Below, piece after piece: positions 1 to 64,000 of a stretch of DNA of 64,000 nucleotides; positions within the stretch are counted from its first letter, which is position 1; each line of letters opens with the position of its first letter. A program made the position numbers and the translations under genes. Below the pieces are notes generated by a model. The model was not told the origin of the DNA. It ran no database searches and worked only from the letters and a program-made list of their open reading frames with translations. The stretch comes from Thioalkalivibrio sulfidiphilus HL-EbGr7 (GTDB lineage: Bacteria > Pseudomonadota > Gammaproteobacteria > Ectothiorhodospirales > Ectothiorhodospiraceae), in assembly GCF_000021985.1 (NCBI RefSeq), contig NC_011901.1, forward strand, positions 1,426,001-1,490,000. The letters run 5' to 3'.

Positions 1-1
1 G

Positions 2-415
2 TATCTGTTCGTCTATGGCACCTTGATGGGGGAGACGCCGGATGCCGGTGTGAACCGGGTGCTGCGCCAGTACTGCGAGGATGCGGGGGAGGGCTGGGTG
101 CCGGGGCGGCTGTATCGCCTGGGCTGGTATCCGGGGCTGGTGCTGGAGGCCGGTTCCAGGGCCAGGCGGGTGCCGGGGCGCTTGCTCAAGCTCAAGGCGC
201 CGGCACGTTGCTGGCCGGTGCTGGATGCCTACGAGGGCTATCGGCCCGAGGCGCCGGCGCACGGCGAGTACCGGCGCTGTCGCGTCAGGGTAGAGCGGGT
301 GTCCGGTGGGCGGTCGCTGCTGGCCTGGGTCTATGTCTACCAGGGGCCGCTGTCACGGGGCGAGCCCATCGAGCGCTGGCCGCCGTCCGTGCACGCCCGC
401 GTCATGCCGTCGTGA
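2..415 (+). CDS. Gamma-glutamylcyclotransferase-like (GGCT/AIG2 fold) protein, 5' end outside window
   Basis: The reading frame is open from the first base and encodes YLFVYGTLM, the YGTL signature that begins GGCT/AIG2-fold proteins, so the true start lies just upstream of the window. An internal TTG/ATG near base 23 would remove the signature and is not the start. LDAYEGY (bases 223-243) contains the Glu expected as the general acid/base of the family. Family members release 5-oxoproline from gamma-glutamyl compounds, but many bacterial homologues are uncharacterised, so the substrate is unknown. A repeat cluster and the convergent ispG gene follow. Confidence 0.75.
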   Translation, partial: YLFVYGTLMGETPDAGVNRVLRQYCEDAGEGWVPGRLYRLGWYPGLVLEAGSRARRVPGRLLKLKAPARCWPVLDAYEGYRPEAPAHGEYRRCRVRVERVSGGRSLLAWVYVYQGPLSRGEPIERWPPSVHARVMPS

Positions 416-430
416 ATGAGAATCTCGCGT

Positions 431-457
431 TTGCCGCAGAGGCGCGGAGATGCGGAG
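431..457. repeat. Single arm of the 9-bp-unit repeat superfamily
   Basis: The stretch reads as near-tandem CGCAGAGG/CGCGGAGA/TGCGGAG words, matching the left arms of the larger inverted repeats at 30372 and 37002. No matching inverted arm is seen nearby, so it looks like a solo or decayed copy. Confidence 0.5.
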
Positions 458-465
458 TTAATCTG

Positions 466-577
466 GGAAAAATTGACAGGATTTACATGATTAACACGAT
501 TTAAGGCTTTGCCCCCCGACGATCAGTGTTCGGGTTTTTCAATCCCGTAAATCATGTTAATCCTGTCAAAATTTCTG
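466..577. repeat. Intergenic inverted repeat, TTAATCCTGTC family, copy 1
   Basis: The left arm (about 468-500, GACAGGATTTACATGATT core) and right arm (about 543-573, ATGTTAATCCTGTCAAA core) are imperfect inverted copies around a loop of about 40 bases. They are much more AT-rich than the genes. A second copy of the same family lies at 55672-55750. The position between two convergent genes suits a transcript-end structure or a non-autonomous repeat. Confidence 0.7.
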
Positions 578-591
578 TTTTCTCAATGACG

Positions 592-620
592 CGATGGACG
601 CGCTGCGCTTCGCCCATCCT
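592..620. repeat. Short dispersed repeat GCGCTGCGCTTCGCCCATCC, copy 1
   Basis: GATGGACGCGCTGCGCTTCG continuing into CCCATCCT is nearly identical to bases 21762-21789. The word can fold on itself (GATGG/CCATC ends around a GCGCTGCGC core). It lies just downstream of ispG, which is on the minus strand. Confidence 0.55.
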
Positions 621-646
621 GCAGGCTACGCCTCACCCTTCACGCC

Positions 647-1876
647 TTACGCCCGTCCATACGTGCGCTTCACATAGGCATCCACCAGGGCCTGGAATTC
701 CTCGGCGATGTGATCGCCTTTCAGGGTCACGGTCTTTTCCCCGTCCTCGTAGACCGGTGCCACCGGCACCTCGCCGGTGCCGGGCAGGCTGATGCCGATG
801 TTGGCGTGCTTGCTCTCGCCTGGGCCGTTCACCACGCAGCCCATCACCGCCACGGTCATCTCCTCCACGCCGGGATAGGTCTTGCGCCAGTTGGGCATCT
901 GGTGGCGGATGTAGGTCTGGATGTCCTGGGCCAGTTGCTGGAAGTACTCGCTGGTGGTGCGTCCGCAGCCGGGGCAGGCCACCACCGAGGGCAGGAAGCT
1001 GCGCAGGCCCAGGCTCTGCAGGATCTCCTGGGCCACGATCACCTCCTGGGTGCGGTCGCCGCCGGGCTCGGGGGTGAGCGAGATGCGGATGGTGTCGCCG
1101 ATGCCCTGCTGCAGCAGGATGGACAGGGCCGCGGTGGAGGCGACGATGCCCTTCACGCCCATGCCCGCCTCGGTGAGGCCCAGGTGCAGAGGATAGTCGC
1201 AGCGGCTGGCCAGCTCGGTGTAGACCCGGATCAGGGGCTGCACGCCGCTGACCTTGGCGGACAGCACGATGCGGTCGTGGGGCAGGCCGATGGCCTCCGC
1301 CTGGGCGGCGCTCTCCAGGGCGGAGGTGATCAGGGCCTCCCGGGTGACCTCCTCCAGTGCCAGGGGCTCGGGCCGGGCGGCGTTCTCGTCCAGGAGACGC
1401 GCCAGCAGGGCCTGGTCCAGGCTGCCCCAGTTCACGCCGATACGCACCGGCTTGTCGTAGCGGCAGGCGATCTCGATCATCTGCGCGAACTGGGTGTCGC
1501 GCTTGGCGCCACGCCCCACGTTGCCCGGGTTGATGCGCAGTTTCGCCAGGGCCTCGGCGCAGGCAGGGTGCCTGGTCAGCAGCTTGTGGCCGTTGAAGTG
1601 AAAATCCCCCACCAGGGGCACCGGGATGCCCATGGCGTCCAGGCGCTCGCGGATCTCCGGCACCGCCGCGGCCGCTTCTTCCGTGTTCACCGTGATGCGT
1701 ACGACCTCCGAACCGGCCCGGGCCAGCTCCGCCACCTGCACGGCGGTGCGTACCGCGTCGGCGGTATCGGTGTTGGTCATGGACTGCACCATCACGGGGG
1801 CGTCGCCACCCACGGTGACGTTGCCCACCCGGACGGGAACGGTGCGGTGACGCTTTACGGACGATGTCTGGCTCAT
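647..1876 (-). CDS. ispG: 4-hydroxy-3-methylbut-2-en-1-yl diphosphate synthase (IspG/GcpE)
   Basis: This 409-residue protein fits full-length proteobacterial IspG. It catalyses the reductive conversion of MEcPP to HMBPP in the MEP isoprenoid pathway, in the cytoplasm, with a [4Fe-4S] cluster. The N-terminal TIM-barrel half opens with [11 protein letters not shown]. The cluster cysteines are visible as CPGCGR (C301, C304) and [10 protein letters not shown] (C347), and the Glu of the latter motif is present. The start ATG at 1876 gives the usual short N-terminus. A TAGAAT-like -10 lies about 36 bases upstream (1912-1917, reverse strand) without a clear -35. The gene diverges from the flagellar operon and seems functionally unrelated to it. 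Confidence 0.97.
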
Positions 1877-2107
1877 GGCGGCGGGTGTCGCGGGGCTTGG
1901 GAAAGGCAGGCATTCTAACGTATTTGCCGCCGGACTCGGCCAGCGACCCTGAGTGGTCCGGGGGCGGAGCCCGTGATGCGGGGCGGACCGGACAGGCGTC
2001 GGGTTTCCGGCGGGCAGGGCGTCCCGGGGACGTCAAAAGCCTGTCAGGGCAATGGCGGATATTCTCCAATCCACTGAATATATTGGGAATATTTTTCATT
2101 AATCCAT

Positions 2108-2123
2108 TGGCACGCAGATTGCT
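2108..2123 (+). promoter_or_regulatory. Sigma-54 promoter of the fliL operon
   Basis: TGGCACGCAGATTGCT matches the sigma-54 (RpoN) -24/-12 consensus TGGCAC-N5-TTGCW exactly, with GG and GC 10 bp apart. It lies 34 bases upstream of the fliL ATG in a locally AT-rich stretch. Class II/III flagellar operons of polar flagellates use RpoN with a FleQ/FlrC-type activator, so the match also makes biological sense. Activator sites were not identified. Confidence 0.9.
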
Positions 2124-2157
2124 AATCACCATTGACTCAAAGGAGCGCCTCGAAGAC

Positions 2158-2661
2158 ATGGCCAAGAAAGACGAACTCAATCTGGATGTGGGGACCCCGC
2201 CTGCCAAGGGCGGCAAGATGAAACTGATCCTGATCGTGGTCCTGGCGGTGCTGCTGGGCGGCGGCATCGCGGGTGGCGTGCTGTTCTTCCTCATGGGGGG
2301 TGAGCCCAGGGAAGTGGTCGAGGCCGGTCCGGCCGTGCTGCCGCCGCCCATCTACAAATCCCTGGAACCGGCCCTGGTGGTCAATTTCCAGGGACCGGGC
2401 CGGATCCGCTACGTGCAGGTGGGCGTGGTCATGTCCGCCCGGGATCCCAAGGTCATGGACGCGGTGGACGCGCACATGCCGGTGATCCGCAACAACCTGA
2501 TCATGTTGCTGAGCGGCAAGACCTACGAGGAACTCAACACCCGCGAGGGCAAGGAACAGGCCCGCGAGGAGGTGCTCGACACCATCCGCCGCGTGCTCGA
2601 AGAGCGTACCGGCGAGGCGGGGATCGAGGCCGTCTACTTCACTTCATTCGTGATGCAGTAG
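2158..2661 (+). CDS. fliL: Flagellar basal body-associated protein FliL
   Basis: This 167-residue inner-membrane protein has a short basic N-terminus, one membrane helix at about residues 22-45, and a periplasmic FliL domain ending in TSFVMQ. FliL surrounds the stator at the basal body and supports torque. The chosen ATG at 2158 has AGGAG about 12 bases upstream; the frame is open further upstream, but those codons lie over the sigma-54 promoter and cannot be translated from it. It is the first gene of the fliLMNOPQR-flhBA run, with fliM following after 7 bases. Confidence 0.95.
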   Translation: MAKKDELNLDVGTPPAKGGKMKLILIVVLAVLLGGGIAGGVLFFLMGGEPREVVEAGPAVLPPPIYKSLEPALVVNFQGPGRIRYVQVGVVMSARDPKVMDAVDAHMPVIRNNLIMLLSGKTYEELNTREGKEQAREEVLDTIRRVLEERTGEAGIEAVYFTSFVMQ

Positions 2662-2668
2662 GAAGCCC

Positions 2669-3649
2669 ATGGCCCAGAGTGATCTGTTATCCCAGGAAGA
2701 GATCGATGCCCTGCTGCACGGCGTAGACAGCGGGGACGTGGAGACCGAGTCCGAACTCCAGGCCCACGACGGCGTGGCCCGGGGCTACGACTTCACCAGC
2801 CAGGACCGCATCGTGCGCGGTCGCATGCCCACCCTGGAGATGATCAACGAGCGCTTCGCGCGCCAGATGCGCATCAGCCTGTTCAACCTGCTGCGCCGCT
2901 CGGCGGAGATCTCCGTGGGCGGCATCAAGATGACCAAGTTCTCCGAGTACGTGCACACCCTGTTTGTGCCCACCAGTCTGAACATGGTCAAGATCAAGCC
3001 GCTGCGCGGCACCGCCCTGTTCGTGGTGGACCCGAAGCTGGTCTTCATACTGGTGGACAACTTCTTCGGCGGCGACGGTCGCTACCACGCCAAGATCGAG
3101 GGCCGCGAGTTCACCCCCACGGAACTGCGCGTGATCCGCATGACCCTGGACCAGGCCTTCACGGACCTGAAGAAGGCCTGGGCGCCGGTGATGGACCTCG
3201 ACTTCGAGTACATCAACTCCGAGGTCAATCCCCAGTTCGCCAACATCGTCAGCCCCACCGAGGTGGTGTGCGTGTCGTCCTTCCACATCGAGCTGGACGG
3301 CGGTGGCGGCGATCTGCACGTGACCATGCCCTATTCCATGATCGAGCCCATGCGCGAACTGCTGGACGCGGGCATCCAGAGCGACCGTTCCGACGTGGAC
3401 GAACGCTGGATCCGCGCCCTGCGCGACGAGGTCAAGGCGGCGGAGGTGGAGCTGTCCTCGATGCTCACCGAGACCACCCTGAGTCTTGAAGACGTCATGC
3501 GCCTGAAGCCCGGTGACATCATTCCCATCGACCTGCCCGAGCAGGTCCTGCTGCGCGCCGAGGGCATCCCGGTGCTGCGCGGCAAGTTCGGCGTCTCGGA
3601 CGGGTATAACGCAATCAAGGTGACCGAGCGCATCCGGCGCGCGGACTGA
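2669..3649 (+). CDS. fliM: Flagellar motor switch protein FliM
   Basis: At 326 residues this is a full-length FliM. The N-terminal LSQEEIDALL (residues 7-16) is the CheY-P docking peptide. A CheC-like middle domain (about 40-225) and a C-terminal SpoA domain (about 245-320) follow. FliM forms the C-ring and transmits CheY-P binding to the direction of rotation. The CheY, CheZ and CheA partners are encoded about 9 kb downstream. Confidence 0.97.
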   Translation: MAQSDLLSQEEIDALLHGVDSGDVETESELQAHDGVARGYDFTSQDRIVRGRMPTLEMINERFARQMRISLFNLLRRSAEISVGGIKMTKFSEYVHTLFVPTSLNMVKIKPLRGTALFVVDPKLVFILVDNFFGGDGRYHAKIEGREFTPTELRVIRMTLDQAFTDLKKAWAPVMDLDFEYINSEVNPQFANIVSPTEVVCVSSFHIELDGGGGDLHVTMPYSMIEPMRELLDAGIQSDRSDVDERWIRALRDEVKAAEVELSSMLTETTLSLEDVMRLKPGDIIPIDLPEQVLLRAEGIPVLRGKFGVSDGYNAIKVTERIRRAD

Positions 3650-3675
3650 CATTTTACAGGCGGGAGTCAGCAGTC

Positions 3676-4140
3676 ATGAGTGACGACAAGAAACCGGAAA
3701 CCGATCAGGACGCCATGGCCGACGACTGGGCCGCCGCACTGGCGGAACAGGCCGAGACCGAGGCCAAGCCCGAGGACAAGCCCGCCAAGGGCAAGGGCGC
3801 CAAGGCCGAGAGCGATGCGGTGCAGAAGGCCAGTTTTGATTCCTTGGCCTCGGAGAGCCGCGCTCCGGCCACCCAGGAGGACGTGAACCTGGACGTGGTG
3901 CTGGACATCCCGGTGACCATCTCCATGGAGATCGGTCGGACCCGGATGCCCATCCGCAACCTGCTGCAGCTCAACCAGGGTTCCGTGGTGGAGCTGGACC
4001 GCCTGGCCGGCGAACCCCTGGACGTGTACGTCAACGGCACGCTCATCGCCCACGGCGAGGTGGTGGTGGTGAACGAGAAGTTCGGCATCCGCCTCACCGA
4101 CGTGATCAGCCCCACCGAACGGGTCAAGAAGCTCAAGTAA
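3676..4140 (+). CDS. fliN: Flagellar motor switch protein FliN
   Basis: This 154-residue protein has a charged, Lys/Ala/Glu-rich extension of about 70 residues and then a SpoA domain (LDIPVTISMEIGRTRMPIRN onward). FliN forms the base of the C-ring together with FliM and helps dock the export ATPase complex. The long low-complexity N-terminus is common in gammaproteobacteria and absent from minimal FliN. The gene is 26 bases after fliM, and fliO follows after 6 bases. Confidence 0.96.
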   Translation: MSDDKKPETDQDAMADDWAAALAEQAETEAKPEDKPAKGKGAKAESDAVQKASFDSLASESRAPATQEDVNLDVVLDIPVTISMEIGRTRMPIRNLLQLNQGSVVELDRLAGEPLDVYVNGTLIAHGEVVVVNEKFGIRLTDVISPTERVKKLK

Positions 4141-4146
4141 GCCGCG

Positions 4147-4599
4147 ATGCTGCCACGTTCCCTCCTGTCTCGTTTCTTCATCCGCCTGCTGGCGGTCTCC
4201 GTGCTTGGTCTGCCCGCCACGGCGCTCGCCGAGGGCGCAGGCTCGCCCCTGGCCGGTGGCGGCGCCGCCTACCTGGCGCAGCTGGTGGTGGGCCTGATCG
4301 TGGTGCTGGTGGCCATCGTGGTGCTGGCCTTCTTCATGCGCCGCATCACCGGCGTGCAGTCCCGCCTGGGCAGTGAGTTCCGGGTGGTGAGCGGCATTTC
4401 CCTGGGGGCCCGGGAACGCATGCTGCTGGTGCAGGTGGGTGACAAGCAGTTGCTGGTGGGCGTGGCCCCGGGACGGGTGCAGACCCTGCACGTGCTGGAT
4501 GAACCCATCGCCACAGATCTGCCCAAGACCCCGGGCACCTCGGAATCCGCCTTCGCCAGCCGGCTGCGCGCCGCCCTGAACCGGGGACCGTCCTCGTGA
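4147..4599 (+). CDS. fliO: Flagellar biosynthetic protein FliO
   Basis: This 150-residue protein has an N-terminal hydrophobic signal-like segment ending near ALAEGAG, then a membrane helix at about residues 40-62 and a small cytoplasmic FliO domain ([20 protein letters not shown]). FliO is the least conserved member of the export gate and helps FliP assemble. Position between fliN and fliP and the 4-base overlap with fliP support the call more than sequence does. Confidence 0.9.
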
Positions 4600-5339
4600 A
4601 CCTGCTCCTGTCTCTGCTGGGCGTCGCGGCCCTGTGGCTGCTCGCCGGGCCGGCGGCCGCCCAGGGCCTGGACGTGCTCAACGTGACCACCGCCCCCGAC
4701 GGGGCGCAGACCTACTCGGTCACGCTGCAGATCCTGATCCTGATGACGCTGCTGAGCCTGCTGCCCTCGGCGCTCATCATGATGACCTCCTTCACCCGCA
4801 TCATCATTGTGCTGGCCATCCTGCGCCAGGGCCTGGGCACCACCCAGACGCCCTCCAACCAGATCCTCATCGGCCTGGCCCTGTTCCTGACCCTGTTCGT
4901 GATGACCCCGGTGTTCGACCGCATCCACGTGGAGGCGATCCAGCCCTACATGGAGGAATCCCTGTCCATGGAGGAGGCGGTGCAGACCGCCAGCCAGCCG
5001 ATCCGTCAGTTCATGCTGGCCCAGACCCGGGAATCGGATCTGGCCATGTTCGCGCGCATCAGCGGCCGCGAGGGTTTCGAGTCCCCGGAGGACGTGCCCT
5101 TCACCCTGCTGATGGCCTCGTTCCTGACCAGTGAGCTCAAGACCGCCTTCCAGATCGGCTTCATGCTGCTGATCCCGTTCCTGATCATCGACCTGGTGGT
5201 GGCCAGCGTGCTCATGTCCATGGGTATGGTGATGCTCTCGCCGCTGATCATCTCGCTGCCCTTCAAGATCATGCTGTTCGTGCTGGTGGACGGCTGGGCG
5301 CTGATCATGGGCACGCTGGCCGCCAGTTTCTTCACCTAG
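4596..5339 (+). CDS. fliP: Flagellar type III export gate protein FliP
   Basis: The GTG start at 4596 overlaps the fliO stop (GTGA), indicating translational coupling. The 247-residue product has a cleavable signal peptide (to about residue 22, GPAAAQG), four further membrane helices and the FliP signature around [19 protein letters not shown] (positions 4770-4830). FliP, with FliQ and FliR, builds the export pore at the centre of the MS ring. Confidence 0.97.
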
Positions 5340-5351
5340 GAGTTTGCAGAC

Positions 5352-5621
5352 ATGACACCCGAAACGGTCGTTGACCTTGGACAGCAGGCGCTGATGGTGA
5401 TCGTGCTGCTGAGCGCGCCCATGCTGCTCGCCGCCCTGGCGATCGGTCTGGCCATCGGCATGATCCAGGCCGCCACCCAGATCCAGGAGATGACCCTGTC
5501 GTTCATCCCCAAGCTGCTGGGCATGTTCGCCGCCTTGCTGATCACCGGCCACTGGATGCTGGACCTGGTGGTCGACTACACACTGCGCCTGTATGACAGC
5601 ATCCCGGCGCTGATCGGCTAA
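5352..5621 (+). CDS. fliQ: Flagellar type III export gate protein FliQ
   Basis: An 89-residue protein with two membrane helices and the conserved IGMIQAATQIQEMTLSFIPK loop. Size and order between fliP and fliR are canonical. AGGAG at the end of fliP provides the ribosome binding site. Confidence 0.97.
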   Translation: MTPETVVDLGQQALMVIVLLSAPMLLAALAIGLAIGMIQAATQIQEMTLSFIPKLLGMFAALLITGHWMLDLVVDYTLRLYDSIPALIG

Positions 5622-5642
5622 CTAGAGACGCGCGTTCCAAGC

Positions 5643-6416
5643 ATGAATTTCACCACCGCTGAAATCACCGCCTGGATCGGGTCACTGCTGTGGCCCTTCC
5701 TGCGTATCAGCGCCATGCTGCTGGCCGCGCCCCTGTACGGCGCCGGGACCGTGACCGTGCGCGTGCGGCTGGCCATCGCCTTCATCCTCGCCCTGGTGGT
5801 GGCGCCGCTCATTCCGCTGCCGCCGGCGGTGGAGCCCCTGAGCCTGGCCGGGCTGGTGGTCAGCGTGCAGCAGATCCTCATCGGCCTGACCATCGGCTTC
5901 GTGCTGCAGATGGTGTTCGCCGCGCTCACCCAGGCGGGCGAGGCCATCGCCCTGTCCATGGGCCTGGGTTTCGCCTCCATGGTGGATCCCCAGTCCGGCG
6001 TGCAGGTGCCGGTGGTCTCCAGCTATTTCGTGATCATGTCCACGCTGCTGTTCCTGGCCCTCAACGGCCACGTGGCCCTGATCGAGCTGACCCTGCTGAG
6101 TTTCCAGGCCCTGCCGGTGGGCGTGGAAGGGGTCACCCGCGAAGGGCTCTGGGCCCTGGTGAGCTGGGGCAGCACCATGTTCCTGTATGCCCTGCTGGTG
6201 GCCCTGCCGGCAGTGGCCTCCATGCTGCTGGTCAACCTGTCCATGGGCGTGATCACCCGCGCCGCGCCGCAGCTCAACATCTTCGCCGTGGGCTTTCCCA
6301 TGATGATCATGCTGGGTTTCATCCTGCTGCTGCTCACCACCCCGGTGCTGCTGCCCAAGTTCACGGAACTGCTGGCCAGCGGTTTCGACCTGATGGGCAT
6401 CCTGACGAGGCAATAG
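5643..6416 (+). CDS. fliR: Flagellar type III export gate protein FliR
   Basis: A 257-residue polytopic membrane protein with about six hydrophobic segments and the FliR features LGFASMVDPQSG and FPMMIMLGFILLLLTTPVLL. It completes the FliPQR pore and contacts FlhB. It is 21 bases after fliQ, and flhB begins 3 bases after its stop. Confidence 0.96.
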   Translation: MNFTTAEITAWIGSLLWPFLRISAMLLAAPLYGAGTVTVRVRLAIAFILALVVAPLIPLPPAVEPLSLAGLVVSVQQILIGLTIGFVLQMVFAALTQAGEAIALSMGLGFASMVDPQSGVQVPVVSSYFVIMSTLLFLALNGHVALIELTLLSFQALPVGVEGVTREGLWALVSWGSTMFLYALLVALPAVASMLLVNLSMGVITRAAPQLNIFAVGFPMMIMLGFILLLLTTPVLLPKFTELLASGFDLMGILTRQ

Positions 6417-6419
6417 CGC

Positions 6420-7574
6420 ATGGCCGAGAACGACGACAGCTCGCAGGAGAAAAGCGAACAACCCACGCCCAAACGCCTGCGCGAGGCGCGGGAGAAGGGG
6501 CAGGTCGCCCGTTCCCGTGAGCTCAACACCACCCTGGTGCTGCTCGCCGGGGCCGGCGCCATGCTGGTGCTGGGCGGCGGCATGCTGTCGCGCATCCAGG
6601 AGATGGTGCGGGGCAGCTTCGTGCTGGAACGGGAGGCGATCTTCGATGCCAGCACCATGCAGGCCATGCTGATCCTGAGGATCAGCGAGAGCCTGCTCAT
6701 GCTGCTGCCCCTGTTCGGCATCCTGCTGGTGGCGGCCGTGGCAGGCCCCATCGCCATGGGCGGCGGCGGGTTCTCCGGCAAGGCGATGGCACCCAAGTGG
6801 AACAAGCTCAATCCCATCGCCGGGCTCAAGCGCATCTTCTCCTGGCAGGGGCTGATGGAGTTCGGCAAGACGCTGGCCAAGTTTGCACTCATCACCGCGA
6901 TCGCCGGCTCCCTGCTGTGGGGTCTGTCCGATTCGCTGCTGGGCCTCGGTTACCAGTCCCTGGAGCAGGGACTGGGCCGTGCCGCCTGGATCGTGGGCTG
7001 GACCTTCCTGCTGCTGGCCGCCTCCCTGATCCTGGTGGCGCTGGTGGACGTGCCCTTCCAGCTGTGGAATCACCAGAAACAGCTGCGCATGACCAAGCAG
7101 CAGGTCAAGGACGAGTACAAGGAGACCGAGGGCAAGCCCGAGGTCAAGAGCAGGATTCGCCAGACCCAGATGGAGATCGCCCGCCGGCGCATGATGGCGG
7201 CGGTGCCCAAGGCGGACGTGGTGGTCACCAACCCGACCCACTACGCCGTGGCCCTGCGCTACGACCAGAATGGCTCCGGGGCGCCGAAGGTGGTGGCCAA
7301 GGGCGCCGACCTGGTGGCCGCCGAGATCCGCGAACGCGCCCGCGAGGCCGGCGTGCCCCTGTTCCCGGCGCCGCCCCTGGCCCGCGCCATCTTCTACAGC
7401 ACCCGCCTGGATCAGGAGATCCCGGCGGGCCTCTACGTGGCCGTGGCCCAGGTGCTTGCCTACGTCTACCAGCTCAAGGCCGCGGGACGGGCCGGGGCCC
7501 GCGCCCCGGTGCCGCCCGCCGACCTGCCCGTACCCGATGAACTGTTGCGGCGCGCGCCGCCCGGGGAGTACTGA
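6420..7574 (+). CDS. flhB: Flagellar export switch protein FlhB
   Basis: The 384-residue protein has a charged N-terminus (SEQPTPKRLREAREKGQ), four membrane helices, and a C-terminal cytoplasmic domain with the autocleavage motif NPTH at residues 271-274. Cleavage there, together with FliK, switches export specificity from rod/hook to filament substrates. The tail ends in a Pro-rich stretch. A second, free-standing copy of the post-cleavage domain is encoded at 21837-22121. Confidence 0.97.
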   Translation: MAENDDSSQEKSEQPTPKRLREAREKGQVARSRELNTTLVLLAGAGAMLVLGGGMLSRIQEMVRGSFVLEREAIFDASTMQAMLILRISESLLMLLPLFGILLVAAVAGPIAMGGGGFSGKAMAPKWNKLNPIAGLKRIFSWQGLMEFGKTLAKFALITAIAGSLLWGLSDSLLGLGYQSLEQGLGRAAWIVGWTFLLLAASLILVALVDVPFQLWNHQKQLRMTKQQVKDEYKETEGKPEVKSRIRQTQMEIARRRMMAAVPKADVVVTNPTHYAVALRYDQNGSGAPKVVAKGADLVAAEIRERAREAGVPLFPAPPLARAIFYSTRLDQEIPAGLYVAVAQVLAYVYQLKAAGRAGARAPVPPADLPVPDELLRRAPPGEY

Positions 7575-7577
7575 TCC

Positions 7578-9671
7578 ATGGCTGCCTTTCTCGACAGTCT
7601 GAAGAACGTGGGGCGTGCCGGCATGGTCACGCCGTTCCTGCTCATGGCCATGCTCGCCATGATGGTGATCCCGCTGCCGCCGCTCGCGCTGGACGTGCTG
7701 TTCACCTTCAACATCGCCCTGTCCCTGGTGGTGATCCTGGTGGCCATCTACACGCCACGGCCCCTGGAATTCGCGGTGTTCCCCACGGTGCTGCTGGTGG
7801 CGACCCTGTTGCGCCTGGCCCTGAACGTGGCCTCCACCCGGGTGATCCTGCTCAACGGCCACACCGGCACCGACGCCGCCGGCAACGTGATCCAGGCCTT
7901 CGGCGACTTCGTGGTGGGCGGCAACTATGCCGTGGGTCTGGTGGTGTTCCTGATCCTGGTGATCATCAACTTCGTGGTGGTCACCAAGGGCGCCGGGCGC
8001 GTCTCCGAGGTGAGCGCCCGTTTCACCCTGGATGCCATGCCCGGCAAGCAGATGGCCATCGATGCCGACCTCAATGCCGGCATCATCACCCAGGACGAGG
8101 CCCGCAAGCGCCGCGAGGAGATCGCCCAGGAGGCGGACTTCTACGGTTCCATGGACGGTGCCAGCAAGTTCGTGCGCGGCGACGCCATCGCCGGCATCCT
8201 GATCCTGGTGATCAACATCATCGGCGGCCTGACCATCGGCACCCTGCAGCACGGCATGGCCCTGGCGGATGCCGCCACCAACTACGTGCTGCTGACCATC
8301 GGCGACGGCCTGGTGGCCCAGATCCCCTCCCTGCTGCTGTCCTCGGCCACCGCCATCATCGTCACCCGCGTGTCCGCCGCCCAGGACATGGGCAAGCAGG
8401 TCTTCCAGCAGATGTTCGCCAGCCCCCGCGCCCTGTACGTGGCGGCCGGCGTGGTGGGTTCCCTGGGCCTGGTGCCGGGCATGCCCAACCTGGTGTTCCT
8501 GTCCCTGGGCGCCCTGATGGCCGCCAGTGCCTATCTCACCGCCCAGCGCCGCGCCGCGGAGGAGGCGGCCCTGCTGGAGCCGTCCATCGAGGCGGCCGCC
8601 GCTGCGCCCAGCCCGGAGACCAAGGAGCTGTCCTGGGACGACGTGCCGCCCGTGGACCTGGTGGGCCTGGAAGTGGGCTACCGGCTCATCCCGCTGGTGG
8701 ATCGCAGCCAGGGCGGCCAGCTCATGGGCCGGATCAAGGGCGTGCGCCGCAAGCTCTCCCAGGAGCTGGGTTTCCTGATCCAGCCGGTGCACATCCGCGA
8801 CAACCTGGATCTGGGCCCCAACAGCTACCGTATCGCGCTCATGGGCGTCACCGTGGGCGAGGGGGAGGTGTTCCCGGACCGGGAGCTGGCCATCAACCCG
8901 GGCCGGGTGTTCGGCCAGATCGCCGGCACCCCCACCAAGGACCCCACCTTCGGCCTGGACGCCGTGTGGATCGATCCCGCCAGCCGCGAGCAGGCCCAGG
9001 GCCTGGGCTACACGGTGGTGGACGCCGGCACCGTGGTGGCCACCCACCTGTCCCAGCTGCTCAAGGAACATGCCCACGAGATGCTTGGCCACGAGGAGGT
9101 GCAGCACCTGCTCGACGTGCTGGGCAAGCACTCGCCCAAGCTGGTGGAGAACCTGGTGCCCAAGACCCTCAACCTGGGGGTGGTGCTCAAGGTGATGCAG
9201 AACCTGCTGGCCGAGCAGATCTCCGTGCGTGACATGCGCAGCATCGCCGAAACCTTGGCGGAACACGGCGCCAAGAGTCAGGATCCCGGCGTCCTGACCG
9301 CCGCCGTGCGCGTGGCCCTGTCCCGCTCCATCGTGCAAAACATCATCGGCACCGCGCCGGAGCTGCCTCTGATCGCTCTGGACCCCTCCCTGGAACAGAT
9401 CTTGCAGAAGTCTTCCCAGGGCGCCGGTGGCGGCGGTCTCGGCATCGAGCCGGGTCTCGCCGAACGGCTGCAGAAGTCCATCGCCGAGGCGGCACAGCGC
9501 CAGGAGATGGCCGGCGAACCCTCGGTGGTGGTGGTCTCCCCGGACATCCGCGCCTGGATGTCCCGGTGGCTCCGCTCCGCGGTGCGCGGCCTGCACGTGC
9601 TGGCCTACACCGAGATCCCGGACAACAAGCGCATCCGGGTGGTGGCCACGGTGGGACGGGAAGGGAAGTAG
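7578..9671 (+). CDS. flhA: Flagellar export gate protein FlhA
   Basis: At 697 residues this is full-length FlhA. It has an N-terminal membrane half with about eight helices and the FHIPEP-like loop region, then a cytoplasmic nonameric ring domain from about residue 340. It forms the export gate and receives substrate-chaperone complexes. The start ATG is 3 bases after the flhB stop. The last codons (GREGK, stop TAG) run directly into the GGGAAGTG-type repeat. Confidence 0.97.
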   Translation: MAAFLDSLKNVGRAGMVTPFLLMAMLAMMVIPLPPLALDVLFTFNIALSLVVILVAIYTPRPLEFAVFPTVLLVATLLRLALNVASTRVILLNGHTGTDAAGNVIQAFGDFVVGGNYAVGLVVFLILVIINFVVVTKGAGRVSEVSARFTLDAMPGKQMAIDADLNAGIITQDEARKRREEIAQEADFYGSMDGASKFVRGDAIAGILILVINIIGGLTIGTLQHGMALADAATNYVLLTIGDGLVAQIPSLLLSSATAIIVTRVSAAQDMGKQVFQQMFASPRALYVAAGVVGSLGLVPGMPNLVFLSLGALMAASAYLTAQRRAAEEAALLEPSIEAAAAAPSPETKELSWDDVPPVDLVGLEVGYRLIPLVDRSQGGQLMGRIKGVRRKLSQELGFLIQPVHIRDNLDLGPNSYRIALMGVTVGEGEVFPDRELAINPGRVFGQIAGTPTKDPTFGLDAVWIDPASREQAQGLGYTVVDAGTVVATHLSQLLKEHAHEMLGHEEVQHLLDVLGKHSPKLVENLVPKTLNLGVVLKVMQNLLAEQISVRDMRSIAETLAEHGAKSQDPGVLTAAVRVALSRSIVQNIIGTAPELPLIALDPSLEQILQKSSQGAGGGGLGIEPGLAERLQKSIAEAAQRQEMAGEPSVVVVSPDIRAWMSRWLRSAVRGLHVLAYTEIPDNKRIRVVATVGREGK

Positions 9672-9672
9672 G

Positions 9673-9777
9673 AAGGTTGAATTGGGAAGTGAGAAGTAAC
9701 GGCAAATACAGCGAGCGAGGTGTGAATTGGCAGGCCGGGGATTTTTCCCACTTCCCGATTCACACTTCTCACTTCAG
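9673..9777. repeat. Intergenic inverted repeat, GGGAAGTG/CACTTCCC family, copy 1
   Basis: The left arm GAATTGGGAAGTGAGAAGT (about 9679-9697) and right arm CACTTCCCGATTCACACTTC (about 9749-9768) are imperfect inverted copies. They fill the gap between flhA and flhF. Relatives occur at 21798, 29260 and 35200. A transcript-end or mRNA-processing hairpin is possible, but no T-tract follows. Confidence 0.65.
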
Positions 9778-9799
9778 AAACTCGGTCGAGTGACATGCG

Positions 9800-11074
9800 A
9801 TGAAGATCAGACGATTTTTTGCACGGGACATGCGCCAGGCCATGCGGATGGTGCGCGAGGAGCAGGGCGACGATGCGGTGATCCTCTCCAGCCGTAAGGT
9901 GGAGGGAGGCATCGAGATCGTCTCGGCGGTGGACTTCGACGAGCAACTGCTGAGCGATATGGGCCGGGAGCCGGCACCTGCTGTTGCGAAGGCCGCGCCC
10001 GAGCCGCCCCTGGCCGCGCTGCGCGAGGCGGCCCCGGAGGTGGTGGAGCCCATCATGATCCCCACCCCCGCGCCCGCATCCGAGGCACGCCCGCGCCGTG
10101 AGCCTGCCCGGGAGATCGTCTGGTCCCAGGATCCGGCCCTGGTGGCCATGCAGCAGGAGATCGAGACCCTGCGGGGCATGCTCCAGGACCAGCTGGCCAG
10201 CTTTGCCTGGAATGACCTGAAGCGTCGTGACCCACACCGCGCCCAGCTGATCAAGCGTCTCGGCGCCCTGGGTCTCGACGAGGCCCTGTCCCAGGAGATC
10301 GCCGAGGGCGTGCGCCAGATTCAGAGTCCGGAACAGGCCTGGCGCGAGGGGCTCTACGGCCTGGCCACGCGCATCCCGGTGGCCGGTGAGGCTTTGCTTG
10401 ACGGGGAGGGTGTCATCGCCCTGGTGGGACCGAGCGGCGTGGGCAAGACCACCACCGTGGCCAAGCTCGCGGCCCGTCATGTGCAGCGTCACGGGCGCGG
10501 TTCCATCGCGCTGGTGACCACCGATGCCTATCGCATCGGCGCTTATCGTCAATTGCAGACCTTCGGTCAGATCCTCGGCGTGCCGGTCCATCTGGCGCAG
10601 ACAGGGCGCCAGTTGGGCGATATCCTATTGGGGCTTGGCGACAAGCAACGGATCTTCGTGGATACCGCCGGCATGAGCCAGCGGGACCTGCGCCTGGCGG
10701 AGGAGATGGCCGGGCTGGCGGCCATTCCGCGTCTGCGCACGCTACTGGTGGTGGCCGCCAATGCCCAGCAGGCGGTACTGGAAGAAACCTTCCGCGCCTT
10801 CGGTCATTTGCCGCTCACCGGCGCCGTGCTCACCAAGGTGGACGAGGCCGCCAGTCTCGGACCGGTACTCTCCGCCCTGAGTCACGGCGATCTACCCCTG
10901 CTCTATGTGAGCGAAGGGCAGCGGGTACCGGAGGACCTGCAACCGGCACGGGTGCAGCGCCTGGTGAGTCGCGCGGTGTCCCTGGCCTCGGACCGACAGC
11001 AACGCGCCCGCGGGCTCCGCCCGTCCATGGCGCCCCGGAAAGTGAATCGACACGCCCATGCCCAGATACAGTGA
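9800..11074 (+). CDS. flhF: Flagellar placement GTPase FlhF
   Basis: The 424-residue protein has an N-terminal basic B-domain (MKIRRFFARDMRQAMRMV), a Pro/Ala-rich linker at about residues 60-110, an N-domain, and an SRP-type G domain with P-loop GPSGVGKTTT (about residues 213-222), TTDAYR and DTAG. FlhF marks the cell pole for assembly of the first flagellar components. It overlaps flhG by 17 bases, matching their antagonistic partnership. The Arg/Ala-rich C-terminal tail is unremarkable. Confidence 0.95.
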   Translation: MKIRRFFARDMRQAMRMVREEQGDDAVILSSRKVEGGIEIVSAVDFDEQLLSDMGREPAPAVAKAAPEPPLAALREAAPEVVEPIMIPTPAPASEARPRREPAREIVWSQDPALVAMQQEIETLRGMLQDQLASFAWNDLKRRDPHRAQLIKRLGALGLDEALSQEIAEGVRQIQSPEQAWREGLYGLATRIPVAGEALLDGEGVIALVGPSGVGKTTTVAKLAARHVQRHGRGSIALVTTDAYRIGAYRQLQTFGQILGVPVHLAQTGRQLGDILLGLGDKQRIFVDTAGMSQRDLRLAEEMAGLAAIPRLRTLLVVAANAQQAVLEETFRAFGHLPLTGAVLTKVDEAASLGPVLSALSHGDLPLLYVSEGQRVPEDLQPARVQRLVSRAVSLASDRQQRARGLRPSMAPRKVNRHAHAQIQ

Positions 11075-11957
11075 TCAGGTCAACGATCAGGCCGATGGTC
11101 TGCGCCGCATGAACGCGCCGCGTCCCGTGCAGGTGATCGCGGTGGCCAGCGGCAAGGGCGGCGTGGGCAAGACCAATGTCTCCGTAAACCTGTCCGTGGC
11201 GCTTGCCCAGGGTGGGCGCTCGGTGATGCTCATGGACGCGGACCTGGGGCTCGCCAACGTGGACGTGCTGCTGGGCCTGCAGCCCCGGGCCAACCTCTCC
11301 CACGTGCTCAAGGGAGACCTGGGCCTGGACGAGATCCTGGTGGATGGGCCCGCCGGCATCACCATCGTGCCCGCCGCCTCGGGCGTGGCGCGCATGGCCG
11401 GGCTGGATCCGGCCGAGCACGTCGGCATCATCCGCGCCTTCAGTGAGCTGAGCCGTCCGGTGGACGTGCTCATCGTGGATACCGCCGCTGGCCTGCATGA
11501 TAGCGTGCTGAGCTTCTGCCGCGCCGTGCAGGAGGTGCTGGTGGTGGTCTGCGACGAGCCGGCCTCAATCACCGATGCCTACGCCCTGATCAAGGTGCTG
11601 AGCCGGGATCACGGCATCAGCCGCATGCGCGTGGTGGCCAACATGGTGCGTGGTCCCGACGAGGGCAGGCAGTTGTTCGCCAAGCTGGTGGCCGTGTGCG
11701 ACCGGTTCCTGGACGTGACCCTGGACTACGCCGGGGCCATCCCCCACGACGAATACCTGCGCAAGGCCGTGCAGCGCCAGAAGGCGGTCACCGAGGCCTA
11801 TCCGTCCAGCCCGGCGGCGCGCGCATTCAAGGAATTGGCCCGCAAGGCCGATACATGGCCCATACCCGCCGGTGGAAGCGGGCGCATCGAGTTCTTTGTT
11901 GAGCGGCTGGTGGGTTCGGGCTCTAATGACAGGGAGGCCCTGTCATTAACGGATTAG
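11058..11957 (+). CDS. flhG: Flagellar number regulator FlhG/FleN (MinD-like ATPase)
   Basis: This 299-residue ParA/MinD-family protein has the deviant Walker A GKGGVGKTN (about residues 32-40), Walker A' DADLGLANVD and Walker B LIVDTAAG. FlhG limits flagellar number by acting on FlhF and, in Pseudomonas and Vibrio, on the master activator FleQ/FlrA. Together with FlhF it implies one or few polar flagella. The ATG at 11058 lies inside the flhF coding sequence. Confidence 0.94.
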   Translation: MPRYSDQVNDQADGLRRMNAPRPVQVIAVASGKGGVGKTNVSVNLSVALAQGGRSVMLMDADLGLANVDVLLGLQPRANLSHVLKGDLGLDEILVDGPAGITIVPAASGVARMAGLDPAEHVGIIRAFSELSRPVDVLIVDTAAGLHDSVLSFCRAVQEVLVVVCDEPASITDAYALIKVLSRDHGISRMRVVANMVRGPDEGRQLFAKLVAVCDRFLDVTLDYAGAIPHDEYLRKAVQRQKAVTEAYPSSPAARAFKELARKADTWPIPAGGSGRIEFFVERLVGSGSNDREALSLTD

Positions 11958-11962
11958 CCGCC

Positions 11963-12688
11963 ATGTACTCGAGCGAACTCCTGGACCGCAACCGCCTGGT
12001 GGATGCGCATGTGCCGCTGGTCAAGCGCATTGCCTACCACCTGCTGGGTCGGCTGCCTTCCAGCGTGCAGGTGGACGACCTGATCCAGGCCGGTGTGGTG
12101 GGTCTGCTCGAGGCAGCGCAGCAGTACGACGCGACCCAGGGGGCCAGTTTCGAGACCTATGCGGGGATCCGCATCCGCGGCGCCATGCTCGACGAGGTGC
12201 GACGCTCCGACTGGACGCCGCGCTCGGTACATCGCAACGCGCGCCGGGTGAGCGAGGCCATGCGCCTGGTGGAGAACCGCCTGGGCCGCGAGGCGCAGCC
12301 GGCGGAGGTGGCCGCGGAACTGGGCGTGAGCCTGGACGAGTACCAGCACATGGTCAGCGATGCCGCCTCCTGCAAGGTGCTGAGCTTCGAGGACATCTTC
12401 GAGCCGGACTCCGAGGGCGAGGACCTGCTGCCCGGGGACGAGCCGAGCCCCTTCGAGGCCCTGCAGTCCGATGGTTTCAGGGCGGCGCTGGCCCGGGAGG
12501 TGGGCGCGCTGCCGGAGCGTGAGCGGCTGGTGATGTCGCTCTATTACGACGACGAACTCAACCTGCGTGAGATCGGCGAGGTGCTCGGTGTCAGCGAGTC
12601 CCGGGTCTGCCAGCTCCACGGCCAGGCCCTGGTGCGCCTGCGGGCGCGCATGAGCGACTGGACCGGTCATTCGAGCGAGCAGAAATGA
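11963..12688 (+). CDS. fliA: RNA polymerase sigma factor for flagellar operon, sigma-28
   Basis: A 241-residue group 3 sigma factor with sigma region 2 (VDDLIQAGVVGLLEAAQQYD), region 3, and a C-terminal region 4 helix-turn-helix (LNLREIGEVLGVSESRVCQL). It drives late flagellar and chemotaxis genes and is normally held by FlgM, which is not encoded here. It starts 5 bases after flhG. I did not find a clear FliA-type promoter in the 110-base gap before cheY. Confidence 0.96.
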   Translation: MYSSELLDRNRLVDAHVPLVKRIAYHLLGRLPSSVQVDDLIQAGVVGLLEAAQQYDATQGASFETYAGIRIRGAMLDEVRRSDWTPRSVHRNARRVSEAMRLVENRLGREAQPAEVAAELGVSLDEYQHMVSDAASCKVLSFEDIFEPDSEGEDLLPGDEPSPFEALQSDGFRAALAREVGALPERERLVMSLYYDDELNLREIGEVLGVSESRVCQLHGQALVRLRARMSDWTGHSSEQK

Positions 12689-12798
12689 ATTATTGACCTG
12701 CGCGGCAGTGATGCCACGCGGGGCGTGAGATTGAATCACTTCAACCCCCGGTTCCCCCAGGGTCAGCCGGATGCAATCTGAATCAGGCGGAGGTCAGT

Positions 12799-13191
12799 GT
12801 GGACAAGAATATGAAGATCCTGATCGTGGACGATTTCTCCACGATGCGACGCATCATCAAGAATCTGCTGCGGGATCTCGGCTTCAACAACACCAGCGAG
12901 GCCGATGACGGTAGCACGGCCCTGCCCATGCTGCAGAACGGCAACTTCGACTTCCTGATCACCGACTGGAACATGCCCAACATGCCGGGCATCGACCTGC
13001 TCAAGGCCGTGCGCGCCGACGAAAAACTCAAGACCATGCCGGTGCTGCTGGTGACCGCCGAGGCCAAGCGCGAGCAGATCGTCGAGGCCGCCCAGGCCGG
13101 GGTCAACGGCTACATCATCAAGCCGTTCACCGCCGAAACCCTGCGCGAGAAGATCGAGAAGATCTTCGAACGCATCAACGCGGGGGGCTGA
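12799..13191 (+). CDS. cheY: Chemotaxis response regulator CheY
   Basis: This 130-residue single receiver domain starts with GTG, which follows GGAGG by about 8 bases. The acidic pocket is DD at residues 11-12, the phosphoacceptor is D56 (FLITDWNMP), and the switch residues are T86 and K108. Phospho-CheY binds the N-terminal peptide of FliM encoded at 2669. cheZ follows after 5 bases. Confidence 0.97.
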
Positions 13192-13196
13192 GCGAC

Positions 13197-13973
13197 ATGG
13201 ACACGCCGGGCTTGGAGGAGAAGGCCGCCGAGATCAAGGCCCAGCAGCTGCAGAAGGCCCGTCAGCTGGTCAGCCACATCGAGGCCGGTGACGAGGAATC
13301 TGCCGCCCGGCTGATCGAGGAACTGGGCCGCATGCACGAGAGCCTGCTGTTCCAGGAGCTGGGTAGGCTGACCCGGGATCTGCATGAGGCCCTCAATGCA
13401 TTCCGTCTGGACTCGCGTCTCTCCGAGCTGACCCAGACCGACATCCCGGACGCCAAGGAACGACTCAACTACGTGGTCAGCCTGACCGAGGATGCGGCAC
13501 ACCGCACCCTCAATGCCGTGGAAGCGAGCCTGCCCATGTCGGAGCAACTCTCCAGCCGGGCAGGCGATCTGGCCCGGCACTGGCAGCGTTTCCGTGCACG
13601 CGAGCTCTCCGCCGAGGAATTCAGGCAGCTGAGCGGGGAACTGGGCGAGTTCCTGGCCCGGGTGCACGACGATGCCGAGGCCATCCGCCGCAATCTGTCC
13701 GACGTGCTCATGGCCCAGGACTTCCAGGATCTGACCGGACAGGTGATCCGCCGTGTCATCAACCTGGTGCAGGACGTGGAGCAAAACCTGGTGGGCCTGG
13801 TGCGCATCTCCGGCGAGCGGCTCTCCACGCCGGATCAGAAAAAAATGCAGGACAAGCGCGCCGAGGATCAGAACAAGGGTATGGGTCCGGCGGTGCCGGG
13901 CACCGCCGGTGCCAGCGATGTGGTCAGCGGCCAGGACGACGTGGACGATCTGCTGTCCAGCCTGGGATTCTGA
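13197..13973 (+). CDS. cheZ: Protein phosphatase CheZ
   Basis: The 258-residue protein is mostly helical, with the long four-helix bundle hairpin typical of CheZ. The conserved catalytic stretch VLMAQDFQDLTGQVI carries the Gln that positions the attacking water for CheY-P dephosphorylation. The C-terminal tail DVDDLLSSLGF is the CheY-tethering peptide. Similar peptides recur in the CheA linker (see that entry). It starts 5 bases after cheY. Confidence 0.95.
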   Translation: MDTPGLEEKAAEIKAQQLQKARQLVSHIEAGDEESAARLIEELGRMHESLLFQELGRLTRDLHEALNAFRLDSRLSELTQTDIPDAKERLNYVVSLTEDAAHRTLNAVEASLPMSEQLSSRAGDLARHWQRFRARELSAEEFRQLSGELGEFLARVHDDAEAIRRNLSDVLMAQDFQDLTGQVIRRVINLVQDVEQNLVGLVRISGERLSTPDQKKMQDKRAEDQNKGMGPAVPGTAGASDVVSGQDDVDDLLSSLGF

Positions 13974-14009
13974 GCACGTTGCCAAGCGCATAACGAGAAG
14001 GGGTAGGGG

Positions 14010-16085
14010 ATGAGTCTGGATAGCGATGACGAGATTCTGCAGGACTTTCTGGTGGAGGCCGGGGAACTGCTGGAAGGGCTCAGTGAGCAGCTGGTGGAAC
14101 TGGAGCGCAACCCCACCGACCGTGACCTGCTCAATGCGGTGTTTCGCAGCTTCCACACCATCAAGGGCGGCGCGGGATTCCTCAATCTCACCCACCTGGT
14201 GGCGGTGTGCCACCGGGCCGAAGACGTGTTCAACGTGCTGCGCCAGGGCCAGCGCCAGGTGGATGGCGCGCTCATGGACGCCGTGCTGCAGGTGCTGGAC
14301 GTGGTCAACCGCATGTTCGGCGAGATCCGCGGCGGCGTCGAGCCGGGGCCCGCGGATCCCGAGCTGCTGACGCGGCTGGAATCCATGACCGGGCCCGCGG
14401 ACGCCGCGCCTGCGCCGTCTCCCGTCGCCGAGGCGCCTCCGCCCGCCCCCGAGCCTGCCCCGCCTGTGTCTGCCAGCCCTGCCGTGCCGGCCGGCGATGG
14501 CGACATCACCGACGAGGAATTCGAGGCCCTCCTGGATGCCATGCAGTCCGGTGGCAGCGCGCCCGCGCTGGCCGCAGCACCGGCCGCTTCGCACAAGAGC
14601 GACGAGATCACTGAGGACGAATTCGAGAGCCTGCTGGACGAACTGCACGGCAAGGGCAATGCGCCTGTCGAGAGCAAGGCCTCACCCCCGGCCGCAGGCA
14701 GCTCCGCGGACCCGGATCTGATCAGCGAGGATGAATTCGAGCACCTGCTGGACGAACTGCACGGCAAGGGCAAGGCACCGGTCGTGGCGTCTGCCAAGGC
14801 CGCGCCCGCCGCTGCTGCACCACCCGCCGCGAAGCCGGCTGCTGCGCCTGCCCCTGCCGCCGCCCCCGCCGCCGCCCCCGCCGCTGCGACCCCTGCGACC
14901 CAGGCACAGCCCGCCGCAGAGACCTCGGTGCGCGTGGACACCAAGCGCCTGGACGACATCATGAACCTGGTGGGCGAACTGGTGCTGGTGCGCAACCGTC
15001 TGGCCACCCTGCGTTCCAAGATGTCCGACGAGCAGGTGGCCAAGGCGGTCAGCAACCTGGACATCGTCACCGCCGACCTGCAGGCGGCGGTGATGAAGAC
15101 GCGCATGCAGCCCATCAAGAAGGTGTTCGGGCGCTTCCCCCGGGTGGTGCGCGACCTGGCCCGCAGCCTCAACAAGGAGATCGATCTGGAGTTGCGCGGC
15201 GAGGAGACCGATCTGGACAAGAACCTGGTGGAGGCCCTGGCCGATCCGCTGGTGCACCTGGTGCGCAACGCCGTGGACCACGGCATCGAGTCCCCCGAGG
15301 AGCGGGTCGCCGCCGGCAAGTCCCGCACCGGACACGTGGTGCTGTCCGCCGAGCAGGAGGGCGACCACATCCTGCTGACCATCGCCGATGACGGCAAGGG
15401 CATGGATCCGGACGTGCTGCGCGCCAAGGCCGTGGAGAAGGGGCTCATGGACGAGGATGCGGCCCAGCGCATGACCGACCAGGATGCCTTCAACGTCATC
15501 TTCATGGCGGGCTTCTCCACCAAGGAGGCCATCTCCGACATCTCCGGTCGCGGCGTCGGCATGGATGTGGTGAAGACCCGTATCGCGCAATTGAACGGCA
15601 CCATCGAGATCGATTCCAAAAAGGGTCAGGGCAGCACCCTGCGCATCAAGGTGCCGCTCACCCTGGCCATCCTGCCCACCCTCATGGTGGTGCTGGGCAA
15701 CCAGCGTTTCGCCCTGCCGCTGGCCAATGTGAGCGAGATCTTCGACCTGGATCTGTCCCGCACCAACCACGTGGATGACCAGGAGGTGATCATGGTGCGC
15801 AACCAGGCCCTGCCGCTGTATTACCTGCGCCGCTGGCTGGCCCGCAGCGATGCGCCCAAGGTGAACCGCGAGACGCAGCACGTGGTGGTGGTGTTCGTGG
15901 GCAACCGGCGCGTGGGTTTCGTGGTGGACAGCCTGATCGGCCAGGAAGAGGTGGTGATCAAACCCCTCGGCGCCTCGCTGCACGGACTGCCGGGCTTCGC
16001 CGGTGCCACCATCACCGGCGATGGCGGCATCGCCCTGATCCTGGACGTGCCCAGCCTGCTCAAGGCCTACGCGCGGCGTTTCTGA
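14010..16085 (+). CDS. cheA: Chemotaxis histidine kinase CheA
   Basis: The 691-residue kinase has P1 Hpt at about 1-105 with phosphorylated H49 (SFHTIKGGAGF), then a long linker in place of a recognisable P2. P3 dimerisation follows from about 308, then the ATPase (N-box VRNAVDHGIES, DDGKGMD, GRGVGMD) to about 555, and a CheW-like P5 to the end. The linker holds three near-copies of an acidic peptide (residues 166-176, 200-216, 238-254; core DEFExLLDELHGKG) followed by an Ala/Pro-rich tract at about 260-302. The repeats resemble the CheZ tail and may bind CheY, or serve array localisation with ParP/ParC. That part is inference. Confidence 0.96.
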   Translation: MSLDSDDEILQDFLVEAGELLEGLSEQLVELERNPTDRDLLNAVFRSFHTIKGGAGFLNLTHLVAVCHRAEDVFNVLRQGQRQVDGALMDAVLQVLDVVNRMFGEIRGGVEPGPADPELLTRLESMTGPADAAPAPSPVAEAPPPAPEPAPPVSASPAVPAGDGDITDEEFEALLDAMQSGGSAPALAAAPAASHKSDEITEDEFESLLDELHGKGNAPVESKASPPAAGSSADPDLISEDEFEHLLDELHGKGKAPVVASAKAAPAAAAPPAAKPAAAPAPAAAPAAAPAAATPATQAQPAAETSVRVDTKRLDDIMNLVGELVLVRNRLATLRSKMSDEQVAKAVSNLDIVTADLQAAVMKTRMQPIKKVFGRFPRVVRDLARSLNKEIDLELRGEETDLDKNLVEALADPLVHLVRNAVDHGIESPEERVAAGKSRTGHVVLSAEQEGDHILLTIADDGKGMDPDVLRAKAVEKGLMDEDAAQRMTDQDAFNVIFMAGFSTKEAISDISGRGVGMDVVKTRIAQLNGTIEIDSKKGQGSTLRIKVPLTLAILPTLMVVLGNQRFALPLANVSEIFDLDLSRTNHVDDQEVIMVRNQALPLYYLRRWLARSDAPKVNRETQHVVVVFVGNRRVGFVVDSLIGQEEVVIKPLGASLHGLPGFAGATITGDGGIALILDVPSLLKAYARRF

Positions 16086-16151
16086 TGACTGCATCCATGC
16101 CGCGTGACGTGCACGCGACACGCGAGCGGCAACACTGAGGAGATGGTTTAG

Positions 16152-17237
16152 ATGGCGGTACGCGCACTGGTGGTGGACGATTCGGGTTTCTTCCGACGTC
16201 GTATCGTCGAGATCCTCGATGCCGATCCGGGCATCGAGGTGGTGGGTACCGCCGCCAATGGCCAGGAGGCCATCGACGAGGCCGCCAGGCTGCGTCCCGA
16301 CGTGATCGTCATGGACATCGAGATGCCGGTGATGGACGGTATCACCGCCGTGCGTCGCATCATGGCGCGCCAGCCGACCCCGATCCTGATGTTCTCCTCG
16401 CTCACCTTCGAGGGGGCCAAGGCCACCCTGGATGCCCTGGACGCCGGTGCCGCGGACTTCCTGCCCAAGCGTTTCGAGGACATCTCCCGGGATCAGCAGG
16501 AGGCACGCCAGGTGCTTTGTCGGCGGGTCCGCACCCTCGGCATGCGCCGGGTCCGTCCCGCCCCGGCAGTGCCCGGCACGGCGGCCCCGGCCGCGGCAAG
16601 AGCCGCCACCACGGCCCCAGCCGCGGGTGCCCCGCCTGCGCGCGTCGATCGCAGCCCGGTACGCATGCGGGATTTCCGCGCGGTGCTGATCGGCACCTCC
16701 ACCGGCGGACCGGTGGCGCTGCAGAAGGTACTCACCGCACTGCCGGCCAATTTCCCCTTGCCCCTGCTGCTGGTGCAGCACATGCCGGCCAGCTTCACGC
16801 CGGCCTTTGCCCAGCGCCTGGATTCCCTGTGCGCCATCCGCGTCAAGGAGGCCGCCGACGGTGATGTGTTGCAGCCGGGGCTTGCCCTGCTCGCACCCGG
16901 CGGTCTGCAGATGGTGGTGGAGTCCCGGGGCGGGCAGCAGCGTGTACGCATCGTCGAGAGCGAAGCCGGCCAGCACTACCGTCCCTGCGTGGACGTGACC
17001 TTCAAGTCCGCCGCGCCGGTGTTCGGCGGCCAGGTGCTGGCGATCATCATGACCGGCATGGGCGCCGACGGCCGCGAGGGCGTGCGTGCGCTCAAGCAAC
17101 TGGGCGCCAGGGTCTGGGCCCAGGACGAGGAGAGCTGCGTAGTCTACGGCATGCCCGCCGCGGTGGCCGAGGCCGGCCTGGCGGACCGTATCCTGCCCCT
17201 GTCCCAGATCGGGCCCCTGATGGCCAACGGTGTTTGA
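16152..17237 (+). CDS. cheB: Protein-glutamate methylesterase CheB
   Basis: This 361-residue enzyme has an N-terminal receiver with phosphoacceptor D55 (VIVMDIEMP), an Ala/Pro-rich linker at about 135-165, and a C-terminal methylesterase domain. The catalytic triad is visible: S183 (GTSTGGP), H210 (LLVQHMP) and D306 (GMGADGREG). It removes methyl groups from chemoreceptors to reset sensitivity. No cheR or receptor gene is in the window, so these must lie elsewhere. Confidence 0.96.
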   Translation: MAVRALVVDDSGFFRRRIVEILDADPGIEVVGTAANGQEAIDEAARLRPDVIVMDIEMPVMDGITAVRRIMARQPTPILMFSSLTFEGAKATLDALDAGAADFLPKRFEDISRDQQEARQVLCRRVRTLGMRRVRPAPAVPGTAAPAAARAATTAPAAGAPPARVDRSPVRMRDFRAVLIGTSTGGPVALQKVLTALPANFPLPLLLVQHMPASFTPAFAQRLDSLCAIRVKEAADGDVLQPGLALLAPGGLQMVVESRGGQQRVRIVESEAGQHYRPCVDVTFKSAAPVFGGQVLAIIMTGMGADGREGVRALKQLGARVWAQDEESCVVYGMPAAVAEAGLADRILPLSQIGPLMANGV

Positions 17238-17268
17238 TGCCTGAGTCATATCACAACGGGATGAGCCC

Positions 17269-18009
17269 ATGGACATCCTGAGTCTCATCGGCGTGTTGCT
17301 GGCCCTGGTGGCCATCATCGGCGGCTCCATCGCCAAGGGCAGCGGTCTCGAGGCCCTGTGGAATGCTGCCGCCTTCGTCATCGTGGTGGTGGGCACCATC
17401 GCCGCGGCCCTGATGCAGACCCGGCTCAAGGTGTTCATGCACGCGCTCAAGATCTTTCCCTGGGTGTTCATGGCGCCGCGCATTGATACCGAGGCGGCGA
17501 TCGAGAAGCTGGTCAACTGGAGCCAGATCGCTCGCAAGGAGGGCCTGCTGGGGCTTGAGACCCTGGCCGAGCAGGAGCCGGATGCCTTCTCCGCCAAGGG
17601 CTTGCAGTTGCTGGTGGACGGCACCGAACCGGAGGCCATCCGCAACATCCTGGAGGTGGATCTCAACACCCGCGAGCAGTTCGACCTGCAGGGTGCCAAG
17701 GTCTACGAAAGCATGGGAGTCTATGCGCCCACCCTGGGCATCATCGGCGCGGTCATGGGCCTGATGGCGGTCATGCAGAACCTGGCTGATCCGAGCCGCC
17801 TGGGCGCGGGTATCGCCGCTGCCTTCGTGGCCACCATCTACGGCATCGCCTCCGCCAACCTGTTTTTCCTGCCCGTGGGCAACAAGCTCAAGAACACGGT
17901 GCAGAGCCAGAGCGCGTACCGGGAGATGATCATCGACGGGATCATCTCCATCGCCGAGGGCGAGAATCCGCGCAACATCGAAACCAAGCTCAGGGGCTAC
18001 ATGCTCTGA
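17269..18009 (+). CDS. motC: Flagellar motor stator protein, MotA/PomA family (MotC)
   Basis: This 246-residue protein has four membrane helices, a cytoplasmic loop between helices 2 and 3, and the conserved GIIGAVMGLMAVM and IAAAFVATIYGIASAN segments of helices 3 and 4. With the next gene product it forms an ion-conducting stator. The location between cheB and parC matches motC of Pseudomonas. The coupling ion cannot be settled from sequence alone. Confidence 0.93.
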   Translation: MDILSLIGVLLALVAIIGGSIAKGSGLEALWNAAAFVIVVVGTIAAALMQTRLKVFMHALKIFPWVFMAPRIDTEAAIEKLVNWSQIARKEGLLGLETLAEQEPDAFSAKGLQLLVDGTEPEAIRNILEVDLNTREQFDLQGAKVYESMGVYAPTLGIIGAVMGLMAVMQNLADPSRLGAGIAAAFVATIYGIASANLFFLPVGNKLKNTVQSQSAYREMIIDGIISIAEGENPRNIETKLRGYML

Positions 18010-18056
18010 GGCCGGATCCGATCCGGCCCCGAGTGCGACCCCGAGACTGACACGAC

Positions 18057-18974
18057 ATGTCGAGACGCAGCAGAAAGCATCACGAGGAGCACGTCAACCA
18101 CGAGGCGTGGGCGATCCCCTATGGGGATCTGATCACCCTGTTGCTGGCCTTCTTCGTGGTGATGTACGCCATCTCCTCGGTGAACGAGGGCAAGTACCGG
18201 GTGCTGTCCGATTCCCTGGTCGCCGCATTCCGGGCGCCACCCAAGTCCACCGAGCCGATCCAGATCGGCGAGGTCGGCCGGCCCGCGCCAGAAATGGAGC
18301 AGCAGCAGACCCGCAGCCTCGCGCCACTTGATCTGGGTGCGGCACCCGCGCAGCCGGGCGTCATTGACCGGGGCATGGATGACCTGCTGCGCGATGCGGA
18401 ACTGGACGCCGACGAACTGCAGGCCGCTGCCGAGGGCATGAGCCGGCTGGCGGACGAGATCGAGCGGGCGATGCTGCCGCTCATGGACGCGGACCTGATC
18501 CGCATGCGCCGGGACCGTTTCTGGATCGAGGTGGAGATCAACACCAGCCTGCTGTTTGCCAGCGGCAGTGCCCAGCTGTCCAGCGAGGCCGTGCCGGTGC
18601 TGCAGCGTCTGGCCACCATCCTGCGGGATTTCCCGGCGCGCATCCAGGTGGAGGGCTTCACGGACACGGTGCCCATCAACACCCCCATCTTCCCGTCCAA
18701 CTGGGAACTCTCCGCCGCCCGGGCCGCCAGCGTGGTGAACCTGTTCAGCCGCAATCAGCTGGACCCGACGCGCATGGCCGCCATCGGTTACGGGGAGTAT
18801 CGCCCCATCGCGGACAACGACACCGCCGAGGGACGTCGCCAGAACCGGCGCGTGAGTATCGTGGTGCTGGCCGAACGCCGGCCACGCTCGGAGCGGGCGG
18901 TCGAGGCCGACGACCTGCGCGATGATCTCAACGAGATGGTCGATCCCCAGGACCGCAACGGAGGCACACGCTGA
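18057..18974 (+). CDS. motD: Flagellar motor stator protein, MotB/PomB family (MotD)
   Basis: The 305-residue protein has a basic N-terminus, one membrane helix with the ion-binding Asp (PYGDLITLLLAFFVVMYA, D23), a periplasmic linker, and a C-terminal OmpA-like peptidoglycan-binding domain (VEGFTDTVPINTPIFPSNWE through RRVSIVVL). It anchors the MotCD stator to the cell wall. Its stop overlaps the parC start by one base (TGATG). Confidence 0.93.
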   Translation: MSRRSRKHHEEHVNHEAWAIPYGDLITLLLAFFVVMYAISSVNEGKYRVLSDSLVAAFRAPPKSTEPIQIGEVGRPAPEMEQQQTRSLAPLDLGAAPAQPGVIDRGMDDLLRDAELDADELQAAAEGMSRLADEIERAMLPLMDADLIRMRRDRFWIEVEINTSLLFASGSAQLSSEAVPVLQRLATILRDFPARIQVEGFTDTVPINTPIFPSNWELSAARAASVVNLFSRNQLDPTRMAAIGYGEYRPIADNDTAEGRRQNRRVSIVVLAERRPRSERAVEADDLRDDLNEMVDPQDRNGGTR

Positions 18975-19762
18975 TGCGTGTCTGGGCCGTGGCCAATCAG
19001 AAAGGCGGCGTGGGCAAGACCACCACCGCGGTGAGCCTGGGTGGGCTGCTGGCCGCCCGTGGCGAGAACACCCTGCTGGTGGACCTGGATCCCCACGGAT
19101 CGCTGACCGCCTATTTCGGCATGGACCCGGAGAGCGGTACCGCTGGTGTCTATGACCTGTTCCGCCAGACCACGGCCGGCAGCGTGCATCCCGAGACCCT
19201 GGTGCATGAGACCCGTTTCCCCCATCTGCACGTGATGCCCGCATCCACCGCCATGGCCACCCTGGACCGGCAGCTGGGTGGTCGCGAAGGCATGGGCCTG
19301 GTGCTGCATCGCGCCCTGACCGCGATGTCGGACCGGTTTGACACCGTGATCCTGGATTGCCCGCCCATGTTGGGCGTGCTCATGGTCAATGCCCTGGCTG
19401 CCTGCAACCGCCTGCTGATCCCCGTGCAGACCGAGACCCTGGCACTCAAGGGCCTGGAACGCATGTTGCACACCCTGGACATGATCCAGCGTTCCCGGCG
19501 CATGAAGATGGATTACCTGGTGGTACCCACCATGTTCGATCGTCGTACCCGGGCCTCGGTGCAAAGCCTGCGTAAACTTCGCGCCGAACATGCCGATACC
19601 CTCTGGGAGGGCATGGTGCCCGTGGACACCCTGTTCCGCGAGGCCAGCACGGCGGGCATCCCTTTGCCGCTGATGCAGCCCGATGCGCGGGGCGTGGAGG
19701 CCTACGACTGGCTGCTGCGTCGCCTGGAACGAGATGAAAAACAGCACAGGGCGGCCTCATGA
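18974..19762 (+). CDS. parC: ParA-like ATPase of the chemotaxis array (ParC)
   Basis: The 262-residue ParA/Soj-type ATPase has QKGGVGKTTT (Walker A), DLDPHGSLT (A') and ILDCPPMLG (Walker B). Genes of this type next to cheW-like genes in polar flagellates encode ParC, which positions chemotaxis arrays at the cell pole and segregates them. Context (between motD and the CheW-domain gene) decides between this and a plasmid or chromosome ParA: no parB is adjacent. It overlaps the next gene by 4 bases. Confidence 0.8.
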   Translation: MRVWAVANQKGGVGKTTTAVSLGGLLAARGENTLLVDLDPHGSLTAYFGMDPESGTAGVYDLFRQTTAGSVHPETLVHETRFPHLHVMPASTAMATLDRQLGGREGMGLVLHRALTAMSDRFDTVILDCPPMLGVLMVNALAACNRLLIPVQTETLALKGLERMLHTLDMIQRSRRMKMDYLVVPTMFDRRTRASVQSLRKLRAEHADTLWEGMVPVDTLFREASTAGIPLPLMQPDARGVEAYDWLLRRLERDEKQHRAAS

Positions 19763-20502
19763 ACCCACAACGGGACCCGGTACTCCTGGACGAGCGCGAG
19801 GCGCTGATCCGCTACCTGGACAGCCTGCTTCAGGAGATCCCTGAAGCGCCCCAGGAAGCAGAGCCGCAGACGCGCACCGAAATGCCTGTGTCTCAGCCGG
19901 CTGCCGTCGCGCCTGTCAGGGAGGCGCCGCCTGTGGCAGAGGTCAGGACCGAGGTGCCTGCCCCCGTGCAGGCACCCGTCGTCGAACCTGCGCCGGCACA
20001 GGTCCCGTCGCCCGAGGCAGGCCCGCCGGAATGGGGTCGTGAACGGTTCCAGTGTCTGGGTTTGCGGCTTGCCGGCCTGACGCTGGCGGTGCCGCTGGTG
20101 AAGCTCAATGGCATCATCGAAATGCCGGAAGAGATCACGCCCATGCCCGGCCATCAGCCCTGGTTCCTGGGCCTGGTGAAGCACCTGGATCGGCAGGTCA
20201 AGGTGGTGGATATCGCCCGCATCGTGCTGCCGGAGGGACGCGAGTACGCCCCCATCGAGGCGAGGCACGTGGTGCTCATGGACGACAGCCGATGGGGTAT
20301 CGCCTGCGAGGGCATCACCGAGGTGATGACCCTGGAACCGGACGCGGTGCGCTGGCGAAGCAGTCGTGGCAAGCGTCCCTGGCTGGCCGGAACGGTCATC
20401 GAACAGATGTGTGCCATACTGGACGTGGACATTCTGGCCAGGGATCTCGCCACCGGTCAGTGGAGTGTATCCGCCGCACCCGCCCAGGCACGCAGGCGCT
20501 GA
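19759..20502 (+). CDS. parP: CheW-domain protein with long N-terminal linker, ParP-like
   Basis: The 247-residue protein has a short helical N-terminus (DEREALIRYLDSLLQEIPEA), a Pro/Ala/Val-rich linker at about 35-95, and a CheW-like domain from about 95 to 235. In Vibrio the analogous gene between parC and cheW encodes ParP, which joins CheA and receptors in the array and stops ParC from releasing CheA. The call rests on domain order and the 4-base overlap with parC. Sequence similarity to Vibrio ParP was not computed. Confidence 0.7.
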   Translation: MNPQRDPVLLDEREALIRYLDSLLQEIPEAPQEAEPQTRTEMPVSQPAAVAPVREAPPVAEVRTEVPAPVQAPVVEPAPAQVPSPEAGPPEWGRERFQCLGLRLAGLTLAVPLVKLNGIIEMPEEITPMPGHQPWFLGLVKHLDRQVKVVDIARIVLPEGREYAPIEARHVVLMDDSRWGIACEGITEVMTLEPDAVRWRSSRGKRPWLAGTVIEQMCAILDVDILARDLATGQWSVSAAPAQARRR

Positions 20503-20594
20503 TACATCCGCCACCGCAGCTGGATTTTGCAACGAGACAAGCCGGGGTTCGTCCCCGATCATCCACAGGACATGAGAAGCCAGAGGACAACACG

Positions 20595-21074
20595 ATGAAA
20601 CAGGAAGCCAAGGCCAGCGCCCGGGGACCGACCGCCCAGTACGTGACCTTCCGCCTCGCGGAAGAGACCTACGCCATCAACGTGATGCAGGTGCAGGAAG
20701 TGCTGCGGGTCAGCGAGATCGCGCCGGTGCCAGGTGCTCCCCATTACGTGCTGGGCATCGTCAACCTGCGTGGCAACGTGGTGACCGTCATCGACGCCCG
20801 TCGCCGCCTGGGCCTGGAGCCCCGGGAGCCCGATGACGCTTCCCGGGTGGTGATCATCGAGGTGAGCAACCAGGTGGTGGGCATCCTGGTGGACAGTGTG
20901 GCCGAGGTCATCGAACTGGGTACTGCAGAGATCGAGCCCGCGCCCAATGTCGGCAATGATGAGAGTTCCAAGTACATCCAGGGCGTGGCCAGCCGCGACG
21001 GCGAGCTGACCATCGTGGTGGATCTCAACAAGCTGCTCTCGGAAGAAGAGTGGGCGGAGATGGCCAGTCTGTAA
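20595..21074 (+). CDS. cheW: Chemotaxis coupling protein CheW
   Basis: A 159-residue stand-alone CheW domain: YVTFRLAEETYAINVMQVQE, APHYVLGIVNLRGNVVTVID, and a C-terminal GELTIVVDLNKLL. It couples chemoreceptors to CheA. The frame is open about 540 bases upstream through parP in another phase, but the ATG at 20595 gives the normal CheW N-terminus and lies just past the intergenic gap. Confidence 0.95.
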   Translation: MKQEAKASARGPTAQYVTFRLAEETYAINVMQVQEVLRVSEIAPVPGAPHYVLGIVNLRGNVVTVIDARRRLGLEPREPDDASRVVIIEVSNQVVGILVDSVAEVIELGTAEIEPAPNVGNDESSKYIQGVASRDGELTIVVDLNKLLSEEEWAEMASL

Positions 21075-21128
21075 GCCCGGCCCGAAACCGCCCGCAGGAT
21101 CCTTACAGGATCCGGGAGGTTGAATGTC

Positions 21129-21335
21129 ATGGTGGACTTCGATCCGGTGCCCCCCGTGCACCCCAGCTGGCCCAGCCGGCCGGTACCCGAGGAGGGCGAC
21201 GAGAAGGGCAGGTATCCGCGCTCACCCACACCCGAGCCCAGGGACGAGGACGAGGAACAGGCACCGGAGGAGGAGACACCCCGGCGTCCGCCTGCCGATG
21301 ATTCAACCGGCCGTAACATAGACGAGTACGTATGA
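21129..21335 (+). CDS. Small acidic, proline-rich protein of unknown function in the chemotaxis operon
   Basis: The 68-residue product begins MVDFDPVPPVHPSWPSRPVP and continues with Glu/Asp/Pro/Arg-rich low-complexity sequence. It has no membrane segment and no recognisable domain. The ATG at 21129 is preferred over TTG at 21120 because GGAGG at 21113-21117 is 11 bases upstream of the ATG but only 2 from the TTG. Its end overlaps the following DUF2802 gene by 4 bases, which argues that it is translated. It is probably disordered. The function is unknown. Confidence 0.6.
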   Translation: MVDFDPVPPVHPSWPSRPVPEEGDEKGRYPRSPTPEPRDEDEEQAPEEETPRRPPADDSTGRNIDEYV

Positions 21336-21739
21336 GCACACCCCTGATGCTGGTGGCCGTTGCGGCCCTGATTTGCGCCGCCATGGCCGCGGGTATAGCC
21401 CTGTGGGCCATGGCCCGGGTGCGCCGTCTCGGCCGCCGGGTGATGATCCAGGAGACCGCCCTGCTGTCCCTGCGCGGTGCGCTGAGCGCGGTGTGCTCCA
21501 GCGAGATGGCCACCGACCAGAGACAGGCAGAGGTGGAGCGCCGGCTCCGCCAGCTGGCCGAACAGCAGGAACAGCTGCTGCTGCGGGATCCCGACCAGGG
21601 TCCCTACCAGCATGCCATGCGCCTGGCCACCCAGGGCGCCAGCCGCGAGGAACTCATGAAGACCTGCGGCCTGACCCGCGGCGAGGCAGACCTGCTGCTT
21701 GCCCTGCATGGCGGCAGCGGAGTTGCCCGTAAGGGGTGA
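21332..21739 (+). CDS. DUF2802 membrane-anchored protein
   Basis: The 135-residue protein has an N-terminal membrane helix (about 4-28), a coiled-coil-prone Gln/Glu/Arg stretch (about 60-85), and a C-terminal helical segment (ASREELMKTCGLTRGEADLL) resembling a helix-turn-helix. A gene of this type follows cheW in Pseudomonas (the PA1465 position), so the context is conserved. The function is not established. A polar or array-associated role is only suggested by linkage. Confidence 0.75.
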   Translation: MSTPLMLVAVAALICAAMAAGIALWAMARVRRLGRRVMIQETALLSLRGALSAVCSSEMATDQRQAEVERRLRQLAEQQEQLLLRDPDQGPYQHAMRLATQGASREELMKTCGLTRGEADLLLALHGGSGVARKG

Positions 21740-21760
21740 TGCATAAGCTTTGAGTTGGTC

Positions 21761-21790
21761 CGATGGGCGCGCTGCGCTTCGCCCATCCTA
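21761..21790. repeat. Short dispersed repeat GCGCTGCGCTTCGCCCATCC, copy 2
   Basis: CGATGGGCGCGCTGCGCTTC followed by GCCCATCCTA matches bases 592-620 and folds into a GATGGGCG/CGCCCATC hairpin. It lies between the convergent DUF2802 gene and flhB-like gene and can act in either transcript. Confidence 0.6.
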
Positions 21791-21797
21791 CCAAGCA

Positions 21798-21850
21798 CTC
21801 CTCACTCCTCATTCCTCACTTCTCACTCCTCACTTCTCACTTCTCACTTC
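21798..21850. repeat. Tandem CTCACTTCT/CTCACTCCT word array, overlapping a stop codon
   Basis: About six units of the form CTCAYTYCT stand in a row with a period of 7-9 bases. On the minus strand it reads GAAGTGAGAAGTGAG, the same word as the 9673 and 29260 repeats. The minus-strand flhB-like gene ends inside it: its last residues SEK and stop are repeat-derived. Confidence 0.65.
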
Positions 21851-22121
21851 TGTAGGGCGTTCTCCCGCTCAGGAAATATACGAACGCCAGCACCTCGGCG
21901 ACCGCCACGTAGAGGTTTTCCGGGATCTCGTCGCCCAGGGGGACCTGGGAGAGTGCCGCAGTGAGCAGGGCATCCTCGTGCACGGGCACATCGTGTTCTC
22001 GGGCAATCTCCAGGATGCGTTCGGCCACCTGGCCGACGCCGCTGGCGGTGACGCGGGGGGCATTGCGGCCGCTGTAGTGCAGGGCCACGGCCTTGCGGGG
22101 TGGTTTGCGGCGTTCGCTCAT
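21837..22121 (-). CDS. Free-standing FlhB C-terminal (post-cleavage) domain protein
   Basis: The 94-residue protein aligns by eye with the FlhB region that follows the NPTH cleavage site: AVALHYSGRNAPRVTASGVG, then IPENLYVAVAEVLAFVY. It has no membrane part and no NPTH, so it begins where the autocleaved FlhB fragment would begin. Such FlhB-like proteins are known beside fliK genes. The start ATG overlaps the fliK-like stop by 4 bases. It may bind FliK or substrates in competition with FlhB, which is inference. Confidence 0.85.
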   Translation of the reverse strand: MSERRKPPRKAVALHYSGRNAPRVTASGVGQVAERILEIAREHDVPVHEDALLTAALSQVPLGDEIPENLYVAVAEVLAFVYFLSGRTPYRSEK

Positions 22122-23344
22122 GCGTGATCGTCCAGCAGGGGGCGCTGGGGTCTGGCCTCGGCCGGGGCAGGCGGGATGCCGGCATGGCAGCCCAGGTCCT
22201 TGACCTCGAGGCTGCGGTTTTCCAGGGATTCCATCAGGCGCGGCAGCTCGGCGCGGATGCGTCCCACGGTCGCTTCGTTCTCCGCCCACAGTTGGGTGCG
22301 CACCTGGTCGCCGGTGACAGCGATGCGCACCCGCACGGGGCCCAGTTCCGGCAGGTCCAGGGCGAACTCGGCCCGCCAGGTGCCCTGTTCTTCCGCTTCC
22401 GGCTGATCCGGTTCCCGTTCCAGTAGCAGGTGCACCAGGTCGATGCCATTGCCGCTGCGCAGGGGTAGTTCCATCAGCCAGCGGGGCAGTCCCGACTCTG
22501 AACTCTCCGCGCTGCTCCACTGGTGAAGGGCGAGCCGGGCCAGCGCCGATTCGGCCCGGTTGCGCAGGGTCTCCAGCAGCGCCTCGCGACCCAGCAAGGC
22601 CATTGGGGTGTCCATGCGGGGCTGGGGCGAGGGTGTGGCGCCGGGTCTGGGCGGCGGTGTGTCCACGGGGCGGGTGCCTGGCAGGGCGGCGGACGGCGGG
22701 CCGGGAAGCGCGCGCAGCCGGGTGGCCAGGGACAGCAGGGCGGACTTGAGATTGGCGGCCGGGCCGGCGGCGCTGCCTGCCGCCACGGCGGCCAGTCCGG
22801 CCTCGTGGAACAGGCCCGAGGCCTGCACGGCCTGCCGCAGGCCCTCCGGACGGGTGGCCTGATCGGCGGTGGGCAGTTGGCGGAACAGCTTATCGACGGC
22901 ATCCCGGACACCGGTGGGTAACTCCGCGAGACGCGCGGGCTGTTGCTGCAGGGACCAGAGGGCGGAAAGCAGGGCGGTCTGACCACCCTGGGCGGGCAGC
23001 AGGCTGGACAGCCAGCTGGCGGCCCCGGGGAGCGCGGTGCCCGGGGCAGGGCGGGCGGAGGCATCGGCAGCGGCAGTCGGCAAGGCTGCGCCGCCGCGTT
23101 CCACCAGGGCCAGTACCGGCTGCGCGCCGGCGCGCACCACCTGCAGGGTCAGGCGGCTGCCCTCGGCGGGCGTCTGGGGCAGTTTCAGGGCAAGCTCCAG
23201 GCCGCCGACCCGCACCAGGGTGCCCTCGCCGGGCGGGGCGGGCTTGACCACGGTGGCCTGCAGCAGCTGACCCACCTGCCAGTCGAGACCGGCGGGACGG
23301 GGTGAGGCCAGGGTGACTTTCAGTGCCGGCGGGGGGATCTGCAT
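22118..23344 (-). CDS. fliK: Flagellar hook-length control protein FliK-like
   Basis: The 408-residue protein is Ala/Pro/Leu-rich with a low-complexity central section and a C-terminal Flg_hook domain (about 285-385; TWRAEFALDLPELGPVRVRI and LWAENEATVGRIRAELPRL). FliK measures hook length and triggers the FlhB switch. Distance from the main hook operon and coupling to the small FlhB-like gene suggest it could be a second, specialised FliK; the full gene set is needed to decide. Confidence 0.75.
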   Translation of the reverse strand: MQIPPPALKVTLASPRPAGLDWQVGQLLQATVVKPAPPGEGTLVRVGGLELALKLPQTPAEGSRLTLQVVRAGAQPVLALVERGGAALPTAAADASARPAPGTALPGAASWLSSLLPAQGGQTALLSALWSLQQQPARLAELPTGVRDAVDKLFRQLPTADQATRPEGLRQAVQASGLFHEAGLAAVAAGSAAGPAANLKSALLSLATRLRALPGPPSAALPGTRPVDTPPPRPGATPSPQPRMDTPMALLGREALLETLRNRAESALARLALHQWSSAESSESGLPRWLMELPLRSGNGIDLVHLLLEREPDQPEAEEQGTWRAEFALDLPELGPVRVRIAVTGDQVRTQLWAENEATVGRIRAELPRLMESLENRSLEVKDLGCHAGIPPAPAEARPQRPLLDDHA

Positions 23345-23462
23345 TTGTCTAGTGTACTGCGCAGTGGCCGTGCGGGGCAGTCAGGATCCATGCCCTTGCA
23401 AACCCGGGGCTCTGGTGTCATGGTGACGCGCGACTCACAAACCCGACAGGATTCGATCAACG

Positions 23463-23939
23463 ATGGTGAATGTGCTGTTTGTCTGCATGGGCAATATCTG
23501 CCGCTCCCCCATAGCCCACGGCGTGTTCGAGCGGCAGGTGAACGAGGCGGGTCTCGGCCACCTGGTGCGCGTCGATTCCGCCGGTACCCATGCCTATCAC
23601 GTGGGATCACCGCCCGATGAACGCGCCCAGCGCACCGCCATGAGCCGGGGTGTAGATCTGAGCCGGCAGCGGGCGCGGCTGCTGGACGCCGATGATTTCG
23701 AGCGCTATGACTACGTGCTGGTCATGGACGAGGAGAACCTGCACAACGCGCTGCGCATCTGCCCCGAGGGGTATCGGGACCGGGTGCGCCTGTTGCTGGA
23801 ATTCGCCGAGGCACGTGACGAGCGGGAGGTCCCGGATCCTTACTACGGCGGCAACGCCGGATTCGAACGGGTGTTCGACATGGTCGAGGATGCGGTGGAG
23901 GGGCTCATGGGCCATCTGCGCCGGCAGCACGGTCTCTAG
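23463..23939 (+). CDS. Low-molecular-weight protein-tyrosine phosphatase
   Basis: This 158-residue cytoplasmic enzyme has the N-terminal P-loop CMGNICRS (nucleophile C8, R14) and the general acid D125 in DPYYGG, both where the family requires them. It dephosphorylates Tyr-P (or, for some bacterial members, Arg-P or small molecules); the substrate is unknown here. No tyrosine kinase or exopolysaccharide gene is adjacent. The TAG stop at 23937-23939 is part of the CTAG that borders the MITE-like element, so the insertion may have replaced the original 3' end. Confidence 0.93.
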   Translation: MVNVLFVCMGNICRSPIAHGVFERQVNEAGLGHLVRVDSAGTHAYHVGSPPDERAQRTAMSRGVDLSRQRARLLDADDFERYDYVLVMDEENLHNALRICPEGYRDRVRLLLEFAEARDEREVPDPYYGGNAGFERVFDMVEDAVEGLMGHLRRQHGL

Positions 23940-24078
23940 CCCGCATATTGCATCGAGGCGGCCGGCGGCGGTGGTACAAAGTGTCACCTCAGAATTCAGG
24001 CCAGATGTGTCGATTCATGTCGCGTAATCAGAAGCTTACACGAAGCCGCCGGCCGCCTCGATGCAATATGCGGGCTAG
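23936..24078. mobile_element. MITE-like element, 135 bp, with 30-bp perfect terminal inverted repeats and CTAG borders
   Basis: Bases 23940-23969 and 24045-24074 are perfect inverted copies of each other, starting CCCGCATATTGCATCG. The 75-bp centre has no open reading frame of note. CTAG flanks both sides (23936-23939 and 24075-24078), as expected for a 4-bp target duplication, although CTAG is itself palindromic. IS5-type transposases favour YTAR targets, so mobilisation by such an enzyme is possible, but the family was not identified. The arms would also form a strong hairpin in RNA. Confidence 0.75.
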
Positions 24079-24100
24079 GCTGACTGTCTCTTTCGCAAGG

Positions 24101-24144
24101 TAAAAACAAACAGGGCGGCCAAATGGCCGCCCTGTTTGTGTTTA
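24101..24144. terminator. Bidirectional rho-independent terminator
   Basis: ACAAACAGGGCGGCCA (24106-24121) pairs perfectly with 24124-24139 around a two-base loop, with T-rich DNA following on both strands (TTTGTGTTT on plus, TTGTTTTTACC on minus). It separates the convergent phosphatase and rne genes and can end both transcripts. Confidence 0.9.
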
Positions 24145-24166
24145 CCTGACGATCAGGAACCCGTGA

Positions 24167-26983
24167 TCAGCCCGGAGTCTGCTCCTTGGGCTTCTCCGAC
24201 GCGCCCGATTCCCGGGGCGCTGCCTTGTCGGTGCTTGTGGGCGCAGACACCGGTGCGGATGCCGGTGCCGGGGGCACGGCTGAAGGCGCGGGCGCCTGAG
24301 CCGGGGGTGCGGGCGGCCGGCTGCCGGATTCACCGCCGCCCTGGGCCATAGCGGGACGCGCCTGGTCCGAGGGCGGGGCCTCACGGGATGGGCTGCTGGC
24401 CGCGGGCGCCACCGGTTTCGGTGCCGCCGGAGCGGGTGCCGGGCCGGGGGCGATCTGGCCGCTTGGAGCCGCAGCCGGAGGCCTGGCCGCCGGCGCAGGC
24501 GACGGTGCCTCGCTCCGGGGTGCCGGCTTGGGACCGGCCTCGCCGGAGGGCTGGGTCGCTGCCTGGCCTGTGCCTTGGCCCGTGCTCTGGGTCTGGGGCT
24601 GGCTCACGGGTTGTGACGGGGACTGGCTGGTCGAACCCGACGGGGCCGCAGGCTGCTCGGCGGCAGGCCTGCTTTCCCGGGCCGGAGCACGGGATTCACC
24701 GCGTTCACTGGCCTGGGGTTTGTCAGACTCGCTGCGGGGACGCTCGGCGGGCTTGCGCTCACCGCCCTGGCCGGATTCGCCAGAGGGGGCGGCGCCACGG
24801 GATTCCCCGCCGTTGCCGCCCTCGTCACCCTGACGCTGCTGGTCAGCACCGCGCTCGCCGCCACCACCACCGCGGCGACGGCGACGTCCACCGCGACGCC
24901 CACGGCTGCGGCCACCGCCTTCACCGCCGGTCTCCGGTCGCTCTGCGTTGCTGTCAGCGGTCTGGCTTGCCTCACGGACAGGTTTCTCGCGTGCGGGTTT
25001 TTCGATGGCAGGCTTCTCGGCTGCCGGTGCCTTCTCGGCAGCGGGCTTCTCAGGGGCCGGTCTTTCCTGCGCGGGCTTATCCTGGCTGGGGCGGGGGCGG
25101 CCTTCACCCGCATCCTCGCGGCGACGATCCCGGGTGCTGCTGCGGCGACGACCACGGCCGCCCCGTTCAGCCTCGCTGTCCCGGGCATCACGTCCGCCAC
25201 GGCCGGTGCTGCTGCGCCGGGCGCGGGACTTGCTCTCTTCGATTTCGGTCTCGGCCTCGCTGCGTGGCGCGCCGGCAAACAGGCTGCTCCAGATGCGCGC
25301 GAAAAAGCCGGGCTGGGCCACGGGCACCTGTGCCCGTGCGGGGGCCTCCACGGGTTCCGGGCTCACCGGTGCCGGGGTGGCGGGGCGGATGGTCTGCACC
25401 GCGGCGCGTTCCACCGGAGCGCTGACCGGGCGCACCGTGATGGGCTCGGGCAGTTCTTCCTCGGGCAGCATCTGGTAGCTGCTCTTGCCGCGCAGTTCCT
25501 CGGGCATCTCGTCCATGCGGATGCGGCGCACGTTGAAGTGGGGCGTGACCATGTCCGGGGTGGGCACCAGGGTGACCATCACGTCGTGGCGGCGCTCGAT
25601 GCCGTTGACCGCATCACGCTTCTCGTTGAGCAGGAAGGTGGCGACATCCACCGGCAGCTGCGCGAGCACGCGGCCGGTCTTGTCCTTCATGGCCTCTTCC
25701 TCGATCAGGCGCAGCACCGACAGGGCCAGGGACTCGACGCTGCGGATGTGGCCGTGGCCGCTGCAGCGGGGGCATACGATCTGGCTGGATTCGCCCAGGG
25801 AGGGGCGCAGGCGCTGGCGGGACATCTCCAGCAGGCCGAAGCGGGAGATACGTCCCACCTGCACCCGGGCGCGGTCCATTTCGAGCGCGTCGCGCAGGCG
25901 GTTTTCCACCTCCCGCTGGTTCTTGGCGGGACCCATGTCGATGAAGTCGATGACGATCAGGCCGCCCAGATCCCGCAGGCGCAGCTGGCGGGCGATCTCG
26001 TCGGCCGCCTCCAGGTTGGTGTTGAGCGCGGTCTCCTCGATGTCGCTACCCTTGGTGGCGCGGGCGGAGTTCACGTCGATGGAGATCAGGGCCTCGGTGT
26101 GGTCGATGACGATCGCGCCGCCGGAGGGCAGGGAGACCTCCCGCTGGAAGGCCGCCTCGATCTGGCTCTCGATCTGGTAGCGGTTGAACAGGGGCACATG
26201 CTCTTCGTAGAGCTTGAGCTTGCGCAGGTTGTTGGGCATCACCTGCTGCATGAATTCCTGGGCCTGCTGATAGACCGCCGGGACATCGACGATGATCTCG
26301 GCGATGTCATTGCGCAGGTGGTCGCGCAGGGCGCGGATGATGACGTTGCTTTCCTGGTAGATCAGGAACGGACCCTTGCGCTTCTCGGCGGCCTCGGTGA
26401 TGGCGGCCCACAGGGTCTTGAGGTATTCCAGGTCCCACTGCAGTTCTTCCACGCCACGGCCGACGCCGGCGGTGCGGGCGATCAGGCCCATGCCCTGGGG
26501 GACTTCCAGCTGGCTCAGGGCCTCGCGGATCTCGCTGCGGTCCTCGCCCTCGATGCGCCGGGAGACGCCGCCGGCGCGGGGGTTGTTGGGCATCAGCACC
26601 AGGTAGCGGCCGGCCAGGCTCACGAAGGTGGTCAGCGCCGCGCCTTTGTTGCCGCGCTCTTCCTTCTCCACCTGGACGATGAGTTCCATGCCCTCCTTGA
26701 CCAGGTCCTTGATGGACCCCTGGGGGCTGTCTTCATCGCCGGCGCCGGGCAGGAAGCTGCGGGCGATTTCCTTTAGGGGGAGGAAGCCATGGCGCTCGGC
26801 GCCATAGTTGACGAAGGCGGCTTCGAGGCTGGGCTCAACCCGGGTGACGACGGCCTTGTAGACGTTGGCCTTTTTCTGCTCCCGGGAGGGGACTTCGATG
26901 TCCAGGTCGTAGAGTTTCTGGCCATCTACCATGGCCACACGCAGCTCTTCGGGCTGCGTGGCGTTGATCAGGATTCGCTTCAT
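24167..26983 (-). CDS. rne: Ribonuclease E
   Basis: The 938-residue endoribonuclease starts at the ATG at 26983 ([17 protein letters not shown]); an upstream in-frame ATG at 27016 would add 11 non-conserved residues. It has the S1 domain at about 35-120, 5' sensor and RNase H-like parts, catalytic D303 and D346, and the Zn-link CPRC (C404, C407). These are at the same numbers as in E. coli RNase E. The C-terminal half (from about 530) is disordered, Arg-rich then Pro/Ala-rich, and should scaffold a degradosome. It initiates mRNA decay and rRNA/tRNA processing at the inner membrane. Confidence 0.96.
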
Positions 26984-27341
26984 GTAGGGTTTCTCGGAGG
27001 GTCGGGGTCGCCACACCGCCAGGGTTGCCGGGATCTCCGGCTTCTGTCTCCACGGGGTCGAGCGTGCGGGCGCGCATCAACAACAGCGCGCACAGGCACC
27101 ACCATGAGAGCGTCAGTCCCATGGGTCTACCGGTGATGGAGGGGTGGGCAAGGTTGATCAATGAGAGCGCTCGGTTGCTATGCGTTCTTGCTGTGATCCC
27201 GGGCGGTGAGGCCTGGCGCGGGGCCGGGAGATCGCCGTCCGGGGAAAATCGGTCGGTCACGGGGGGAGGGCGTTTCGAAGGACACCGCAAGGAATAAGCC
27301 GGCGCGGAGGAAAACTGCCGATCTATCCCACGTGACACTTC
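26984..27341 (-). promoter_or_regulatory. Long 5' leader of rne (about 350 nt)
   Basis: No credible gene occupies this stretch. With transcription starting about 7 bases after the -10 element at 27342-27347, rne mRNA would carry a leader of about 350 nt. E. coli rne has a leader of similar length, whose structures mediate autoregulation by RNase E. Functional equivalence here is inference; no fold was computed. Confidence 0.5.
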
Positions 27342-27370
27342 ATGATACCAATCTGCAACAATGCGTTCAA
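27342..27370 (-). promoter_or_regulatory. Sigma-70 promoter of rne
   Basis: On the minus strand TTGAAC (27365-27370) and TATCAT (27342-27347) are separated by exactly 17 bases. They lie in the only AT-richer part of the rne-rluC gap. Confidence 0.6.
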
Positions 27371-27393
27371 ACCCTTGATGGATCGGTTATTAT
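27366..27393 (+). promoter_or_regulatory. Candidate sigma-70 promoter of rluC, overlapping the rne -35
   Basis: TTCAAA (27366-27371) and TATTAT (27388-27393) are 16 bases apart. The -35 box shares bases with the divergent rne -35, so the two polymerases would compete. The predicted leader for rluC is about 22 bases, with no clear Shine-Dalgarno. Confidence 0.4.
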
Positions 27394-27421
27394 CCCGATC
27401 CGCCTCAGCCCGCCCCGCACC

Positions 27422-28393
27422 ATGAAAACAGCCGATTCCCCGCCCTCCAAAGTCACCCTGGTCCGGGTCGGATCCGGTCAGGCCGGCCAGCGCCTGGACA
27501 ATTTCCTGCTGGGGCAGCTCAAGGGGGTGCCCAAGAGCCATGTCTATCGCCTGCTGAGGAAGGGCGAGGTGCGGGTCAACAAGGGACGGGCGAAGCCCGA
27601 GTACCGCCTCCAGGAAGGGGACCAGGTGCGCATCCCGCCGGTGCGCCAGGCCGCGAGCCCCCCGGATGACAGCCAGATGCCCCTGCCCGGGGAGCTGGCC
27701 GAGACCCTGCGCCGGGCGGTGCTGCTGGAGGACGAGGACCTGCTGGTGCTCAACAAGCCGGCGGGGCTCGCGGTGCACGGTGGCAGCGGCGTGAAACTGG
27801 GGCTCATCGAGGCCATGCGACGCCTGCGGCCCCGGGCCGATTTCCTGGAACTGGCCCACCGGCTGGACCGGGAGACCAGCGGTTGCCTGGTACTGGCCAA
27901 GCGCAGGGAGGCCCTGCTGGCCTTCCACGAGGCGCTCAAGTCCGGCGGGGTGGACAAGCACTACGTGACCCTGCTGGCCGGTGTCTGGCAGGGCGGCCCG
28001 CGCCGGATCTCCGAGACCCTGGCCCGCAAGGGCCCCCGTACCCAGGTGCGCAAGGTGGAGGTCGACGAGGACGGCAAGCACGCCGAGAGCTTCTTCTTCC
28101 CGCGCCGGCATTTCGTGGACGCCACCCTCATGGGGGTTGAAATCGGCACCGGCCGCACCCACCAGATCCGGGTGCACGCCGCCCACGAGGGCTTCCCCGT
28201 GGCCGGCGACAGCCAGTACGGCGATTTCGAGTTCAACCGGCGCATGAAACGCCTGGGGCTCAAGCGCCAGTTCCTGCACGCCGAGACCCTGAGGTTCCAT
28301 CTGCCCGGCCATGAACGTCCTTACCAGATCCAGGCCCCCCTGCCGGCGGACCTGGAGGCGGTGCTGGAACGGCTGGAGCCTTTGGATGTCTGA
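27422..28393 (+). CDS. rluC: 23S rRNA pseudouridine synthase RluC
   Basis: The 323-residue protein has an N-terminal S4 RNA-binding domain (about 22-75) and an RsuA/RluA-type synthase domain with catalytic D149 in AHRLDRETSG. RluC modifies U955, U2504 and U2580 in E. coli 23S rRNA. The divergent arrangement with rne is the same as in enterobacteria and favours RluC over RluD. The frame is open further upstream, but the ATG at 27422 gives the usual N-terminus. Confidence 0.92.
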   Translation: MKTADSPPSKVTLVRVGSGQAGQRLDNFLLGQLKGVPKSHVYRLLRKGEVRVNKGRAKPEYRLQEGDQVRIPPVRQAASPPDDSQMPLPGELAETLRRAVLLEDEDLLVLNKPAGLAVHGGSGVKLGLIEAMRRLRPRADFLELAHRLDRETSGCLVLAKRREALLAFHEALKSGGVDKHYVTLLAGVWQGGPRRISETLARKGPRTQVRKVEVDEDGKHAESFFFPRRHFVDATLMGVEIGTGRTHQIRVHAAHEGFPVAGDSQYGDFEFNRRMKRLGLKRQFLHAETLRFHLPGHERPYQIQAPLPADLEAVLERLEPLDV

Positions 28394-28410
28394 GGGTTGT
28401 CTCGAAGTAA

Positions 28411-28588
28411 TTTAGCCACAGAGGACACAAAGGTCACAGAGTCAAAAACCCCCATCTGGTGTCTGTGAACGCTGGGTTCCAACGGAGCATCGGGTCAGCA
28501 GGTCGCTTATTCGAGGATTTTATTTCGACTCTGTGACCTCTGTGACCTCTGTGTCCTCTGTGTCCTCTGTGTCCTCTGTGGCTGGTTT
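28411..28588. repeat. Intergenic inverted repeat with 9-bp units (CTCTGTGAC/CTCTGTGTC), expanded arm
   Basis: The left arm (28412-28443) holds three 9-bp units (CCACAGAG-GACACAAAG-GTCACAGAG). The inverted right arm (about 28531-28584) holds six (CTCTGTGAC twice, CTCTGTGTC three times, then CTCTGTGG). About 85 bases of unrelated sequence form the loop. The unequal unit number shows expansion by slippage or unequal exchange. It fills the gap between rluC and the HAD gene. Confidence 0.8.
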
Positions 28589-28607
28589 ATAAGGTTTTCA
28601 TTATCCT

Positions 28608-29294
28608 ATGTCATCCAGACCCTACCAACTCCTGGTGTTCGACTGGGACGGCACCCTGATGGATTCCGCCGCCCGGATCGTGTCCTGCCTGCGCGGGGCG
28701 ATTGCCGATACCGGTGCCGAGGACCGGGACGAGCACGCCCTGCGGGACATCATCGGTCTGGGGCTGGAGGAGGCCATCGCGGCCCTGTACCCCGGTTCTG
28801 ATGAAGGCTTCGTACATGACTTTCGCGCCGCCTACCGGGTGCATTTCCTGGAACGGGATCCCACGCCCTCGGCCCTGTTCCCGGGCATGGCGGAACTGCT
28901 GGCGGACCTGGAGTCGGCAGGCTACTGGCTGGCAGTGGCCACGGGCAAGTCGCGGCCGGGGCTGGACCGGGTGCTGGAGGAGACCGGGCTCGGCCGGCAT
29001 TTCCTCGCCACCCGCTGCGCCGATGAAACCTTTTCGAAACCCCATCCCGCCATGCTCAACGAGATCATGGATGAGCTGGGCCTCATGCCCGCTGACACGC
29101 TCATGATTGGCGACAGCGAGTACGATATGCTCATGGCCAGCAACGCCGGCACCGACCGTCTCGGCGTGACCTATGGGGTGCACGGCGGGCATCGCCTGGC
29201 CCGGCACGCGCCGGTGGCCCTGATGGATGATCTGCGGCACTTGCCCCAGTGGCTCTCTGGAAGTGGGAAGGGCGAATTGGGAAGTGCGAAGTAA
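28608..29294 (+). CDS. HAD-IA family hydrolase, phosphoglycolate phosphatase-like
   Basis: The 228-residue protein shows HAD motif I VFDWDGTLMDS, motif II ATGKS, motif III Lys (SKPHP) and motif IV IGDSEYDM. The cap domain and length suit Gph/pyrophosphatase-like phosphatases, but the substrate cannot be fixed. Gph-like genes downstream of rluC are common in gammaproteobacteria. The last 13-14 codons (from WLSGSGKGELGSAK) are encoded by a GGGAAGTG-type repeat, so the natural C-terminus has been replaced or extended by repeat sequence. Confidence 0.9.
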   Translation: MSSRPYQLLVFDWDGTLMDSAARIVSCLRGAIADTGAEDRDEHALRDIIGLGLEEAIAALYPGSDEGFVHDFRAAYRVHFLERDPTPSALFPGMAELLADLESAGYWLAVATGKSRPGLDRVLEETGLGRHFLATRCADETFSKPHPAMLNEIMDELGLMPADTLMIGDSEYDMLMASNAGTDRLGVTYGVHGGHRLARHAPVALMDDLRHLPQWLSGSGKGELGSAK

Positions 29295-29364
29295 GCCTGC
29301 TGCTTACGGTATTGCGATGGCCCAGAGTCTTTTTCCCACTTCCCAAATCCCACTTCTCACTTCA
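29260..29364. repeat. Inverted repeat, GGGAAGTG/CACTTCCC family, copy overlapping the HAD gene 3' end
   Basis: The left arm (29260-29294, GAAGTGGGAAGGGCGAATTG) lies inside the HAD coding sequence and supplies its TAA stop. The right arm (about 29335-29363, CCCACTTCCCAAATCCCACT) precedes sppA by about 17 bases. It resembles the 9673-9777 repeat in both arms. Confidence 0.7.
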
Positions 29365-29380
29365 AAAAAGGTTTGACTCC

Positions 29381-30316
29381 ATGTCTCAAGACAACTGGGA
29401 ACGCGAAGCCCTCACCAAGATCGCCCTGGCGGGCATCCAGGAACAGCGCCGTGCCCGGCGTTGGGGGGTCTTCTTCAAGCTGCTGGGCTTCGGTTACCTG
29501 TTCCTGCTGCTGATCATCTTCATGAGCGGTCCCATGGGTCCAGGGGCGAAGAAGCCCGGCCCGCACACCGCCCTGGTGGACATCCAGGGGGTGATCAGCG
29601 AGAGCAGCCAGGCCAGCGCGGACCTGGTGACCCAGGGGCTGCGCCAGGCGTTCCGAGACAAGAACACTGTGGCGGTGATGCTGCGAGTCAACAGCCCTGG
29701 CGGCAGTCCGGTGCAGTCCGCCTACATCAACAACGAACTGCGCCGCCTGAAGGCCGAGCATCCCGACACCCCGGTCTACGCGGTGATCAGCGACGTGGGC
29801 GCCTCGGGTGGTTACTACGCCGTGGTGTCGGCGGATTACATCTATGCCGATGCCTCCAGCGTGGTGGGTTCCATCGGCGTGCGCATGGATGGCTTCGGCC
29901 TGGTGGAGGCCATCGACAAGCTGGGCATCGAACGACGGCTCATGACCGCCGGCGAGAACAAGGGGCTCCTGGACCCCTTCCTGCCCGTCGATCCCCGGGA
30001 GCAGGCCCACGTGCAGCGCCTGCTGGACAACATCCACGCTCAGTTCGTGGACGCGGTCAAGACCGGTCGCGGCGACCGGCTCAAGGGCAGTGACGAGGAG
30101 TTGTTCAACGGCCTGATCTGGACCGGCGACGAGGCCTTGGCGCTGGGCATCATCGACGGTCTGGGCAGCCCCGGTTATGTGGCCCGCGAGGTGATCGGCC
30201 AGGAGAACATCGTGGACTTCACGCCCCGCCAGGACATCTTCCGCCGCCTCGCGGACAGCTTCGGTGCCGCCATGGGCCGGGCGATCGTGAATCTGAGCGA
30301 ACCCACGATCCGGTAG
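29381..30316 (+). CDS. sppA: Signal peptide peptidase SppA-type S49 protease
   Basis: The 311-residue protein has an N-terminal membrane helix (about 33-50) and a single S49 domain with nucleophile S142 (VGASGGYYA) and Lys base K194 (GENKGLLDP). It matches the short bacterial SppA class, which assembles as a ring in the inner membrane and degrades cleaved signal peptides. An upstream in-frame start at 29249 would read through the repeat; ATG 29381 is the natural start. Confidence 0.93.
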   Translation: MSQDNWEREALTKIALAGIQEQRRARRWGVFFKLLGFGYLFLLLIIFMSGPMGPGAKKPGPHTALVDIQGVISESSQASADLVTQGLRQAFRDKNTVAVMLRVNSPGGSPVQSAYINNELRRLKAEHPDTPVYAVISDVGASGGYYAVVSADYIYADASSVVGSIGVRMDGFGLVEAIDKLGIERRLMTAGENKGLLDPFLPVDPREQAHVQRLLDNIHAQFVDAVKTGRGDRLKGSDEELFNGLIWTGDEALALGIIDGLGSPGYVAREVIGQENIVDFTPRQDIFRRLADSFGAAMGRAIVNLSEPTIR

Positions 30317-30370
30317 GAGGCCCGACTTCGGGCCGAATCGCTCGTCATGACATCTATCGGGGGGTGAGCT

Positions 30371-30462
30371 GAACGCAGAGGACGCAGAGGACGCGGAGAA
30401 CGCCAAGCAAGTTCGATCAATAACTCTTTGCGTTCTCCGCGTCTCTGCGTCCTCTGCGTGAA
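30371..30462. repeat. Intergenic inverted repeat with 9-bp units (ACGCAGAGG type)
   Basis: The left arm (30372-30408) reads CGCAGAGGA-CGCAGAGGA-CGCGGAGAA-CGCCAAG. The right arm (30424-30460) is its inverted copy, ending CGTCCTCTGCGTG. The loop is about 15 bases. It stands between convergent sppA and csiV and could end both transcripts. A small GGCCCGA/TCGGGCC hairpin at 30319-30334 precedes it. Confidence 0.8.
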
Positions 30463-30508
30463 TGGGCGAGGCTAGGCGGATGTGGCATTCGTGGCGAGGT
30501 CGCCACGC

Positions 30509-31255
30509 CTACTCGATCGGCGTGATCTCCACGATGATGCCCATCATCGGGTGATCCAGGTAGTGCACTTCTCTTGAGCGCATGCGTCGGCGCTCGCTGA
30601 TGTAGCTCTCCGCGAACTGACCGCCCTCCAGGGTCCAGACATGGTCGCCGGGCAGTGTCTCCTGTGTGGCGCGACGGTAGAGCAGGTCGGTCTGCAGGTG
30701 CAGGAAACGGGCGAGGCTCAGGGTCACGGTGCCGTCCACCTCGTAGAGCGGTTTCGGCGCCTCGGGCTCGACGGCGGCGCGGTCCATCATGGGCGACATC
30801 ACCGGGGCGATCTGCCAGGGGGTGAATCCCGGCGTCTCCTCGGGCACCTTGCGACCGAGCAGGGGGCCGGCCTGGATGCGCACCGGGATGGCGGCCTCGG
30901 GGGCAAGCCCGGGCTGTTCCCAGGCGAAACTGGCGATCACGTCATAGAGGGGGGCCTGCTCCAGCCGGGTGACCACGTCGCGCAGTCCGAAGGGCGTACC
31001 CGAAGCGTCCCTGAAGCGGCTTTCCGGAGGGGCCTCCCCGAGCACCAGTGCCTCTTCGATGCGTGGCACAGAGGCGCTCTGCCAGACCTCGCTGTGCAGT
31101 GCCTGCCGGTCGGTGTGGCGCACCAGCACCATTTCCACCCGGAACATGCGCGGCTCCTGGGCCGGCGCAGGGGCGGGCAGCACGACGGCGAGACACAGGG
31201 CGGCGAGCAGGCAGTGTCGGCTCAGGTTTCGGGTCAGTCTGTGCAGCATGGGCAT
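30509..31255 (-). CDS. csiV: CsiV-family exported peptidoglycan-binding protein
   Basis: The 248-residue protein has a signal peptide (cleavage near PAPAQEP, about residue 33). The C-terminal block REVHYLDHPMMGIIVEITPI is characteristic of CsiV. In Vibrio cholerae CsiV binds peptidoglycan and acts with LpoA to activate PBP1a. The location directly downstream of mfd on the same strand is conserved in gammaproteobacteria. A second ATG at 31249 is an equally possible start. Confidence 0.85.
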   Translation of the reverse strand: MPMLHRLTRNLSRHCLLAALCLAVVLPAPAPAQEPRMFRVEMVLVRHTDRQALHSEVWQSASVPRIEEALVLGEAPPESRFRDASGTPFGLRDVVTRLEQAPLYDVIASFAWEQPGLAPEAAIPVRIQAGPLLGRKVPEETPGFTPWQIAPVMSPMMDRAAVEPEAPKPLYEVDGTVTLSLARFLHLQTDLLYRRATQETLPGDHVWTLEGGQFAESYISERRRMRSREVHYLDHPMMGIIVEITPIE

Positions 31256-31278
31256 GTCCGTGTCGGTGCGGTGGCGCC

Positions 31279-34200
31279 TCAGGCGGCCTCCCGCTTGATG
31301 GCCAGGGTGTTCAGGATACGCTTTACCGCCTGGATGCGCTGCTCCAGGTCCTCCATGGGTTCGAAGAAGCGCAGGCGCTGCTCCGGGTCCATCTTGTACG
31401 TCTTCGGGTCCGACTGGATCAGCTGGATGAGCCGCGCGGGATCCAGGTTGGGGGTGGCCTGGAAACTGAAACGCCCGCCCTGGGGACCCACCTCCAGCTT
31501 GCGCACACCGAGGGGTTCCAGGCTCAGGCGCAGTTCGGTCACCGCCATCAGGTTCTTGGCCTGGGCGGGCAGCAGGCCGAAGCGGTCGATCATCTCCACC
31601 TGCAGTTCCCGCAGGGCGGCCTCGGACTGGCAGCTGGCGATGCGCTTATAGAGGATCAGGCGCGTGTGCACGTCGGGCACGTAGTCGTCGGGCAGCAGCG
31701 CCGGCACGCCCAGGTCCACTTCGGTGACCTCGGCCATGGGACGGTCCAGGTCCGGCATCTCGCCCTTCTTCATGGCCTTCACCGCCCGCTCCAGCAGCTC
31801 GTTGTAGAGGGTGAAGCCGATCTCCTGGGTCTGGCCGCTCTGGCCCTCGCCCAGCAGTTCGCCGGCGCCGCGGATCTCCAGGTCGTGGGAGGCCAGGGTG
31901 AAGCCCACGCCCAGGTCTTCCAGGGACTCGATGGCCTCCAGGCGCTTGACCGCATCCGGGGTCATGGCCGAGGGGTGGGGCGTGATCAGGTAGGCGTAGG
32001 CCCGGTGGTGGGAACGGCCCACCCGGCCGCGCAGCTGGTGCAGCTGGGACAGGCCCAGCTTGTCGGCGCGGTCGATGATGATGGTGTTGGCGGTGGGCAC
32101 GTCGATGCCGCTTTCCACGATGGTGGTGCACACCAGCACGTTGTGGCGCCGGTGGTAGAAGTCCAGCATCACCTTCTCAAGCTCGCTCTCGCGCATCTGC
32201 CCGTGGGCGATGCCGATGTCGGCGCCGGGCACCAGCTCGGCGATCTCGCGGGCCTTCCTCTCGATGCTCTCCACCGCGTTGTGCAGGAAGTAGACCTGCC
32301 CGCCGCGGCGGATCTCGCGGGTGATGGCCTCCTGGATCAGCGCGTCGTTCCACTGGCTGATGAAGGTCTTGATGGCGTGACGCTCCATGGGCGGCGTGGC
32401 GATGATGGACAGATCCCGCAGGCCCGAGAGCGCCATGTTCAGCGTGCGCGGAATGGGCGTGGCGGTCAGCGTGAGCATGTCCACCTCGGCGCGCAGGGCC
32501 TTGAGGCGCTCCTTGTGACGCACGCCGAAGCGGTGTTCCTCGTCGATGATGACCAGGCCCAGGCGTTTGAACTTCACGTCCCCCTGGATGAGCTTGTGGG
32601 TGCCGATGACGATGTCCACGCGCCCGTCGGCCAGGCCCTCCAGCACGGCCTTGGTGTCCTTGGCGCTGCGAAAGCGCGACAGGGACTCGATGCGGATGGG
32701 CCAGTCGGCGAAGCGGTCGCTGAAGTTCTGGTAATGCTGCTGGGCCAGCAGGGTGGTGGGCACCAGCACCGCCACCTGCTGGCCGCTGCTGGCGGCCACG
32801 AAGGCGGCGCGCATGGCCACCTCGGTCTTGCCGAAACCCACGTCGCCGCACACCACCCGGTCCATGGGGCGGGGGGAGGCCATGTCCTCCAGCACCGCCT
32901 CGATGGCCCGGGCCTGGTCCGGGGTCTCCTCGAAGGGGAAGCTGTCGGCAAAGGCCGCGTAGCCGGTGGCCTGCACGTCGAAGGACTGGCCCTGGCGGGC
33001 GGCGCGTCTGGCGTAGATCTCCAGCAGTTCGGCGGCCACGTCCCGGGCCTTCTCCGCGGCCTTGCGGCGGATCTTCGCCCATTGCTCACCGCCCAGCTTG
33101 TGCAGGGGGGCGTGTTCGGTGTCGGCGCCGGTGTAGCGGCTCACCAGGTGCAGGGAGGACACCGGCACGTAAAGCTTGTCGCCGCCGGCGTATTCCAGGG
33201 CCAGGAACTCCGTCTCCTGGCCGCCCACGGCCAGCTTCTGCAGACCCAGGTAGCGGCCCACGCCGTGTTCCTCGTGCACCACCGGGGCGCCCGGATGCAG
33301 GTCGGTGAGGTTGCTGATGACCGCGTCCGCGTCCCGGGTGGGACGCTTGCGCCGGCGCTCCTGGTGGGCCCGCTCGCCGAACAGGGCGGGTTCGGTGATG
33401 ACCGCCAGTCCGCAGCAGGCCATGCGCATGCCGTCCTCGACGGGCGCGACGGTGATGGCCAGGCGTGCGTCGCCGCTCACGAAACCTTGCCAGTCCTCCA
33501 CCGGGGTGGGGGGCAGGCCGAAGGGGCGCAGGCTGTCGACGAGGAATTCCCGGCGTCCGGCGGACTCGGCGGCAATGAGCACGCGGCCGTCGAAGCCGTC
33601 CAGGAAGGTCTTGAGTGAGGCCGCCGGATCGGACTGGCGGATGTGCAGGCGCAGGTCCGGGAGGGCGCCCACGTCGAAGTTCACCGCGCCGGGGGTGGCG
33701 TCCAGCTGCTCGGGGCGTTCCACCCGGATACCCGGGCGCCCGGTGAGCTGGGCCTTGAGTTCCTCGGCGGTGAGAAAGATCTCCTCGGGCGAGAGGATGG
33801 GGCGCTCACGGTCGTGGCGACGCTGCTCATGGCGCTGCGCCGCCTGGGCGAGAAACTCGGCGGCGGTGTCCTCGATGCCACCCACCTGGATCAGGCGCAC
33901 GTTGCCGGGCAGGTAGTCGAACAGGGTGTCCATCTGTTCGAAGAACAGGGGCAGGTAGTACTCGATGCCCGCCGGTGCCATCCCCTGGCTCACGTCCCGG
34001 TAGATGATGCTGGCCTGGGGGTCGCCCTCGAAGCGGGTGCGGTAGCGCTGGCGGAAGCCCTTGATGGCGGCCTCGTCCATGGGGAACTCGTGGGCCGGCA
34101 GCAGGCGCACGGCGTTCACGCTGTCGAGGCTGCGCTGGGATTCGGGGTCGAAGCTGCGGATGGACTCGATTTCATCGTCCAGCAGGTCCACCCGGTAGGG

Positions 34201-34752
34201 CTCCAGGCTGCCCATGGGGAACAGGTCGATGAGCGAGCCGCGCACGGCGAACTCGCCGTGTTCCATCACCTGGCTGACGCAGTGGTAGCCCGCCTGTTCC
34301 AGGTTGCGGCGCAGGGCGTCCCGATCCAGCCGGTCGCCGTTGGCGAGCATCAGCACGCGTCCCTGGAGCCAGGCCCGGGGCGCGATGCGCTGCATCAGGG
34401 TGTTGACCGGCACCACCAGGATGCCCCGGCTCAGGTCCGGCAGGCGGTAGAGGGTCTCCAGGCGCTGGGAGATGATGTCCTCATGGGGGGAGAACAGGTC
34501 GTAGGGCAGGGTCTCCCAGTCCGGCAGGGTGAGCACCGGCAGGCTGTCGTCGCCCAGGAAGAATTCCAGTTCCCGGGCCAGGGTCTCAGCCTCCCGGGTA
34601 TCCGGTGTGATCACCACACCCAGCCCCTTGTGCCCCGCCAGGGCACGGGCCATGGCAAGGCCCCGGGCGGCGCCATAGAGGCGGCCCCAGCGATGCTGGC
34701 CGGGCTTGTCGGGCAGGGCGGGTGGCGTGAGGGGACTGTACAGGACGGACAT
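31279..34752 (-). CDS. mfd: Transcription-repair coupling factor Mfd
   Basis: At 1157 residues this is full-length Mfd. It has an N-terminal UvrB-like module, an RNA polymerase interaction domain at about 480-550, RecG-like translocase motifs with P-loop GDVGFGKTE (about residue 635) and DEEHRFG, and a C-terminal TRCF domain. Mfd removes stalled RNA polymerase and recruits UvrA to transcribed-strand damage. csiV follows 23 bases downstream. Confidence 0.97.
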   Translation of the reverse strand: MSVLYSPLTPPALPDKPGQHRWGRLYGAARGLAMARALAGHKGLGVVITPDTREAETLARELEFFLGDDSLPVLTLPDWETLPYDLFSPHEDIISQRLETLYRLPDLSRGILVVPVNTLMQRIAPRAWLQGRVLMLANGDRLDRDALRRNLEQAGYHCVSQVMEHGEFAVRGSLIDLFPMGSLEPYRVDLLDDEIESIRSFDPESQRSLDSVNAVRLLPAHEFPMDEAAIKGFRQRYRTRFEGDPQASIIYRDVSQGMAPAGIEYYLPLFFEQMDTLFDYLPGNVRLIQVGGIEDTAAEFLAQAAQRHEQRRHDRERPILSPEEIFLTAEELKAQLTGRPGIRVERPEQLDATPGAVNFDVGALPDLRLHIRQSDPAASLKTFLDGFDGRVLIAAESAGRREFLVDSLRPFGLPPTPVEDWQGFVSGDARLAITVAPVEDGMRMACCGLAVITEPALFGERAHQERRRKRPTRDADAVISNLTDLHPGAPVVHEEHGVGRYLGLQKLAVGGQETEFLALEYAGGDKLYVPVSSLHLVSRYTGADTEHAPLHKLGGEQWAKIRRKAAEKARDVAAELLEIYARRAARQGQSFDVQATGYAAFADSFPFEETPDQARAIEAVLEDMASPRPMDRVVCGDVGFGKTEVAMRAAFVAASSGQQVAVLVPTTLLAQQHYQNFSDRFADWPIRIESLSRFRSAKDTKAVLEGLADGRVDIVIGTHKLIQGDVKFKRLGLVIIDEEHRFGVRHKERLKALRAEVDMLTLTATPIPRTLNMALSGLRDLSIIATPPMERHAIKTFISQWNDALIQEAITREIRRGGQVYFLHNAVESIERKAREIAELVPGADIGIAHGQMRESELEKVMLDFYHRRHNVLVCTTIVESGIDVPTANTIIIDRADKLGLSQLHQLRGRVGRSHHRAYAYLITPHPSAMTPDAVKRLEAIESLEDLGVGFTLASHDLEIRGAGELLGEGQSGQTQEIGFTLYNELLERAVKAMKKGEMPDLDRPMAEVTEVDLGVPALLPDDYVPDVHTRLILYKRIASCQSEAALRELQVEMIDRFGLLPAQAKNLMAVTELRLSLEPLGVRKLEVGPQGGRFSFQATPNLDPARLIQLIQSDPKTYKMDPEQRLRFFEPMEDLEQRIQAVKRILNTLAIKREAA

Positions 34753-34789
34753 CAGGGGCGGTCATGTGCGGACAAAATGGCCGCCCATT

Positions 34790-34818
34790 TTACTGCACCG
34801 GCGGGGCCGGTGCAGTAA
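34790..34818. repeat. Perfect palindrome, 13-bp arms, 3-base loop
   Basis: TTACTGCACCGGC (34790-34802) and its exact inverse (34806-34818) flank GGG. It lies 38 bases upstream of the mfd start. No T-tract follows on either strand, so it is a weak terminator candidate. It might be a regulator site or leader hairpin for mfd. Confidence 0.6.
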
Positions 34819-34820
34819 CA

Positions 34821-34919
34821 GTGGCAAGTCTCAAGTGGCTAGTGGCAAGGAAAACCGTGCTGGGTCACACATCGGTGATGATTGTGATGCGGGTTTCCTT
34901 GCCACTTGAGACTTGCCAC
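34821..34919. repeat. Intergenic inverted repeat, GTGGCAAGTCTCAAGTGG family
   Basis: The arms 34821-34856 and 34891-34919 are inverted copies; the left arm contains an extra 7-base duplication (TAGTGGC). The loop of about 35 bases is ordinary sequence. The architecture equals that of the other intergenic repeats although the word differs. Confidence 0.75.
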
Positions 34920-34924
34920 TGCCT

Positions 34925-35122
34925 TCAAGACTTGCAGGTCTTGAATCCGATGATGTTGTAGGCTGGGCACCAGCCGATGACGGCGGTCACAAGGGGGATG
35001 ATGCCGATCCAGCCCCAGGGGGTCTGGGGTCCGACGAACACCAGGGCGATCAGCACGAGGCCCACCACGGCGCGGATGATGCGGTCGGCGGAACCCATGT
35101 TCTTCAGTGTTTCCAGGCTCAT
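34925..35122 (-). CDS. DUF2892 small inner-membrane protein
   Basis: The 65-residue protein has two membrane helices (about 14-31 and 37-53) and the family end WCPAYNIIGFKTCKS with paired cysteines. DUF2892 proteins are often linked to rhodanese or sulfur metabolism, and one domain is the membrane part of YgaP. The start is the ATG at 35122 (MSLETLKNMG); an upstream in-frame start would add 24 non-conserved residues across the promoter. The upstream neighbour on the same strand is a Crp/Fnr regulator whose site probably controls it. Confidence 0.85.
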   Translation of the reverse strand: MSLETLKNMGSADRIIRAVVGLVLIALVFVGPQTPWGWIGIIPLVTAVIGWCPAYNIIGFKTCKS

Positions 35123-35153
35123 GATGTCTGTCCTCCGGTTGGGAATGACAGGG

Positions 35154-35196
35154 AGCATAGTCCAGGATGGGGCGGGGTTCAGTGATCTTGTCACTG
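35154..35196 (-). promoter_or_regulatory. Crp/Fnr-type operator and -10 box of the DUF2892 gene
   Basis: On the minus strand CAGTGA-N5-TCACTG (35180-35196) is a perfect palindrome. Downstream of it TATGCT (35154-35159) can serve as -10. The implied start near 35147 puts the palindrome centre near -41, the class II activation position used by Crp/Fnr proteins. The regulator gene lies immediately upstream. The 5-base spacer differs from the 6 bases (between TGTGA arms) of classical CRP sites. Confidence 0.55.
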
Positions 35197-35277
35197 CTTC
35201 GAAGTGAGAAGGGAGAATTGGGAAGTGGGAAGGGTATAGATGCGTAGATTGGGAGAGTGCAGTGACGCAAACACTGG

Positions 35278-35949
35278 TCAGCCTTTGGCGAGCCGCTCCA
35301 GGGCAGGGCGGTCCAGCAGGTCGATCTGGCCCCGGGAGAGATGCACCCAGCCCTGGCGCTCGAAGTCCTTGAGGGCGCGGCTGACCACCTCCCGGGCGCT
35401 GCCCAGTTCCACGGCCAGGTCCTGGTGGGTGCAGTGCAAGGCGTCCTGGCCGTGGGCCAGTTCCAGCAGGCGCTGGGCCAGCCTCACGTTGAGGCGGCCG
35501 AAGGCCACCTCGTCGATCAGGGTCATGAGCTCCGCGATGCGATGGCCGTAGCCCTGGAACACGAAACGCCGGAAGCCGGGGGAAGACTCGATGCCTTCCA
35601 TGAACCGGGGCGCGGGGATGGCGATGCCCTGGATTGATGTCTCGCAGATGCCCTCGGCGCCGTAGCGGTTGCCGCCCAGCAGGCAGGAGGTGGTGAGCAC
35701 GCAGGACTCACCGGTCTGCACCCGGTAGAGCACGATCTCCCGCCCGCTGCTGGAGGTCTGCTGCACCCGCACCGAACCCTCGGTCACCAGCAGGTACTGT
35801 TCGCAGACGCTGCCAGGCCGGAACACCACGGTGCCCTCCGGCGCCTGGATCTCCCGGGCATCGGCCAGCACGCCGAGACCCGTCGGGTCATCCACCTGAT
35901 CGAGGCTCGGGAAATACCGTGTCCAGAGGGGCTTTGGCGTGGCTGTCAT
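35278..35949 (-). CDS. Crp/Fnr-family transcriptional regulator
   Basis: The 223-residue protein has a cyclic-nucleotide-binding-like sensor domain (about 30-140) and a C-terminal winged helix with recognition stretch LAVELGSAREVVSRALKDFE. It lacks the N-terminal Cys cluster of Fnr but has several cysteines in the sensor domain (ESCVLTTSCLLGG, GICETS), so a thiol or sulfur signal is possible. Linkage to the DUF2892 gene supports a sulfur-stress role, which is inference. Confidence 0.88.
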   Translation of the reverse strand: MTATPKPLWTRYFPSLDQVDDPTGLGVLADAREIQAPEGTVVFRPGSVCEQYLLVTEGSVRVQQTSSSGREIVLYRVQTGESCVLTTSCLLGGNRYGAEGICETSIQGIAIPAPRFMEGIESSPGFRRFVFQGYGHRIAELMTLIDEVAFGRLNVRLAQRLLELAHGQDALHCTHQDLAVELGSAREVVSRALKDFERQGWVHLSRGQIDLLDRPALERLAKG

Positions 35950-35972
35950 CGTTCGGTGATCCCTGTGCAGTG

Positions 35973-36078
35973 AAAAGCGAACCGCGAAGGCCCAGGGGTT
36001 GCACGAAGGCTTTTACATCAATCTGGTTTGCTTTGCGTCCTTCGCGAACCTTTGCGCTCTTTGCGTTCAAAGGCTTTT
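35973..36078. repeat. Inverted repeat with GCGAAGG/CCTTTGCG units overlapping the aguB stop
   Basis: The left part (35974-36015; GCGAACCGCGAAGGCCC and CGAAGGCTTTTAC) is a decayed inverted copy of the right part (36031-36078; CTTTGCGTCCTTCGCGAACC then TTTGCGCTCTTTGCGTTC). The right end includes part of the aguB TAA stop. Confidence 0.7.
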
Positions 36079-36952
36079 AATCACGATAGCGCCTGAGCAG
36101 ATCCTGGTAGGCGTCGATGCGCCGGTCGCGCAGGTAGGGCCAGATGCGGCGCACCTGCTCGGCGCGGGCCATGTCCACTTCGGCCACCAGCACGGTCTCC
36201 TGGTCCGTGGGCGCCTGGGCCAGGAACTCCCCCTGGGGGCCGCACACGAAGCTCGATCCCCAGAACCGGCTGCCGGCGGTCACGCCGCTGGGGTCTGCTT
36301 CGAAACCGGTGCGGTTGACGCTCACCACCGGCAGGCCGTTGGCCACGGCATGGGCCCGCTGGATGGTGATCCAGGCTTCCCGCTGGCGGGCCTGTTCGTC
36401 CTCGGGGTCTTCCGGGTTCCAGCCGATGGCGGTGGGGTAGATCAGCAGTTCCGCACCGGCCAGGGCCATGAGCCGCGCCGCTTCCGGGAACCACTGGTCC
36501 CAGCACACCAGCACGCCCAGACGTCCCACGGCGGTGTCAACGGGCTCGAAGCCCAGGTCGCCGGGGGTGAAGTAGAACTTCTCGTAGTAGCCGGGATCGT
36601 CGGGGATGTGCATCTTGCGGTAGGTGCCGGCGAGCCGTCCGTCCGCATCCAGCACCACGGCGGTGTTGTGATAGAGCCCCGCGGCACGACGCTCGAACAG
36701 GGAGCCCACGATCACCACGCCGTGCTTCGCCGCGGCCTCCGAGAGGGCCTGGGTGCTGGGGCCGGGGATGGGCTCGGCCTGGTCGAACACATCCGTGTCC
36801 TCGGTCTGGCAGAAGTACAGGCCGGTGTGCAGTTCCTGCAGCACCACCAGCCTGGCGCCGGCGGTGGCCGCCTCGCCGATGGCCTTGAGGCTCCTGGCCA
36901 GGTTGGCCTCACGGTCGGCGGTGTTGGCCTGCTGCACGAGTGCGATCTTCAT
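36077..36952 (-). CDS. aguB: N-carbamoylputrescine amidase
   Basis: The 291-residue nitrilase-superfamily enzyme carries the triad E40 (LQELHTGLYF), K113 (YRKMHIPDD) and C150 (LVCWDQWFPE). It hydrolyses N-carbamoylputrescine to putrescine, CO2 and ammonia. The ATG at 36952 is the conserved start (MKIALVQQAN). It lies directly downstream of aguA, giving a complete agmatine-to-putrescine route, although a 155-base gap with a repeat separates the two. Confidence 0.94.
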   Translation of the reverse strand: MKIALVQQANTADREANLARSLKAIGEAATAGARLVVLQELHTGLYFCQTEDTDVFDQAEPIPGPSTQALSEAAAKHGVVIVGSLFERRAAGLYHNTAVVLDADGRLAGTYRKMHIPDDPGYYEKFYFTPGDLGFEPVDTAVGRLGVLVCWDQWFPEAARLMALAGAELLIYPTAIGWNPEDPEDEQARQREAWITIQRAHAVANGLPVVSVNRTGFEADPSGVTAGSRFWGSSFVCGPQGEFLAQAPTDQETVLVAEVDMARAEQVRRIWPYLRDRRIDAYQDLLRRYRD

Positions 36953-37001
36953 GGGGGCAATCCGATGTTGAGATGGGCGCAGGGTGTTAGATTCGCGATG
37001 G

Positions 37002-37095
37002 TAACGCAAAGGTCGCAGAGTCGCAGAGAACGCAAAGATCCTGAAAAAAATTCTAAAGCCTTTGCGCCCTCTGCGCCTCTGCGATCTCAGCGTTT
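37002..37095. repeat. Intergenic inverted repeat with 9-bp units (ACGCAAAGG/TCGCAGAG type)
   Basis: The left arm 37002-37040 (ACGCAAAGG-TCGCAGAG-TCGCAGAGA-ACGCAAAG) and inverted right arm 37059-37095 (CTTTGCGCCCTCTGCGCCTC onward) enclose an A-rich loop. It separates aguA and aguB on the minus strand and could uncouple their expression. Confidence 0.8.
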
Positions 37096-37107
37096 GATCC
37101 CCGCAAC

Positions 37108-38142
37108 CTAGACGAGCACGCCCTCCGGCAGCTGCATGGTGACGCAGTGCAGGCTGCCGTACTGGTGGATCAGGGTGCGGCAGTCGATGCCAATGATCTC
37201 CCGGTCCGGGAACACTTCGCCCAGGCGTTCAAGGGCGATGGCGTCCGTGGGGTCGTCGTAGGTGGGCACCAGCACCGCGCCGTTGATGATCAGGAAATTG
37301 GCGTGGGTGGCGGGCAGGCGCCGACCGTCCTCGTCCTGGATGGGGGCGGGCAGGGGCAGGGCCACCAGGCGGTAGGGTTCACCGTCGGCGGTGCGCAGGG
37401 CCTTGAGTTCCGCCTCCATGGCCTTGAGCGGTCCATGGTGGGGATCGTCCCGGTCATTGCAGGTGACGTAGGCGATGGTGTCGGGGGTGCACAGGCGCGC
37501 CAGGGTATCCACGTGGCCGTCGGTGTCGTCCCCCTCCAGGTCGCCGTGTTCCAGCCACAGCACCCGCCGCACGCCCAGGGACTGCTTCAGCACCTGCTCG
37601 ATGCCGGCGCGATCCAGGTGCGGGTTGCGGGTGGGGGTGAGCAGGCAGCCGGCGGTGGTGAGCAGGGTGCCCTGGCCGTCGGATTCGATGGAGCCGCCCT
37701 CCAGCACCAGGTCCACGGGCTCCACGGGCAGGTCGTCGAAGATACCCAGTGCCTTGAGACGCGCGGTGATGCGGTTGTCCTCATCGGCGGCATACTTGCC
37801 GCCCCAGCCGTTGAAGGTGAAGTCCAGCAGCTTGAGACGGCCGTCCTCCAGCACCGTGATGGGGCCGTGGTCCCGGGCCCAGGTGTCGTTGGCCGGGGCC
37901 AGGGCGGTGATCACCCGGGCAAGGTCGGCGCCGGCGGCCTCCAGCCGTTGCAGGACATGGCTGCGGTGGGCCTCGTCCTGGCAGACCACCAGCAGGCGCT
38001 CGAAACGGGTGACGGCGGCGCCGATGGAGGCGAACACCGCATCGGCGTCATCGAGCAGGTAGGACCAGTCGCTACGGCCATGGGGCCAGGTGAGCTGGAC
38101 GCCGCTCTGGGGCGCCCACTCGGCGGGCAGGACACGGGACAT
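37108..38142 (-). CDS. aguA: Agmatine deiminase
   Basis: The 344-residue guanidine-modifying enzyme shows WARDHGPI, LEGGSIESDG, the GHVDTLAR catalytic His/Asp segment, and the nucleophile Cys near residue 333 in YGSLHCVTMQ. It converts agmatine to N-carbamoylputrescine plus ammonia. Genes for arginine decarboxylase are not in the window. Confidence 0.94.
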   Translation of the reverse strand: MSRVLPAEWAPQSGVQLTWPHGRSDWSYLLDDADAVFASIGAAVTRFERLLVVCQDEAHRSHVLQRLEAAGADLARVITALAPANDTWARDHGPITVLEDGRLKLLDFTFNGWGGKYAADEDNRITARLKALGIFDDLPVEPVDLVLEGGSIESDGQGTLLTTAGCLLTPTRNPHLDRAGIEQVLKQSLGVRRVLWLEHGDLEGDDTDGHVDTLARLCTPDTIAYVTCNDRDDPHHGPLKAMEAELKALRTADGEPYRLVALPLPAPIQDEDGRRLPATHANFLIINGAVLVPTYDDPTDAIALERLGEVFPDREIIGIDCRTLIHQYGSLHCVTMQLPEGVLV

Positions 38143-38151
38143 GGAGAAGAC

Positions 38152-38451
38152 TCAGCGGGCGTCGGGGCGTTCGCCGCGCACCACGGTGTGCAGAACGAAG
38201 GGACCTTCGAAGATCACGGAATAGCCGTTGTAGTCCCAGCGGCTGATGGGGGGCTCGCCCACGGCCGGATGGCGGGCTTCGGGTTCGCCGAAGCGGGCCA
38301 GCACGGTGCGTTCATGCATGCCGCGGGTGGGCTGCTCGCCCATTTTCACCACCACCGGGCTGCCGTCGATCAGCAGCACGTCGGCCGTTGCGGGCAGGCT
38401 GGCGAGCACGAGGGCCAACAGGGCGAACAGGAATCCGCGTACAATAGACAT
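38152..38451 (-). CDS. Small exported protein, possibly SmpA/BamE-like
   Basis: The 99-residue product has a signal peptide (cleavage near TADVLL, about residue 23). The mature part reads GMHERTVLARFGEPEARHPA and WDYNGYSVIFE, the pattern (G-x-x-x-x-x-V-x-x-x-x-GEP ... W-x-Y) of the BamE-like fold. It lacks a lipobox. It lies just downstream of sfsA's divergent start region and upstream of aguA; its function is unknown. Confidence 0.65.
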   Translation of the reverse strand: MSIVRGFLFALLALVLASLPATADVLLIDGSPVVVKMGEQPTRGMHERTVLARFGEPEARHPAVGEPPISRWDYNGYSVIFEGPFVLHTVVRGERPDAR

Positions 38452-38619
38452 GATGCACTCCCGCATGCTGGGTAAGGTCGATGGCCTGACTATAGCATTG
38501 GACCTGAGCCTGAGGAAACCATGCCAGGTTGTTGAGCCTGCGAGATTTTTCACCGCCGTTTCCTGGAAGTCCGTCACACCCCGGATGCCGGCGCCACCAC
38601 CAGACACGGAATCCCGATC

Positions 38620-39333
38620 ATGGAGTTTGAGCCCGCGCTCATCGAGGTGACGCTGCTGCGCCGCTACAAGCGTTTTCTGGCCGACGTGCGCACCCCGGAC
38701 GGCCGTGAGTTCACCGCCCACTGTCCCAACACCGGTTCCATGATGGGCTGCATGGAACCGGGGTCCCGGGTGTGGCTGAGCCATTCCCCGGACCCCAAGC
38801 GCAAGTACGCCCATACCTGGCAACTGGTCGAGGCGGAGGGTGCCCTGGTGGGCATCAACACGGGCCTCTCCAACCGGCTGGTGGAGGAGGCCATCGGCAG
38901 CGGCCTGATCGCTGAGCTGGCCGGCTGGCCCGGGCTGCGTCGTGAGGTGCGTTACGGGGATCAGGGCAGCCGCATCGACCTGCTGCTCGAGGACGGGGAA
39001 CGCCGCTGCTATGTGGAGGTCAAGAACGTGACCGCCGCGGTCAGTGAGGGCGTGGCCATCTTCCCCGATGCGGTCTCCGCCCGGGGCAGCAAGCACCTGG
39101 AGGAACTCATGCTCATGGTCCGTGAAGGCCACCAGGCGGCGCTGGTGTTCTGCGTGCAGCGGGGCGACGTGCATACGGTCCGGCCCGCCGATGCCATCGA
39201 TCCCCTGTACGGACAGCGCCTGCGCGAGGCGGCGCAGGCCGGTGTGCGGGTGCTGGCCTGTGGCGCCCGTGTCTGGCCCGGTGGGGTGGTGCTCGAGCGG
39301 GTTCTCGATGTGGATCTGAGCCGCGCCGGATAA
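38620..39333 (+). CDS. sfsA: Sugar fermentation stimulation protein homologue SfsA
   Basis: The 237-residue protein matches SfsA length, with an N-terminal OB-like part (CPNTGSM, CMEPGS) and a C-terminal nuclease-like domain with YVEVKNVT and FPDAVSARGSKHL. The biochemical role is unsettled (DNA binding or nuclease). It stands alone between divergent genes. Confidence 0.93.
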   Translation: MEFEPALIEVTLLRRYKRFLADVRTPDGREFTAHCPNTGSMMGCMEPGSRVWLSHSPDPKRKYAHTWQLVEAEGALVGINTGLSNRLVEEAIGSGLIAELAGWPGLRREVRYGDQGSRIDLLLEDGERRCYVEVKNVTAAVSEGVAIFPDAVSARGSKHLEELMLMVREGHQAALVFCVQRGDVHTVRPADAIDPLYGQRLREAAQAGVRVLACGARVWPGGVVLERVLDVDLSRAG

Positions 39334-39406
39334 AAAGCCATGAATCCAAGCCCAATTCCCCGTGTCGCCGCTGTATCGGCCCGCCCGGCTGTGATTTAAT
39401 CCGCGC

Positions 39407-40654
39407 ATGTTTCGTCCCCTCGAACTCTACATCGGCCTGCGCTACACCCGCGCCAAGCGCCGCAACCACTTCATCTCCTTCATCTCCCTGATCTCCATGG
39501 CGGGGATTGCCCTGGGGGTGACGGCGCTGATTACCGTGCTGTCGGTGATGAACGGCTTCGAGAAGGAACTGCGCGAGCGCATCCTGGGCATGGTCTCCCA
39601 TGCCACCATCAGCGATTTCTCCGGTCGCCTGGCGGACTGGCAGACCCTGGCGGCACGCATCGAGGGCGAACCGCGGGTACTGGGCGCGGCGCCCTACATC
39701 CAGGCCGAGGGCATGCTCCAGGGCCAGGGGCAGGTGAGCGGTGCCCTGATCCGCGGCATCCTGCCGGAGCGGGAGAAGCACGTCTCTCGGGTGGCCGAGC
39801 ACATCAAGTTCGGCAGCATGGAGGCGCTGCGCGGCGGCGAGTACGGCGTGGTGCTGGGCAAGGAACTGGCGGCGAGCCTGGGCGCCGGGGTGGGCGACCG
39901 GGTGACCCTGGTGACCCCCCAGGCCACGGTCACCCCCGCCGGTGTGATGCCCCGGTTGCGGCGCCTGCTTGTGGTGGGCGTGTTCGAGGTGGGCATGTAT
40001 GAATACGACCGCAGCACCGCCTTCATGCACCTGGATGACGCGCGCCGGGTGTTCCAGTACGAGGACAACGTCACCGGGCTGCGCCTGAAGATGGACGACA
40101 TGATGCGCGCCCCCTTCATCGCCCGGGACGTGGCCGATCGTCTGGGCGGGCGCTACTGGGTCAGCGACTGGACCCGCCAGCACGCCAACTTCTTCCGCGC
40201 CGTGCGCACCGAGAAGACGGTGATGTTCATCATCCTGTCCCTGATCGTCGCCGTGGCTGCCTTCAACATCGTCTCCACCCTGGTGATGGTGGTCACCGAC
40301 AAACAGTCGGACATCGCCATCCTGCGCACCCTGGGCCTGTCGCCCGCCTCGGTGATGGGGGTGTTCATGGTGCAGGGCACCCTGATCGGCCTGGTGGGCA
40401 CCGCCTTCGGCGTGGCGGGCGGCGTGACGCTGGCGCTCAACGTGGAGACCATCGTGCCCGCCATCGAGCAGATGCTGGGCATGCAGTTCCTGCCCGCCGA
40501 CGTCTATTACATCAGTGACCTGCCCTCGGACCTGAAGGGCTTCGACGTCATGCGGGTCGGCGTGCTGGCCTTCCTGCTCACGGTGCTGGCCACCCTTTAC
40601 CCGGCCTGGCGGGCCTCCCGTACCCAGCCCGCCGAGGCCCTGCGCTACGAGTGA
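39407..40654 (+). CDS. lolC: Lipoprotein-releasing ABC transporter permease LolC/E
   Basis: The 415-residue inner-membrane protein has one N-terminal membrane helix, a large periplasmic domain (about 50-265) and three C-terminal helices, with the family motifs [19 protein letters not shown] and [10 protein letters not shown]. With LolD it extracts lipoproteins for the LolA-LolB route to the outer membrane. There is only one permease gene here, so it may act as a homodimer (LolF-type) or pair with a gene elsewhere. Confidence 0.93.
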
Positions 40655-40655
40655 C

Positions 40656-41348
40656 ATGGTGGATACCGATTTCCATAACGGCCCGGTGATCGAGGCCAAG
40701 GGACTGAGCCGCATCTTCGACGAGGGCGGCCTCAAGGCCCGTGTGCTGGAGAACGTGGATCTGACCGTTCAGCCCGGCGAGCGGGTGGCCATCGTGGGCG
40801 CCTCGGGCAGCGGCAAGAGCACCCTGCTGCACCTGCTGGGCGGGCTGGACAGGCCTACGGCGGGTACCGTGAAGGTGTGCGGCGTGGACATGAGCCGCCT
40901 GGGTGATGCCGCCCGGGGGCGGCTGCGCAACCAGCACCTGGGCTTCATCTACCAGTTCCATCACCTGTTGCCCGAGTTCACGGCGCTGGAGAACGTGGCC
41001 ATGCCCATGCTCATCCGCGGCATGCATCCCACCGCCGCCGCCGACCGGGCAAGGCACCTGCTGGAGCGGGTGGGCATGACCAATCGCCTGGAGCACAAAC
41101 CCGGCGAGCTTTCCGGCGGCGAGCGCCAAAGGGCGGCCATTGCCCGCGCCCTGATCACCGAGCCCCAGGCGGTGCTGGCCGACGAGCCCACCGGCAACCT
41201 GGACAGCAAGCGCGCCGAGGACATCTACCAGCTGATGATGCGCCTCAACCGTTCCTCCGGTACCGCCCTGGTGATCGTCACCCACGACATGCGCCTGGCG
41301 GAGAAGATGGACCGGGTGCTGACCCTGACGGACGGCAGGCTGGATTGA
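40656..41348 (+). CDS. lolD: Lipoprotein-releasing ABC transporter ATPase LolD
   Basis: The 230-residue ATPase has Walker [10 protein letters not shown], the Q-loop, signature LSGGERQR and Walker [12 protein letters not shown]. It starts one base after the lolC stop, so the two are translationally coupled. It powers lipoprotein extraction. Confidence 0.96.
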
Positions 41349-41351
41349 ATT

Positions 41352-41402
41352 ATGAACTGTGAGGCGTGAGGAGGCAGGGGTGAGACGTAAACCACTCGCT
41401 CC
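41352..41402. repeat. Short inverted repeat between convergent lolD and DUF2062 gene
   Basis: GTGAGGCGTGAGGAGGCAGG followed by GGTGAG pairs imperfectly with GCTCCTTACCCCTCCAC at the DUF2062 gene end. The words resemble the CTCACTTCT family on the opposite strand. There is no T-tract. Confidence 0.4.
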
Positions 41403-41927
41403 TTACCCCTCCACCTTCTTGCCGCGCCTGCGCCAGTTGATCCGGCTCAGGATGTGCAGGCGCCACAACACACGGACGGCCACGTAACCGGCGATCGCCG
41501 CCACGGTGGCCATGATCAGGCTGCCCAGCAGCAGGGGCTTCCAGATGATCAGCAGTTCCTGGGTGAACCACTGCAGGCTCAGCTCAAAGGAAAAACCGAC
41601 GCGGGGCAGGTCCAGCACCTTGCGGCCGATGGTGTAGGCGGTGTAGTAGATGGGGCCCATGGTGAGCGGATTGGTGATCCACACCAGCAACACCGAGATG
41701 GGCAGGTTCACCCGGATCATGATGGCGATCAGGGCCGAGATGATCATCTGGAAGGGCAGGGGCAGCAGGGCGATGAACAGGCCTACGGCAAAGGCACCCG
41801 CCACGGAACGGCGGTTCATGTGCCAGAGGTTGGGGTCGTGCAGCAGGGTGCCCAGAAAGCGCAGCGACTGGTGGTCCCTCACCCGATGGTAGGACGGAAA
41901 CAGTCGCTTGATGATCTTCTTGGCCAT
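41403..41927 (-). CDS. DUF2062 inner-membrane protein
   Basis: The 174-residue protein has a basic N-terminus, then the DUF2062 core (RSVAGAFAVGLFIALLPLPF, WITNPLTMGPIYY) with about four membrane segments and a basic tail. DUF2062 proteins are widespread and of unknown function. Placement beside lolCD and comEC occurs in other gammaproteobacteria but does not assign a role. Confidence 0.88.
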   Translation of the reverse strand: MAKKIIKRLFPSYHRVRDHQSLRFLGTLLHDPNLWHMNRRSVAGAFAVGLFIALLPLPFQMIISALIAIMIRVNLPISVLLVWITNPLTMGPIYYTAYTIGRKVLDLPRVGFSFELSLQWFTQELLIIWKPLLLGSLIMATVAAIAGYVAVRVLWRLHILSRINWRRRGKKVEG

Positions 41928-42008
41928 GGACGGCGGTCGGAGGTTTGAGTTTCAATCCATCGTACAGGTCATGGTAGACCGGATTCGTGACATCCCAAGG
42001 AGGGGATC

Positions 42009-44321
42009 ATGCCGATACTGGCCCTGGGCTTCCTGCTCGGTGTCTGGCTGCTGCAACTCCAGGCCCATCTTCCATCGCCCGTTTGGATGTTATCAGCCGT
42101 ACCCGCTGTGCTGCTTGGCGGGGCGCTATTGTACCGTCCGCGCGCCCGGAGTCACCGTGCCATCGTTCGGTCACTGCTGTGGCTGCTGGTTGCCGTGCCT
42201 GCCGGCTTTGCCTGGGCCTTGTTCGACGCCGGCCGTCACCCGGATCCGCCGTCCGCGGATCTGCGTCACGACGGGATCTTCGAGGGCCGCATCGTCTCCC
42301 TCCCCGTGGTCTATGACCATTCCACGCGCTTCCTGTTCGACATTCCTGCTCCCGACGGGACGAAAACACTGCGCCTGCGGGTCTCCTGGTATGGAAGTGT
42401 TCCGGATCTGAGGCCGGGTGAGACCTGGCGGCTGCACCTGCGCCTGCGTGCGCCCCGGGGTTTCATGAACCCCGGGGGATTCGACTACGAGGGCTGGCTG
42501 CGCCAGCAGGGTGTCTGGGCAGTGGCCACGGTGCGCGTGGCCCCGGACAACCAGCGACTGCAAGCGGCCCGTGGTCTGTCCGGCGGCGTGGACCGCCTGC
42601 GCCAGCGCATCGTCGAAGGGCTGGACCGAACGCCGGGGGAGGCGCGCTTCGCGGGTGTGCTCATGGCCCTCGCGGTGGGCCATCGTGCCCGGATTCCCGA
42701 CGAGCACTGGTCGGTGTTCCTGGCTACGGGCACCAATCACCTGATGGCCATCTCGGGTCTGCACATCGGTCTGATGGCGGGCCTGGGTTACGGCCTGGTC
42801 AATCTGTTGTGGCGTCGTCAGCCGGCCCTCGCCCTGTGTCTCCCGGCCCAGCGGGCGGGTGCCCTGGCGGCGGTCTTCACCGGGGCCTTCTATGCCATGC
42901 TCGCGGGTTTCGCCGTGCCCACCCAGCGGGCCCTGGTGATGCTCTGCGTGGTGATGCTCGCCGTGTGGCTCGGGCGCACCGGACAGCCATGGCGCGTGCT
43001 GTCCCTGGCACTCATCGCGGTGCTGCTGTGGGACCCCGGTGCGGTGCTGGGGGCCGGGTTCTGGCTCTCCTTCGGTGCCGTGGCGGTGATCCTGCTCTCC
43101 CTGACGGGGCGCCTGCGCCCGCCCACGGGCTGGCGGGCCGCCGCCCGCATCCAGGTGCTGGTGGCCCTGGGACTGACACCACTGCTGCTCGTGTTCTTCA
43201 GCCAGACCTCGGTGGTGGCGCCCCTGGCCAATCTGCTTGCGGTGCCCTGGGTGGGGCTGCTGGTAGTGCCCCTGACCCTGCTCTCGGCGGCGCTCACCCT
43301 GCTGCATCCGCTCGCGGGCCTGCCCGTTGCCTGGCTGGCGGATGGGCTGATGGGTCTCATCTGGATCTGGCTTGAGTTTCTCGCCGGGCTGCCCTTTGCC
43401 CGCTGGCATGCCTCGCGTCCTGCCTGGGCCCTGGCCCTGGCGGCGCTGGGGATCGCCCTGTGGCTGCTGCCACGGGGGCTGCCGGGCCGGGCGCTGGCGC
43501 CGGTGCTGTGTCTGCCGCTTCTCTGGCCGCCGTCGCCGGAACTGCCCGAGGGCGGGTTGCGCCTGACCCTGCTGGACGTGGGGCAGGGGCTTGCCGCGGT
43601 GGTCCAGACCCGCCATCACACCCTGGTCTATGACACCGGGCCCGGCTTCCTCTCGGGCTTTGATACGGGACAGTCGGTGGTGGTGCCGTTTCTGCGTCAC
43701 CAGGGCGTGGGGCGGGTGGACCGGCTGCTGATCAGCCACGGCGACAACGACCACGCGGGCGGTGCACAGAGCGTCATCGACCTGATCCCCGTACACAAGG
43801 TGCAGGGCGCCTGGGGCCTGCGCCAGGCGCGCGTCCCGGCAATCCCCTGCGAACGGGGCATGGCCTGGCGCTGGGACGGCGTGGATTTCCGCATCCTGCA
43901 TCCGCCGCCCCACTGGGGGGATGACAACATCTCCTCCTGCGTGCTGCAGGTGGAGGGGCCGGGTGGCAGGGTGCTGCTGCCCGGTGACGTGGACGGCCTC
44001 GGCGAGGCGGTGCTGCTGTATTTCGCGGCAGACGGCTTGCGCAGTGATGTGCTGGTGCTGCCCCATCACGGCGCCCGGGACGCGGCCAGCGACGCCTTCC
44101 TGGACCGGGTGTCACCCACTCTGGCGCTGGTGGGGGCGGGCTTCAACAGCCGTTTCGGGCATCCCGATGCCTCGGTGCGCGAGCGGCTGGACATTCGCGG
44201 CATTCCCTTGCGCGGCACGGCGGAGGAGGGCGCCATCCGCGTGGATCTGCTGCCCGGAGAGCCGCTGCACAGCCCGCCGGGGTGGCGCATCACGGCGCGG
44301 CGCTACTGGCACAGCGAGTGA
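42009..44321 (+). CDS. comEC: DNA internalization protein ComEC/Rec2
   Basis: The 770-residue protein has an N-terminal membrane part with DUF4131, a central competence domain (NHLMAISGLHIGLMAGLGY and later helices), and a C-terminal metallo-beta-lactamase domain from about 515 (SHGDNDHAGG, PHHGARDAAS). ComEC forms the inner-membrane channel for transforming DNA, so the organism may be transformable if other com/pil genes exist. An upstream neighbour of exbB is usual for comEC in this group. Confidence 0.94.
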   Translation: MPILALGFLLGVWLLQLQAHLPSPVWMLSAVPAVLLGGALLYRPRARSHRAIVRSLLWLLVAVPAGFAWALFDAGRHPDPPSADLRHDGIFEGRIVSLPVVYDHSTRFLFDIPAPDGTKTLRLRVSWYGSVPDLRPGETWRLHLRLRAPRGFMNPGGFDYEGWLRQQGVWAVATVRVAPDNQRLQAARGLSGGVDRLRQRIVEGLDRTPGEARFAGVLMALAVGHRARIPDEHWSVFLATGTNHLMAISGLHIGLMAGLGYGLVNLLWRRQPALALCLPAQRAGALAAVFTGAFYAMLAGFAVPTQRALVMLCVVMLAVWLGRTGQPWRVLSLALIAVLLWDPGAVLGAGFWLSFGAVAVILLSLTGRLRPPTGWRAAARIQVLVALGLTPLLLVFFSQTSVVAPLANLLAVPWVGLLVVPLTLLSAALTLLHPLAGLPVAWLADGLMGLIWIWLEFLAGLPFARWHASRPAWALALAALGIALWLLPRGLPGRALAPVLCLPLLWPPSPELPEGGLRLTLLDVGQGLAAVVQTRHHTLVYDTGPGFLSGFDTGQSVVVPFLRHQGVGRVDRLLISHGDNDHAGGAQSVIDLIPVHKVQGAWGLRQARVPAIPCERGMAWRWDGVDFRILHPPPHWGDDNISSCVLQVEGPGGRVLLPGDVDGLGEAVLLYFAADGLRSDVLVLPHHGARDAASDAFLDRVSPTLALVGAGFNSRFGHPDASVRERLDIRGIPLRGTAEEGAIRVDLLPGEPLHSPPGWRITARRYWHSE

Positions 44322-44325
44322 GTTC

Positions 44326-44421
44326 TAAATTCAAGATTCAAAATTCAAAATTCAAAGGCGATGGCGGAGGTAGCTCAGGCATTGAAGCTACCCCACCCTT
44401 TGAATCTTGAATTTTGATTTC
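44326..44421. repeat. Intergenic inverted repeat, TTCAAAATTC family, with inner hairpin
   Basis: The left arm 44327-44358 (tandem ATTCAAA/ATTCAAG words) and right arm 44397-44420 (CCTTTGAATCTTGAATTTTG) are inverted. A second hairpin, GGTAGCT/AGCTACC, sits in the loop (44369-44392). AT content contrasts sharply with the genes. It follows comEC and precedes exbB by about 100 bases. Confidence 0.75.
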
Positions 44422-44520
44422 CCAACGAGTCTCCTTCCGACCCCTCGGCCAAATCAAGTATCATGGCCGGCGCCGGTGGATGCCGGCACAGACCTATGAA
44501 TCTGCGAGGAATCCGACACC

Positions 44521-45141
44521 GTGTTTGAACTGGTCAAGGCCGGGGGCTGGCTCATGCTCCCCATCATCGCCTGTTCCGTGGTGGCGCTGGCCATCATCGT
44601 GGAGCGCTTCTGGAGCCTGCAACAGCGTCGGGTCAACCCCCGCCAGCTGGTGGTGCAGATCTGGCAGATGATCCAGGCGGGGCAACTCACCGAGGACCGC
44701 CTGCGCCAGGTGCGTGACGGCTCACCCCTGGGGCGCGTGCTGGCCGCGGGACTGATCAATATGGGACACACCCGGGACGTCATGAAGGAGGCCATCGAGG
44801 AAACCGGCCGCCACGTGGCCCATGATCTCGAGCGCTTCCTCAACACCCTGGGCACCATTGCTGCCATCACACCGCTGCTGGGCCTGCTGGGCACCGTGGT
44901 GGGCATGATCCAGGTCTTCTCCGTGATCACCGATGTGGGCGTGGGCAGCCCCGGCGAGCTGGCCGGTGGCATCTCCCAGGCGCTGATCACCACCGCGGCG
45001 GGCATCTCCGTGGCGGTGCCCTCGCTGATCTTCCACCGCTACTTCCGTGGCCGCGTGGATGAACTGGTGCTGGAGATGGAGATGGAGTCCATCAAGCTGG
45101 TGGAAGTGATCCACGGTGAGCGCGAGGCCGCCGGCGCGTGA
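44521..45141 (+). CDS. exbB: MotA/TolQ/ExbB proton channel family protein ExbB
   Basis: The 206-residue protein starts with GTG and has three membrane helices, with the conserved GTVVGMIQVF and GGISQALITTAAG helices. With ExbD it forms a proton-driven motor complex. Its location before msbA-lpxK, not near tonB, is conserved in gammaproteobacteria, and the energised partner is unclear. Confidence 0.93.
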   Translation: MFELVKAGGWLMLPIIACSVVALAIIVERFWSLQQRRVNPRQLVVQIWQMIQAGQLTEDRLRQVRDGSPLGRVLAAGLINMGHTRDVMKEAIEETGRHVAHDLERFLNTLGTIAAITPLLGLLGTVVGMIQVFSVITDVGVGSPGELAGGISQALITTAAGISVAVPSLIFHRYFRGRVDELVLEMEMESIKLVEVIHGEREAAGA

Positions 45142-45560
45142 ATTTCCGCACCCGCGAGACCGAGCAGGTGGAGATCAACCTCACGCCGTTGATCGACGTG
45201 GTGTTCCTCATGCTGATCTTCTTCATGGTTTCCACCACCTTCGAGCGTTACGCGGAACTCAGCATCGACCTGCCCAGCGCCGAGACCGCCGAGCAGGCGG
45301 AGCGCCAGGAGGTGATCGATCTGGCCATCGACGCCCAGGGGCGCTATTTCATCAACGGCCAGGAACTGGTCAACACGCGCCCCGAGACCCTGCGCACAGC
45401 TCTTTCCCAGGCCAGCGGCGGTGACACCACGCGGCCCCTGGTGATCCGCGCCGACGCCCAGACTCCGCACCAGTCCGTGGTCACCGCCATGGACGTGGCC
45501 GCACGCCTGGGCCTGTCCCGCCTGTCCATCGCCACCACCCAGTCCGGCAACGAAGACTGA
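45138..45560 (+). CDS. exbD: ExbD/TolR-family biopolymer transport protein
   Basis: The 140-residue protein starts with GTG overlapping the exbB stop by 4 bases. One membrane helix carries the ion-binding Asp (LTPLIDVVFLMLIFFMV), followed by a periplasmic TolR-like domain. Confidence 0.94.
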   Translation: MNFRTRETEQVEINLTPLIDVVFLMLIFFMVSTTFERYAELSIDLPSAETAEQAERQEVIDLAIDAQGRYFINGQELVNTRPETLRTALSQASGGDTTRPLVIRADAQTPHQSVVTAMDVAARLGLSRLSIATTQSGNED

Positions 45561-45562
45561 CG

Positions 45563-47326
45563 ATGGCGCGTCATCCGGAAGAGTATACCGGCGTCGAGGT
45601 CTACCGCCGCCTGCTCGGGTATTCGTTTTCCCACTGGCCGTGGCTGGTCGCCTCCGTGCTGACCATGGTGATCGTGGCGGCGACCGAGGCGGGTTTTGCC
45701 GCGCTCATGCGCCCGCTGATGGATTCGGGTTTTGTGGAGCGGGACCAGAGCGCGATCCGATGGGTGCCGCTGGCCATCATCGCCATCTTCGCCATCCGCG
45801 GCATTGCCGAATTCGCCGCCTCCTACACCATCAAGTACGTCGGCCGCATGGTGGTCAAGAAGCTTCGCAGTCAGCTGTTCGACCACCTGCTGCGCCTGCC
45901 GGTGAGCCACTACGACGGTGCCGCCTCGGGCCAGCTGATCTCGCGGCTCTCCTACAACGTGGAGCAGGTGGCCTCGGCAGCTACCGAGAGTATCTCCATC
46001 CTGGTGCGCGATACCCTCACGGTGCTCGGACTGCTGGCCTGGATGCTCTACCTCAACTGGATGCTCACCCTGGCCGTGCTCATCATCGCGCCTGTGGTGG
46101 CGGTGCTGGTGAGCCAGGTCACCAGTCGCTTTCGCAAGATCAGCCATCGCATCCAGCGCACCATGGGCGATGTCACCCAGGTGACCCAGGAGGTGATTGA
46201 AGGCAACCGGGTGGTGAAGATCTTCGGCGGCGAGGATTACGAGCGTAACCGCTTCGAGAAGATCAACGAGCGCAACCGCAGCCTGCACATGAAGATGGTG
46301 TTCACCCACGCGATCCATCTGCCGCTGATCCAGTTCATCGGTGCCCTGGCAGTGGCCTTCATCGTCTGGCTCGCCACCTTCGAGGCGGTGATCGAGAGCG
46401 TCACGGTGGGCACCTTCGTCTCCCTGATCACGGCGCTGCTGTTGCTGCTCAACCCCATCCGCCGGCTCACCAACGTCAACCAGATGCTGCAAAAGGGCAT
46501 TGCCGCCGGGCAGAACATCTTTGCCCTGCTGGATTCGGACATCGAGCGCGACCAGGGCGAACTGCGCCTGGAACGCGCCCGGGGCGACATCCAGTACCGG
46601 AACCTGCGTTTCGCCTACGGGCCGGACAAGGGCGATGTGCTGCACGACATCAACCTGCACATCCATCCCGGCGAGACCGTGGCCCTGGTGGGCCGCTCCG
46701 GCAGCGGCAAGACCACCCTGGTCAACCTGCTGCCCCGGTTCTACGAGGCCTATGAGGGCGAGGTGCTGCTGGACGGGGTGAACGTCAACCAGTACCGGCT
46801 CGCCGATCTGCGCAACCAGGTGGCCTACGTGGGCCAGCACGTCACCCTGTTCAACGACACCATCGGCCGCAACATCGCCTACGGCAGCCTGGGTGATGTC
46901 AGCGAGGCGGACATCGTGCGCGCCGCCGAGGCGGCCCATGCCATGGAGTTCATCCGCCACCTGCCCCAGGGGCTCGATACCCCGGTAGGTGACAACGGCG
47001 TGATGCTCTCCGGTGGGCAGCGCCAGCGTCTGGCCATCGCCCGGGCACTCCTCAAGGACGCCCCCATCCTGATCCTGGACGAGGCCACCTCGGCCCTGGA
47101 TACGGAGGCCGAGCGCCATATCCAGGCGGCCCTGGAAAATCTCATCCGCAACCGCACCACCCTGGTGATCGCCCATCGCCTGTCCACCATCGAGCGGGCG
47201 GACCGCATCGTGGTGATGCAGGAGGGGCGCATTGCCGAGTCCGGCCGCCACGACGAGCTGCTTGAGCGTGACGGCATCTACGCGCGCCTCTACCGGCTGC
47301 AGTTCGAGGGCGACCGTGACGTCTGA
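45563..47326 (+). CDS. msbA: Lipid A export ABC transporter MsbA
   Basis: The 587-residue half-transporter has six membrane helices and a C-terminal ATPase with Walker A GRSGSGKTT, signature LSGGQRQR and DEATSALD. It flips core-lipid A across the inner membrane. Linkage with lpxK and kdsB supports MsbA over other exporters. Its stop lies 8 bases inside the next gene. Confidence 0.94.
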   Translation: MARHPEEYTGVEVYRRLLGYSFSHWPWLVASVLTMVIVAATEAGFAALMRPLMDSGFVERDQSAIRWVPLAIIAIFAIRGIAEFAASYTIKYVGRMVVKKLRSQLFDHLLRLPVSHYDGAASGQLISRLSYNVEQVASAATESISILVRDTLTVLGLLAWMLYLNWMLTLAVLIIAPVVAVLVSQVTSRFRKISHRIQRTMGDVTQVTQEVIEGNRVVKIFGGEDYERNRFEKINERNRSLHMKMVFTHAIHLPLIQFIGALAVAFIVWLATFEAVIESVTVGTFVSLITALLLLLNPIRRLTNVNQMLQKGIAAGQNIFALLDSDIERDQGELRLERARGDIQYRNLRFAYGPDKGDVLHDINLHIHPGETVALVGRSGSGKTTLVNLLPRFYEAYEGEVLLDGVNVNQYRLADLRNQVAYVGQHVTLFNDTIGRNIAYGSLGDVSEADIVRAAEAAHAMEFIRHLPQGLDTPVGDNGVMLSGGQRQRLAIARALLKDAPILILDEATSALDTEAERHIQAALENLIRNRTTLVIAHRLSTIERADRIVVMQEGRIAESGRHDELLERDGIYARLYRLQFEGDRDV

Positions 47327-48470
47327 GACCCCGGACAGCCGGATGTGGGGCCCGGCCTTCTGGCCGGTCCTGCAGGCTAACCTGCGCGACCGTCTGTCCG
47401 GCGAACACGCCCGGGCCAACGCCCGGCAGGGATACCTGCGCCAGCCCGACGGGCGCGGCAAGCTGCTGTGGATCAAGTCCGGGTGTACCCCGCAGTCCCT
47501 GCGCCTGGGTCTGGAACTGCTGGGCGCCATCCGCCAGAAACGCCACGACCTGCGCCTGGTGTTCACCTTCGAACTGGACGACCCGGCCATCCTGGAGCCC
47601 AGGCTCAAGGGGCTCAAGGCCACCGGTGTGGGCTACGGCCCCTCGGACCGCCCTCGAGCCGTGGCCCGCGTCCTGGAACGCCTGCAACCCTTCGGCCTGA
47701 TCCTGGTGGACACACTGCCGCACCCGAACCTGCTCCGTGCCGCCCACGACAAGGGCGTGCACTGCCTGGCCTTCAACACCGACCCCTGGCCCTCCCCGGC
47801 CGAGGCTGTCTATCCGTGCGATGCCGACCAGCATCGCGCCTGGGCGTCCTCGGGCCAGGCTGCTTACCTGGCGTCAGCCGCCGATCCCCTGAGCCTGCTG
47901 GCGGAGGCCCAGGCGGACGTGACCCTGCGTACCCTCAGCGGGGCCGGGGAGACCGGACGCCTGTGGTGGTGGCATGGCCCGGTGCAGCAGGCCGAGGCGT
48001 GGATGGCCGCCTGGCGCGCCGATGCCCGCTTTGCCGATGACCGGCTGTTCGTCTCCCTGCCCGAGGGAGAGCGGCTTTCCGCGCCCGGCATCCCGAGCAT
48101 CAGCGCCTGGGACCGGCGCCCCCTGGCGCCCGGTGCCGTGATGTGGGTGGACGATCACCGCTGGCTTGCCGCGCTGGCCAGTGCCTGTATCGCCGGGCAC
48201 CTGGAGGGCGTCTCGCGAGGCGTTTTCTGGCAGGGCCTGGCGGGTGGGCGCCCCCTGAGCCTGGGCGCCGGTGTCCTGGACCCCGTTCCGGCCGAAATCC
48301 TGCCCCGATGCGGGGACACCGCCACGGTCCTGGCGCGCTGGACCGGCTATGCTGATGACACCCTGGGTGCCCGGCGCGACGGCGATGCCAACCGGCGCCG
48401 CTTCTGGGAGGAGCGACGCAACGTGGAGGGCGTGATGACGGAACTGCTGCAGAGGGTGTTCGACTGGTGA
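47316..48470 (+). CDS. Degenerate Kdo-transferase (KdtA/WaaA)-like protein lacking the catalytic Glu
   Basis: The 384-residue protein is read from GTG 47316, which has GAGGG 5 bases upstream and overlaps msbA by 11 bases; ATG 47343 is an alternative. Residues about 44-155 follow the N-terminal domain of Kdo transferases: LLWIKSGCTPQSLRLGLELL for the WxHxxSVGE block, GYGPSDRPRAVARVLERLQP for the PxDxPxAVxxFL block, and LVDTLPHPNLLRAA for ETELWPNLL. The SVGE Glu (catalytic base) and the ETE acceptor residues are missing. The C-terminal half has a GHLEGVSRG...LAGGRPLSLG stretch like the nucleotide-sugar side. It has no obvious membrane segment. An inactive or altered glycosyltransferase for lipid A or core is likely; similarity was judged by eye. 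Confidence 0.6.
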   Translation: MTSETPDSRMWGPAFWPVLQANLRDRLSGEHARANARQGYLRQPDGRGKLLWIKSGCTPQSLRLGLELLGAIRQKRHDLRLVFTFELDDPAILEPRLKGLKATGVGYGPSDRPRAVARVLERLQPFGLILVDTLPHPNLLRAAHDKGVHCLAFNTDPWPSPAEAVYPCDADQHRAWASSGQAAYLASAADPLSLLAEAQADVTLRTLSGAGETGRLWWWHGPVQQAEAWMAAWRADARFADDRLFVSLPEGERLSAPGIPSISAWDRRPLAPGAVMWVDDHRWLAALASACIAGHLEGVSRGVFWQGLAGGRPLSLGAGVLDPVPAEILPRCGDTATVLARWTGYADDTLGARRDGDANRRRFWEERRNVEGVMTELLQRVFDW

Positions 48471-49462
48471 GGCGCCTGGACGCGTACTGGGACAGCCGCA
48501 ACCCCGTGGCCCTGGCCCTGTTCCCGGTCTCGCTAATCTACTGTGTGCTGATGCGTCTGCGCCGGCTGGTCTACGGCCTGCTGCCCATCCGACGCGTGCC
48601 CGCCAAGGCCATCATCGTGGTGGGCAATCTCACCGTGGGCGGCACCGGCAAGACCCCCATGGTCATCTGGCTGTGCCGGCTGCTGGCGAGCCACGGTTAT
48701 CGGCCCGGAGTCATCAGTCGCGGGCACGGCGGCAAGCGGGATCACAACGCCCCGCTACGGGTGAGCGCCGACAGCGATCCGGCGCGGGTGGGGGATGAGC
48801 CTGTGTTGATTGCCGCCCGCGCCGGCTGTCCCGTGGTGGTGGACCGCAAGCGGGCGCGGGGTGCGCGCATGCTGGTCAGGGAACTGGGTTGCGACGTGGT
48901 GGTGGCCGACGACGGCCTGCAGCACTACGCCCTGGCCCGGGACGTGGAGATCATGATGGTGGACGGCGCACGGCGCTTTGGCAACGGGCTGTGCCTGCCC
49001 GCCGGGCCGCTGCGGGAATCCGTGGAGCGCCTCAGGGATGCGGACTTCGTGGTGGCAACCGGCAAGGGCCTGCCAGGCGAACACAGCATGGAACTGAGCG
49101 CCACCGTGGCCATGCAGGTGCGGGACCCCTCCCGGGTGAAGCCGCTCAAGGCCTTCGCCGGCAAGGCGGTCCATGCCATCGCCGGCATCGGCCATCCGCC
49201 GCGTTTCTTCGCCATGCTGGAGGCCCTGCGCCTGCGCGTGGACCGGCATCCGTTTCCCGATCACCATCCCTTCACGGCCGCCGAGATCCGCTTCACCGAC
49301 AGCCTGCCGGTACTGATGACCGAGAAGGATGCCGTAAAATGCCGAGACCTCGCCGATGAGCGTCACTGGTTCGTGCCCGTGAGCGCGGTCCCCGACGCCG
49401 CCCTGGCACCGGCGATACTTTCCACCGTCAACGCGGTGTCACGACTTCACAGCCTGAGGTAA
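48467..49462 (+). CDS. lpxK: Tetraacyldisaccharide 4'-kinase LpxK
   Basis: The 331-residue kinase has an N-terminal membrane helix (about 15-40) and the P-loop [13 protein letters not shown], with DDGLQHYAL downstream. It phosphorylates the lipid A precursor to lipid IVA. The GTG start overlaps the preceding gene's stop by 4 bases (GTGA), tying that gene to the lipid A pathway. Confidence 0.95.
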
Positions 49463-49466
49463 CACC

Positions 49467-49661
49467 ATGGACAAGCGTCTGCTCGACATCCTCGTCTGCC
49501 CCGTCACCAAGGGACCGCTGATCTACGACAAGTCGCACGAGGAGCTGATCTCCCGCAGCGCCCGGCTGGCCTATCCCATCCGCGACGGTATCCCCGTGAT
49601 GCTGGAGGACGAGGCACGCCAGCTCACCGACGAGGAGCTGGACAAGTGGAAGGACAAGTAA
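49467..49661 (+). CDS. Trm112-like zinc-ribbon-type small protein
   Basis: The 64-residue protein has [15 protein letters not shown] and [17 protein letters not shown], the Trm112/YcaR pattern, but only one of the usual metal cysteines. It sits between lpxK and kdsB, as ycaR does in E. coli. Eukaryotic Trm112 activates methyltransferases; the bacterial role is not settled. Confidence 0.9.
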
Positions 49662-49687
49662 TCCGAACGACACACTGAGAGCCGCCC

Positions 49688-50440
49688 ATGTCCTTCAAGG
49701 TCGCCATCCCGGCCCGCTACGCCTCGACCCGCCTGCCCGGCAAGCCGCTGCTGATGCTGGGTGGCAAGCCCATGATTCAGCACGTGCATGAGCGGGCGCT
49801 GGCCTGCGGTGCCGAGGAGGTGGTCATCGCCACCGACGACACCCGCATCAGCGACGTGGCCGAGGGCTTCGGCGCACGGGTGGTGCTTACCGATGCCCAT
49901 CACGAATCCGGCAGCGACCGCATCGCCGAGGTGGCCACCGAGCTGGGCTGGCGCGACGACGACATCGTGGTCAACCTGCAGGGCGATGAGCCCCTCACCC
50001 CACCCGACATCCTGCACCAGGTGGCCGAGGCCCTGGAACGCCACACCGATGCCGCCATGGCCACGCTGTGCACGCCCATCGAGACGGTGGAGCAGATGCT
50101 CGATCCCAACGTGGTCAAGGTGGTGCGAGACGCCGCCGACTATGCCCTGTACTTCAGCCGCGCGCCGATTCCCTGGGATCGCAACGTGGGTCGCGACGTC
50201 ACCCACCGCAGCCTGGAAGGCTGCCATCGCCACATCGGCCTCTACGCCTACCGCGTCGGCTTTCTCAAGGCCTTCGCAGCCATGTCCCCCTGTGCCCTGG
50301 AACTCACGGAACGCCTGGAACAGCTGCGCGCCCTGCACGCCGGCGCGCGCATCCAGTGCCCGGTGGCCAGCCAGGTCCCGGGGCAGGGGGTGGACGTGAG
50401 CAGCGACGTGGAGCGGGTGGAGAAACTGCTGCGGGCATGA
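49688..50440 (+). CDS. kdsB: CMP-Kdo synthetase (3-deoxy-manno-octulosonate cytidylyltransferase)
   Basis: The 250-residue enzyme has IPARYASTRLPGKPL at the N-terminus, VNLQGDEPL, and SRAPIPWDR, the family fingerprints. It activates Kdo with CTP for addition to lipid IVA, so it supplies the donor for the true Kdo transferase (KdtA), which is not in this window. Confidence 0.96.
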   Translation: MSFKVAIPARYASTRLPGKPLLMLGGKPMIQHVHERALACGAEEVVIATDDTRISDVAEGFGARVVLTDAHHESGSDRIAEVATELGWRDDDIVVNLQGDEPLTPPDILHQVAEALERHTDAAMATLCTPIETVEQMLDPNVVKVVRDAADYALYFSRAPIPWDRNVGRDVTHRSLEGCHRHIGLYAYRVGFLKAFAAMSPCALELTERLEQLRALHAGARIQCPVASQVPGQGVDVSSDVERVEKLLRA

Positions 50441-50450
50441 CAGGAAGTCA

Positions 50451-50552
50451 AAAGCTCGCAACGCAAAGGCGCAAAGACGCGAAGGACGCAAAGAACATCA
50501 TTGGAATAAAAACCTTCGCGACCTTGGCGTCTTTGCGCCTTTGCGTTGAAAG
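50451..50552. repeat. Intergenic inverted repeat with 9-bp units (ACGCAAAGG type)
   Basis: The left arm 50460-50496 (ACGCAAAGG-CGCAAAG-ACGCGAAGG-ACGCAAAG) and inverted right arm 50513-50551 (CCTTCGCGACCTTGGCGTC onward) surround an AT-rich loop. It lies between convergent kdsB and the 50584 gene. Confidence 0.8.
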
Positions 50553-50583
50553 GTTTTGGGCTTCGGGGTTTGGAATCCCCCAC

Positions 50584-50865
50584 TCAGAGCAGCGACCTGA
50601 GCCGGTGTGTCAGGTCCTCGCCGGCGAGGGTGCGGATGACCGGGTGCAGGTCTTTCTCGATCTGACTTTTGAGCGGAAGGGTATGGGTGCGGGGCACCCG
50701 GCGCTGGGGATCGCCGAACTGGTTGGACTGTATGTGCGAGCCCACCGTTTCGCAGACCACCACCCGGGGGCCCGATTCCAGGATCTCGATCACCTGGCAA
50801 TGGACGCCGTCCACCACCGCCTCCCGGCCGATCAGCTCCCTCAAAACCAGCATCAGTTCGCTCAT
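50584..50865 (-). CDS. Conserved-looking small protein of unknown function
   Basis: The 93-residue protein is not one I recognise. It begins MSELMLVLRELIGREAVVDG, and its charged, beta-prone first half (CQVIEILESGPRVVVCETVG) looks like a small barrel. The second half carries basic residues (PQRRVPRTHTLPLKSQIEKD). It has no signal or membrane segment. Codon usage and frame statistics match its neighbours, so it is probably real. It is divergent from the Nudix gene. Confidence 0.65.
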   Translation of the reverse strand: MSELMLVLRELIGREAVVDGVHCQVIEILESGPRVVVCETVGSHIQSNQFGDPQRRVPRTHTLPLKSQIEKDLHPVIRTLAGEDLTHRLRSLL

Positions 50866-50958
50866 GATGCCTCAGTATAGAGGTGCCCCGTTCGGGCTGT
50901 ATACGGCCTCTGCCCCGGACTTGTATCTTGTCTCTGTCAACTCGTCTCTGGTGCCCTC

Positions 50959-51549
50959 ATGAAATGGGAAATCATCGATGACCGTCTCGCCTATGAAGGC
51001 TTTTTCCGCATCCGCAGCCTGCGTCTGAGCCACAGCCGCTTCCAGGGGGGAGATCCCCTGGTCGTGAAGCGGGAATTGCTGGAACGGGGGCATGCGGCGG
51101 CCGTACTGCCCTACGACGCCAGGCGCGATCGCATCGTGCTGATCGAACAGTTCCGCGTCGGGGCCCTGGAAGCCGAGCGGGGCCCCTGGCTGCTGGAGAC
51201 CATCGCCGGCATGATCGAGCCCGGAGAGCGCGCCGAGGACGTGGTGCGGCGCGAGGCCCTGGAGGAGGCCGGCTGCCAGCTGGGCGAACTGGTGAGACTC
51301 TATGAATATCATTCCACGCCCGGTGGCGCATCGGAGCGCGTTACGCTGTTCGTGGGGCAGACGGACAGCGAAGGGGTCGGCGGCATCCATGGCCTGGAAC
51401 ACGAGGGGGAGGACATCCGCGTGCATGTGCTCGACGCCGAGGAGGCCTTCGCGCGCATGGACAGCGGGCTGGTGGACAATGCCATGACCCTGATCGCCCT
51501 GTTGTGGTTGCGGCTGAACCGGGAGATGCTTCGGGAGCGCTGGGCTTGA
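50959..51549 (+). CDS. nudF: ADP-ribose pyrophosphatase, Nudix family
   Basis: The 196-residue protein has the full Nudix box GMIEPGERAEDVVRREALEE followed by AG (GX5EX7REUXEEXGU). The N-terminal dimerisation strands (FFRIRSLRLSHSRF) and EQFRVGAL fit the ADP-ribose/nucleoside-diphosphate-sugar hydrolases. It recycles ADP-ribose to AMP and ribose-5-phosphate. Confidence 0.92.
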   Translation: MKWEIIDDRLAYEGFFRIRSLRLSHSRFQGGDPLVVKRELLERGHAAAVLPYDARRDRIVLIEQFRVGALEAERGPWLLETIAGMIEPGERAEDVVRREALEEAGCQLGELVRLYEYHSTPGGASERVTLFVGQTDSEGVGGIHGLEHEGEDIRVHVLDAEEAFARMDSGLVDNAMTLIALLWLRLNREMLRERWA

Positions 51550-51586
51550 GTCGCGCTGAGGCATCAGGGCAGGGGAGGGGTGATCA

Positions 51587-51814
51587 ATGACCGGGGAAGA
51601 GCTGAAGCAGGTATTCCGGAACTGGGGTCTCAACGCAGCCCAGGGGGCGAAGGTGCTGTGCCTGCACAGCAACAAGCTCAGCGAATACCTTGAAGACGTC
51701 AGCCGCATTCCGTGCGCGGTGGCCTTCCATGTGGAGGCCCTGAGTCTGCTGCCGGAGGCTGAGCGTCGGCGGCTCCTGGAGCAGCGTGTTGAACGCCGGG
51801 CCCATGAGCGCTAG
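51587..51814 (+). CDS. Small helix-turn-helix-like protein of unknown function
   Basis: The 75-residue all-helical protein has LKQVFRNWGLNAAQGAKVLC then LHSNKLSEYLEDVSRIPCAV, which reads like the two helices of a Cro/CI-type fold. The start ATG follows GGAGGGG by about 9 bases. It has no effector domain. It may be a DNA-binding regulator, but the family is not certain. Confidence 0.6.
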   Translation: MTGEELKQVFRNWGLNAAQGAKVLCLHSNKLSEYLEDVSRIPCAVAFHVEALSLLPEAERRRLLEQRVERRAHER

Positions 51815-52022
51815 CAGACCGATGTCTGCACGGGCCGGAGTGATTCCGGGTAATGTGTCTATACTGCATGGTGCAACATGCGTCGCATGGGACAGGCTGC
51901 GATAGCGGGGCCCGGAACTGGGGCAGCCATCAAGATCTGGTCTGTTCGACCGCTAACTTGTCATAGGCCCGGGGCATCAGGTCCCCGGTTCCAGAATCCG
52001 TCCGAAGCCTCCGGAGAGTGGC

Positions 52023-53015
52023 ATGCAGGTATTGATCTGTGACGACTCCAGCTTCGCTCAGAAGCAGATTGCCCGCGCTTTGCCGCCGGACTGGCGGGTG
52101 AGCTTGAGTTTCGCCCGCAACGGCCACGAGGCCCTCGCCGCTCTCCGGCAGAGCAAGGGCCAGGTCCTGTTCCTGGATCTCAACATGCCGGACCTGGACG
52201 GATATAAGGTGCTGGAGACCATTCGGCATGAGCGGATCGACAGTGCCGTGATCGTCGTGTCCGGGGACGTTCAGCCCGAGGCCCAGCGACGGGTCGAGCA
52301 GCTGGGTGCCCTGGGGTTCGTGAAAAAGCCGGCCGACCCCGCCGTGCTGGCTTCCCTGCTGGGCCGGCTGGGCATCCTGGATGGCAGCCGCTTCGCGGGC
52401 CTGGGTGATCCGGCACACAGCGCCCTCTGGGATGGTTACCGGGAGATCGCCAACGTGGCCCTGGGGCGGGCGGTTAGCCTGATCGCACAGCTGCTGGACG
52501 TCTTCGTCCTCATGCCCATCCCCAACGTGAACATCCTGGAGAAGAGCGAGTTGCAGATGGCCCTGTCCTCGGTGCGCAACACCGAGGAAGAGGATGTCAG
52601 CGCGGTGTGCCAGGGGTTCGCGGGCGGTGGCATCACCGGCGAGGCTCTGCTGATCTTCAACGACTCCAGTTTTCGGGATATCGCGCAGCTGATGCACTTC
52701 GAAGGTGTCGTTGACTCCAATGCCCAGGTTGAATTGCTCATGGACATGGCCAGCATCCTCATCGGCGCCTGCCTCAAGGGCATCGAGGAGCAGCTGGACG
52801 TGAAGTTCAGCCAGGCCCATCCCGTGGTCCTGGGCCGGCACGTGGCGGTGAGCGATCTCATCGAGCGCAACATGGCGCACGGCAAACCCACCCTCACCAT
52901 CGAGATGGCCCTGCAGTTCGAGGGCCGCAAGGTCAGCTGTGACCTGCTGCTGCTGCTCACGGAGGAGTCCATGCCCCGACTCAATGACATCGTCAGCTAC
53001 CTGATGGCGCCGTGA
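52023..53015 (+). CDS. Response regulator with CheC/CheX-type phosphatase domain
   Basis: The 330-residue protein has an N-terminal receiver (D7/D8, phosphoacceptor D52 in LFLDLNMP, K101) and a C-terminal CheC-like domain. The first CheC active-site pattern DxxxExxN-x22-P is intact (D137, E141, N144, P167). The second helix (ELLMDMASILIG) has lost Glu/Asn. CheC-type domains dephosphorylate receiver domains, so the protein may act on CheY-like partners or on itself. It overlaps a PAS-GGDEF gene by 4 bases. Confidence 0.85.
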   Translation: MQVLICDDSSFAQKQIARALPPDWRVSLSFARNGHEALAALRQSKGQVLFLDLNMPDLDGYKVLETIRHERIDSAVIVVSGDVQPEAQRRVEQLGALGFVKKPADPAVLASLLGRLGILDGSRFAGLGDPAHSALWDGYREIANVALGRAVSLIAQLLDVFVLMPIPNVNILEKSELQMALSSVRNTEEEDVSAVCQGFAGGGITGEALLIFNDSSFRDIAQLMHFEGVVDSNAQVELLMDMASILIGACLKGIEEQLDVKFSQAHPVVLGRHVAVSDLIERNMAHGKPTLTIEMALQFEGRKVSCDLLLLLTEESMPRLNDIVSYLMAP

Positions 53016-54013
53016 TGAACCGCACCGAGGACATCCGCGAACTGCACCTGCTCATGGGCATGCTGGAGTCCCTGGACGTGGGACTGACCGTGCTGGACCG
53101 GCATTTCAACATCACCCTCTGGAACGGCTTCATGGCCAATCACAGCGGCATCCCGGCGGAAAAGGCCATCGGCAGCAACCTCTTCAATCTGTTCAGCGAT
53201 GTCCCGGAGGCCTGGCTCAGGCGCAAGGCGCGTGCGGTGTTCATGCTCAAGAGCCGCATCTTCAGCACCTGGGAGCAGCGTCCCTATCTGTTGCGTTTCA
53301 GGAACTACCGACCCATCACCGGCGTTGCCGAGTACATGTACCAGAACGTTACCTTCCTGCCCCTGAGCTCACCGGATGGTGCCGTGGATCACATCGGCGT
53401 GATCGTCTATGACGTCACCGACATCGCGACCAACAAACTGTCCCTGGAAAAGGCCAATGAGGAACTGGCGTGCCTGAGCCGGACCGACAGGCTGACGCAG
53501 CTCAACAACCGGGGTTTCTGGGAGGAGTGCCTGGGCGGGGAGTTTGCCCGATGCAAACGTTACGGCACCGTATCCAGCCTGATCATGTTCGATATCGATC
53601 ATTTCAAGAAGGTCAATGACACCTACGGCCACCAGGCCGGTGACGAGGTGATCCGTACCGTATCCCAGCTGCTGACCAAGACCCTGCGCGATACCGATAT
53701 CGCCGGGCGTTATGGCGGTGAGGAGTTTGGCGTCATACTCACCGATACCAGCGCGGAGAAGGCACGCGTGTTCGCCGATCGTCTGCGGAGGCTCAACGAG
53801 GCCGTGACTGTGCGGCATGAAGACGTTGCCATCCGTTTCACCATCAGTCTGGGGATAGCCCAGTTCGATCCGGCCATGGAGCGCCATTCACAGTGGATCG
53901 AGGCGGCGGACAAGGCCTTGTATCTGTCGAAGCAGGGGGGGCGGAATCGGGTGACGGTGGCGGGGGAGGGTTTGGATTTGCGGGTCGAGGAGGGTGGGGG
54001 GATTCAGCTTTAG
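53012..54013 (+). CDS. PAS-GGDEF diguanylate cyclase
   Basis: The 333-residue cytoplasmic protein has an N-terminal PAS domain (about 15-140) and a GGDEF domain (about 155-325). The active site GGEEF is at 235-239 and an inhibitory RxxD (RDTD, 226-229) exactly 5 residues upstream, so product inhibition by c-di-GMP is expected. It has no membrane segment. Translational coupling to the receiver-CheC gene suggests that one protein tunes the other. Confidence 0.92.
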   Translation: MMNRTEDIRELHLLMGMLESLDVGLTVLDRHFNITLWNGFMANHSGIPAEKAIGSNLFNLFSDVPEAWLRRKARAVFMLKSRIFSTWEQRPYLLRFRNYRPITGVAEYMYQNVTFLPLSSPDGAVDHIGVIVYDVTDIATNKLSLEKANEELACLSRTDRLTQLNNRGFWEECLGGEFARCKRYGTVSSLIMFDIDHFKKVNDTYGHQAGDEVIRTVSQLLTKTLRDTDIAGRYGGEEFGVILTDTSAEKARVFADRLRRLNEAVTVRHEDVAIRFTISLGIAQFDPAMERHSQWIEAADKALYLSKQGGRNRVTVAGEGLDLRVEEGGGIQL

Positions 54014-54066
54014 TGGCTGAGCCTTTGTGTCTCGTAAGGTCTTTTGGTCCGACACCTTGAGATAAC

Positions 54067-54719
54067 ATCAAGATCAAAGGCGTTTCGATCCGGCTTGCAG
54101 CCGGCTCGAGTTACTTTTCTTGCTTGTCCAAGAAAAGTAACCAAAAGAAGGACACCCGAGTTTCTCGCCCCTGCGGGGTTCCCTGCGCGCGGGGGCGTTC
54201 CGGGGAGGTCGGCTGACAGGCCGTCCATGGCCTGACAGCCGACGCGCCGCATCCTTGCGGCGCCCCTGCGGGCTTTAACCCCGGAACGCCCCCGTGCTCG
54301 GCGAGAAAAACGGGGGGGAACGTCAAAGGCAGCAACCCCCTTAACCTGGGTAGCTTGTTGTTCTTTCGTAGGAGCCCCGACCCCGGGGTGAATATTCCAC
54401 CATTCGCCCCGGGGTCGGGGCTCCTACGATGAAAACCCAAGGCGTATCGAAGCGGTTTTGACCTGACTACCCCTTATGCCGCACCGAGTAGCGCAGGCTT
54501 CGAGGGAAAAAGCCCGAAGGGGCGCCGCAGGGACGCGGCGCGTCGCCTGCCAGGCCATGGACGGCCTGTCAGGCGACCCCCTCGAAGCCGAGCAACGCAG
54601 GGCACCCGCGATCAGCGGGTGCGGCATCGGGGTGTCCTTCTTTTGGTTACTTTTCTTGGACAAGCAAGAAAAGTAACCCGAGCCCCGTGTAACGGGGATC
54701 GGAAGCCTTTGATCTTGAT
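54067..54719. repeat. Large palindromic repeat cluster (about 650 bp), TTACTTTTCTTG family
   Basis: Two outer modules are inverted copies: 54067-54158 and about 54628-54719. Each ends in ATCAAGATCAAAGGC and contains the self-palindrome TTACTTTTCTTGCTTGTCC continuing into AAGAAAAGTAA. Inside are GC-rich sub-repeats (GACAGGCCGTCCATGGCCTG near 54212, and an inverted relative near 54556). In the centre, a perfect 22-bp-arm hairpin (54367-54388 with 54407-54428) is built on GGAGCCCCGACCCCGGGG. The 793-base gap holds no credible gene. Similar TTACTTTTCTTG palindromes are, as I recall, widespread in gammaproteobacteria. Confidence 0.75.
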
Positions 54720-54806
54720 TTCGGCTGGGAATGTCAGTCAACAACACAGCTTGCAGTAAGGCACGGTCGACGGGCCGTACCCCGACCAGTCCCCGGCAGC
54801 AAAAAG

Positions 54807-55598
54807 CTATCCCTCAACATCCACCTTCACCAAAACCGCCCCCGCATCCCGGTCCCTGGTCCGTTGCGTGCCGATGATCCGTTGATCATCCATACGCGAT
54901 CGCCCGACTGTGCCGCCCAGATCTACCCATTCCCCTGTCTCGATCGTGACCACGGTCTCAAGCCCGCGGGTCTCGATCCGCCCGCCACCGGCCGGGCTCT
55001 CCCGCTCGGCGATCTGAACGATGTGCAGGCGCACGCGACCATCGGGCATGAGATGGGGCGTGACCACGAAACCACGGTCGAGGCCCTGGTAGTCCACGCC
55101 GCCGACCAGCGTGCCGTCGCGGCGCAGGTAGGCGATGCTGGCCATGGGGATCACCTCGCCTTCGCGGATGTGGGCCTGCTGGCCCTCCTGGACACGCACC
55201 CACTGCTCGCCGTTGCGGCGGGTGGTGGTGTAGCGACGTACCACGCGGCCCTGGGCATCGATTTCACCGGCGGGATCGATGCGTTGCTGGTCGCGTTGGG
55301 CACTGTCCTCCACGCGCACGGTGAGCCGCAGCTGGCGCACGGGCTGGTCCAGCTCGGCGATCACTTCGCGGATCTGGTTCAGGCGGCCGGGGCTGGTGCG
55401 CACGATCAGGCGATAGCCGGTCCCGGTCAGGGCATCCCGGGGGCCGAGCAGGGGCTGGATATGGGGCATCAGTTCATCGGCACTGCGGTGCTGCAGCTGG
55501 ATGATCTCGATGGGCACCTTGTCGTCTGTCTCGGCCGGCACGACGCCGATCCAGAATAACAGGGGCAACACCAGGAGGAAGGCGGGAAGATGCTTCAT
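54807..55598 (-). CDS. Exported NolW/secretin-N-domain-like protein
   Basis: The 263-residue protein is read from ATG 55598 (MKHLPAFLLVLPLLFWIGVV), with a signal peptide to about residue 23. The start of the mature part (IEIIQLQHRSADELMPHIQP through RLNQIREVIAELDQPVRQL) is the secretin N1/NolW pattern. It lacks the membrane secretin C-domain, so it cannot form a pore itself. The rest is beta-rich. No secretion operon adjoins it. It may be a periplasmic adaptor; the role is unknown. Confidence 0.75.
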   Translation of the reverse strand: MKHLPAFLLVLPLLFWIGVVPAETDDKVPIEIIQLQHRSADELMPHIQPLLGPRDALTGTGYRLIVRTSPGRLNQIREVIAELDQPVRQLRLTVRVEDSAQRDQQRIDPAGEIDAQGRVVRRYTTTRRNGEQWVRVQEGQQAHIREGEVIPMASIAYLRRDGTLVGGVDYQGLDRGFVVTPHLMPDGRVRLHIVQIAERESPAGGGRIETRGLETVVTIETGEWVDLGGTVGRSRMDDQRIIGTQRTRDRDAGAVLVKVDVEG

Positions 55599-55671
55599 GG
55601 TCACGGATTCCCGGAGCTGGAGACTGGCCGCCCAGATTTTGGGGTTGAACTGTCTCAAAAAACTGAAGGGA

Positions 55672-55750
55672 CTCGACAGGATTGACATGATTTACACGAT
55701 TAAATCCTTCCGGAGCTTTTATTCATGTTAATCATGTTAATCCTGTCCAT
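55672..55750. repeat. Intergenic inverted repeat, TTAATCCTGTC family, copy 2
   Basis: The left arm GACAGGATTGACATGATTTA (from 55676) and right arm CATGTTAATCATGTTAATCC (from 55724) repeat the design of 466-577, with a duplicated ATGTTAATC unit in the right arm. Confidence 0.7.
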
Positions 55751-55786
55751 TGTTTTTTCTTTGAGGTCCGTCCAGACCCCGGTGTG

Positions 55787-56314
55787 TCAGATCTTCAGCC
55801 GGCGCAGTTCCGGGTCGGGCATGGCGTGGGTCCAGAAGGTGCGGAAGCGGCCCTCCAGGGTCTGCACCCGGGGCGGTGCGTAGGCATCCGCCATGGCCAC
55901 GGGGTCGGCGGCGCGGCGCTGGTGCAGGTAGCCGCCGCTGTCGATGAGTACTATGGACTCGTCCAGTCTGGCCTCGTCAGGCGGTTGACGGCGCAGGTGG
56001 ATGCGGCTGCTGATGCGCAGTGCCAGATCCACCAACCTGTGTCCGCCGCTCGGCAGGCTGCGGCTGTCCTGGATCAGGATGCGCACGTCCGCGTGGCGGC
56101 TTCGCCGGGCCAGGGCCGAGACCGCGTCCACCAGGTCGGGGTCGTTGTAGATGAAGGCGTTGAGATCGGGGCTCAGGATCCAGAGTCGCCGGCGAGCCTC
56201 CGCGACCCGGTGATGAATGAACTGGCGGATGGCCTCAAGGCCTTCCAGGCGCACGAGGCCGGATTCCCGGTCGGTGCTATCGGGATTCGAGTTCGGATTC
56301 CGTTTCAGGGGCAT
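55787..56314 (-). CDS. DUF7931-type protein (phospholipase D-like fold suggested)
   Basis: The 175-residue cytoplasmic protein contains RRRLWILSPDLNAFIYNDPD, ILIQDSRSL and SGGHRLVDLALRISSRIHLR, a pattern I associate with a conserved family next to GNAT genes in gammaproteobacteria. The order of strands and the GHRL motif recall half of a PLD fold, but no HKD motif is seen. The start ATG at 56314 lies inside the upstream GNAT gene (38-base overlap). Confidence 0.65.
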   Translation of the reverse strand: MPLKRNPNSNPDSTDRESGLVRLEGLEAIRQFIHHRVAEARRRLWILSPDLNAFIYNDPDLVDAVSALARRSRHADVRILIQDSRSLPSGGHRLVDLALRISSRIHLRRQPPDEARLDESIVLIDSGGYLHQRRAADPVAMADAYAPPRVQTLEGRFRTFWTHAMPDPELRRLKI

Positions 56315-56789
56315 GGCATTCGATCCTTTTGACCATGCGGATGTGAGGGATGCCGGCGTCCATGAAGACCTCGCCGATCTGCTGGAAGCCTGCCTTGGCA
56401 TAGAACGCGCTCGCATGGCACTGGGCGTTCAGCTCCACTTTAACCATGCCCAGTTCCTTTGCAAGCCTGATGGCCGCATCCAGCAGTGCCCTGCCGACAC
56501 CGCGGCCCCGCCAGGCAGGGAGTACGGCCATGCGTCCGATGCGTCCGTCCGGAGCAAGTCGCGCAGCGCCGATGGGGTGGCCGCTGCTGTTCCTGGCCAG
56601 CAGGTGCAGGCAGGCGATATCCACGCCGTCTCGCTCCAGTTCCAGGGGCACGCCCTGTTCTTCCACGAAGACCGGTTCGCGGACGCTGCGAAGCGCCCCG
56701 GTATCCCGAGGCCAGAGTGCCTCGCTCACCGTGAAATCCCGGGGGACGGTGTGACGGGGCGTGGAGGGTCTTTCCTGTTTGTTCGGCAT
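56277..56789 (-). CDS. GNAT family N-acetyltransferase
   Basis: The 170-residue protein has the acetyl-CoA motif A LAPDGRIGRMAVLPAWRGRG-VGRALL and an ElaA/YjcF-like layout (VREPVFVEEQGVPLELERDG; AFYAKAGFQQIGEVFMDAGI near the end). The substrate is unknown. It overlaps the downstream DUF7931-type gene. Confidence 0.88.
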   Translation of the reverse strand: MPNKQERPSTPRHTVPRDFTVSEALWPRDTGALRSVREPVFVEEQGVPLELERDGVDIACLHLLARNSSGHPIGAARLAPDGRIGRMAVLPAWRGRGVGRALLDAAIRLAKELGMVKVELNAQCHASAFYAKAGFQQIGEVFMDAGIPHIRMVKRIECHAPETESELESR

Positions 56790-56945
56790 CGGCGCGTAGG
56801 GTCCGTGTCGGTTTGGGCTGGGAACATCCTAGACATTGGACCCCTGTGTCAATACTGACCGGGGTCAAGTGATCGTTGGATGGTGTCAACGGAACCGACA
56901 AGCGGATGCTGCAGCGCACACTAAGGCACCGTGTGCTGCATCACA

Positions 56946-57584
56946 TTACTGACCCAGCAACGCGTTGCGCAGGTTGCTGGACAGGGGCTCATCGCCCAGC
57001 CAGATGCCGAAGTAGGCCCGCGCGAAATCCCGGCCTTCCACGGTGACCAGGGGCTCGCCGTTGAGGCGCAGCACCGTGCCCTGGTCGGGCAGGTACTCCA
57101 TCACGTAGCGATCGCCGGGACGCACGCTGCGGTAGGCGTCGTGCAGCTGGCGGATACGGGGTTCCAGGGCCTGCAGTTCCTCGGCGCTGAGCTGTCTCTC
57201 GAGGATGGTGTTGGCGGCAAGCACCAGGTCGGAGGCCTTGATGTCCACGAAGTACTCGATCTCCAGGCGCTTGGGCTCGCCACGCTCGAGCAGGCTGGAG
57301 GCGGGCACGCCCTCGGGGCCGTAGAGGCCGGCGCCGTAGACGCGGATGAACACCGCGTAGCGGGCAACGCCGGTGCCCTTGAGTACAAGGTTCTTACCCG
57401 CCTCGTTCTTCAACTGGGTCTGGAACCGGGCATCGCCCACCGTGACCACGCTGGCCTGCGCCGGCAGGGTGGGGATCAGGAACAGCAGCAATGCGGCGAC
57501 GAACAGGATCATGCGGTCCGTGCAGGTGCTGCGATTGGGCTGCGCGAGCGTCCGCGCGCGCATGTGGGTGTGCAGGCTAGACAT
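56946..57584 (-). CDS. Chalcone isomerase-like periplasmic protein
   Basis: The product is up to 212 residues, with a signal peptide whose hydrophobic core is MILFVAALLLFLIPTLPAQA (residues 25-44). The start at 57584 overlaps the upstream VOC gene by 8 bases; an internal ATG at 57512 is possible but lacks a basic n-region. The mature part matches the chalcone-isomerase-like family (GTGVARYAVFIRVYGAGLY, FARAYFGIWLGDEPLS). Bacterial members bind fatty-acid-like ligands rather than chalcones. It is the last gene of the lipid-related operon. Confidence 0.8.
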   Translation of the reverse strand: MSSLHTHMRARTLAQPNRSTCTDRMILFVAALLLFLIPTLPAQASVVTVGDARFQTQLKNEAGKNLVLKGTGVARYAVFIRVYGAGLYGPEGVPASSLLERGEPKRLEIEYFVDIKASDLVLAANTILERQLSAEELQALEPRIRQLHDAYRSVRPGDRYVMEYLPDQGTVLRLNGEPLVTVEGRDFARAYFGIWLGDEPLSSNLRNALLGQ

Positions 57585-57906
57585 AGGCGTTGTCCTCCAG
57601 GATCTCGACAGCGTTGCCTTCGCTGTCCTTCAGATAGATGGATGCGGTGCCGTCCCGGTGCGTCTTGAGTTCACCGAAGCTTCTGGCATCGGGATGCACC
57701 ACGCCGATGTGTGGAGGGTGCTGACCGGGGACCACCAGGGCGAGACTTGTGTTGGCGAATTTCAGCAGCGCCCAGGTCTCGTCCTGGTAGGCGATACGCA
57801 CCCGGAACTGGTTGCGGTACCAGTCCACCGCCCGCGCCACGTTCTCCACCGGGATGGCCACGTGGTGCAGGGCGTCCAGATCCGCGTCGAAAACCTTTTG
57901 CTTCAT
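57577..57906 (-). CDS. VOC (glyoxalase/bleomycin resistance) fold protein
   Basis: The 109-residue single VOC domain contains LHHVAIPVENVARAVDWYR, the edge strand WALLKFANTSLALVVPG and the terminal SEGNAVEILE, with His and Glu positions suited to metal binding. The substrate is unknown. It overlaps the upstream DUF3833 gene by 4 bases, so it belongs to the operon. Confidence 0.88.
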   Translation of the reverse strand: MKQKVFDADLDALHHVAIPVENVARAVDWYRNQFRVRIAYQDETWALLKFANTSLALVVPGQHPPHIGVVHPDARSFGELKTHRDGTASIYLKDSEGNAVEILEDNAYV

Positions 57907-58451
57907 GTGCCGTGTCCCTCCTTCTTGAAGAACAGGGTGACCTCACCGAGACGGACACCGAACTTGCTCATCTCCGCACGATTGATGAGCACGCCGTCCT
58001 CGTGCATGAACATCCAGTCGTTGAAGTTCACGCGCCAGGTGCGCTCGCCCACTTCCAGCATCAAGGTATAGCGGAAGTTGAACGCCTGGCCATAGAGCAC
58101 GCCGGTCGCGACGCCGTGCACGTCGTCGGCACGACCTTCGTAATGATGTTCGTCCAGGCGCTTGAGGCGCCACACGCGCCGGCTCTCCTCGCCGTCGCTG
58201 TAGACGAAGTCCTCCTCCAGCACCAGTTCGTCGCCATCCATGTAGCCGAGGATGTCCACGGTGAACTGGCGGCGGATCTTGCCACTGCGATCCTGGAAGA
58301 TGCCCCAGGCGCGCACCTGGCCGGTGAAGTAGGTCTCCAGGTCCAGGGTCGGGGTGCTGTCGCGGAAGTCCTCAGGCTTCATGCTGGCGCACCCGCTGAA
58401 CAGGGCCGACAGGAACAGCAGCAGGAGAAGACGGCGAAGGGATCGGCTCAT
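57903..58451 (-). CDS. DUF3833 lipoprotein
   Basis: The 182-residue product has a lipobox LFSGC-AS (cysteine near residue 21), so it is a predicted lipoprotein. The mature part has FTGQVRAWGIFQDRSGKIRR, DDVHGVATG and MFMHEDGVLINRAEMSKFGV, the DUF3833 pattern. DUF3833 genes accompany cfa/DUF1365 genes in many proteobacteria. Its first 27 codons or so overlap the end of the MFS gene by 80 bases in a different frame. Confidence 0.88.
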   Translation of the reverse strand: MSRSLRRLLLLLFLSALFSGCASMKPEDFRDSTPTLDLETYFTGQVRAWGIFQDRSGKIRRQFTVDILGYMDGDELVLEEDFVYSDGEESRRVWRLKRLDEHHYEGRADDVHGVATGVLYGQAFNFRYTLMLEVGERTWRVNFNDWMFMHEDGVLINRAEMSKFGVRLGEVTLFFKKEGHGT

Positions 58452-59778
58452 GGTGAGACTCCGTGGCGGTGTCGAGGTGATCGCGCAGACGCGCGTGGGC
58501 GCCCGCATCGATGGGGAAACGCCACACCAGGGCGGTGGCGGCGAGCTTGAGCAGCACCGGCAGGCCCGCGTAGAGCAGGGCCAGCCACATCAGGGCCGAG
58601 GCGCTGTTCTCGGCGCCGGCGTCGAATCCGGCCAGCTGCAGCAGCGGGAAGGCGATCCCCACGGCCAGGGCCAGGGCGAGCTTGGTGGCCATGCCCCAGA
58701 GGCCGAAGAACACCCCGGCGCGCTCGCCGCCACCGTTGGCGGTGTCCAGATCCACCACGTCCGCCTGGATGGCCGAGGGTAGGGCCAGGTCCACGCCCAG
58801 GCTCAGGCCCGACAGCAGGCAGATCACGGCGAAGGCCCACACCTGCCCCTCGGACAGGAACGGCACCCACAGGAACACGGCGCAGGCCCAGAGCATGGAC
58901 AGGGACCAGGTGCGGTGCTTGGAGGTCACCCGTGCCAGGCGCAGCCACAGGGGCAGGGACAGCACCCCGGCGGCAAAGTAGAGGAGCAGCAGCAGGCCGG
59001 CCATCTCCGGTGCGCCCAGCACGTGGCCCACGAACAGCAGGAACAGGGTGGCGGGCAGGGCGTTGGCGGTGCCGTTCAGCAGGTAGGCCAGCAGCAGGCG
59101 CTTGAACGGGGCGTTGTCCAGCAGGATGCGCCAGCCCTCGGACCAGGCCACGGGCGCACGCACGCGCTCGGGTTCGCGCACCCGCCACAGGAGCAGCAGC
59201 AGGCTCGCGGGGATCAGGATCCAGAGCCACAGGGCGAGACTGGCCAGCGTCGCGCCAGTGTCCTCGCCGTGTCCCAGCAGCACCGGGGCGGCGGCGGCCA
59301 GCAGGGTGCCGGCGATCACGAAGCCCTCGCGGCTCGCGGCGATGCGCGAGCGCTGGTGGTAGTCGGGGGACAACTCCGCCCCCCAGGCGGTGTAGGGCAG
59401 CGCCACCAGGGTCCAGCCCAGGTAGGTGATGAGACTGAACACCAGCAGGTAGGCCGTACCCGGAGAACCTGCCGGCAGGAACAGGAATGTCACGCCGATG
59501 AGCAGCAGCGGTGCGCCGGCCAGCATCCAGATCTTGCGTCGCCCGAACCGGGATCGGGTGTGGTCACTGAGATGGCCCACCAGCGGATCGGTGATCACGT
59601 CGAACAGGCGTGCCACCAGCAGCACCGCACCCACGGTGGCCAGACCGATGCCAAACGCCTGGGCATAGAAAGCAGGCAGGAACACGTACAGCGGCAGCCC
59701 GAGCACGGCCAGCGGCAATCCAGGCAGGCCGTAGGCGAGCAGGGTGGTCGTGTTCACACTGTCAGGCTGTGTGCTCAT
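58372..59778 (-). CDS. MFS transporter, glycoside-pentoside-hexuronide (GPH)-type
   Basis: The 468-residue protein has about 12 membrane helices, with ARLFDVITDPLVGHLSDHTR and RSRFGRRKIWMLAGAPLLL, the GPH/MelB-like signature. Members next to cfa/DUF1365/DUF3833 genes may handle lipids or lipid precursors instead of sugars; this is inference. The hydrophilic tail after about residue 435 overlaps the DUF3833 signal-peptide region by 80 bases, so the last 30 residues may be a recent extension. Confidence 0.88.
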   Translation of the reverse strand: MSTQPDSVNTTTLLAYGLPGLPLAVLGLPLYVFLPAFYAQAFGIGLATVGAVLLVARLFDVITDPLVGHLSDHTRSRFGRRKIWMLAGAPLLLIGVTFLFLPAGSPGTAYLLVFSLITYLGWTLVALPYTAWGAELSPDYHQRSRIAASREGFVIAGTLLAAAAPVLLGHGEDTGATLASLALWLWILIPASLLLLLWRVREPERVRAPVAWSEGWRILLDNAPFKRLLLAYLLNGTANALPATLFLLFVGHVLGAPEMAGLLLLLYFAAGVLSLPLWLRLARVTSKHRTWSLSMLWACAVFLWVPFLSEGQVWAFAVICLLSGLSLGVDLALPSAIQADVVDLDTANGGGERAGVFFGLWGMATKLALALAVGIAFPLLQLAGFDAGAENSASALMWLALLYAGLPVLLKLAATALVWRFPIDAGAHARLRDHLDTATESHHEPIPSPSSPAAVPVGPVQRVRQHEA

Positions 59779-59798
59779 GGCTCATGCTGTGTCTTGGA

Positions 59799-59890
59799 AA
59801 GCCTTACCGCAAAGGGCGCGAAGGTATGCGCGAAGGTCGCCAAGGAATGATTGATTGAAAAAACTTCGCGCCCTTCGCGGTCAAGCTTTT
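59799..59890. repeat. Intergenic inverted repeat with GCGAAGG units before cfa
   Basis: The left part 59799-59845 (ACCGCAAAGGGCGCGAAGG then GCGCGAAGGTCGCCAAGG) and right arm 59862-59890 (ACTTCGCGCCCTTCGCGGTC) are inverted around a short AT-rich loop. It interrupts the operon between the cfa-like and MFS genes. Confidence 0.75.
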
Positions 59891-59892
59891 CA

Positions 59893-61116
59893 TCACGCCG
59901 GCTTGTGCAGAAGCGCCTGCATCAGATCCGTGCGGCCGGTCCTGAAGCCCGCCTCGCAGTAGCTCAGGTAGTAGCGCCAGGTGCGCAGGAAACGCTCGTC
60001 GTAGCCGAGCGCCGGCAGCACGTCGGCGTGGGCCATCACCTGGCGGTGCCAGCGGGCCAGGGTCTCGGCATAGTCCAGGCGGTGAAAGCTCTGGGTGCCC
60101 ACATCCAGTCCCGCGGCCTCGGCCGCGGCGTTGAAGCGCTCCACCGACGGCAGCATGCCGCCGGGGAAGATGTAGAGCTGGATGAAATCGGCGCCCTTGC
60201 GGTAGCGCTCGAACACCGCCTCGTCGATGGTGATCACCTGCAGTGCGGCGCGCCCGCCCGGGCGCAGCGCCCGCTGCACGGTCTCGAAATAGGTGGGCCA
60301 GTATGCCTCGCCCACGGCCTCGAACATCTCGATGGACACCACGTGATCGAACTGCTCGTCCAGATCGCGGTAGTCCTGCAGACGCAGGTCCACGCGCTCG
60401 GAAAGTCCGGCTTTCTCCATGCGCTTGCGGGCGAAGTCCAGCTGCTCCCGGGACAGGGTCAGGCCGGTGACCCGGTAGCCCTGACGGGCAGCCAGTTCGG
60501 CGAAGCCGCCCCAGCCGCAACCGATCTCCAGGATGTGCGCGCCGGGTTCGGCATCGAGGCTGTCCAGCAGGCGCTGATACTTGCGGGTCTGCGCACTCTC
60601 CAGGGCCTCGTCCCGGGACGCGAACACGGCGCTGGAATAGGTCATGGTCTCGTCCAGCCAGAGCTTGTAGAACTCGTTGCCCAGGTCGTAGTGGAAGGAG
60701 ATGTTGGCCCGGCTGCCGCGCTTGCTGTTGCGGTTCATCAGGTGACGCAGCCTGCCCATGAAGGTGCTCAGCCGGTTGGCCTCGACCACGCCGGACAGGC
60801 GGTGCTCGTTCAGGGCGCCCAGGGTGAGCAGGGCGCTCAGGCACGGCGTGCTCCACTCCCCCTGCATGTACCCTTCCGCGAAACCGATGTCGCCCCGGGT
60901 GAGCAGGCGGCGCAGCAGTCGCAAGGGACGGTGAATCTGGATGCTGGCGGAGGGACCCGTGTGCTCGCCGGTGAGGGTGTGGCGATTGCCATCGGCGGCG
61001 ATCAGGGTCAGTTCGCCGTACTCCAGCTGTCCCAGGCGGCTGACCAGCCAGCGCAGGGGCAGGGGCAGCTTGGGAATGCTCAGTGCGGAGGCAACGCGGT
61101 CGGAAGGCGTGGACAT
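59893..61116 (-). CDS. Cyclopropane-fatty-acid synthase-family SAM methyltransferase
   Basis: The 407-residue protein has the SAM motif ILEIGCGWGGFAELAA and CFA motifs FHYDLGNEFYKLWLDE, SIEMFEAVG, YIFPGGMLPS and YYLSYCEAGF, with the bicarbonate and active-site residues present as far as can be judged. It methylates or cyclopropanates unsaturated acyl chains of membrane phospholipids. Its neighbours (DUF1365 and FAD oxidoreductase) point to the UfaM-like or singlet-oxygen-responsive subgroup rather than housekeeping Cfa. Its ATG overlaps the DUF1365 stop (TGATG). Confidence 0.9.
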   Translation of the reverse strand: MSTPSDRVASALSIPKLPLPLRWLVSRLGQLEYGELTLIAADGNRHTLTGEHTGPSASIQIHRPLRLLRRLLTRGDIGFAEGYMQGEWSTPCLSALLTLGALNEHRLSGVVEANRLSTFMGRLRHLMNRNSKRGSRANISFHYDLGNEFYKLWLDETMTYSSAVFASRDEALESAQTRKYQRLLDSLDAEPGAHILEIGCGWGGFAELAARQGYRVTGLTLSREQLDFARKRMEKAGLSERVDLRLQDYRDLDEQFDHVVSIEMFEAVGEAYWPTYFETVQRALRPGGRAALQVITIDEAVFERYRKGADFIQLYIFPGGMLPSVERFNAAAEAAGLDVGTQSFHRLDYAETLARWHRQVMAHADVLPALGYDERFLRTWRYYLSYCEAGFRTGRTDLMQALLHKPA

Positions 61117-61889
61117 CAGGACATCTCCTCTCGGGGCGGGGCGGGCTTGCTGTGGTATCGGGCGCCCTTGAGCCAGATCTTCAGGGCCTGCCAGTGGATC
61201 ATGGTGATGACCTTGAAGGTCATCAGCGGCATGCGCAGCCAGGTGCGCAGCAGCTGTGCGTCGGTGAACGGGCGTGCCTCGCCGGTCTGGGTGGCGACCA
61301 GCATCAGTTCGCCCTGCTGGTATTCGTGGATCAGCACCCGCAGCTTCTCGTCGGGCACGGAGATGCGGAAACGGTACTCGGCGTCCATGTCGATGAACGG
61401 CGAGACGTGGAAGATCTTGTCCCGCTGCTGCCGCACCGGGCTCTGCATGGGCCGGCCCGCCTCGTGCAGCAGGTAGTGGTGGTGTTCGCCGAAGGTGTTG
61501 CTCACCTCGCAGATCACCGCGCGCAGGCTGCCGTCGCGGTGATGGCAGAACCACACGCTCAGGGGGTTGAACGCGTAACCCAGCACCCGGGGCATGCACA
61601 ACAGCCGGATCGTCCCGCCGTCCAGGCGGATGCCGTGTTCCGCGAGCTTCGCCTCCACCCAGGGGCGCCAGGGGCTGCCGTCCCGGGGTCCGTGATCCCT
61701 GGTGCGCACGCTCAGCAGGTTGAAGCGCTCGAAGGAGAACAGGCGTGATTTCCGGCTGGTCTCATCCAGACGGTCGATGTCCAGCAGCAGGCTGAACACC
61801 GGGTACACGAAGCGATAACCCACGGGGAAACGACGCTGGTGCATCACCTGCGTGTGATAGATGCGTGCTGCGGGCTGGGCGGTGTTCAC
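61116..61889 (-). CDS. DUF1365 protein, lipid-modification operon
   Basis: The 257-residue protein, from GTG 61889 in a 4-base overlap with the upstream FAD gene, has IYHTQVMHQRRFPVGYRFVY, MPRVLGYAFNPLSVWFCHHR and NTFGEHHHYLL, the DUF1365 pattern. DUF1365 is consistently linked to cfa-like and FAD-dependent genes in proteobacteria and is part of fatty-acid modification systems. The reaction for this copy is unknown. Confidence 0.9.
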   Translation of the reverse strand: MNTAQPAARIYHTQVMHQRRFPVGYRFVYPVFSLLLDIDRLDETSRKSRLFSFERFNLLSVRTRDHGPRDGSPWRPWVEAKLAEHGIRLDGGTIRLLCMPRVLGYAFNPLSVWFCHHRDGSLRAVICEVSNTFGEHHHYLLHEAGRPMQSPVRQQRDKIFHVSPFIDMDAEYRFRISVPDEKLRVLIHEYQQGELMLVATQTGEARPFTDAQLLRTWLRMPLMTFKVITMIHWQALKIWLKGARYHSKPAPPREEMS

Positions 61890-63223
61890 GCCGCCGCCAC
61901 CCGGTCGGGCCTGGTCTGAATGTGCGCAGGCTCGCGGGACTCGCCGAGCCACGGCGGGCTCACGCCCAGGCGCCAGGCCACGGTCTCGGCGGACTTGAGC
62001 CCGTCCTCGTGGAAACCGTAGCCGCACCAGGCACCGCAGAACCACAGGCGGTCCGCGCCCTGGATGCCCGGCACCCGTTTCTGTGCGGCCATGGCGGCGG
62101 CATCGAACACCGGATGCTGGTAGGTCATCTCGCGAATGATGGTCTCCTCCCGGGGTTCGGTGAGCGGGTTCAGGCTCACCAGGTAGGGCCCCTCGTTCTC
62201 CGGCAGGCGGTGCAGGCGGTTCATCCAGTAGGTCACCGAGACCTGCGGGCCGCCGTCACCGAAATCCCTGGCCAGGTAGTTCCAGGAGGACCACACCGCC
62301 CGGCGCTTGGGCATCAGGCGGGCATCGGTGTGCAGCAGGGTACGGTTGGGCTGGTAGCGGAAGGCCCCCAGCACCTGGCGCTCCGCCTCGCTCGGGTTCT
62401 CGATCAGGGACAGGGTCTCGTCGGCGTGGCTGGCCATGACCACCTGGTCGAAGCGTTCCACCCGACCATCGGCGCAGCGCACCTGCACCCCGTCGGGGCG
62501 GCGACGCACCTGCACCACCGGGGAGCCGGTGTGCACGTCCCCGTTGAAGGTGTCCAGCATGCGGCGCACGTACACGCGGCTGCCGCCGGTGACGGTGCGC
62601 CACTGGGGCCGGTCGGTGACGTTGAGCAGGCCGTGATTGCGGAAGAAGTTCAGGAACGAGATGAGCGGGAAGTCCAGCATCTGCCGGGTGGGGCAGGACC
62701 AGATGGCCGCGGCCATGGGCAGCAGGTAGTCGTCCCGGAAGCCGGCGCCGTAACCTTCGGTGAACAGGTAGTCGCCCAGGCTCACGTCCGGTACCCAGTG
62801 GGTCTCCAGCAGTTCCTTGCCGTGGCGGTTGAAACGCAGGATGTCGCGCACCATGCGCAGGAAGCGCGGCCGCACCAGGTTGCCGCGCTGGGCGAACAGG
62901 GTGTTGAGGTTGGTGCCCGCGTACTCCATACGCCCGTCGCCGATCGAGGCGCTGAAGGACATGTCGGTGTCCTGGGAGGCGACGCCCAGGTGGCGGAACA
63001 GGCTGGTGAGTTCCGGGTAGTTGTGCTCGTTGAACACCACGAAGCCGGTGTCCACCGGCACCGGACCCCGGGGGCCGTCTACCATCAGGGTGTTGCTGTG
63101 GCCGCCCACGTAATGATTGCGCTCGAACAGGGTGACCTGGTGGCGCTTGTCCAGCAGCCAGGCGCTGGCCAGGCCGGAAATGCCGCCGCCGATGACTGCG
63201 ATGCGGGAATCTGCGTGGATCAT
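61886..63223 (-). CDS. FAD-dependent oxidoreductase (flavin amine oxidase-like), lipid-modification operon
   Basis: The 445-residue protein, from ATG 63223, starts with the Rossmann dinucleotide motif IAVIGGGISGLASAWLL. The body matches NAD(P)-binding/amine oxidase-like proteins found beside cfa genes (CfaO/UfaD type in the literature). It presumably oxidises or desaturates the methylated acyl chain. It is the first gene of a minus-strand operon of seven genes; an ATG 16 codons upstream (63271) lies over the putative promoter. Confidence 0.88.
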   Translation of the reverse strand: MIHADSRIAVIGGGISGLASAWLLDKRHQVTLFERNHYVGGHSNTLMVDGPRGPVPVDTGFVVFNEHNYPELTSLFRHLGVASQDTDMSFSASIGDGRMEYAGTNLNTLFAQRGNLVRPRFLRMVRDILRFNRHGKELLETHWVPDVSLGDYLFTEGYGAGFRDDYLLPMAAAIWSCPTRQMLDFPLISFLNFFRNHGLLNVTDRPQWRTVTGGSRVYVRRMLDTFNGDVHTGSPVVQVRRRPDGVQVRCADGRVERFDQVVMASHADETLSLIENPSEAERQVLGAFRYQPNRTLLHTDARLMPKRRAVWSSWNYLARDFGDGGPQVSVTYWMNRLHRLPENEGPYLVSLNPLTEPREETIIREMTYQHPVFDAAAMAAQKRVPGIQGADRLWFCGAWCGYGFHEDGLKSAETVAWRLGVSPPWLGESREPAHIQTRPDRVAAA

Positions 63224-63271
63224 GGGACGCTCCTGGGCGTGGGGTTCTGGCCTTGAATAAAGCCGATGCAA

Positions 63272-63313
63272 TACTTATACACCATCTGTACAATTTTTGT
63301 AAATTGGTGTACA
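63272..63313. promoter_or_regulatory. Divergent promoter/operator with paired TGTACA sites
   Basis: TGTACA occurs at 63287-63292 and 63308-63313, centres 21 bp (two helical turns) apart, in an AT-rich island. On the minus strand TTACAA-N17-TATAAG (63275-63303) makes a sigma-70-like promoter for the FAD operon, which would be covered by a factor bound to these sites. A MerR-type light or stress regulator is a candidate, by analogy with related operons. The regulator gene is not in the window. Confidence 0.5.
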
Positions 63314-63327
63314 ACTATTTTGTGATC

Positions 63328-63343
63328 GAGACCCGGGGGTCTC
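63328..63343 (+). promoter_or_regulatory. Leader hairpin before the glutathione peroxidase gene
   Basis: GAGACCC-GG-GGGTCTC forms a compact hairpin ending 6 bases before the AAGGAG ribosome binding site (63349-63354). The RBS is 8 bases from the ATG at 63363. The ATG at 63358 is in another frame. Confidence 0.4.
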
Positions 63344-63362
63344 TGTTGAAGGAGTCAATGCC

Positions 63363-63906
63363 ATGCGCCGAATGAGCTTCCTTGCGATCCTGACAGTGCT
63401 GCTGGCGGTGCCCGCCGCGCAGGCCGCCTGTCCCGACTACCTGAACGTGAACAAGCGCCCCCTGACCGGGGGTGAAGCCATCAACCTGTGCGAGACCTAT
63501 CGCGGCCAGGTGATGCTGGTGGTCAACACCGCCAGCAAGTGCGGCTTCACCCGCCAGTTCGAGGGCCTGGAGGCCCTGTACGCCCGCTACCAGGACCGTG
63601 GACTGGTGGTCATGGGCTTCCCCTCCAATGACTTCGGTGGCCAGGAGCCGGGTACCGAGGAACAGATCCTGGAGTTCTGCCGCCTGACCTACGGGGTGCA
63701 GTTCCCCATGTTCGAGAAGACCCACGCCGCCCGGGAGCAGGCCGATCCCCTGTACCGGGGACTGGCCCGGGAGGCGGGGGGAGTTCCCGGCCTGGAACTT
63801 CCACAAGTACCTGATCGACCGTGAGGGCCGCGTGGTGGGCAGCTTCCCGAGCCGGGTGACCCCGGAGGATCCTGCCCTGATCCGGGCCATCGAGGCGCTT
63901 CTGTGA
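63363..63906 (+). pseudogene. Exported glutathione peroxidase, frameshifted in a G6 run
   Basis: The first frame (to 63824) gives a signal peptide (to about residue 21), the peroxidatic C60 (VNTASKCGF) and Q94 (FPSNDFGGQEPG). After residue 139 it becomes unrelated. Removing one G from the run at 63776-63781 restores GEFPAWNFHKYLIDREGRVV and continues to the TGA at 63904-63906, giving a normal-length (about 180 residue) enzyme with the WNF Trp. Either the gene is broken, the tract is phase-variable, or the base is a sequencing error. The divergent FAD operon suggests a peroxide/lipid-peroxide defence role. Confidence 0.85.
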
Positions 63907-64000
63907 GCGCACAGGCCCCCGTACATCCGGCAGACCACAGCCCTGCCGGCTGGCTGGATGAGGCCCTGGCGGGCGCGGAGGTGGTGATCTTCCGCTCCCG
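63903..64000 (+). CDS. Start of an unidentified CDS running off the window
   Basis: A GTG at 63903 overlaps the restored glutathione peroxidase stop by 4 bases (GTGA). The frame stays open to the window end, reading VSAQAPVHPADHSPAGWLDE and on to LAGAEVVIFRSR. No family can be assigned from 32 codons. The coupling supports a real downstream partner. Confidence 0.4.
   Translation, partial: MSAQAPVHPADHSPAGWLDEALAGAEVVIFRS

Follow-up and report, generated by a model that had tools for sequence, protein, structure and literature searches.

The CheA of the window (the whole 64,000-nucleotide stretch of Thioalkalivibrio sulfidiphilus HL-EbGr7 DNA that was analysed) has no recognisable P2 domain, and carries in its place, within a linker predicted to be disordered, three copies of a short peptide that resembles the N-terminus of FliM. 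On balance, these copies are likely to form a multivalent, FliM-like docking array for CheY that takes the place of P2 and overlaps with the segment of the kinase to which ParP binds (LID), CheY binding being proposed here from the likeness of the peptides. The gene, cheA (14010..16085, + strand), encodes 691 aa that, from the ORF, its translation and Pfam, are arranged as Hpt (P1), the linker with three motifs, P3, P4 and P5. Pfam places Hpt at residues 8-97, H-kinase_dim at 305-364, HATPase_c at 412-551 and CheW at 558-686, and gives no match to P2 (PF07194) or the CheY-binding family (PF09078) up to an E value of 0.1. In an AlphaFold2 prediction (48 sequences), pLDDT is below 50 across nearly all of residues 134-309, with the exception of three helices (168-179, 202-212 and 240-250) that correspond to motif copies 1, 2 and 3. 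This agrees with an earlier note on this DNA, which had claimed that the P2 region is absent and that motif peptides stand in its place. A fold search with the protein returned CheA and other kinase structures, and nothing bearing on the linker.

Given as 24-residue windows on the + strand, copy 1 (GDGDITDEEFEALLDAMQSGGSAP) spans residues 162-185 (14493..14564, FliM-like core 14502-14534), copy 2 (KSDEITEDEFESLLDELHGKGNAP) residues 196-219 (14595..14666, core 14604-14636) and copy 3 (DPDLISEDEFEHLLDELHGKGKAP) residues 234-257 (14709..14780, core 14718-14750). All three peptides that the note had described in the linker can thus be read from the DNA. Their consensus is D-x-I-[ST]-[DE]-[DE]-E-F-E-x-L-L-D-x-[LM], and DNA identity to the middle copy is 65% and 88% for the other two. 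The tail ELHGKG, which had been ascribed to the copies in general, is complete in copies 2 and 3 only; copy 1 has AMQSGG and so is not of the LHGxG type. Under a position matrix, for which shuffled linkers put the 99% threshold at -1.0 bits, the three copies score 48.6, 64.5 and 59.1 bits, and none of the other window ORFs of at least 60 aa exceeds the threshold. Because of these scores, the failure of every other window ORF and the conservation in the family (below), the three-copy repeat is confirmed as real and more than chance.

To follow the motif across genomes, the window CheA was searched against 184 gammaproteobacterial genomes, and 80 of the CheA places found were taken with their flanks; further CheA loci came from 80 named loci (a set rich in Marinobacter), three plasmid records, 30 order-search loci and 20 regions from the order search. 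In all, 216 CheA reading frames were scanned with the position matrix. A frame was called F6-type, a class name from the literature, when its score against a P3-P5 profile for the window CheA's family exceeded 480 bits. The motif is present in 194 of 197 F6-type CheAs with one to four copies each; three, two, four, one and no copies are found in 138, 28, 19, 9 and 3 of them, although the sequences are related and these counts are not independent events. The three without it (L080, L088 and L247) have cut or masked linkers of 60, 45 and 5 aa. Among the non-F6 CheA frames, 16 of 19 have no motif, and the matches are in L103, in L097, a cut CheA frame whose linker is F6-type, and in L104. The last, a very divergent CheA (L104 3504-5516, 36% identity), keeps one motif, DEITDEEFERYLDELYGGAAPG, and its genome has ParC and ParP genes away from cheA (G134:C6:61175-61705). 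Within copy 3, residues F243 and L247 are invariant in 63 aligned CheAs, in company with residues of the kinase core. The earlier note had held that its proposal would fail if the peptides were not conserved in orthologues; they are highly conserved.

The motif is confined to CheA. An HMM from 20 motif windows matches 41 of 115 whole gammaproteobacterial genomes at E<=1e-3, only in CheA frames, and four further genomes give only weaker matches. One match on another contig (G067) turned out to be an N-terminal piece of CheA, and in the window genome the three CheA copies are the only matches. All 63 F6-type CheAs examined with Pfam have the four core domains, and none has a P2 or CheY-binding family among the 25 of 32 families listed (by member number), while three of ten non-F6 CheAs (L106, L236 and L237) match the CheY-binding PF09078. 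By these Pfam results, and by the disorder predicted outside the motif helices of the window CheA, the motif linker does not belong with the P2 or CheY-binding domains. In L329-L338 (nine loci of other classes and one of the same class), L310 and L311, sampled for the situation outside Gammaproteobacteria, there is neither a motif nor an F6-level CheA. A small plasmid of Photobacterium toruni (NZ_CP101697.1; L116 7839-12411) has, besides cheY-cheZ-cheA-cheW, a fifth chemotaxis gene and neither ParC nor ParP; one clear motif copy is retained in the linker of its CheA.

Judged by matrix scores, the N-terminus of FliM is a closer relative of the CheA motif than the tail of CheZ is. The fliM of the window (2669..3649, + strand; an ORF with a match to the FliM domain family) encodes a protein that starts MAQSDLLSQEEIDALLHG, and its N-terminal peptide DLLSQEEIDALLHG (2681..2722, + strand), of a known CheY-binding kind, is the one that the CheA motif resembles; copy 3 (DLISEDEFEHLL) and FliM (DLLSQEEIDALL) match colinearly over 11-12 residues. 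Under an 11-residue matrix made from CheA motifs alone, the FliM N-termini of 40 genomes have a median of 13.1 bits, reached by none of 2191 background ORFs (CheA and recognisable FliM removed), and a minimum of 8.8 bits (the E. coli-like ILSQAEIDALL), reached by seven. In a second comparison with an 11-residue matrix, the FliM median is reached by none of 2026 background ORFs and the CheZ median by 16%; the median of CheZ tails under the CheA-motif matrix is -3.5 bits. The CheA motif therefore fits, by its matrix scores, the FliM pattern of EIDALL after a hydrophobic residue and Ser/Thr, although part of the match appears to be a general helix-start pattern. A 14-mer matrix made from near-identical FliMs was set aside as too stringent: 43% of 555 CheA motifs exceed the 99% level of background, and none exceeds the highest background score, that of a FliM-type peptide in L103. 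Among the best non-CheA background matches to the CheA motif is GNMN[AS]FEIEALMDE, in ORFs of 298-304 aa near cheA in L236-L238 that are, by position, probably MotA. A single-contig genome (L036, G031) has an F6-type CheA with three motif copies, CheY, CheZ, ParC and ParP, and gives no FliM match in a whole-genome search or in a 16 kb stretch upstream.

The earlier note had instead likened the peptides to the tail of CheZ, through a shared acidic-then-LL pattern. In the window, cheZ (13197..13973, + strand; Pfam CheZ, 1.4e-75) ends in VDDLLSSLGF (13941..13970, + strand, read from the DNA). The likeness holds over the 8-residue core D-D-E-F-E-A-L-L, where the CheZ median is reached by 0.30% of background C-terminal 25-mers, but the longer likeness is to FliM. 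The whole tail, DDLLSSLGF at a C-terminus, is not seen in the CheA motif, which lies inside the protein and continues with D-x-L-H-G where CheZ has SSLGF. The CheZ tail is thus rejected as the main template, being common to the motif in the core only. Of the two roles that the earlier note had proposed, both of which survive in altered form, the tethering of CheY is favoured, with FliM as its better template.

The proposed ligand, CheY (12799..13191, + strand; Pfam Response_reg, 5.1e-31), opens a gene order of cheY, cheZ and cheA, then cheB-like and mot-like genes (by eye), parC, parP and cheW. The residues of CheY at positions 92, 94, 103 and 117 (numbered as in E. coli) are R/Q/V/K in 92 of the 115 motif-bearing loci where CheY could be read, and K/N/A/E in all three P2-type loci, which are the whole of that comparison set. 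Excerpts of PMC7184735 describe these positions as facing P2 or, for 117, as lying in the FliM-contacting helix. CheYs of motif-bearing loci thus appear to differ from P2-type CheYs on the face that binds P2 and FliM, and the basic residue at 117 would suit an acidic peptide. In Pseudomonas aeruginosa, four motif copies are present in a CheA from a plasmid record (L114), for which Pfam gives no P2, and CheY-eYFP is polar and co-localises with CheA-CFP, according to excerpts of PMC12410967. Docking is not strictly needed, since E. coli CheA without P2 is still able to phosphorylate CheY, as stated in part of PMC10782961.

Downstream of cheA, a parC-type gene for a ParA-like ATPase (18974..19762, + strand; Pfam AAA_31, 2.4e-44) adjoins parP (19759..20502, + strand; Pfam CheW, 9.5e-16), which encodes an N-terminal extension and a CheW-like (AIF) domain, and cheW (20595..21074). 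The window ParP keeps a KRPWLAG tryptophan that is aligned across the ParP family and that, by motif, is presumably the CheA-contacting W305 of V. cholerae. A solved structure of a ParP relative was not found. The LID is a CheA segment before P3 that is reported, in excerpts of PMC5706961 and PMC7534058, to bind the AIF domain of ParP and to occur only together with ParC/ParP; the binding was seen in two-hybrid work as cited in later papers. The window CheA has such a segment before P3 together with a ParC/ParP system. Conservation in six Vibrio-like linkers (L230-L235) is mainly that of the three motifs, a shorter stretch behind copy 3 being kept as well, and thus the LID and the motif array very probably coincide. 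The ParP docking that the earlier note had offered as its other possibility is therefore already partly in print.

For genomes with a doubtful ParP, a ParP profile was searched in 23 genomes, most of that kind. Twelve with a readable linker and no ParP beyond CheW-level scores form the ParP-minus set (L038, L056, L061, L070, L078, L079, L094, L095, L098, L100, L101 and L102); two of them come from genomes 91% and 95% complete (G001 and G137), where ParP may be missing from the assembly. An ambiguous genome (G147) and one with a masked linker (G154) were set aside, and G131 was counted as ParP-plus for a divergent ParP-like frame. On a quick CheA tree the state of ParP changes at least eight times. 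In L038, L056, L094 and L095, parC lies close to cheW and parP was not found in the genome, which suggests that ParC can work with another partner. In a P. aeruginosa plasmid record (NZ_CP131792.1; L114 14249-16019), a ParA-family gene and a CheW-domain gene adjoin motD; the CheW-domain product can be aligned with the ParP family, is 39% identical to the ParP of the window and keeps RPWLAG, although genes related to ParC/ParP are stated to be absent from P. aeruginosa (PMC12410967).

The motif tail D-[EQ]-L-H-G-x-G is present in 92% of last copies vs 37% of first copies. That this tail tracks ParP was suggested by L051, L070 and L094/L095, but is broken by L060 and by the counts, at least one LHGxG tail being kept in nine of 12 ParP-minus proteins vs 131 of 136 ParP-plus loci.

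In E. coli, a folded P2 holds CheY near the kinase. In F6-type CheAs, a string of short helical linker peptides would hold CheY near the phospho-histidine of P1. FliM and the CheZ tail bind CheY on its alpha4-beta5-alpha5 face, and since the peptides resemble the CheY-binding N-terminus of FliM, CheY would be expected to dock through this same face, which is used for FliM, CheZ and P2. Disordered spacers and two to four copies may allow several CheY molecules per kinase and so a high local CheY concentration, by which phosphotransfer may in turn be affected. Since the motif segment is identical to the LID or overlaps with it, the linker would probably be shared, or competed for, by CheY and the polar tether.

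A different reading, which we consider unlikely but worth weighing, equates the repeats with the LID: the AIF domain of ParP would dock on them, ParP would tie CheA into the array and to ParC as the polar anchor, and CheY would not use them. The reported binding of ParP, the conserved elements of the Vibrio-like linkers and the ParC and ParP genes downstream of cheA are consistent with this, as is the motif in 49 of the 51 ParP-bearing CheAs of the tree set, the other two having cut or masked linkers. The divergent L104 CheA keeps its one motif in a ParP-bearing genome, and L051 has lost the LHGxG tails along with the tryptophan of ParP. Copy number is also lower without ParP, mostly one or two vs two or three, although with few pairs on the tree, and this would fit a role of ParP for the extra copies. 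However, the motif is kept in all 12 genomes without detected ParP (22 copies, compared with 392 in the 136 ParP-plus loci), with three copies in L070, although a highly divergent ParP could have escaped detection. In L060, ParP is present and the LHGxG tail is lacking. With a baseplate ratio of 7.5 CheA to 1.4 ParP in V. cholerae (PMC7534058), there would moreover be far more sites than ParP if each CheA had three. Finally, docking of ParP alone leaves the resemblance to FliM unexplained.

Under another, rather improbable reading, the repeats bind CheY-P as a decoy of the motor, buffering the product at the pole so that free CheY-P is lowered and phosphotransfer is not sped; the binding may extend to other receiver domains (CheB, CheV). 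The N-terminus of FliM prefers CheY-P, and the multiple copies and the closer likeness to FliM than to the CheZ tail also agree with it, but the CheA core has F where FliM has I or V, and so affinity and phosphorylation preference may differ. Least probable, to the point of being very doubtful, are generic short helices in a low-complexity spacer, for SHOCT-like self-association or contact with CheA, with neither a receiver nor ParP as partner. Weak SHOCT matches occur in 51 of 63 CheAs, but membership of the window CheA in SHOCT (PF09851) was rejected, at 21.8 bits vs a cut-off of 27 and over positions 13-24 of 28 only. I-[ST]-x-x-E-F is a common helix start and may account for such matches. 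In addition, the F and LL are near-invariant across the class, and the motif is absent from other CheAs and from other genes of the 115 genomes, which indicates one specific partner of the CheA system. CheY docking on a FliM-like array is thus the preferred reading. A more speculative extension of it, which we hold to be doubtful, is that F6-type CheAs carry a multivalent mimic of the CheY receptor of the motor. Array and flagellar motor, both polar, would then compete for CheY-P, the array would form a local reservoir, and ParP on the same peptides would couple anchoring of the array to CheY loading.

More than half of CheA proteins have no P2, according to a survey (PMC10782961). A large group, including Pseudomonas and Vibrio relatives, may bring kinase and CheY together in the manner proposed here, and signal output and positioning of the polar array would be linked to one short linker in a large gammaproteobacterial group. 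CheY docking is directly testable, since the peptides of the array are conserved, can be counted and have a known structural template (the FliM N-terminus on CheY). No description of the repeat, or of FliM-like peptides in CheA, was found in the open-access literature.

Compared with known systems, the motif linker is the same linker as the Vibrio CheA LID and has the same association with ParC/ParP loci; however, the LID is reported only with ParC/ParP, and the motif is also found in genomes without detected ParP. With the P2 domain of E. coli and T. maritima it has in common the place between P1 and P3 and the proposed job, but P2 is folded, and in the window CheA no such folded domain is predicted. 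The CheZ tail shares the core [DE]-[DE]-hydrophobic-[DE]-x-L-L, although it lacks an I-[ST] start in register with that of the motif, has SSLGF as its C-terminal end and is a much weaker match. The N-terminus of FliM (EIDALL) is colinear with the motif as x-[ILM]-[ST]-x-[DE]-E-[FIV]-[DE]-[AST]-L-L, and fliM is in the same gene region and cell. In contrast to FliM, the CheA motif is repeated one to four times inside a disordered linker, has F in the core where FliM has I/V, and continues as D-[EQ]-L-H-G-x-G, without a clear FliM counterpart.
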